From positions 1 to 21,195 of IMG/VR virus record IMGVR_UViG_3300037961_003864: DNA of 21,195 nt; one strand, written 5' to 3'. The translations under genes were made by a program, and so were the position numbers. Shown piece by piece: positions 1-21,195 of the stretch. This DNA is from a virus. The first letter of the stretch is position 1, and each line of letters starts with the position of its first letter. Below the pieces are notes generated by a model. The model did no database searches. It was not told the origin of the DNA and was given only the letters and a program-made list of their open reading frames with translations.

Positions 1-653
1 TCCCAAGCTGTTACTGCTGCTTCACGAGTAGCTTGCATTTCGTCTACTATTAAATATACATATTCATTATGCATACCTATTAAGTTACCTAATGCATCTG
101 CTTGTGTACCCATTTGTACAGCAACACCATGTATTCCAGATAATGGATTGTCTGGATCAAACAAAATACTAGTTGTACTTCTACGTAATACTCCTGGTAA
201 TTCATGTTCACGCATTTTATAAAAACGTACTACTTCTCTCCATATACGTTTTTCTAACATTTTACTAGTAGTAGAACATACTATAACAGTTGTGTTATGT
301 GGTGATGCAAGCCAAGCACATAATGCTAATACTCCAGCATCTGTAGATTTACCAGTAGCTGATGCTCCCCACCAAGTTTGAAATTCTCTATCTCCATTCA
401 TAAATGATTTACATCTACGATCCATCCATTTATTCCAAATGTATCCTCTAGATGTATAACTATAAGCATCTTTTTGTATTACAAATTCTTCTGGAAATAA
501 AAGTTGTATAGCATTTTTCATATGCTCCCAACGTTCTAATAATTTACCGCCTAATTTTTGACAATGTTTATAATTACGCCATATATATAATTCTATATAT
601 GCAGGATGTTCTGTTTCATCAAATTCTAAATTATATCTTATTTGTTTAGCCAT
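1..653 (-). CDS. terL: Terminase large subunit, N-terminal part (runs off left edge)
   Basis: Packaging motor ATPase that would drive DNA into the prohead and cut concatemers. The visible 217 residues begin at an ATG (positions 653-651) and stay open to base 1. A Walker A motif, GASATGKST, lies at about residues 96-104, and a Walker B, VYLIVDE, at about 199-205 with the acidic pair D204/E205. This spacing is normal for the TerL ATPase domain. The region before Walker A (about 95 residues) is the usual N-terminal lid. The C-terminal RNase H-like nuclease domain lies outside the window. The start overlaps the stop of the upstream metallophosphoesterase gene as TAATG, so translation is probably coupled. 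The Walker pair is seen directly; the terminase assignment is inferred from motif spacing and gene context. Confidence 0.88.
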   Translation of the reverse strand, partial: MAKQIRYNLEFDETEHPAYIELYIWRNYKHCQKLGGKLLERWEHMKNAIQLLFPEEFVIQKDAYSYTSRGYIWNKWMDRRCKSFMNGDREFQTWWGASATGKSTDAGVLALCAWLASPHNTTVIVCSTTSKMLEKRIWREVVRFYKMREHELPGVLRRSTTSILFDPDNPLSGIHGVAVQMGTQADALGNLIGMHNEYVYLIVDEMQATREAAVTAW

Positions 654-1642
654 TAAACAACATTGCCTTTAATAATTCTTTTATTATCTATAATAAAATC
701 ATTACCTTTTAATTCCATCATAGCAAATCCATGATTCCATTTATTAAACGTAGCATATTCTGGTCGCATATCACATAAACAACCTAATGACCAACAATGT
801 ATATATTTATCATCAGCAGTTTTAAAACAATGTTGTGATGTTTGATGTCTATGTCCTGCTATAGCACATACACCTAAATTAGTTTGTAATGTTCTAGCAA
901 AGTTAACTGGTGCTGCTGATCCAAATATTTCATGACCATGTATAAGAGTTAAGTTTTTACCTGCTTTCATACGTTGTCTACCACTAACTTCTTCTATTCC
1001 ATATTTATTAAATTCTAATAAATCATACATTTGAAATTCTGTTAAGCCACATATTTCTGGTGCTTTAGACCACATATATTTTTCCCATCTTTCTTCATGA
1101 TTACCTATCTTATAAAAAATACGTGTTTGTGGATAACGTTCTCTTAAATGAGAAAGGAACTGACGAACTAACATCAATTCCCTTGACAGATTTCTTTCTT
1201 CTGGGTTTTTTTCCCATCTTGATATAGAGAAAAAATCAGCAACATCTCCATTCAAGACTATATGATCTATATCTTGTTTATCTATATAATCTAAACAAGC
1301 ATTTAAAGCATTATCATCATGATATGGTACATGTATATCTGATAATATAGCATATTTACCATTAGGTAATTTAATATCTTTAGGTGGTTTTGCTATAGAT
1401 TTAGGTACTGGTATTGCAAATCCAGCTTCACCATTAGGTCTATATGTATGTTCATGTTTAGATTTACCTACTTGACGAAGACTTTCTCCTTTGTTACCTC
1501 GTCTATATCTAATCATAGAACGTACTGCTTCGATATTTGTAAAAAGAGCAGGATGCTCCTTATAAATTAATTTAGCTAATGTTAACGTGGGCTTGTCGTT
1601 ATATTTAGTTAAATATTTTTCTAAAAGAGCATCCTTATCCAT
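653..1642 (-). CDS. Calcineurin-like metallophosphoesterase with N-terminal extension
   Basis: A 329-aa protein whose residues about 97-310 carry the full metal-binding set of the metallophosphoesterase superfamily: SDIH (D102, H104), NGDVAD (D133), GNHE (N181, H182), HGH (H235, H237) and GHRH (H264, H266). It should hydrolyse a phosphodiester or phosphomonoester with a di-metal centre; the substrate cannot be read from sequence. The first ~90 residues are helical then basic (RSMIRYRRGNKG) and look like an added DNA-binding or docking region. MPE genes directly ahead of terL are common in phages, which hints at a DNA-processing role in packaging, but that is inference. The start is preceded by an AGGAGG-type ribosome site, and the gene lies 9 bases after the upstream ParB-like gene. 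Confidence 0.88.
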   Translation of the reverse strand: MDKDALLEKYLTKYNDKPTLTLAKLIYKEHPALFTNIEAVRSMIRYRRGNKGESLRQVGKSKHEHTYRPNGEAGFAIPVPKSIAKPPKDIKLPNGKYAILSDIHVPYHDDNALNACLDYIDKQDIDHIVLNGDVADFFSISRWEKNPEERNLSRELMLVRQFLSHLRERYPQTRIFYKIGNHEERWEKYMWSKAPEICGLTEFQMYDLLEFNKYGIEEVSGRQRMKAGKNLTLIHGHEIFGSAAPVNFARTLQTNLGVCAIAGHRHQTSQHCFKTADDKYIHCWSLGCLCDMRPEYATFNKWNHGFAMMELKGNDFIIDNKRIIKGNVV

Positions 1643-1651
1643 TTAAACCTC

Positions 1652-2332
1652 CTAAAAAATTACTTCTTCTTTAACTTCTGTAGCTTTTTTTAATGGTTTC
1701 ATAACAATAACGTGAACTTGATCTTGATTTGTTAAAGCATATAATCCCATTTCATTCAATTCTTTTTTTGTTACTTTCCTATTCATGGGATCACTAATAA
1801 TATCAAATACAGTACTCATATCTATATCACCATGTGATAAATTAACTGTACCTAATACAAATTCTACATCATCAGAACCTGCTTTACGTTTTTTTGGAAA
1901 CTCTGCTCTAACATGTCTACGGAACTCTCCAATAGTCATTTCATTACTATCTGCAATTTGTAACATTTCTTTACGTTGTGGTGCATCTAGTTTTACTACA
2001 GTTTCATGATATGCAAATGGTAGATTGCATCTTTGATTTGGTGGAAACTTTTTAGCCATATATTTATAGTGTTGAAATGTTTTAAATTTTACACCAACAG
2101 TTGTTTCTACAACTGCTTCTATTTGTGCATATTCTTCACCTAATATATCTTGTGCTTGTAAAGCTATATCACCCATCCACCATTGACTCATTTTTTCTAG
2201 AGTAGCAACACTTTGTAATGCTCTTTCAACTGCTTCATATTTAACATCTTTTGCTACAGTTACAGATGCTCCTCGTGCTGTTATTCCTTCTCCCAATGGT
2301 ACTACTAATTCTTTTCTAGTTATTTCTGACAT
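1652..2332 (-). CDS. ParB/KorB-like DNA-binding protein (putative)
   Basis: A 226-aa protein. Residues about 45-145 follow a pattern I recognise from phage and plasmid ParB/KorB-type helix-turn-helix proteins: a W-x-GD segment (QWWMGDIALQAQ), a TFQHYKYMAKKFPPNQR segment, a LPFAYHETVVKL segment, then a helix ending MTIGEFRRHVR. The C-terminal third (about 155-226) is different, with short beta segments and a basic/acidic tail, and I do not recognise it. It may bind DNA in partition, packaging-site recognition or late-gene control; placed next to MPE and terL, a packaging-linked role is possible but unproven. It starts with ATG overlapping the previous stop (TAATG). The fold call rests on pattern memory only, with no catalytic motif to confirm it. 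Confidence 0.55.
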   Translation of the reverse strand: MSEITRKELVVPLGEGITARGASVTVAKDVKYEAVERALQSVATLEKMSQWWMGDIALQAQDILGEEYAQIEAVVETTVGVKFKTFQHYKYMAKKFPPNQRCNLPFAYHETVVKLDAPQRKEMLQIADSNEMTIGEFRRHVRAEFPKKRKAGSDDVEFVLGTVNLSHGDIDMSTVFDIISDPMNRKVTKKELNEMGLYALTNQDQVHVIVMKPLKKATEVKEEVIF

Positions 2333-2715
2333 TAATCTTTTCCTTTTTGTTTATCTTCTGCTAAATGAGCATAAGGTTTCATTTCAGCATCTGTTACATG
2401 ACGAAATGTACAACCTGCTATTTGCTCAATTAGATATGGTTCTAATCCATCCCAACCTTTACCACTATGTTTGAAATGATCAATTATAGTTTGTACTGCT
2501 GGTATTGGATTTTCTGCTACGATAGTAGGATTTGTTTCTTGAACAATACCTCCATCCATTAATTTACCGCTTTCTTTAGCGTATGCTTCTAGGATCATTT
2601 GAAACTCACACATAAACTCCATTTCGTCTTTTGTGTGTTCTGATTTTTCAAACTTCGTTCCTATTTTGATAGAACCAGTTGGATCCTGGTCTATGATCAT
2701 AATTGCTGTAATCAT
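2332..2715 (-). CDS. Hypothetical 127-aa protein
   Basis: I do not recognise this protein. It is mildly acidic, without membrane segments or signal peptide. It starts with short hydrophobic beta-like residues (MITAIMIIDQDP) and contains helical segments around 30-50 and 70-95. The start at 2715 is well supported by an AAAGGAGG site 5 bases upstream; an internal Met at residue 6 is less likely. It is the first gene after a 53-bp gap that follows the structural genes, and its stop overlaps the ParB-like gene as TAATG. It therefore belongs to the terL-side translational block (this gene, ParB-like, MPE, TerL), which suggests but does not prove a packaging-related job. Confidence 0.7.
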   Translation of the reverse strand: MITAIMIIDQDPTGSIKIGTKFEKSEHTKDEMEFMCEFQMILEAYAKESGKLMDGGIVQETNPTIVAENPIPAVQTIIDHFKHSGKGWDGLEPYLIEQIAGCTFRHVTDAEMKPYAHLAEDKQKGKD

Positions 2716-2739
2716 GATACCTCCTTTATTTATTATTAA

Positions 2740-2759
2740 TAGAAATTATATTATTTCTA
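2740..2759 (-). repeat. AU-rich inverted repeat between structural and packaging genes
   Basis: TAGAAAT and ATTTCTA form a perfect 7-bp inverted repeat around a 6-base loop, in the short gap between the stop of the 463-aa gene and the start of the 127-aa gene. The stem is weak and no U-run follows on the minus strand, so it is not a convincing terminator. It could be an RNA processing site or chance in AT-rich DNA. Confidence 0.3.
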
Positions 2760-2768
2760 GAATTATGT

Positions 2769-4160
2769 CTATATTAAAATAGGTTTTTTTACAGGTTGTA
2801 ATAATGCTGGACTACCAACAACAGTTCCTATAGCTGTTGGACCAGGAGATATTGCAACTTCTTCATGTGGTTCTTTTTCTATTGTAATAGAACAACTTTT
2901 AGGAATAGCTATAGATGAAATTATTCTAGGAGTTATTTGATAACCTATACGTACATCACTTGTATCTCTTGCTATAAGACTAGATACAGTTTTATCAAAT
3001 TCTAAACTATAATTATTATTACCATTATCAGTAACACTTTCTATAAAAGCATCTTGATATGGATCTTGAAGATTACCATCTTTTGTATATATTCGCATTC
3101 CTGTTTTTGGTGCAGTACTTGTATCTAACAATGGATTAGCTACAAAAGTAAAATTAGAACCTGTCCAGCCACTTGTTGGCATACTTTCTCCAGTAGAACC
3201 CATTGCTTTTCTTGCCATATATACTGTATCAGACGTTCCAAATCCCTGTGGATATGTATTTCTTTTATAACGTACCATCCATTCATCTTGCATTAAAATT
3301 GTATCTTCCCACCTGTTATTAGGACCAATATAATAATGTCTTGGATTAGTTTCATCTTGCCAGTTATCATAAGGATCGCTTACCCATTGATGATTATTAG
3401 TCATCCAATTAGTATTAAAACCATAATGTTTAGTGTAAGTTTGTTTTAAATATACTATAAATGACTCTTTTAAATCTGTTCCATTAGGATGTACCCAAAA
3501 TGATTTATCTACATTTTGTGTATTTAAAGTAGCACTACCAGCTCCTGATGTATGAAATGTTGAAGTAATCGTATTATTTTGAGCTGATTGACTACTATTA
3601 GATGACCAATTACCTGAAATATTAGGATATTTTAAATCATCATTTGTTTTATACCAAAAATCATATGTATATGTTTCTGCTTCAACTTTTGTTGCTTTTT
3701 TTGTACTTTTTCCGAATACACGATTATCTAATTTACTTACAATAATCCAAGCGCCACCATCTAAAAAAGCATTAGGTTCGTAATATATAACTTCTGGTCC
3801 TTGACCTTCAAAAAAATATTTACCATTTCTTTCACCTGTTGCTATATAAACTCCACCAAGTTTATGTGAATCAGATATACCTTCATTTTTTGTTGAGCCA
3901 AAAATAGTAAGATAAGGAGCGTTGCTTAATAAATTTTTTGCTTCATTTATAATGCATTGAGTTTTTCCATTGTTATGTGTAACATGAGTTATTTTTCCTT
4001 GAATCCATCCTAATTTATGACGAGGATGTAATACATGTGCAAATAAATTATTAGAACTTACATTAGTTATTTTTACATATTTAGAATCATTTATAGTTGA
4101 TGACTCAATATCTTCATAAGGTTTAAAAAATTCAGGTGTTGTTGGTTTTTCAATATACAT
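2769..4160 (-). CDS. Putative virion protein (fibre/decoration-like), 463 aa
   Basis: A 463-aa beta-rich protein full of Ser, Thr, Asn, Gly, Tyr and Trp, with low Cys, no signal peptide and no membrane segment. This composition is typical of phage surface or fibre proteins. Low-complexity polar runs (NWSSNSSQSAQNN) sit near residues 180-200. Near the C-terminus (from about residue 416) SIAIPKSCSITIEKE followed by V-A matches a segment of the next upstream gene product, so the two share a module. The N-terminal 150 residues contain repeated short beta segments (LGWIQGKITHV, YLTIFGS, AWIIVSKLD). The start is a TAATG overlap with the upstream gene, with GGAG upstream. Function is inferred from composition and from lying in the late cluster; a host-glycan-binding or neck/tail role cannot be separated. 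Confidence 0.55.
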   Translation of the reverse strand: MYIEKPTTPEFFKPYEDIESSTINDSKYVKITNVSSNNLFAHVLHPRHKLGWIQGKITHVTHNNGKTQCIINEAKNLLSNAPYLTIFGSTKNEGISDSHKLGGVYIATGERNGKYFFEGQGPEVIYYEPNAFLDGGAWIIVSKLDNRVFGKSTKKATKVEAETYTYDFWYKTNDDLKYPNISGNWSSNSSQSAQNNTITSTFHTSGAGSATLNTQNVDKSFWVHPNGTDLKESFIVYLKQTYTKHYGFNTNWMTNNHQWVSDPYDNWQDETNPRHYYIGPNNRWEDTILMQDEWMVRYKRNTYPQGFGTSDTVYMARKAMGSTGESMPTSGWTGSNFTFVANPLLDTSTAPKTGMRIYTKDGNLQDPYQDAFIESVTDNGNNNYSLEFDKTVSSLIARDTSDVRIGYQITPRIISSIAIPKSCSITIEKEPHEEVAISPGPTAIGTVVGSPALLQPVKKPILI

Positions 4161-4750
4161 TATTTTACTCCAGTAAAAAATACAGCATGATTTCCATCAT
4201 TTTTGCCAGAAATAATAGAAACACCATTTGTTGCAAATACTTTATCAGTTTCTTCTTTTTCTATTAAAAGAGTACTATCAGCAGGAATAACTATAGAACC
4301 TGTATGTCTTCCAACTGCTGGACCTAAATAAATTTTTTGATTATCTGGTATTGTTACAGGAGTACTCACTACAACTGATCCTTCACCAGGAGCAGTTATA
4401 TTAACTGACTCTACAATTATAGAATCTTTTAATTCATAACCTTTTGTAATCAATTTTTGATTAGGAGCTGTTGTTGAGTTTGATTGTTCGTGAAATAAAG
4501 AATTAGTTTGATCTTCGGTTCCAGCATCAAAAGTAATTGTTGTTGAATGAGTGACAGCACCAGCTACTGAAAATCTTTGATATGAAGTACCTGTTGGATT
4601 AGTTGCAAACAATTCAAAATCGTTTGATACTATATGTATCCATTTAGGTTCGCTTGATGTGTTACAAGCATAAACTATTTTACATCCATTATGATCAGAA
4701 CGTGTATCTAAATTAGATTGTAATGCTATTGTTTTTGGAGATATAATCAT
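4160..4750 (-). CDS. Putative virion/decoration protein, 196 aa
   Basis: A 196-aa beta-rich protein. Its C-terminal part (from about residue 152) reads SIVIPADSTLLIEKEETDKV and then FA, a pattern I associate with small decoration or head-fibre-type proteins of aquatic phages, where a beta hairpin ending in an IEK-type strand precedes a short variable tail. The same pattern recurs in the 463-aa product immediately downstream. There is no signal peptide, transmembrane helix or enzymatic motif. The gene starts in an ATGA overlap with the end of the PEP-CTERM gene and ends in a TAATG overlap with the 463-aa gene, so these three products are made in coupled fashion. Virion localisation is inference. 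Confidence 0.55.
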   Translation of the reverse strand: MIISPKTIALQSNLDTRSDHNGCKIVYACNTSSEPKWIHIVSNDFELFATNPTGTSYQRFSVAGAVTHSTTITFDAGTEDQTNSLFHEQSNSTTAPNQKLITKGYELKDSIIVESVNITAPGEGSVVVSTPVTIPDNQKIYLGPAVGRHTGSIVIPADSTLLIEKEETDKVFATNGVSIISGKNDGNHAVFFTGVK

Positions 4751-5331
4751 GATGTTGCCTTATTTTTTAATTGTCTATTTATTAATAATAAAGTTGTACC
4801 TCCTACTAAAATAAACCCTATTGCAGCAGGTTCTGGTATTTGTGCAATTGTTAAATTACGATCACTTGTAATATTAAAATCTACAGTACCTGTTACTTCT
4901 GGGTCGTATGATGTTATAACAGCAATTAAGTTATTTGTAAATGTTAGATCTGCTAAATAAAAATATAATCCTTCAGGACTATTTTGATTACCATCATCAT
5001 CTTCTGCTATTAATGTGTATACATTATTAAAACTTTCTATGCCATTAAACGTTTGTTCTTCTATAGTATATAAATATAAATAAGGATCATTGTAACTATA
5101 ACCAGGATTACTACTACTTAAATTAGCATCATAGTTAAGAAATGTAACTGTTGTTTCGCCATCTGCATATATATTAAACATATCGTAATAATGTGGCTCT
5201 TGATCTATAGTCATTATATTATGTTCTAATAAATTAGCTTGTAAATGATAAGATATATCAGCTTTTACTATACTTGCTAAAAATAATACAATGATTATAC
5301 CTGCTAATGCTAAATATTCTTGTAATCTCAT
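4747..5331 (-). CDS. Secreted PEP-CTERM protein with PPC-like beta domain
   Basis: A 194-aa protein built like a PEP-CTERM exosortase substrate. It has an N-terminal signal peptide (hydrophobic LALAGIIIVLFLASIV, likely cleavage after V-K-A, about residue 24), an acidic beta-rich middle with SYNDPYLYLYTIEE and LIAEDDDGNQNSP, and a C-terminal sorting signal: IPEPAAIGFILVGG at about 165-178, a hydrophobic stretch, then basic NRQLKNK. The DPYLYLY...LIAEDDDG pattern resembles bacterial pre-peptidase C-terminal (PPC)-like beta domains of host PEP-CTERM proteins. It would be exported by the Sec system and trimmed or anchored by a host exosortase; none is seen here. It lies between a TM protein gene and virion genes, overlapping the latter by ATGA. 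Only a weak purine-rich site precedes the start. Such a protein in a phage operon is unusual; surface remodelling or exclusion is speculation. Confidence 0.82.
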   Translation of the reverse strand: MRLQEYLALAGIIIVLFLASIVKADISYHLQANLLEHNIMTIDQEPHYYDMFNIYADGETTVTFLNYDANLSSSNPGYSYNDPYLYLYTIEEQTFNGIESFNNVYTLIAEDDDGNQNSPEGLYFYLADLTFTNNLIAVITSYDPEVTGTVDFNITSDRNLTIAQIPEPAAIGFILVGGTTLLLINRQLKNKATS

Positions 5332-5332
5332 G

Positions 5333-5482
5333 TTATTTCTTCTTTGTTAAAAATGTTAAAAATTTATACAATTTTGTATCTTTTGGAATAAATATAGTTA
5401 TAGTAGCTAAAAAAGCTATTAAAGCAATACCTATTGCTACTAAATGTGGCTGTATATGTTCCCATATAATTGAAAAATGCAT
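5333..5482 (-). CDS. Small single-TM protein, holin-like (49 aa)
   Basis: A short gene of 49 codons reading MHFSIIWEHIQPHLVAIGIA... with one clear transmembrane helix (LVAIGIALIAFLATITIFI, about 15-33) and a basic C-terminal tail (KLYKFLTFLTKKK). It starts in a TAATG overlap with the upstream stop, and GGAG stands 9 bases before the ATG, so it is very probably expressed. Size, single TM helix and charged tail fit a class III-like holin or another small lysis or membrane protein, but nothing in the sequence proves lysis. It immediately precedes the PEP-CTERM gene. An N-out/C-in topology is suggested by the basic tail. Confidence 0.72.
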   Translation of the reverse strand: MHFSIIWEHIQPHLVAIGIALIAFLATITIFIPKDTKLYKFLTFLTKKK

Positions 5483-6078
5483 TATGTCATACTCCTGTTA
5501 CGTTCTTTTATAGATGTCATGCTGCCATCTTTTTCTTCATCACCTGGCTGTGGTGGTCTAACTGCGTCTTGAAATGCTTTCTCTATAGCTTTTTCTTCAT
5601 CTGTTTTATTTTTTTCTTCTATAGCTCTTTTTCTTTCATCACCAACTTTTATACCTAAAAAGCTATTTACTTTAGGTATTTCTTGTCCGTATTTACTATG
5701 ACCAGGAGGAGGTGTGATTGTACCTGTTTCTAATAATTCAGTAATCATAGGTTCAGCTTTTTCTACAGCTTGACCGCCATGATCAATCATATGTTCTATT
5801 TGAAAAGCACCGCCACCCCCAATAGCAATAAGACCAGACATACCAATGCTTTGTGCTTGGGATTGTACATGTGTTACTATTGCTTGTATACCACCTTGCG
5901 TGGCTTGTGATGTAGCTTCAGAAGTTACTGTGTCTTTTGCAGCACTATCAAAGGCTATTTTTTTACCTTCATCATTGTTGTATATATCACTAGATGACGA
6001 TTCATTTTCTTCGATCGAAATGCCATCTTCATAAAGAACACCCTTTATGGTAATATTCTTGCCTTGTTTTTTTGCCAC
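5482..6078 (-). CDS. Hypothetical 198-aa protein, GTG start
   Basis: I do not recognise this protein. The N-terminus is basic (MAKKQGKNITIKG), followed by an acidic Ser-rich stretch (EENESSSSD), a Gln/Ser/Ala-rich helix (about 50-75), a short glycine-rich hydrophobic patch (IGMSGLIAIGGGG, about 78-90) and a charged C-terminal half with many Lys/Glu helices. The only usable in-frame start is GTG at 6078-6076, since an in-frame TAA lies just upstream. AGGAGGAG precedes it but at a long spacing (about 13-15 bases). The position between small basic proteins and the TM protein suggests a virion or internal protein. The glycine patch is too short for a sure membrane span. Confidence 0.65.
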   Translation of the reverse strand: MAKKQGKNITIKGVLYEDGISIEENESSSSDIYNNDEGKKIAFDSAAKDTVTSEATSQATQGGIQAIVTHVQSQAQSIGMSGLIAIGGGGAFQIEHMIDHGGQAVEKAEPMITELLETGTITPPPGHSKYGQEIPKVNSFLGIKVGDERKRAIEEKNKTDEEKAIEKAFQDAVRPPQPGDEEKDGSMTSIKERNRSMT

Positions 6079-6109
6079 TTAACACCAACTTCTCCTCCTT
6101 TAAATATGG

Positions 6110-6184
6110 TTATTTAAATTTTGAAATTAGTTTATTCCAAAAAGATTTTATTGCTTCAACTATTTTTGTAATACAATTACACAT
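6110..6184 (-). CDS. Candidate 24-aa amphipathic cationic peptide
   Basis: A 25-codon reading frame fills the only sizeable gap in this tight operon. After MCNC it reads ITKIVEAIKSFWNKLISKF and ends in Lys. Hydrophobic residues fall at 5, 8, 9, 12, 15, 16, 19, 20 and 23, with Lys, Ser and Asn between them, a textbook amphipathic cationic helix. The ribosome site is weak (AGAAAGAAG, 6 bases before the ATG), similar in quality to that of the PEP-CTERM gene. If real, it would lie on or disturb membranes, for example a lysis-assisting or toxin-like peptide. It could also be chance; I rate it as a candidate only. Confidence 0.4.
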   Translation of the reverse strand: MCNCITKIVEAIKSFWNKLISKFK

Positions 6185-6187
6185 AAT

Positions 6188-6367
6188 TTACTTCTTTCTA
6201 TTTGTTTTCTTTTTTGGTTTTTTAGCTGTCTTTGCAGCTTTTTTAAATTGTTCTTTAGTAGGAGCACCTTTACTACCAGCTTTTCTCATTCTTTCGCCAC
6301 TACCTGCTGCAATACGTTTTCGTTTAGCATGTATGTTAGCGTACAATCCTGGTCTTTTCTTTTTCAT
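6188..6367 (-). CDS. Small conserved basic phage protein (LYANIHAKRKRIAAGSGE family), 59 aa
   Basis: A 59-codon gene whose product has 24 Lys/Arg. The core GLYANIHAKRKRIAAGSGER with RKAGSKGAPTKEQF behind it is a pattern I know from many aquatic phage genomes, always annotated as unknown function. It starts in an ATGA overlap with the 39-aa gene. High positive charge and absence of acidic residues suggest nucleic-acid binding, perhaps DNA condensation in the capsid or binding to the packaging substrate, but that is inference. It is one of five consecutive small basic products here. The tail after residue 45 is nearly all Lys, Ala, Pro and Thr. Confidence 0.8.
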   Translation of the reverse strand: MKKKRPGLYANIHAKRKRIAAGSGERMRKAGSKGAPTKEQFKKAAKTAKKPKKKTNRKK

Positions 6368-6483
6368 TTCTTTTTACCTTTTTTCTTTTTAAAAGCATCA
6401 CCAATCATTTTAGCACCAGGTTCTTTCCTAATCTTAGGTTTAAACCCACATACTTTACCTCTAGTTGTACTATACAAATGCAT
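6364..6483 (-). CDS. Small basic protein, 39 aa
   Basis: A 39-codon gene with 14 Lys/Arg. It reads MHLYSTTRGKVCGFKPKIRK, then a short EPGAKMIGDAF segment and a Lys-rich end. It starts in a TAATG overlap with the DUF6321-like gene, with GGTGG about 8 bases upstream, and ends in an ATGA overlap with the next basic protein. Both couplings make expression likely despite its size. I know no named family; a role shared with its basic neighbours in DNA or RNA binding is inferred from charge and linkage. Confidence 0.65.
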   Translation of the reverse strand: MHLYSTTRGKVCGFKPKIRKEPGAKMIGDAFKKKKGKKK

Positions 6484-6782
6484 TAGCACTTCCACCTTCT
6501 ACGTGCTTGTCTAATCCTAGAATTAGGATCATTACGTGTTTTAGCACTACTACGTTTCAATTGTCCTAATGACCTAGCACAATATGACTTCCTTCTTTTA
6601 GCAGCTTTACTACCTTTCTTTACTTTACCAGTAACAGCAGTCTTTAACTTACTACCAGGATTTGCTTTACGATAGGCAGCAACTCCTTTTTTAGTCATAC
6701 CAGCACCAGATTTAGTTTTTCTATAATTACCACCTTTACCAGTAGTACGTGGTATAGGGTTTTCTTTACGCTTTGTTGCCAT
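6483..6782 (-). CDS. DUF6321-like basic phage protein, 99 aa
   Basis: A 99-aa strongly basic protein. TGKGGNYRKTKSGAGMTKKG, GVAAYRKANPGSKLKTAV, KSYCARSLGQLKR and NDPNSRIRQARRRWKC make up the conserved blocks that I associate with DUF6321 of marine and freshwater phages, whose function is unknown. Two cysteines (in KSYCARS and at the C-terminus) are typical of the family. The ATG at 6782 lies inside the end of the 66-aa gene (17-base overlap), preceded by a purine-rich AAGAAG. The family often occurs with other small basic proteins, as here. Charge suggests a nucleic-acid partner; this is not demonstrated. Confidence 0.78.
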   Translation of the reverse strand: MATKRKENPIPRTTGKGGNYRKTKSGAGMTKKGVAAYRKANPGSKLKTAVTGKVKKGSKAAKRRKSYCARSLGQLKRSSAKTRNDPNSRIRQARRRWKC

Positions 6783-6966
6783 TTTTCTTCTTCTTTTTCT
6801 TATTCATAGCATAAGCAGTACCTCCAACAGCTGCTGCTACACCAACGCCTAAACCTATTGGTCCTAACCCTTTTGCAACACCCATACCTACTTTAAGAGC
6901 TTTAGCTGCTTTAGATGGTGCAATTTTAGATTTAGATACTTTAACTTTACGTCTTGCTGGTTTCAT
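6766..6966 (-). CDS. Small basic protein with Gly/Ala hydrophobic segment, 66 aa
   Basis: A 66-aa product with basic ends (MKPARRKVKVSKSKIAPSK and a C-terminal KKKKKKNGNKA) and a central hydrophobic Gly/Ala/Val segment (LGPIGLGVGVAAAVGGTAYA, about residues 34-53) that could cross or insert into a membrane. AAGGG stands about 10 bases before the ATG. It overlaps the downstream DUF6321-like gene by 17 bases. Basic-hydrophobic-basic layout could suit a capsid-internal protein, a membrane-active ejection protein, or a small pore; the sequence does not choose between them. Confidence 0.62.
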   Translation of the reverse strand: MKPARRKVKVSKSKIAPSKAAKALKVGMGVAKGLGPIGLGVGVAAAVGGTAYAMNKKKKKKNGNKA

Positions 6967-6967
6967 A

Positions 6968-7072
6968 TCAATAACCCTTTTTCATTTTCTTATTAGTTTT
7001 CTTCGCATATTTCTTTGCGTCTTTTTTTCCCTTTGCAGTATAGGGAAACTTCTTTTTACCAACCTTCGGCAT
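6968..7072 (-). CDS. Tiny Lys-rich protein (MPKVGKKKFPYTAKG type), 34 aa
   Basis: A 34-codon gene with 15 lysines, starting MPKVGKKKFPYTAKGKKDAK. The MPKVGKKKFPYT opening is one I have seen repeatedly as a tiny conserved protein in aquatic phages. It overlaps the end of the 65-aa gene by 17 bases, and GAGG stands 9 bases before its ATG, which supports translation. Function unknown. It heads the run of five basic products and is followed after a 1-base gap by the 66-aa gene. Confidence 0.68.
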   Translation of the reverse strand: MPKVGKKKFPYTAKGKKDAKKYAKKTNKKMKKGY

Positions 7073-7253
7073 GATCATTATCCTCTTTAATTATTATTAC
7101 TCTATACTCGCCATCAGTTAATTCAAACTGATCTCCGTCCATTTCTTCCATTATAGGCGTTATATTTCTTACACAAGCCATTAATAACTTACTTGCTGTA
7201 TTAACTATTCGTCTATAAGGACGAGGAAGGTTATATATATATTCTTTCCTCAT
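7056..7253 (-). CDS. Hypothetical 65-aa protein, first gene of the leftward late operon
   Basis: A 65-aa protein with a basic/aromatic start (MRKEYIYNLPRPYRRIV), a central helix (NTASKLLMACVRNITPIMEEM) and an acidic end (DGEYRVIIIKEDNDHAEGW). I do not recognise it. It is the most upstream gene of the minus-strand cluster. GAGG lies unusually close (2-3 bases) before the ATG, so initiation may be weak or partly leader-driven. The charge contrasts with the five basic products that follow. An acidic C-terminus next to basic proteins could mean partner binding, but this is speculation. Confidence 0.6.
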   Translation of the reverse strand: MRKEYIYNLPRPYRRIVNTASKLLMACVRNITPIMEEMDGDQFELTDGEYRVIIIKEDNDHAEGW

Positions 7254-7289
7254 TGCCTCATTGTATATTTATGTGGCATGATGTCAAGT

Positions 7290-7319
7290 CTTACATGTCT
7301 ATTATAATATTCTTGTAAG
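7290..7319 (-). promoter_or_regulatory. Dyad CTTACATG/CTTGTAAG around a leftward TATAAT box
   Basis: CTTACATG (7290-7297) and CTTGTAAG (7312-7319) form an inverted repeat (7 of 8 pairs) centred on ATTATAAT. On the minus strand TATAAT (7306-7301) would start transcription near 7293, giving a leader of about 40 bases to the 65-aa gene. No good -35 is present at 16-18 bases, which fits an activator- or phage-polymerase-dependent late promoter, or an operator. The dyad is seen; the promoter role is inferred. Confidence 0.42.
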
Positions 7320-7392
7320 ATGGGGGGTATATATTTTTTATTTATTTACATTTTTGTTGCTGACTTGCTTTACAGCATTTTATGTATATATA

Positions 7393-7408
7393 AAAAAGCA
7401 TGCTTTTT
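7393..7408. repeat. 16-bp perfect palindrome AAAAAGCATGCTTTTT
   Basis: A perfect, loopless palindrome centred between 7400 and 7401. Immediately right of it, TTTTCT (7405-7410) and AGAAAA (7418-7423) form a second 6-bp dyad with a 7-base centre. Loopless symmetry fits a dimeric protein site better than an RNA hairpin. Confidence 0.45.
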
Positions 7409-7607
7409 CTACAGCACAGAAAATTTTTAATGTCAGGTCCTTGACATTGTATATAAATACTCTCGCATATGACGAATGCATATGCTTGACCGATAACCTG
7501 TACCCTTAATACATATGTAATACACTACATTATGGTGGGTATTATTCTACTGTATTTATATATTTATCATTCTCTACGTACGTGCGTGTGTATGTACGTG
7601 TTTAGTT

Positions 7608-7626
7608 GATAGGTGTTATACCTATC
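7608..7626 (+). promoter_or_regulatory. Hairpin GATAGGT-GTTAT-ACCTATC in the leader of the first early gene
   Basis: A perfect 7-bp stem with a 5-base loop ending 38 bases before the ATG of the 96-aa gene. A smaller GTCC-AATA-GGAC stem follows at 7638-7649, ending just before the AAGGAG ribosome site. These could stabilise the leader or act as an operator. No U-run follows, so not a terminator. Confidence 0.45.
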
Positions 7627-7664
7627 TTAATAATAAAGTCCAATAGGACAGAAAGGAGATACTG

Positions 7665-7955
7665 ATGAGTATCTTTAATATTGAGCAATACCTAGTTGAT
7701 CGTGTAATTAGCCTACGTGTACGTCAAGACGTAGTTAATGGCATGTTCTCTAAAATAGAAGCACATCGTGATGATGATGCTTACGTTTCTGATGTAGCTG
7801 GTTGGAAGCGTAGAGCTATGATCGAGACTAACAAAATTACAGGAGCTTATTCAGAACTGTATGCGTTAGCTAGAGCATTCAATCATGAGATTGTCTTAAA
7901 CAAGGAAGATAATACCTTCGTTGTTAGAGAAGTTTCTACAAAGATAGAAGCGTAA
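7665..7955 (+). CDS. Hypothetical 96-aa protein, first early gene
   Basis: I do not recognise this protein. It is mostly helical (IEQYLVDRVISLRVRQDVV, then a second helix around AMIETNKITGAYSELYALA), ending with a short beta hairpin (HEIVLNKEDNTFVVREVS). No membrane or catalytic motifs. AAGGAGAT precedes the ATG at ideal spacing. As the first gene after the control region it may be strongly expressed early; host takeover or regulation is plausible but unproven. A GC-rich hairpin follows its stop. Confidence 0.68.
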   Translation: MSIFNIEQYLVDRVISLRVRQDVVNGMFSKIEAHRDDDAYVSDVAGWKRRAMIETNKITGAYSELYALARAFNHEIVLNKEDNTFVVREVSTKIEA

Positions 7956-7963
7956 ATTAATAT

Positions 7964-7982
7964 GGGGAGCTTTATGCTCCCC
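7964..7982 (+). terminator. Stem-loop GGGGAGC-TTTAT-GCTCCCC before tiny membrane gene
   Basis: A perfect 7-bp GC-rich stem, 8 bases after the stop of the 96-aa gene, followed by TTAAATTAAGGAG, which is the ribosome site of the next gene. The U-run is poor, so it is more likely a partial terminator, RNA processing or mRNA-stability element. A close relative occurs at 12671-12688. Confidence 0.55.
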
Positions 7983-7999
7983 TTAAATTAAGGAGTATT

Positions 8000-8092
8000 A
8001 TGAAACATTTATTTGTATTAGTTTGGGCTACAGCATTTGTTAGTAGCTTATTAGGAATACTAACTGTTGAGTTAATTAGATACTTAACATAG
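8000..8092 (+). CDS. Tiny membrane protein, 30 aa
   Basis: A 30-codon gene, MKHLFVLVWATAFVSSLLGI then LTVELIRYLT, almost wholly a single transmembrane helix. TAAGGAG stands 5 bases before the ATG. It is followed by AGGAG and a second tiny TM gene, so the two form a pair. Possible roles are superinfection exclusion, membrane stress or modulation of a host membrane complex; none can be chosen from sequence. Confidence 0.6.
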   Translation: MKHLFVLVWATAFVSSLLGILTVELIRYLT

Positions 8093-8101
8093 GAGATTAT
8101 T

Positions 8102-8188
8102 ATGAAAGAATGGATTATATCTATTATCGAGACTATTACATTGTTCGCCATGTTATATGTCATTATGTGTTTATTATTCTGTTTATAG
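8102..8188 (+). CDS. Tiny membrane protein, 28 aa
   Basis: A 28-codon gene reading MKEWIISIIETITLFAMLYV then a Cys-containing hydrophobic end (IMCLLFCL). It is one TM helix with a short charged N-terminus. AGGAG lies about 7 bases before the ATG and overlaps the end of the 30-aa gene (TAGGAG). It is probably co-translated with it. No family recognised. Confidence 0.58.
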   Translation: MKEWIISIIETITLFAMLYVIMCLLFCL

Positions 8189-8201
8189 AAAGGAGGTTAA
8201 T

Positions 8202-8372
8202 ATGAACATTAAAAAGTACAATAAGCAGTTAGCTTATCGTCAACTGCCTAAAGCAGCCAAACGTCAGCATACTGTGAATAAAGGAAATATATCTTCGCTT
8301 AAGTCTAGCGACCTTGATATGCTTAACACGATGAGCAAACGCTTGTCTGAACAAGCTAAGGAATTAGACTAA
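8202..8372 (+). CDS. Hypothetical basic 56-aa protein
   Basis: I do not recognise this protein. It is basic at the front (MNIKKYNKQLAYRQLPKAAK) and helical at the end (SSDLDMLNTMSKRLSEQAKE). AAAGGAGG stands 5 bases before the chosen ATG, so a longer in-frame start at 8157, inside the preceding tiny membrane gene, is unlikely. The stop overlaps the next start as TAATG. Confidence 0.62.
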   Translation: MNIKKYNKQLAYRQLPKAAKRQHTVNKGNISSLKSSDLDMLNTMSKRLSEQAKELD

Positions 8373-8476
8373 TGGATGATATGTCAATCTGGATGGATAT
8401 ACTAAACCCACCAATGTGGAAAGTTATAGTTATATCCATATGTATAATCATAGTTCTTATTATGCAGGAATATTAA
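8372..8476 (+). CDS. Tiny membrane protein, 34 aa
   Basis: A 34-codon gene in TAATG overlap with the preceding gene. It reads MDDMSIWMDILNPPMWK then one strongly hydrophobic helix VIVISICIIIVLIM and a short QEY tail. Acidic N-terminus plus single helix suggests an N-out membrane peptide. It is the third tiny TM gene in under 500 bases. No clear ribosome site is seen, so it would depend on coupling. Confidence 0.52.
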   Translation: MDDMSIWMDILNPPMWKVIVISICIIIVLIMQEY

Positions 8477-8515
8477 TTCTATTATAATAGAACATAACCA
8501 ATAAGGAGGTTACAA

Positions 8516-8746
8516 ATGGCTAAACCTAGTCATCTGCGTACTACTACGCATTCAGTAATACCCACAAAGTCTAATGAATACGCTAGAAAGCGTGATGAGG
8601 CAGAGTGGATCGCAATACAAAAGCAAAATTATCATGAAGCAAGAGCTAGACAATTGCTTGTTGATAAGAAAGTTAAACAGCCAGATACAACTGGCATGAG
8701 TGAAAGATTAATCAGAAGATTACAAATGAAAGGTTGTATATCATGA
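8516..8746 (+). CDS. Hypothetical basic 76-aa protein
   Basis: I do not recognise this protein. It has a polar start (MAKPSHLRTTTHSVIPTKSN) and a long charged helix (YARKRDEAEWIAIQKQNYHE onward, about 22-52), and ends SERLIRRLQMKGCIS. Net positive charge and helical content suit nucleic-acid or protein binding. AAGGAGG stands 7 bases before the ATG. The stop overlaps the next gene's start as ATGA. Confidence 0.65.
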   Translation: MAKPSHLRTTTHSVIPTKSNEYARKRDEAEWIAIQKQNYHEARARQLLVDKKVKQPDTTGMSERLIRRLQMKGCIS

Positions 8747-9135
8747 GTGTTTATAAAGAAGCATGTGAGATTGATGCGTTAAGAACACGCCAAAAGAACA
8801 TACCATTCAGAGATGGTGTGTTGAGCATGAAAGGTAATAGTGGTGTATATTCCACACCAATGGATAATAGTGGTATATATACACATGTAGAAGTAGCTTA
8901 TCTTGTTGGAAAAGGAAAATTCCGAAAAATAGATGAGCTAAAAAAATATGATATTGGGGATGATACATATCCCCAAGTACCTTTGAAAGACATCTTAATG
9001 ATATTAAAAACACAGATGTTATCAGATGTACATGATTACATAGAAACAATTAAAGAAAGATACAATAAACCCTTAACAGAAACTGAATTAGAAATAGGAG
9101 AATATTATGAAGCCTTCAGAAATACCAGTGGGTAG
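8743..9135 (+). CDS. Hypothetical 130-aa protein
   Basis: I do not recognise this protein. The ATG at 8743 (ATGA overlap, AAAGG 9 bases upstream) is preferred to an in-frame TTG nine bases earlier. Residues near 30-50 contain two copies of an NSG(V/I)Y unit, and the DNA there repeats AATAGTGGT followed by TATAT-rich bases, a small internal duplication. The C-terminal half is helical and charged (LKDILMILKTQML, DVHDYIETIKERY). It overlaps the next gene by 29 bases. Confidence 0.65.
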   Translation: MSVYKEACEIDALRTRQKNIPFRDGVLSMKGNSGVYSTPMDNSGIYTHVEVAYLVGKGKFRKIDELKKYDIGDDTYPQVPLKDILMILKTQMLSDVHDYIETIKERYNKPLTETELEIGEYYEAFRNTSG

Positions 9136-9727
9136 TTATTATTGTTGGAACGATGATATAAATCGTGATGAAATGAGTCATCCAATCATTACAGATCTAG
9201 TACGAACAGGATGGTTCAAAAGAAAAAATAGTAGCGGTACTGTTAGAGTTGTCGTTTATCCTGAAGAAGTATATGCAGTATCATATGAAGATCCTGATTG
9301 GAATCAATGTTTAGTAAAATCAGAAAAAGAACATTGGGATAGTTACCAATCTACTTTTTATGCTGATGGTATGTGTGAATCTTATATGGGATATGACATA
9401 TTTGGTATAGCAGGAAGATTAATATCAGATATGTATGATGGTATACACATCTTACATTATAAATGTCATGGCAAACAAGAGTATCGTAAAGGTTTAATGA
9501 CTATCAAAACTGGACATATCAAAGGATATAGTAAAGGTTTGCATTGGTGTCCAGAAAAGAAAATGTTTCGAGGATTAGGTAGATATGGGTATCTAGTTGA
9601 TCTAGAAGAATATGAAAATAATTACAAGAAATTTGGTGTAAAAGACGCTCTAAAAGTACTGAATAGACGTTTAGAACATCAGAAAAACGAACAAATGATA
9701 ATAGATAATCCCTATTATGGGTATTAA
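9107..9727 (+). CDS. Hypothetical 206-aa protein
   Basis: I do not recognise this protein. It is rich in Tyr, Trp, Asp and Gly (PVGSYYCWNDDINRDE, YADGMCESYMGYDIFG) with His/Cys pairs (LHYKCHGKQEYRKG, GLHWCPEKKMFRG) that could bind a metal, although no canonical zinc finger is formed. The C-terminus is a charged helix (ALKVLNRRLEHQKNEQ). AGGAG stands 7 bases before the ATG, inside the end of the previous gene. An accessory or takeover protein by position. Confidence 0.62.
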   Translation: MKPSEIPVGSYYCWNDDINRDEMSHPIITDLVRTGWFKRKNSSGTVRVVVYPEEVYAVSYEDPDWNQCLVKSEKEHWDSYQSTFYADGMCESYMGYDIFGIAGRLISDMYDGIHILHYKCHGKQEYRKGLMTIKTGHIKGYSKGLHWCPEKKMFRGLGRYGYLVDLEEYENNYKKFGVKDALKVLNRRLEHQKNEQMIIDNPYYGY

Positions 9728-9752
9728 TTAACAATAAAATAAGGAGATTAGT

Positions 9753-10115
9753 ATGAAAAATACTATAAATGGTCTAGGCAAAGACCTTAAAGTTGTCAAA
9801 GCATGGCTCAAAGATCCAGTAGTTAAGTTCTGTATTGATACTAAACTATGGAATCGTAAAGGTTACAAAGATCAAATCAATCATGAAGAATGGTTGCCTG
9901 AACAAGATCCTGAATATGCTGAACATACTCGTGACATCGAAAATGATGCACAAGCTGTTATATTCAGATCTGTACAATTAGAACAAGAGGGTAAAGTTAC
10001 TCGTCTTGATGATAATGATATAGCAACTAGACCTGATGATGATAAATATAATGAAGTCATGGAAGAAGCTGATAAGTATTATGCTGAAGGGAGACATCAA
10101 AATGGGGTATGTTGA
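9753..10115 (+). CDS. Hypothetical acidic 120-aa protein
   Basis: I do not recognise this protein. Its first 50 residues are mixed charge with Trp-containing helices (LKVVKAWLKDPVVKF, TKLWNRKGY); the rest is acidic and helical (DPEYAEHTRDIENDAQAV, RPDDDKYNEVMEEADKYY). TAAGGAGA precedes the ATG. The end overlaps the 70-aa gene by 14 bases. Confidence 0.62.
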   Translation: MKNTINGLGKDLKVVKAWLKDPVVKFCIDTKLWNRKGYKDQINHEEWLPEQDPEYAEHTRDIENDAQAVIFRSVQLEQEGKVTRLDDNDIATRPDDDKYNEVMEEADKYYAEGRHQNGVC

Positions 10116-10314
10116 TGATATTCGTATATGTGTATCACATGATGATGGTGATCACGTAGCTATTCGTGCAGATAAACTTGATGGTGTTATTGCTGCAATA
10201 TCTGGTAATTCAGAGTTTGACGATTTACCAGATGATGAATGTAAACATTTACCACCAGGTAGATATCTTATCTTAAAAGCTGTAGATATAATCGATAAAA
10301 GAAAAGGAGATTAA
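10102..10314 (+). CDS. Hypothetical acidic 70-aa protein
   Basis: I do not recognise this protein. It is acidic and probably alpha/beta (VDDIRICVSHDDGDHVAIR, DKLDGVIAAISG, GRYLILKAVDII). The start at 10102 follows AAGGGAG and is preferred to an in-frame upstream ATG at 10036, which lies deep in the previous gene and would add an unlikely Lys/Met-rich leader. The next gene starts one base after its stop, and its AAAAGGAG lies inside this gene's end. Confidence 0.6.
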   Translation: MGYVDDIRICVSHDDGDHVAIRADKLDGVIAAISGNSEFDDLPDDECKHLPPGRYLILKAVDIIDKRKGD

Positions 10315-10315
10315 T

Positions 10316-10537
10316 ATGCCTAGAGAAATACCAGGCATGTTTGATGGTCCAGAATATGATAACTGGACTGACGAACAGAAGTATAACACCATGCGTGAGT
10401 GTGCGTTGATTGGTCGTTATGGTACAATGAAACATATGTGTAAGCAGTTTAAAGAACAAGTTCTGGATCCTGCTGAAAAACGTATAAAAGCTGAACAAGC
10501 ATTTAATTCTAAAATGAAAGGAGATGAAAATGTATAG
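10316..10537 (+). CDS. Hypothetical 73-aa protein
   Basis: I do not recognise this protein. A Pro/Gly/Asp start (MPREIPGMFDGPEYDNW) leads into charged helices (DEQKYNTMRECALIG, KHMCKQFKEQVLDPAEKRI). Two Cys are not spaced as a metal site. AAAGGAGA precedes the ATG. Its end carries the AAAGGAG ribosome site of the 44-aa gene, which it overlaps by 8 bases. Confidence 0.62.
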   Translation: MPREIPGMFDGPEYDNWTDEQKYNTMRECALIGRYGTMKHMCKQFKEQVLDPAEKRIKAEQAFNSKMKGDENV

Positions 10538-10664
10538 TAAAGATGAAATTGTTGAAGCAATTAATATCATTGTAGGTGATGATGGTCATAAAGCTCAAAT
10601 GATAATAGAAGTAATAGAAGCTTTAGCTGCTATGCGACCAGAAAGAGAGCGTCCAAATGTATAA
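10530..10664 (+). CDS. Small 44-aa helical protein
   Basis: A 44-codon gene reading MYSKDEIVEAINIIVGDDGH then KAQMIIEVIEALAAMRPERE, two amphipathic helices joined by a DDG turn, suggesting a helical-hairpin protein that dimerises or binds a partner. AAAGGAGATGAAA precedes the ATG, and it overlaps both neighbours by 8 bases (the downstream overlap is ATGTATAA). No family recognised. Confidence 0.6.
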   Translation: MYSKDEIVEAINIIVGDDGHKAQMIIEVIEALAAMRPERERPNV

Positions 10665-10848
10665 TGATTGGGTAGAAAAATTACGTAAAGTCGTAGCTTA
10701 TCTAGATGCATTAGAAATAGAAGTTACGAGTAGGAAAGAATGTTCTGAATTTCTACTTATGTTTGAAGGCTTGGAAGATGTTATAAGAGAAATCAGACAA
10801 CTTGATTATGAAATTGAATATAAAAAGCAGAGCCAGGAAGGAAGTTGA
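10657..10848 (+). CDS. Small 63-aa helical protein
   Basis: I do not recognise this protein. It is nearly all amphipathic helix (WVEKLRKVVAYLDALEIEV, then SEFLLMFEGLEDVIREIRQL), acidic overall, with a polar tail (YKKQSQEGS). It starts within ATGTATAA of the preceding gene with only a weak GAGAG upstream, so coupled translation is likely. Its last codons form the left arm of a hairpin. Confidence 0.58.
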   Translation: MYNDWVEKLRKVVAYLDALEIEVTSRKECSEFLLMFEGLEDVIREIRQLDYEIEYKKQSQEGS

Positions 10849-10862
10849 GACCTGACTCTGCT
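10826..10862 (+). terminator. Terminator-like stem-loop overlapping a stop codon
   Basis: AGCAGAG (10826-10832) pairs with CTCTGCT (10856-10862), and after one mismatch CAGG (10834-10837) pairs with CCTG (10851-10854), around a 13-base loop that contains the stop codon of the 63-aa gene. A stable stem without a U-run. It may reduce read-through toward the convergent gene or protect the 3' end. Confidence 0.5.
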
Positions 10863-10902
10863 GAACTTAACCATAGTAACATAATGGGAGATAAACATTA
10901 CT

Positions 10903-10932
10903 AAATCCAATAAAATATATAGAATTGGGTTT
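10903..10932. terminator. Inverted repeat AAATCCAAT/ATTGGGTTT between convergent genes
   Basis: A 9-bp stem (one G-U pair on the plus strand) with a 12-base AT loop, 8 bases beyond the stop of the minus-strand terS candidate. Placed between convergent genes it could act as a bidirectional weak terminator. The minus-strand copy ends in a short run including GGATTT. Confidence 0.42.
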
Positions 10933-10939
10933 GTAAAGA

Positions 10940-11470
10940 TTATTCTTCAATTATTTCGCCATTAACTACAGGTTTTACAGGTGAAGCCTGCATACCTATG
11001 TTAATAATCATGCCATTCGCAGCAATGCCTGGACCTTCAGCTATAGGGTCTACCTTGTCTGATAGTCCAACTGCTCTGGCAGATACATCTGAAGCACTTT
11101 TCAACGCTCTAGCGTAATTAAGCAATTCTTCGTCATCGTAGTTTGCATTATTATCTTCGAGCTTATCTGCAATACGTTTCTCAAGTGCTTTAGAAATATT
11201 TAAATGACGATTAGTAACATCTACTCTGTTAGATAGAATCAATGAACGATATTTTGCTACAAAATTTTGTTTGTTCTGTTCTTCTAATTCGTCACGTTGC
11301 TTTCGCCATTCACCTTTATTGATCCATTCTTTAAGGGTGTGTGGTGATAAATTATCACATTGCTTACATATGTCAGCATGTGAGTGTCGGCTTAAGTAGA
11401 GTTCAAAAGCAGACTGTTTCCAATCGGAAGCTGTAAGTTCTTTATCTTCGTGATATGGATTTATCTGCAT
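10940..11470 (-). CDS. Candidate terminase small subunit (HTH protein), 176 aa
   Basis: A 176-aa protein with an N-terminal helix-turn-helix (HADICKQCDNLSPHTLKEWI at 31-50, then NKGEWRKQRDELEEQ), a long helical middle with KALEKRIADKLEDNN, and a Pro/Gly/Val tail (GMQASPVKPVVNGEIIEE). A phage HTH followed by W-x-KGEWRxxRDEL and a coiled-coil oligomerisation region is the usual build of small terminases that recognise the packaging site. The start at 11470 follows GAGG at 6 bases; a longer frame upstream runs into the divergent promoter and is rejected. It stands alone on the minus strand among plus-strand genes and far from terL, which is unusual. A regulator with the same HTH is the main alternative. 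Confidence 0.6.
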   Translation of the reverse strand: MQINPYHEDKELTASDWKQSAFELYLSRHSHADICKQCDNLSPHTLKEWINKGEWRKQRDELEEQNKQNFVAKYRSLILSNRVDVTNRHLNISKALEKRIADKLEDNNANYDDEELLNYARALKSASDVSARAVGLSDKVDPIAEGPGIAANGMIINIGMQASPVKPVVNGEIIEE

Positions 11471-11471
11471 A

Positions 11472-11501
11472 TTGTCCTCTACTTGAGGTTTAACATATAA
11501 T
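11472..11501 (+). promoter_or_regulatory. Candidate sigma70-like promoter for the DUF932 gene
   Basis: TTGTCC (11472-11477), 18 bases, then TATAAT (11496-11501), giving a start about 24 bases before the ATG of the DUF932 gene. It overlaps the leader of the divergent terS candidate. A short CCTC-TACTT-GAGG dyad lies between the boxes. The boxes are seen; activity is inferred. Confidence 0.42.
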
Positions 11502-11531
11502 AAAATAAAATAAATACAAGGAGAAAATATC

Positions 11532-12647
11532 ATGGGACATGGTATAGATAGTTGTGACAAGGGTATCGTTTGGGGTGACACTTGGCACAAAGAGCCTAAT
11601 TACATTAGGTTAGATAGACCCCTACAAATAGATGAAGTACAAGCATTATTCAAGTACGACATCAAGAAAGTTCCAACAGCTGTAACTTGGTATACAGATG
11701 TATGGGGAGATCCACAATGGGAACAGGTTCCTGGTGTATATGCATTAGGTAGACCTGATCATCGTAAAGTATTAAACAAGTGTGTTAGTGATGGTTATAC
11801 ATTACTAGACATGAATAGACTTGTTAGTTATATAGACTCACAAGTTATAGAACCTTATACAGATACTGAAGATCCTATTACAATAGAATCAGCAGGTACA
11901 TTGTATAATGGTGCTATACAGTTTGTCAGTATGGTTATTGGCAGACACCAAATACATGGCGATGATAGTCCAACATTATCAAGATACATGGTTAGTAATA
12001 ACATGCGTCATGGTGGACGTGGTATCGAACAGGTATTCAATACTGTGCGTGTTGTCTGTGACAATACTCGTGGTTTTGCCATATCACAAGCATTAGATAA
12101 AGACAAGCAAGGCGATAAATATCGTGTTGTAAAACATTATTCTGATTGTATGGATAAAGTATTAGTCAATATCAATGAGATGTGGCAATTACGTCAACGT
12201 GCTAAAATAGAGGAGTTGCGTATGAATACCTTGAGCAAAGCTGGTAATTTATCAGTTAATGCTGCAAGACTAGTACTTAAAAATCTGTTTCCAGATAATA
12301 TAGATCCAGAAACAGGTTTACCAAAAGTATCCAAGAAAGGTCATTCTCTTGGTAATACTAAAAAGCAAGAGCAGATAATTGATCTTTGGCAAGAAGGTCA
12401 AGAAGCTATTGATGCACAGTATCAAAATACTGGTTATGCATTCTTTAATGCAATAACTAATGTACTTGCTAGAGAAACAGGTAAGATGAATAACTCATTA
12501 GGTACACGTAGTAATGTAGCTTATGATAATCTTACAGGTTCTCGTGCTGTTACTAAAGAGAAAGCGTTAGCACTTATAGAGGAACAAGTGGGTTTACCAC
12601 CATTTGATGAGCATACAATAGAAGATTATGCTCATACACTCGCATAA
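11532..12647 (+). CDS. DUF932 phage/plasmid-like protein, 371 aa
   Basis: A 371-aa protein with hallmarks of DUF932 (phage/plasmid-like protein family): start MGHGIDS, a VYALGRPDHRKV segment, LLDMNRLVSYIDSQVIEP, AGTLYNGAIQFVSMVI (120-135), a MRHGGRGIEQVFNTVRVVCD segment (158-177), NTRGFAIS, and a helical RQRAKIEELRM. The C-terminal 120 residues (LSKAGNLSVNAARLVLKN onward) are helical and end in EDYAHTLA. The biochemical function is unknown; the family is frequent in phages near replication and recombination genes. ACAAGGAGA precedes the ATG. The gene is followed by a GC-rich hairpin. The family call rests on recognised motifs, not on a search. Confidence 0.75.
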   Translation: MGHGIDSCDKGIVWGDTWHKEPNYIRLDRPLQIDEVQALFKYDIKKVPTAVTWYTDVWGDPQWEQVPGVYALGRPDHRKVLNKCVSDGYTLLDMNRLVSYIDSQVIEPYTDTEDPITIESAGTLYNGAIQFVSMVIGRHQIHGDDSPTLSRYMVSNNMRHGGRGIEQVFNTVRVVCDNTRGFAISQALDKDKQGDKYRVVKHYSDCMDKVLVNINEMWQLRQRAKIEELRMNTLSKAGNLSVNAARLVLKNLFPDNIDPETGLPKVSKKGHSLGNTKKQEQIIDLWQEGQEAIDAQYQNTGYAFFNAITNVLARETGKMNNSLGTRSNVAYDNLTGSRAVTKEKALALIEEQVGLPPFDEHTIEDYAHTLA

Positions 12648-12670
12648 GTTATTAACAAGTTATTAACAAT

Positions 12671-12688
12671 GGGGAGGTTATCCTCCCC
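12671..12688 (+). terminator. Stem-loop GGGGAGG-TTAT-CCTCCCC before the 124-aa gene
   Basis: A perfect 7-bp stem with 4-base loop, 24 bases after the DUF932 stop, followed by TAAATATAAGGA (ribosome site) and the next ATG. Position, stem and flanks mirror the 7964-7982 hairpin. It may be a leaky terminator or a processing/stability element. Confidence 0.55.
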
Positions 12689-12704
12689 TAAATATAAGGA
12701 AGTT

Positions 12705-13079
12705 ATGTCTATAAAATATAAAAAGCGTAAGTTCTATCGTAATAGAAGATATTCACCACATATATGGAATATTCTTATGGAAGTTTCAACTTCTGGTTAC
12801 ATTACATATGAAATAAGTAATGAAGATTTAAAACCAGATGATTATATGTGTGAAACAGGTAAGAAATTACCAGCGTTACCAGGAGATACATGGTATCGCT
12901 ATGAAAGTGAAAGAGATACATTACCAGGTCATGATGTAATGTATGATCACACAGAAGATAAGAACGAAATAGATAGAGATACTAGTGAGTTTATTCTTAC
13001 TAGTCTATATAAACATAAAGTAGAATATAACCATTGGTTATATAGAAATAACCCTAGCAAAAGGAGAAAACATGTATAA
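12705..13079 (+). CDS. Hypothetical 124-aa protein
   Basis: I do not recognise this protein. A basic, Tyr/Arg-rich start (MSIKYKKRKFYRNRRYSPHI) leads to an acidic middle (EISNEDLKPDDYMCETGKK, YDHTEDKNEIDRDTSEF) and a basic tail (NPSKRRKHV). The ATG at 12705 with AAGGA upstream is chosen over an in-frame ATG inside the hairpin at 12669. It ends in an 8-base ATGTATAA overlap with the next gene. Confidence 0.6.
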   Translation: MSIKYKKRKFYRNRRYSPHIWNILMEVSTSGYITYEISNEDLKPDDYMCETGKKLPALPGDTWYRYESERDTLPGHDVMYDHTEDKNEIDRDTSEFILTSLYKHKVEYNHWLYRNNPSKRRKHV

Positions 13080-13443
13080 AGACCTAGTACCTAGTTGGCA
13101 TACTGGTAGTAAACATACTACTCGTTGGAATAATTATACTGTTATTACACAGTATGATATTGAAGAAGATAATGTCAAAGCAGACATAAGTGTAAAACCA
13201 CCAGGAGCTAAAAAAGCTATATGGTTATGCACAGGTCCTTATGACACTAATGATACAAGTGTTAAGCTACATATATTATATCATATGGCTACAGGTTATT
13301 TTCCAAAACCTGCAAAAGATATTGATCAGTATGTGTTTGCTGAAGAAATTGTAGATATGCTCTATAAAATTGTAGAGCAAAATAAAATAGATGGAAACTT
13401 ATGTTTACATCTTAAAATTAGAGATGGAAGGATGGGTAAATAA
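13072..13443 (+). CDS. Hypothetical 123-aa protein
   Basis: I do not recognise this protein. It has beta-like N-terminal half (RWNNYTVITQYDIEEDN, ADISVKPPGAKKAIWLC) and a helical C-terminal half (YVFAEEIVDMLYKIVEQ). AAAAGGAGA lies before the ATG, which sits in the ATGTATAA overlap with the upstream gene. The stop overlaps the next start as TAATG. Confidence 0.62.
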   Translation: MYKDLVPSWHTGSKHTTRWNNYTVITQYDIEEDNVKADISVKPPGAKKAIWLCTGPYDTNDTSVKLHILYHMATGYFPKPAKDIDQYVFAEEIVDMLYKIVEQNKIDGNLCLHLKIRDGRMGK

Positions 13444-13745
13444 TGAAAAACTATTACGAGAAGCAGTTACTTAAAACTGCTAAAGTAAGAATTGTCCAAA
13501 TGGATGTTGATGATCCAGCATTCAAGGATAATGAAATAAATGAAGATAAGTTATATAAAATTTATCTTTATCAGGAAGTAATGGCTGGTACTCATGAACA
13601 TGATTATGATGTACATGAAGAAGTTATTAGTGAATTAACTGTTACTAGACGTATATTAAGTCATTTACATCCAGAAATAGATATAGAATTGATGATTAGT
13701 CATCCAGACTATGAGTCATTTGTGGAGAGTCACAATGGCAATTAA
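13443..13745 (+). CDS. Hypothetical acidic 100-aa protein
   Basis: I do not recognise this protein. It has charged N-terminal residues (MKNYYEKQLLKTAKVRIVQM), a VDDPAFKDNEINEDKLYKIY segment and a His-rich acidic middle (GTHEHDYDVHEEVISE). No zinc motif is complete. It starts in TAATG overlap with the previous gene and overlaps the zinc-ribbon gene by 11 bases. Confidence 0.62.
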   Translation: MKNYYEKQLLKTAKVRIVQMDVDDPAFKDNEINEDKLYKIYLYQEVMAGTHEHDYDVHEEVISELTVTRRILSHLHPEIDIELMISHPDYESFVESHNGN

Positions 13746-13917
13746 TGGTAATTGTGAGTCTTGTGGCAAATTCGATAAATTATATCAAATGGAAGACGGA
13801 CATAACAATTGGTATTGTCGTGTCTGTACCATTGAAATTCATTGGGAACGTGAGGCTGAACGTAAGGTAAGTTCTGACGATCCAGATTGTTACGGAGGTA
13901 GTAAGTATGAGCAGTAA
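13735..13917 (+). CDS. Small zinc-ribbon protein, 60 aa
   Basis: A 60-aa protein with two Cys pairs, NCESC (C7, C10) and YCRVC (C28, C31), 17 residues apart, a classic treble-clef/zinc-ribbon arrangement that would bind one Zn ion. Between them lies a polar knuckle (KLYQMEDGHNNW). A charged tail (EREAERKVSSDDPDCYGG) follows. The ATG at 13735 follows GGAGAG; a longer in-frame start upstream is not needed. It may bind nucleic acid or a protein; no enzymatic motif. Its end overlaps the 82-aa gene by 11 bases. Confidence 0.7.
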   Translation: MAINGNCESCGKFDKLYQMEDGHNNWYCRVCTIEIHWEREAERKVSSDDPDCYGGSKYEQ

Positions 13918-14155
13918 AGAAGGAATGCGTCTGTATAAAATTACAGAAAATATAAATCTAAATGTTCATTATGAAATACAAGCAAAATCTGATGATGAAG
14001 CATTTGAGATTTATTTAGAAGGTACTGAAATGAAGAAGTTACCTGTCGAAATTAGTGCGAACATAGATCGTGCTTATGTAGGCAAAGATTATTCACAGTA
14101 TGAAGGAACAGAAGACATAACTCCCTATGATTGGGAAGAAAGTGAGGACGAATGA
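13907..14155 (+). CDS. Small alpha/beta acidic protein, 82 aa
   Basis: An 82-aa acidic protein with a beta strand then helix unit (HYEIQAKSDDEAFEIYLEG), a second strand (KLPVEISANIDRAYV) and a very acidic tail (EDITPYDWEESEDE). The strand-A-x-S-x-DEA-helix pattern is common in tiny phage proteins and also appears in the 72-aa gene two genes on. GGAGG precedes the ATG. Function unknown; the acidic tail could mimic DNA. Confidence 0.6.
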   Translation: MSSKEGMRLYKITENINLNVHYEIQAKSDDEAFEIYLEGTEMKKLPVEISANIDRAYVGKDYSQYEGTEDITPYDWEESEDE

Positions 14156-14520
14156 ACGTAAGTCAACTATTAGCAGCATTGATAGTAGTAGAGTCATCAG
14201 GTGATCCAAAAGCTATTGGCGATAATGGTCTAGCTGTAGGATGTTTACAAATAACACCTGCTGTTATAAAAGATGTAAATCGTGTTTTTGACATGGATTT
14301 TACATTAGATGATAGATATGAGGTACATCATAGCAAAAATATTGCTAACTTATATCTAGCTTACTGGGGTTCCAAGTATGAACGTAATACTGGTTTCCAA
14401 GCAAATGCAGAAGTCTATGCCAGGATATGGAATGGTGGACCAAATGGTTGGAATAAAAAGTCTACTGATAAATACTGGTATAAAGTAAAGGAGGTGCTTG
14501 ATTCATGGGAAGATTCCTAG
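14152..14520 (+). CDS. SLT/lysozyme-like transglycosylase, putative endolysin
   Basis: A 122-aa protein with the core of soluble lytic-transglycosylase-like lysozymes. VVESSGDPKA (catalytic Glu about E14) is followed by IGDNGLAVGCLQI (22-34), VNRVFDMDFTLDD, and ARIWNGGPNGW (90-100) ending TDKYWYKVKEVL. ESSGD, GLAVGxLQI and the WNGGP motif are diagnostic for this phage group, which cleaves the peptidoglycan glycan chain. There is no signal peptide, so it would need a holin or act as a virion enzyme. It starts in ATGA overlap with the 82-aa gene. It is placed in the rightward cluster, away from the 49-aa holin-like gene on the other strand, which is unusual if the two act together. Confidence 0.8.
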   Translation: MNVSQLLAALIVVESSGDPKAIGDNGLAVGCLQITPAVIKDVNRVFDMDFTLDDRYEVHHSKNIANLYLAYWGSKYERNTGFQANAEVYARIWNGGPNGWNKKSTDKYWYKVKEVLDSWEDS

Positions 14521-14723
14521 TAAAATTAGAGTTTGCTCACATGATTATTATGGAAGCAGACTCGCAACCAGAAGCTGTAAGAAAGGCGATTGATGTTATT
14601 AAAGATCATTCGGTTACTAACCTAGAAGTTAGTCCTGCTTATAGTTTAGTTGGTGTAGTACATAAAGCAACTGAAGAATTAGAAAATGGTGAAGTTATTA
14701 GAGGAGGTGAAATATACAAATGA
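14505..14723 (+). CDS. Small alpha/beta protein, 72 aa
   Basis: A 72-aa protein, FLVKLEFAHMIIMEADSQPE then AVRKAIDVIKDHS, a strand followed by the A-x-S-x-EA helix pattern, then VSPAYSLVGVVHKATEE. It could be a ferredoxin-like fold. Its layout is like that of the 82-aa product at 13907. GGAGG stands about 11 bases before the ATG, inside the end of the lysozyme gene. Function unknown. Confidence 0.6.
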   Translation: MGRFLVKLEFAHMIIMEADSQPEAVRKAIDVIKDHSVTNLEVSPAYSLVGVVHKATEELENGEVIRGGEIYK

Positions 14724-15844
14724 AACATGATCCTTATGGTCCTAGTACTCATCCTATGCTGGTAAAATGTCCAGCATATAGTTCTACACAAAGTGAAACA
14801 GTACATACTGTAAAGGGAACAGAGAAACATCACTATTGTGAATTGTTTCTTGATCCAAAAGCAGAGCATTTTGCTGATGATACTGAATACTTGTATGAAT
14901 TATTAGGTGAAAGTAATGATGGTCGTGAAGGAGAATATAAATTCGATGCTGAAGATATATCTGATGTAATTACAGCTATAGATCAAGCAAGAGAGTTTAT
15001 ACGTGATATGGAAGATAAAACTGCTGGTACTAAATTTAACAACATTGTTAAAGTTAATACCGAGCAATGGGTAAATCTAAACTTATTAGGTATTTCTGGT
15101 GGTACACCAGATTTAGTTCTTACAATAGGTAAGAGTACTATTATTATAATAGACTTTAAGTTTGGAAGAATACCTGTATCTCCACAAAGCGAACAATTAA
15201 TGTCATATATGTGTGGTCTTAATCCTTTTGGTACAGACTTTAAACACATGTATAACGTTATAATACAACCAAAAGTATATGAGGAAGCACAAGTGTATAC
15301 AGTTACACAAACACATTTAGCTAAACATATGCATATGATGAAAGAGGTTATTGAATTAGCAAAATTAGATAACCCACCATACATAGCACATGATAAATGT
15401 AATTGGTGTGATAAACACTTAAAGTGTCCTGCTACAATTGGTCAATTAGCACAAACAACTAATGTTGTGAAGGCTAATAAAGCTGTCAAGATATATGACT
15501 TGCCAGATGCACAATTAACAAAATGGATTGATCAGTATGAGATGATCAAGAGTTTTGGTGGTGCATTAAAACAAGAATTATATGCAAGACTGCATAGAGG
15601 TGAAGACGTTGATGGTTATGAATTATCTGCTGGTCGTAGATCTCGCAGATGGAAAGATGAGCAACAAACGTTAACACGTCTAAAAGAGTTATGTAAAGAT
15701 GCTGGTGTTAATGCAGCAGAATTATATGACAGTAAGTTATTAAGTGTAGCCAAGATAGAAAAATTACTGCCGAAACATAAGAAAGAAATAGCAGAATTGT
15801 TCTATCACCAGGATGGAAACTTGGTGGCTAAAAAAATAAAATAG
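14720..15844 (+). CDS. DUF2800/Cas4-like PD-(D/E)XK nuclease
   Basis: A 374-aa protein with a PD-(D/E)XK core: GGTPDLVL (D131) then IIIIDFKFGR (D145, K147), followed by EQLMSY. Four cysteines, C17 (LVKCPAYSS) with C227, C230 and C236 (KCNWCDKHLKCP), fit the Fe-S cluster pattern of Cas4/AddB-type nucleases and of the phage DUF2800 family. Such enzymes resect DNA ends to give single strands for the annealase encoded next. The C-terminal ~110 residues are helical and basic (GRRSRRWKDEQQ, IEKLLPKHKKEI). It starts in ATGA overlap with the 72-aa gene. A promoter region separates it from bet, so the two can be independently regulated. 5' to 3' exonuclease action is inferred from family and context. 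Confidence 0.82.
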   Translation: MKHDPYGPSTHPMLVKCPAYSSTQSETVHTVKGTEKHHYCELFLDPKAEHFADDTEYLYELLGESNDGREGEYKFDAEDISDVITAIDQAREFIRDMEDKTAGTKFNNIVKVNTEQWVNLNLLGISGGTPDLVLTIGKSTIIIIDFKFGRIPVSPQSEQLMSYMCGLNPFGTDFKHMYNVIIQPKVYEEAQVYTVTQTHLAKHMHMMKEVIELAKLDNPPYIAHDKCNWCDKHLKCPATIGQLAQTTNVVKANKAVKIYDLPDAQLTKWIDQYEMIKSFGGALKQELYARLHRGEDVDGYELSAGRRSRRWKDEQQTLTRLKELCKDAGVNAAELYDSKLLSVAKIEKLLPKHKKEIAELFYHQDGNLVAKKIK

Positions 15845-15892
15845 TGGTGAAAAAGTGTTTTACACTTGACACCACTGGTGTATAATAGTGGT
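15841..15892 (+). promoter_or_regulatory. Promoter with clustered AGTGGT operator half-sites upstream of bet/recT
   Basis: TTTACA (15859-15864), 16 bases, then TATAAT (15881-15886) is a near-consensus sigma70-type promoter. Around it sit ATAGTGGT copies at 15841-15848 and 15885-15892, the inverted CACCACT (15870-15876), a 13-bp palindrome ACACCACTGGTGT (15869-15881) in the spacer, and AAGTGT-TTT-ACACTT (15853-15867) over the -35. This looks like a repressor-controlled promoter for the recombination/replication operon. Boxes and symmetry are seen; the regulator is unknown. Confidence 0.65.
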
Positions 15893-15919
15893 TAATATAT
15901 AAAATAGGAGATAAATACC

Positions 15920-16957
15920 ATGAGTAAAATGGAAGTATCGTATCTTGATCTCAACGATAATGAGATCAACTTGTCGCCTGAAACAGTTAAAAAGTATATT
16001 GCACCTAATGCAAATATTACTAATCAAGAAATGGCTATGTTCTTGAAACTGTGTCAGCACCAAAGATTAAATCCTTTCTTAAGAGAGGTTTATCTTATTA
16101 AATATGGTTCTGCACCTGCATCAATGGTTACAGGTAAAGAAACATTCTTGAAACGTGCTAAACGTGATGCACGTTATCAAGGTCATAAATGTACCATAGA
16201 AGGTAAAGTACCTGATATGACTGCTACTGCAGAAGTGTATGTAAAAGACTATCAGACACCTATTACTTGTACTGTATGGTATGAAGAATACGTAGGACTA
16301 AAGAAAGATGGAACACCTACTGGAATGTGGGCTAGTAAGCCACGTACTATGTTACAAAAGGTAGCGTTAGTACAAGCATTACGTGAGGCGTTTCCAGATA
16401 CCTTTGGTGGTTTGTATTCGCAAGAAGAAATTAATACTGTGGATGCAGATAAACTGCCTACTGCAAATATTATAATAGAAGAAACAGAACCAGAACAACC
16501 AGAAGAACGTGTATCTAGAGAACGTAATGATGGTGAGTATGGTGAAGTTGAAAACATTGGTACTGTAAAAGTACATGATGAAAATGAAGTCATGCAAGAA
16601 GCTATGACTAAATCTTCTAAAAATAGAGTAGTAGAAGATGTAAAAGAAATGTTTGGTGCAACAGAGGTATTACCAAAGTTAGGACCAGACACTAGTATTG
16701 TATTAAGTGACGAGCCAGATCCAATACCTACTAAAACTAAAGGTAGTGTAACTGACGAGTATGCTGAATGGATACTAGATAAATATCGTGCTCATATAGA
16801 AGCTAATGTTCAATTAGATCATCTTGAGCATATTCAAGAAACACCTTTAGAACATTGGAATATAGAGATTGCACAATCTTTATTAGAAATTGGTAAAGGT
16901 TTAGTGACAGGAAGGAATGAGTTTGATACTGTATTTGATGGTTTATTTAGTAAATAG
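15920..16957 (+). CDS. bet: Bet/RecT-family single-strand annealing protein
   Basis: A 345-aa protein whose first ~170 residues match phage recombination protein Bet: FLKLCQHQRLNPFLREVYLI (41-60), KYGSAPASMVTGKETFLKRA (61-80), RYQGHK, a CTVWYEEYVG strand, WASKPRTMLQKVALVQALRE (137-156) and AFPDTFGGLYSQEE. It binds single-stranded DNA and promotes annealing-type recombination. Residues about 185-345 are acidic and probably disordered (EETEPEQPEERVSRERNDGE), then a helical end (YAEWILDKYRAHIEANVQL), longer than typical Bet. This tail may bind the SSB or the nuclease. AGGAG precedes the ATG and a regulated promoter lies upstream. Partners are the Cas4-like nuclease before it and SSB and RusA further on. 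Confidence 0.88.
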   Translation: MSKMEVSYLDLNDNEINLSPETVKKYIAPNANITNQEMAMFLKLCQHQRLNPFLREVYLIKYGSAPASMVTGKETFLKRAKRDARYQGHKCTIEGKVPDMTATAEVYVKDYQTPITCTVWYEEYVGLKKDGTPTGMWASKPRTMLQKVALVQALREAFPDTFGGLYSQEEINTVDADKLPTANIIIEETEPEQPEERVSRERNDGEYGEVENIGTVKVHDENEVMQEAMTKSSKNRVVEDVKEMFGATEVLPKLGPDTSIVLSDEPDPIPTKTKGSVTDEYAEWILDKYRAHIEANVQLDHLEHIQETPLEHWNIEIAQSLLEIGKGLVTGRNEFDTVFDGLFSK

Positions 16958-16966
16958 GAGTCAAAT

Positions 16967-18256
16967 ATGCATGATCAAACTGTTGAGGGTTCAGCATTAA
17001 GTAGTATAATTAATGATCCTTCTCAAGGTTTCCGTGCAGTAAGTGTTCATGGTATTAACAGAGAATCTTTTGTTAATCCATTTTATGGTCTGACTTTTGA
17101 GGTAGTAGAAACTATGCTATCTCAAGGTCAGCCTGTTACACAACAAAGCATATGGTCTAGAATAGTAGCAGTTGATAGTTCTTATAGTGTATCAGAACTA
17201 GAACAAGTATATACATACAATGAATCTAGACCTATGTATTGGTGTGACTTATTGCGGAAGTATAAGTTAGCTAGAGAAGCAATTAAATTAATTAACAAAA
17301 CTAAAGAGGATATAACTAATCCTTTTAATGTTGAAGAATGTATTAGTGGTGTTACAGAAGATTTATTTCATCTGTTAACTAGTAATACAGTAGATGAAGA
17401 TGATGATATTACTGTTAATGATCTTATATTACGTGGTGGCTATCCATCTAAATATAAGGCAATCAATGACATTATAACAAAATATCCACCTTCGTTTCCA
17501 GTAGTTATAGGTGCTCGACCAGGTGTAGGTAAAACAACTTGGTTATGTAATGAAATGTTAAATCATATAATTAAACGTAAAGGAGAATGGTGGGAGTTTA
17601 AAGATAATCGCCATGCTACTATGTTTAGTTTAGAGATGCAACGTCCAGATATACTACGTAAATGTATATGTATATTAAGTGGTATAGAAGAAAATTCAGT
17701 TAAAGCAGATAAGTTAACTAAAGAAGAAACAGAAAAGTTTCATGCTTATCTTAAACTGTTAAAGAAAGCACCATTAACTATATATGATAGATCATTAACA
17801 CCTAAACAGATATGTAGTTCTATGAGATACGCATCTGAAAGGTATAAGAGTACATTCTTTGGATTAGATTATGTACAAAGAATGAAAGCGTTTAGTAATA
17901 GAGCAAAAGATCGTGAGTTTTATGCACGAGCAAGTAACGATATTGCTGATACGCTTAAAAGTTTATCTACTAATCCCATGATGATTATATTGTCACAGCT
18001 TTCAAGAGCTGCAGATATAAACAAACATGATACGATAAACGAAAGAAAGAAAAAGAGTCCTCAACTATCGCACTTTAAAGAAACTGGTGCGTTAGAAGAA
18101 GACGCTTATTTAGCAGGATTACTATATCCAGATCCAGAGTTCATTCACCAGGAATTACCTAGACAGCCTATTATTATGTCTTGGGAAAAGAATCGTGGTG
18201 GTAGAACAGGTTCTGTTAAAATGGTATTCCATAAGAAATCACAAACGTTTGCATAA
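16967..18256 (+). CDS. DnaB-like replicative helicase
   Basis: A 429-aa protein with an N-terminal helical domain (about 1-135) and a RecA-like ATPase domain. Walker A is GARPGVGKTTW (182-192), Walker B is FFGLDYV (D301), motif H3 is MMIILSQLSR (Q344), then HFKETGALEEDA (371-380) and an arginine-finger region NRGGRTGSV (409-417). These are the ordered motifs of DnaB/gp4-type hexameric helicases that unwind DNA at the fork. It is somewhat short and divergent: the H1 segment reads SLEMQRPDILRK, and the KETGALEEDA motif replaces the common RESGAIEQDA. No primase domain is seen. AGGAG precedes the ATG; it follows bet by 9 bases. Confidence 0.88.
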   Translation: MHDQTVEGSALSSIINDPSQGFRAVSVHGINRESFVNPFYGLTFEVVETMLSQGQPVTQQSIWSRIVAVDSSYSVSELEQVYTYNESRPMYWCDLLRKYKLAREAIKLINKTKEDITNPFNVEECISGVTEDLFHLLTSNTVDEDDDITVNDLILRGGYPSKYKAINDIITKYPPSFPVVIGARPGVGKTTWLCNEMLNHIIKRKGEWWEFKDNRHATMFSLEMQRPDILRKCICILSGIEENSVKADKLTKEETEKFHAYLKLLKKAPLTIYDRSLTPKQICSSMRYASERYKSTFFGLDYVQRMKAFSNRAKDREFYARASNDIADTLKSLSTNPMMIILSQLSRAADINKHDTINERKKKSPQLSHFKETGALEEDAYLAGLLYPDPEFIHQELPRQPIIMSWEKNRGGRTGSVKMVFHKKSQTFA

Positions 18257-18282
18257 GCAAACATAAATATAAGGAGATAGTT

Positions 18283-18912
18283 ATGCCAAATTGGATAACA
18301 AATTGTGTTACAATAGAAGGAACTAAAGAACATTGTAAGTTAGTACGTGATAGCGTATGTAAGGAAGAAAAGATTAATTCACTAGACATAGCAGCATTAG
18401 CTGAAGGTGGTGAGCCACAAGATCATATGACATCTAGAGTTGAAGAAAATGAATTTAACTTTGATGCCATTGTACCAATGCCAGAAGAATTAAAAGATAC
18501 CCAGAAAGACTTCAAAAGTGAATCAAATGAAGTTTTAATTAAGAAGTATGGGTTTGATAATTGGTATGATTGGTCTTGTTATAACTGGGGTACTAAATGG
18601 AATACAAGTAATCCAGAATGGCATAGTGAAAATTATATAGAGTTTGATACAGCTTGGGCTACACCAGAGCCAATCTGGAGAGCTTTAGCTGAAAAACATC
18701 CGCATGTAAAATTTACTATACAATATGCTGATGAAGATATAGGTCATAATTGTGGTGAAATTCGTATACACATTGCTGAAGGTATAGATGAATATGATGA
18801 ATATTCAGATTATCCTATGAATTATCATAGGAAAAAGGATATACTCTTAAAGTGTAAACCATACCTTGAAGAAGATTATGACTTTGAAAAAGATCAATGG
18901 AAAGAAGATTAA
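18283..18912 (+). CDS. YubB/Api92-like ferredoxin-fold protein, 209 aa
   Basis: A 209-aa protein that begins MPNWITNCVTIEG and has FNFDAIVPMPEELKDT, YGFDNWYDWSCYNWGTKWNT and IEFDTAWATPEPIWRALAEK, the signature blocks of the Api92/YubB ferredoxin-like family found on phages and plasmids. Its function is unknown. An acidic Tyr/Asp-rich segment (EGIDEYDEYSDYPMNY) precedes a basic helix and an acidic end. AAGGAGA precedes the ATG. It sits between helicase and small genes of the replication operon; whether it acts in replication is not known. Confidence 0.8.
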   Translation: MPNWITNCVTIEGTKEHCKLVRDSVCKEEKINSLDIAALAEGGEPQDHMTSRVEENEFNFDAIVPMPEELKDTQKDFKSESNEVLIKKYGFDNWYDWSCYNWGTKWNTSNPEWHSENYIEFDTAWATPEPIWRALAEKHPHVKFTIQYADEDIGHNCGEIRIHIAEGIDEYDEYSDYPMNYHRKKDILLKCKPYLEEDYDFEKDQWKED

Positions 18913-19132
18913 GAAAGGTGATAGAGTTCTTGTTGTTTGGCATGATATTAAAGCTATCTTACATTCAGAAGAACCTATCGAACCTGCTCTTGCAGAAACT
19001 GTTGGGTGGGTTGACGCACAGTCTCCCACTTGGTTACGTTTAACAACTACTAGATATGTAGGAGAGTTAGACGATTTAAAAGACTTAATCGTAATTCCGA
19101 AAGGTTGTATTCAAAATGTCGAAAGAATATGA
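18878..19132 (+). CDS. Small hypothetical protein with KGDRV-type beta start, 84 aa
   Basis: An 84-aa protein reading MTLKKINGKKIKKGDRVLVV then WHDIKAILHSEE and a WLRLTTTRYVGE strand, with an all-beta, SH3-like look. The start is uncertain: ATG at 18878 follows GAAGA, while an in-frame TTG 12 bases earlier is possible; either overlaps the previous gene by 35 bases or more. I do not recognise a family. It overlaps the HNH gene by 17 bases. Confidence 0.58.
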   Translation: MTLKKINGKKIKKGDRVLVVWHDIKAILHSEEPIEPALAETVGWVDAQSPTWLRLTTTRYVGELDDLKDLIVIPKGCIQNVERI

Positions 19133-19484
19133 TAAACTTTGGCAGAAGGTTGTGTGTCATAGAGCACAGAACAGATGCCAATTAAACCATGAAGGTTGTA
19201 CTGACATGGCTTATAATGGTGCTCACCATATAATTCCTAGAAAAGAAATCTATTATAGATGGGATGAAAACAATGGCTTTGCTGTTTGTCCATCATGTCA
19301 TCAATGGATAGAAGAACATCCAAAGGAGTTTATGGATCTATTAATAGAATGGGAACCACATAGAGTTGCTTACTTACGTTGGTTTACTGCTAATCGTAAG
19401 AAAGTTAATGATCAACAAAAGGAGATGAAAATTGTACAAGACAAAGCAGAACTTGAAATGTATTGCTGGTCATATGGAATTTGA
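19116..19484 (+). CDS. HNH endonuclease-like protein, 122 aa
   Basis: A 122-aa protein with an HNH/treble-clef core: NRCQLNHEGC (C21, C28), GAHHIIPRKE (H37, H38), ENNGFAVCPSCHQWI (N52/N53, C58, C61, H62) and H68. The Cys pairs bind zinc and the His residues with Asn form the beta-beta-alpha metal active site, so it should nick or cut DNA. In phage replication clusters such genes occur near RusA, in a position comparable with NinG-type proteins. The first 15 residues and the C-terminal helix (RWFTANRKKVNDQQKEM) are basic. It overlaps the neighbouring genes at both ends. Confidence 0.78.
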   Translation: MSKEYDKLWQKVVCHRAQNRCQLNHEGCTDMAYNGAHHIIPRKEIYYRWDENNGFAVCPSCHQWIEEHPKEFMDLLIEWEPHRVAYLRWFTANRKKVNDQQKEMKIVQDKAELEMYCWSYGI

Positions 19485-19977
19485 ATTGCCGACTAAGACA
19501 CATCAGTCAGCTTTACGAATTGTACAGCGTACATCTTTTAATAAGTTTCTATTACAATATAAAAACTTAAAAGGAGTAGCTTTACTTAAAATGTGGCAGA
19601 AACATTTGTTTGTTTCAGCTAGTGCAAGTAAAGAGTTAAATCAGCTAAAAGCGTACATTAGGAGTGAATTAGAGCAAAATATACAGAATTTGGCTCACGA
19701 GGATGCTCTACAATTGCCTTTTGACTGTCCAGTAAGGTTAGAGGTCACCTTTAATTTCCCCTATCTTAAAAAGCATTCTGCGAAGGATAGAGAAAATAGA
19801 ATAGTGAAAACAACAAAACCTGACCTGGATAATACAGTTAAAATATTATTGGATTGTATGGAAGAAGTTGGTTTAGTTATTAACGATTCTAGGATCTGTC
19901 AAATGGTTCTAGAAAAATATTATAGTGATAAGCCAGGCATAGTCTGGCGATTAACAGAAAGGAGCCAAAATGGCTAG
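19432..19977 (+). CDS. rusA: RusA-like Holliday junction resolvase, TTG start likely
   Basis: The C-terminal half carries the RusA catalytic set with the exact family spacing: TKPDLDNTVK gives D131, D133 and K137, and VINDSRI gives D152 (compare D70, D72, K76, D91 of Escherichia coli RusA). It would dimerise and cut four-way junctions or branched replication intermediates. TTG at 19432 is chosen as the start because AAAGGAG stands 7 bases before it; the first ATG (19474, residue 15) lacks a good ribosome site and would give a 167-aa form. The N-terminal ~95 residues are longer than in the E. coli enzyme and include a basic helical part (FNKFLLQYKNLKG, LKMWQKH). It overlaps the HNH gene by 53 bases and the ssb start by 8. 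Confidence 0.85.
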   Translation: MYKTKQNLKCIAGHMEFELPTKTHQSALRIVQRTSFNKFLLQYKNLKGVALLKMWQKHLFVSASASKELNQLKAYIRSELEQNIQNLAHEDALQLPFDCPVRLEVTFNFPYLKKHSAKDRENRIVKTTKPDLDNTVKILLDCMEEVGLVINDSRICQMVLEKYYSDKPGIVWRLTERSQNG

Positions 19978-20377
19978 TTATAATAAAGTAGTGCTCATGG
20001 GTAATCTTACTCGTGATATTGAAATTAAAACTCTTGACAACGGAACTGTTGTTGGTGAGTTTGGGTTAGCAGTCAATGAGTCATACACAGACAAACGTAC
20101 AGGAGAAAAAGTTGATACTCCTGTATATGTAGATGTTACTGTATGGGGTAAACAAGCAGAAGTATGTAGTCAATATATCTCCAAAGGTAGTGGAGCTATG
20201 GTTGATGGTAAACTTAAGCTAGATGTGTGGCAGGGAGATGATGGAAACAATCGTCAAAAACTTCGTGTTGTAGCTAATCAAGTAGTATTTGTAGGAGGTA
20301 AACAAGAACCTGCAGATGCTGATGTAAACCAAGATCCAGGTGATGATTATCTTGACTCGGAAGAAATTCCATTTTAA
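19970..20377 (+). CDS. ssb: Single-stranded DNA-binding protein
   Basis: A 135-aa SSB. The OB fold begins MASYNKVVLMGNLTRDIEIK, continues with VGEFGLAVNESYTD, VDVTVWGKQAEVCSQYISKG and KLKLDVWQGDDG, and ends with RVVANQVVFVG. The tail is short and acidic and finishes DSEEIPF, the tip that recruits partner proteins in bacterial SSBs. It would coat ssDNA at forks and during Bet-mediated annealing. It is the last replication gene before the riboswitch. AAAGGAG precedes the ATG, which overlaps the rusA stop (ATGGCTAG). Confidence 0.92.
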   Translation: MASYNKVVLMGNLTRDIEIKTLDNGTVVGEFGLAVNESYTDKRTGEKVDTPVYVDVTVWGKQAEVCSQYISKGSGAMVDGKLKLDVWQGDDGNNRQKLRVVANQVVFVGGKQEPADADVNQDPGDDYLDSEEIPF

Positions 20378-20388
20378 GTTGATCTAAT

Positions 20389-20440
20389 ATCGTTCACTCG
20401 CAAGAGCGGAAGTACCACATAGTGTGGGAAGGAACGCATC
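20389..20440 (+). promoter_or_regulatory. Glutamine riboswitch-like element (glnA/Downstream-peptide class)
   Basis: CGTTC (20391-20395) pairs with GAACG (20432-20436) as the closing stem. Inside are a small CTC-GCAA-GAG stem, the GCGGAAGTA linker, a CCACA-TAG-TGTGG stem (20415-20427) and the GGGAAGGAACGC end. CGTTCA..., CGGAAGTA and GAAGGAACGC are the conserved blocks of the glutamine-binding glnA and Downstream-peptide RNAs. The element ends about 20 bases before the start of a YRG peptide gene, the usual Downstream-peptide partner. Control is probably at translation, as GGAG (20447-20450) lies just beyond. The motif is seen; ligand binding is inferred from the family. Confidence 0.82.
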
Positions 20441-20457
20441 GTAACTGGAGAATAAAA

Positions 20458-20622
20458 ATGGCAAATCTATTATATAGAGGTGCTGAAGTTGTTCACAAAG
20501 AAGCGGTGAAATCTAACGATCATATCGCTTCTTATAGAGGTATAACTTACAACACCAAAGATGTTGAGGCTGCACCTCAAGCTACTTCTGGAAATTACAG
20601 AGGTAGTTCTTGGGAAGCGTAA
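20458..20622 (+). CDS. DUF4278-like YRG peptide under riboswitch control, 54 aa
   Basis: A 54-aa peptide with three YRG units: LLYRGAEVV (near residue 6), ASYRGITYN (near 28) and NYRGSSWEA (near the end). YRG-x-x-Y is the signature of DUF4278, typical of cyanobacteria and their phages and known to lie downstream of the Downstream-peptide RNA. CTGGAG stands 7 bases before the ATG; a longer in-frame start upstream would lie inside the riboswitch and is rejected. In cyanobacteria similar small proteins respond to nitrogen status; in a phage it could tune host nitrogen metabolism (inference). It is followed by an intrinsic terminator. Confidence 0.78.
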   Translation: MANLLYRGAEVVHKEAVKSNDHIASYRGITYNTKDVEAAPQATSGNYRGSSWEA

Positions 20623-20630
20623 ACAACGAG

Positions 20631-20654
20631 CCCCTCGAAAGAGGGGTTTTTTTT
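20631..20654 (+). terminator. Intrinsic terminator of the rightward operon
   Basis: CCCCTC, GAAA tetraloop, GAGGGG, then eight T (20647-20654): a classic rho-independent terminator, 8 bases after the YRG peptide stop. It is directional for the plus strand; the minus strand lacks a U-run after the stem. Confidence 0.92.
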
Positions 20655-20664
20655 AAGCCAATCG

Positions 20665-20754
20665 TTACAATACGCTGGCAATTGCTAAATCTACAATCAT
20701 TGCTACTAAGGCTAATAACATAACTAACCATATAATAAGGTTATTTATTTCCAA
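20665..20754 (-). CDS. Tiny membrane protein, 29 aa, TTG start
   Basis: A 29-codon frame, MEINNLIIWLVMLLALVAMI then VDLAIASVL, essentially one TM helix. It begins with TTG at 20754 with AAGGAGG 6 bases upstream, both inside the end of the upstream gene (14-base overlap). The strong ribosome site in an otherwise random position supports it. A holin-like or membrane-anchor peptide is possible; unrecognised. Confidence 0.55.
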   Translation of the reverse strand: MEINNLIIWLVMLLALVAMIVDLAIASVL

Positions 20755-21195
20755 CTTGTGCCTCCTTAAATGCTTTTTTAATAGCATATGCTGTACCTTC
20801 TAAACCACGTAATCTAACTGCAATTTGTTCTGCTTCATTAATTCTATTCTTTTTAACAGCATCTTCTAGCTGTGCATACAATTCTGCTCTAGCATTTGCT
20901 AGTCCAGTTTTTTGTACTTTAATAGGATCAAATCCATTCTTTTGTGCAGCATGTAATATATCCATACCAATTAATTGTATATTACGTCTGTGGTCCTGTA
21001 ATTTTTCAAAGTTACCTTTTTTAATGTATGCTAAATACAATTCTGATAATTGTTTAGATGCATACCATCCATGTTTACCTTGTTTCATTTTAGCAAAGTT
21101 AACAGGTAGATTAGGTACAGGTGTAGGTTTACGATTAATTATATCTTGCACACTAAATGGCATAAACATTTTTAATGAATGTCCTATACGACCTT
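20741..21195 (-). CDS. Hypothetical protein, C-terminal part, probably open at right edge
   Basis: The frame is open to base 21195, giving GRIGHSLK before the first Met, and no ribosome site stands close to the ATG at 21169 (AGGA is about 12 bases away). I therefore think the gene begins outside the window, though a 142-aa protein from 21169 is possible. The visible part is helical and basic (MKQGKHGWYASKQLSELYLA, DPIKVQKTGLANARAELYAQ, ending AYAIKKAFKEAQVGNK). The MPFSVQDIINRKPTP opening resembles C-terminal parts of large internal virion or polyvalent proteins, but I cannot confirm it. Strand agrees with the late operon. Confidence 0.55.
   Translation of the reverse strand, partial: GRIGHSLKMFMPFSVQDIINRKPTPVPNLPVNFAKMKQGKHGWYASKQLSELYLAYIKKGNFEKLQDHRRNIQLIGMDILHAAQKNGFDPIKVQKTGLANARAELYAQLEDAVKKNRINEAEQIAVRLRGLEGTAYAIKKAFKEAQVGNK

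What the first reader, a model, noticed from the sequence alone, without database searches (positions are those of the whole stretch)
20389..20622. Glutamine riboswitch controlling a three-YRG DUF4278-like peptide in a phage
The closing stem, CGGAAGTA linker and GAAGGAACGC end match the glnA/Downstream-peptide RNA class, and the next gene is a YRG peptide with three units, at the end of the replication operon. This would let the phage read host glutamine (nitrogen state) late in the early programme and make a small effector. In cyanobacteria comparable elements serve nitrogen assimilation control.
Basis: partly seen in the sequence, partly recalled or inferred. Interest (0 to 1): 0.8.

Follow-up and report, generated by a model that had tools for sequence, protein, structure and literature searches.

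The report
Glutamine riboswitch controlling phage YRG micropeptide
At the end of its DNA-replication gene cluster this uncultivated phage carries a short RNA of the known glutamine-sensing class, directly in front of a 54-residue peptide built from three Tyr-Arg-Gly units that resemble the working loop of bacteria's main nitrogen-signalling protein (PII), which suggests the phage links host nitrogen status to a small effector.

Summary
Window 20389-20440 matches the Rfam glutamine riboswitch, type 1/glnA, not Downstream-peptide (47 bits, cut-off 35). The next gene (20458-20622, 54 aa, three YRG) passes Pfam's DUF4278 cut-off (30.1 vs 25.3). P2 and P3 covary across 109 distinct viral aptamers. 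Two related phages carry aptamer plus YRG peptide in the same slot after ssb, but with a 17-18-residue, single-YRG peptide. Other phages carry the window's version among unrelated genes, so aptamer and peptide move as one cassette.

The cyanobacterial framing is weak. The closest cellular peptides are in SAR86 and related marine gammaproteobacteria, which carry the same riboswitch-YRG pair.

New lead: the YRG unit resembles the T-loop tip of PII (GlnB/GlnK: YRGAEY). None of 237,887 background windows matches a YRG-unit profile as well as PII T-loops do. AlphaFold2 draws two of the window's units as beta-hairpins with R-G at the turn. In SAR86 the YRG gene lies within 2.5 kb of a PII gene in 8 of 16 genomes. 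I propose a glutamine-controlled PII T-loop mimic; AmtB as target is a guess. Ligand binding, direction of switching and function are untested.

The parts
20389..20440 (+). Glutamine riboswitch aptamer (RF01739, type 1/glnA): P1 CGUUC/GAACG, P2 CUC(GCAA)GAG, P3 CCACA(UAG)UGUGG, core CGGAAGUA and GAAGGAACG
   Evidence: cmscan 47 bits, gathering 35; P2/P3 covariation across 109 distinct viral aptamers
20441..20457 (+). Spacer with Shine-Dalgarno GGAG; 21 nt from the end of P1 (GAACG) to ATG; no anti-SD structure found
   Evidence: sequence; SD accessibility test
20458..20622 (+). 54-aa YRG micropeptide, three units: NLLYRGAEV, IASYRGITY, SGNYRGSSW (DUF4278 family)
   Evidence: Pfam DUF4278 30.1 bits vs cut-off 25.3; dN<dS in relatives; AF2 model with two hairpins
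20628..20649 (+). Predicted intrinsic terminator closing the cassette and the operon
   Evidence: terminator scan; L072 also shows a GC hairpin with a T run just after the peptide
19970..20377 (+). Single-strand DNA binding protein, last gene before the cassette
   Evidence: PHROG 44; same order in L072 and L232
14720..19977 (+). Replication/recombination genes upstream: exonuclease, Bet/RecT, DnaB helicase, RusA resolvase (with small unassigned genes between)
   Evidence: PHROGs

Best explanation
The element is a two-part mobile cassette: a type-1 glutamine riboswitch aptamer placed between ssb and a YRG micropeptide gene, co-transcribed with the phage replication operon and closed by a terminator. 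Because no terminator lies between aptamer and ORF and the Shine-Dalgarno follows the aptamer closely, the RNA most likely controls translation of this last cistron only, in response to host glutamine. By precedent (IF17 in Synechocystis, PMM1846 in Prochlorococcus) high glutamine probably turns it on, but the phage leader is much shorter and the direction is not established. The peptide carries three short units, likely hairpins, with Arg-Gly at the turn. Each resembles the tip of the PII (GlnB/GlnK) T-loop (Y-R-G-A-E-Y), the part with which PII grips its partners; Arg47 of GlnK enters the ammonium channel of Amt. I propose that it works as a PII T-loop mimic that competes with host PII for one or more partners (AmtB most widely shared; GS, GlnD or NAGK possible) and so uncouples host nitrogen sensing while the phage replicates. 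Shown: RNA class, peptide family, cassette exchange, sequence resemblance. Inferred: glutamine binding, direction, hairpin shape, mimicry, target.
For: RNA: RF01739 47 bits; P2 first three pairs 99% paired vs 71% with re-dealt arms, P3 first two 99% vs 61%. Same-locus relatives L072 (ssb 70% aa id) and L232 (64%) keep an aptamer with different but paired P2/P3, followed by 18- and 17-aa single-YRG peptides. Cassette exchange: against L122 aptamer 0.83, spacer 0.75 and CDS 0.81 identity with flanks at shuffle level; against L072 the upstream flank is 0.72 while the CDS is at shuffle level. Micropeptide use: 86 of 87 viral aptamers with an ORF precede one of 70 aa or less, against 34 of 78 in genomes. 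T-loop: a profile of 247 YRG units gives nearly all PII T-loops 14.3-25.3 bits (one, L398, 11.5), best unrelated window 11.6; with Y, R, G masked, the 14 PII T-loops tested still rank in the top 0.004-1.3% of background on flanks alone. AF2 with 13 sequences draws units 2 and 3 as hairpins with R-G at the turn (pLDDT about 80 at the C-terminus), like the T-loop beta-hairpin with Arg47 at the apex in Af-GlnK3 (PMC3198391). SAR86: YRG gene within 2.5 kb of a PII gene in 8 of 16 genomes, about 12.6 kb in 4 more, with glnK-amtB neighbours read in L385 and L388. Precedent for ON switching: PMC6316151.
Against: No ligand-binding or functional data. No switch in SD accessibility was found, so the expression platform is unresolved; phage aptamer-to-ATG spacing (median 26 nt vs 64 in genomes) differs from genomic examples. 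The T-loop match rests on about 10 residues; convergence on a short motif cannot be excluded, and it was found after the fact. A profile of the YRG peptides finds no PDB chain, PII included, and Foldseek finds nothing significant. AF2 confidence is modest (69 overall) and depends on the alignment (56 without it); the first unit is only partly formed. SAR86 genomes share ancestry, so synteny counts represent perhaps two or three independent arrangements. In GS-bound M. mazei GlnK1 the T-loop is a helix, not a hairpin (PMC10651883). In IF17 the DUF4278 part is reported to promote stability and improve GS inactivation (PMC6316151), which is another role.
Confidence: 0.5

Rival explanations
1. The peptide is a GS-directed accessory like the N-terminal DUF4278 part of IF17: it binds or stabilises something on glutamine synthetase and dampens host ammonium assimilation when glutamine is high, without any relation to PII.
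For: DUF4278 covers the N-terminal part of IF17, which promotes stability and improves GS inactivation (PMC6316151); the same aptamer precedes IF7-like peptides and 3xYRG peptides in cyanobacteria.
Against: The phage and SAR86 YRG peptides read here lack an IF7-like part; the N-terminal part is reported as dispensable for IF17 function (PMC6316151); the unit matches the PII T-loops tested better than any of 237,887 other windows.
Confidence: 0.2
2. The peptide acts in a way unrelated to PII or GS (for example an RNA- or phage-protein-binding micropeptide), the YRG motif being a general short binding motif; the riboswitch merely times it to amino-acid supply.
For: Viral glutamine aptamers precede many peptide families without YRG, so glutamine control is not tied to one target; no solved relative.
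Against: Genomic association of YRG genes with glnK-amtB in SAR86 and nitrogen genes under the same aptamer in proteobacteria.
Confidence: 0.2
3. The switch works in the OFF direction in this phage: the glutamine-bound aptamer abuts the ribosome site and blocks translation, so the peptide is made when glutamine is scarce. (This concerns direction only and is compatible with any role of the peptide.)
For: P1 ends only 21 nt before ATG, at the edge of an initiating ribosome; phage spacers are 25-30 nt (interquartile); no ligand-free SD sequestration is seen that an ON switch would relieve.
Against: Both characterised cyanobacterial glutamine riboswitch types activate on glutamine (PMC6316151).
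Confidence: 0.3
4. Degenerate remnant: an aptamer and peptide picked up from a host and no longer functional.
For: Small size; no measured expression; this is inference only, no tool result supports it.
Against: Aptamer core intact, compensatory helices in same-locus relatives, dN<dS in all six peptide pairs, retained after ssb in three phages.
Confidence: 0.05

Closest known systems
Type-1 glutamine riboswitch (glnA RNA, RF01739) of cyanobacterial DUF4278/gifB genes
   Same: Same aptamer class, same peptide family downstream (Klaehn 2018 as reviewed in PMC6316151).
   Different: Phage genome; 21 nt from P1 to ATG against 36-54 nt in the cyanobacterial DUF4278/IF loci read here; 54-aa gammaproteobacterial-type peptide; in an operon after ssb, exchanged as a cassette.
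Glutamine riboswitches of T4-like cyanophages and of Melnitz/Mosig phages (PMC9964418, PMC9004378)
   Same: Phage-borne RF01739 elements.
   Different: Those are large myophages (Melnitz: at the ssrA gene). Most YRG genes read in the second viral scan sit behind a variant core CGCAA instead of CGGAAGTA, and the commonest of those peptides is 98% identical to one in Synechococcus phage DSL-LC02; the window has the canonical core.
SAR86 chromosomal riboswitch-YRG genes
   Same: Aptamer followed by a 3xYRG peptide of about 54 aa; some share the same unit pattern.
   Different: Chromosomal, often tandem aptamers or a large P3 insert, longer leader, often near glnK-amtB.
PII protein T-loop (GlnB/GlnK)
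   Same: Y-R-G-x-x-Y tip; hairpin with Arg at the apex in Af-GlnK3 (PMC3198391).
   Different: PII is a 112-residue trimer binding ATP/2-oxoglutarate; the peptide has no such body.

Membership tests
Glutamine riboswitch, type 1 (RF01739) | Covariance-model score above gathering | tested here: met
   47 vs 35 bits, full length
Glutamine riboswitch, type 1 (RF01739) | Three-helix junction with conserved CGGAAGUA and GAAGGAACG and covarying P2/P3 | tested here: met
Glutamine riboswitch, type 1 (RF01739) | Selective binding of L-glutamine | not testable with these tools
   needs in-line probing or ITC
Glutamine riboswitch, type 1 (RF01739) | Ligand-dependent expression platform | tested here: inconclusive
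   SD accessibility unchanged with aptamer enforced (0.71 vs 0.70 in the window; 0.50 vs 0.46 over 26 YRG leaders)
Downstream-peptide / type 2 glutamine riboswitch (RF01704) | Covariance-model score above gathering | tested here: not met
   no RF01704 hit at gathering threshold
DUF4278 (PF14105) | HMM score above Pfam cut-off | tested here: met
   30.1 vs 25.3 bits, residues 25-53
GS inactivating factor (IF7/IF17) | IF7-like GS-binding segment with its conserved arginines | tested here: not met
   by inspection only: the 54-aa sequence is three YRG units and linkers; its only Pfam hit is DUF4278, and no segment resembles the IF7-like peptides seen
PII protein (PF00543) | PII fold / Pfam match | tested here: not met
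   only DUF4278 in Pfam at E up to 10; resemblance is limited to the T-loop tip

The most novel reading that the evidence does not exclude
YRG/DUF4278 micropeptides are stand-alone, often trivalent mimics of the PII T-loop, made under glutamine-riboswitch control by marine bacteria and by their phages, so that a phage can override PII nitrogen signalling with a 17-54-residue peptide.
Probability: 0.4. Interest if true: 0.88.

Novelty: new variant of a known kind. Interest (0 to 1): 0.64.

Why it matters
Glutamine riboswitches and DUF4278 peptides are known in cyanobacteria, but what DUF4278 does is not. The same RNA-peptide pair sits in SAR86 and in uncultivated, non-T4-like phages, where it moves as a cassette whose peptide can be as short as 17 residues. 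If the PII T-loop resemblance is functional, it gives a concrete, testable role for a domain of unknown function and a way for phages to act on host nitrogen control with one tiny gene.

Tried and rejected
Downstream-peptide (type 2) class: no hit. Cyanophage origin: no close isolate by DNA or protein, DnaB only distantly like many phages, no psbA in 12 relatives. SAR86 prophage or phage contig: a DnaB search of 199 genomes in the order of a SAR86 genome gave only about 28-37% matches, consistent with host DnaB, so the host stays unproven. SD sequestration as platform: not supported. Fold comparison: single-sequence AF2 uninformative; Foldseek of the alignment-based model found nothing significant. 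Profile against PDB: no match. DUF4278 in the order of a SAR11 (Pelagibacteraceae) genome: none in 162 genomes; in the order of the Porticoccaceae genome 5 of 245, one over cut-off.

Full report
What is there. The window is an uncultivated virus record of 21,195 bases. One RNA family is found at gathering level: RF01739, the type-1 glutamine riboswitch aptamer, at 20389-20440 (47 bits, cut-off 35). It begins 11 nt after the ssb stop codon. The next ORF, 20458-20622, encodes a 54-residue peptide with three YRG units that passes the DUF4278 cut-off. A predicted terminator follows at 20628-20649.

Is it real. In 109 distinct viral aptamers, the first three P2 pairs form in 99% of cells against 71% when arms are re-dealt, and the first two P3 pairs in 99% against 61%. 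Two related phages, L072 and L232, keep the aptamer after ssb with different but paired P2 and P3, and then a YRG peptide of 18 and 17 residues with one unit. The window's peptide and its relatives in L122, L108 and L082 show dN below dS in all six pairs (ratio 0.36 for window-L122, but up to 0.79 for L122-L082) and whole-codon indels.

A cassette. Compared with L122, the aptamer (0.83), spacer (0.75) and coding sequence (0.81) align while both flanks are at shuffle level; compared with L072 the upstream flank aligns (0.72) and the coding sequence does not. RNA and peptide therefore appear to travel together and replace each other at one site.

Use of the aptamer by viruses. Under one ORF-picking rule, 86 of 87 distinct viral aptamers with an ORF precede one of 70 residues or fewer (median 38), against 34 of 78 in bacterial genomes; median distance to the start codon is 26 nt against 64. 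The picker takes the first SD-preceded ATG, so single cases may be wrong.

Hosts. In bacterial genomes the canonical aptamer occurs in cyanobacteria (IF7-like and 3xYRG peptides), in alphaproteobacteria often in tandem before genes that read as glutamine synthetase and ammonium transporter, and in SAR86 and other gammaproteobacteria (gene names there from sequence inspection). A search of 121 genomes in the order of a SAR86 genome found DUF4278 in 18 (9 over cut-off); most are 3xYRG peptides behind a glutamine aptamer. The window's unit pattern (YRGxxV, YRGxxY, SGxYRGxxW) is shared with L279 (Porticoccaceae), L308 (SAR86) and another genome of that order, and not with the cyanobacterial peptides listed. 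This points away from cyanobacteria but does not prove the host.

What the peptide may do. In two genomes of that order the YRG gene neighbours glnK and amtB. The T-loop of PII reads E-L-Y-R-G-A-E-Y; the window's first unit reads L-L-Y-R-G-A-E-V. I built a profile from 247 distinct YRG units and scanned ORFs from the riboswitch neighbourhoods. PII T-loops score 14.3-25.3 bits, with one exception at 11.5 (L398), and the best unrelated window 11.6. For 14 T-loops tested against 237,887 background windows (DUF4278 and PII removed), no background window does as well. With Y, R and G masked, the flanks alone put those T-loops in the top 0.004-1.3% of background, while 21 other YRG-containing windows score far lower. 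The C. glutamicum GlnK T-loop, taken from PMC7919409, lies in the top 0.06%. T-loops of PII genes that neighbour YRG genes (L385, L388, L417) score highest. In 8 of 16 genomes the YRG gene lies within 2.5 kb of a PII gene and in 4 more at about 12.6 kb; these genomes are related, so this is perhaps two or three independent arrangements.

Shape. AlphaFold2 with 13 sequences (mean pLDDT 69; 81 for the last residues) draws units 2 and 3 as beta-hairpins with R-G at the turn, and a short pair of strands at unit 1. Af-GlnK3's T-loop is a beta-hairpin with Arg47 at its apex in one state, and GlnK blocks Amt by inserting T-loops into the three channels (PMC3198391). PII and Amt are trimers and this peptide has three units, which is suggestive only; relatives have one or two.

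Mechanism proposed. Glutamine binds the aptamer, translation of the micropeptide changes (probably rises), and the peptide's Arg-Gly tips compete with PII for a partner. The first step is class knowledge, the second precedent (PMC6316151), the third inference. I found no switch in SD accessibility (0.71 free, 0.70 with aptamer formed), and the short phage leader leaves OFF control open.

Prior knowledge. Riboswitch plus DUF4278 in cyanobacteria is published; glutamine riboswitches in phages are published (PMC9964418, PMC9004378). In the held library DUF4278 appears in two papers, and the term T-loop does not occur in the one that discusses DUF4278 most. Subscription papers were not searchable, so a prior claim of the T-loop resemblance cannot be excluded.

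Noticed in passing
L129, L131, L137, L147, L155 and most other viral loci: Most YRG genes found in the second viral scan follow a variant aptamer: core CGCAA in place of CGGAA(GTA), often with an upstream partial copy (GACGCAAGTAAGCCGACxCGGAACGG); of those scanned, the ones that pass Rfam do so only at 37-40 bits. A different ligand or affinity is possible.
   Followed up: partly
L149, L163, L178 (upstream of the YRG ORF): In some of these the P2 hairpin of the variant aptamer appears to be replaced by an ORF of roughly 50-60 codons (MEALILTCLQAQLIAGR...ECKIDAKAD) whose stop codon lies inside the aptamer's 3' part.
   Followed up: no
L361-L373 (genomes in the order of a SAR86 genome), about 70-190 nt upstream of the YRG ATG: The glutamine aptamer of many of these YRG genes carries a conserved insert of about 80-90 nt in P3 (GGAAGATAGGAAAACCTC...GCAAGTACC...GGGAACGAGACCGAATATCT) that matches no Rfam family; one sequence folds better than shuffles (z -2.7).
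   Followed up: partly
L003, L019, L028, L045, L058 and others; L248, L254, L334: Viral glutamine aptamers precede several further families of short basic peptides without YRG (e.g. ...LPxYIxDNPFYP, MTLWxxYCR......GTSGYxVKxGxNKGKVLGH), some also present in gammaproteobacterial genomes.
   Followed up: no
window 4747-5331, - strand: 194-aa protein whose C-terminus (IPEPAAIGFILVGGTTLLLINRQLK) looks like a PEP-CTERM sorting signal, unusual for a phage.
   Followed up: no
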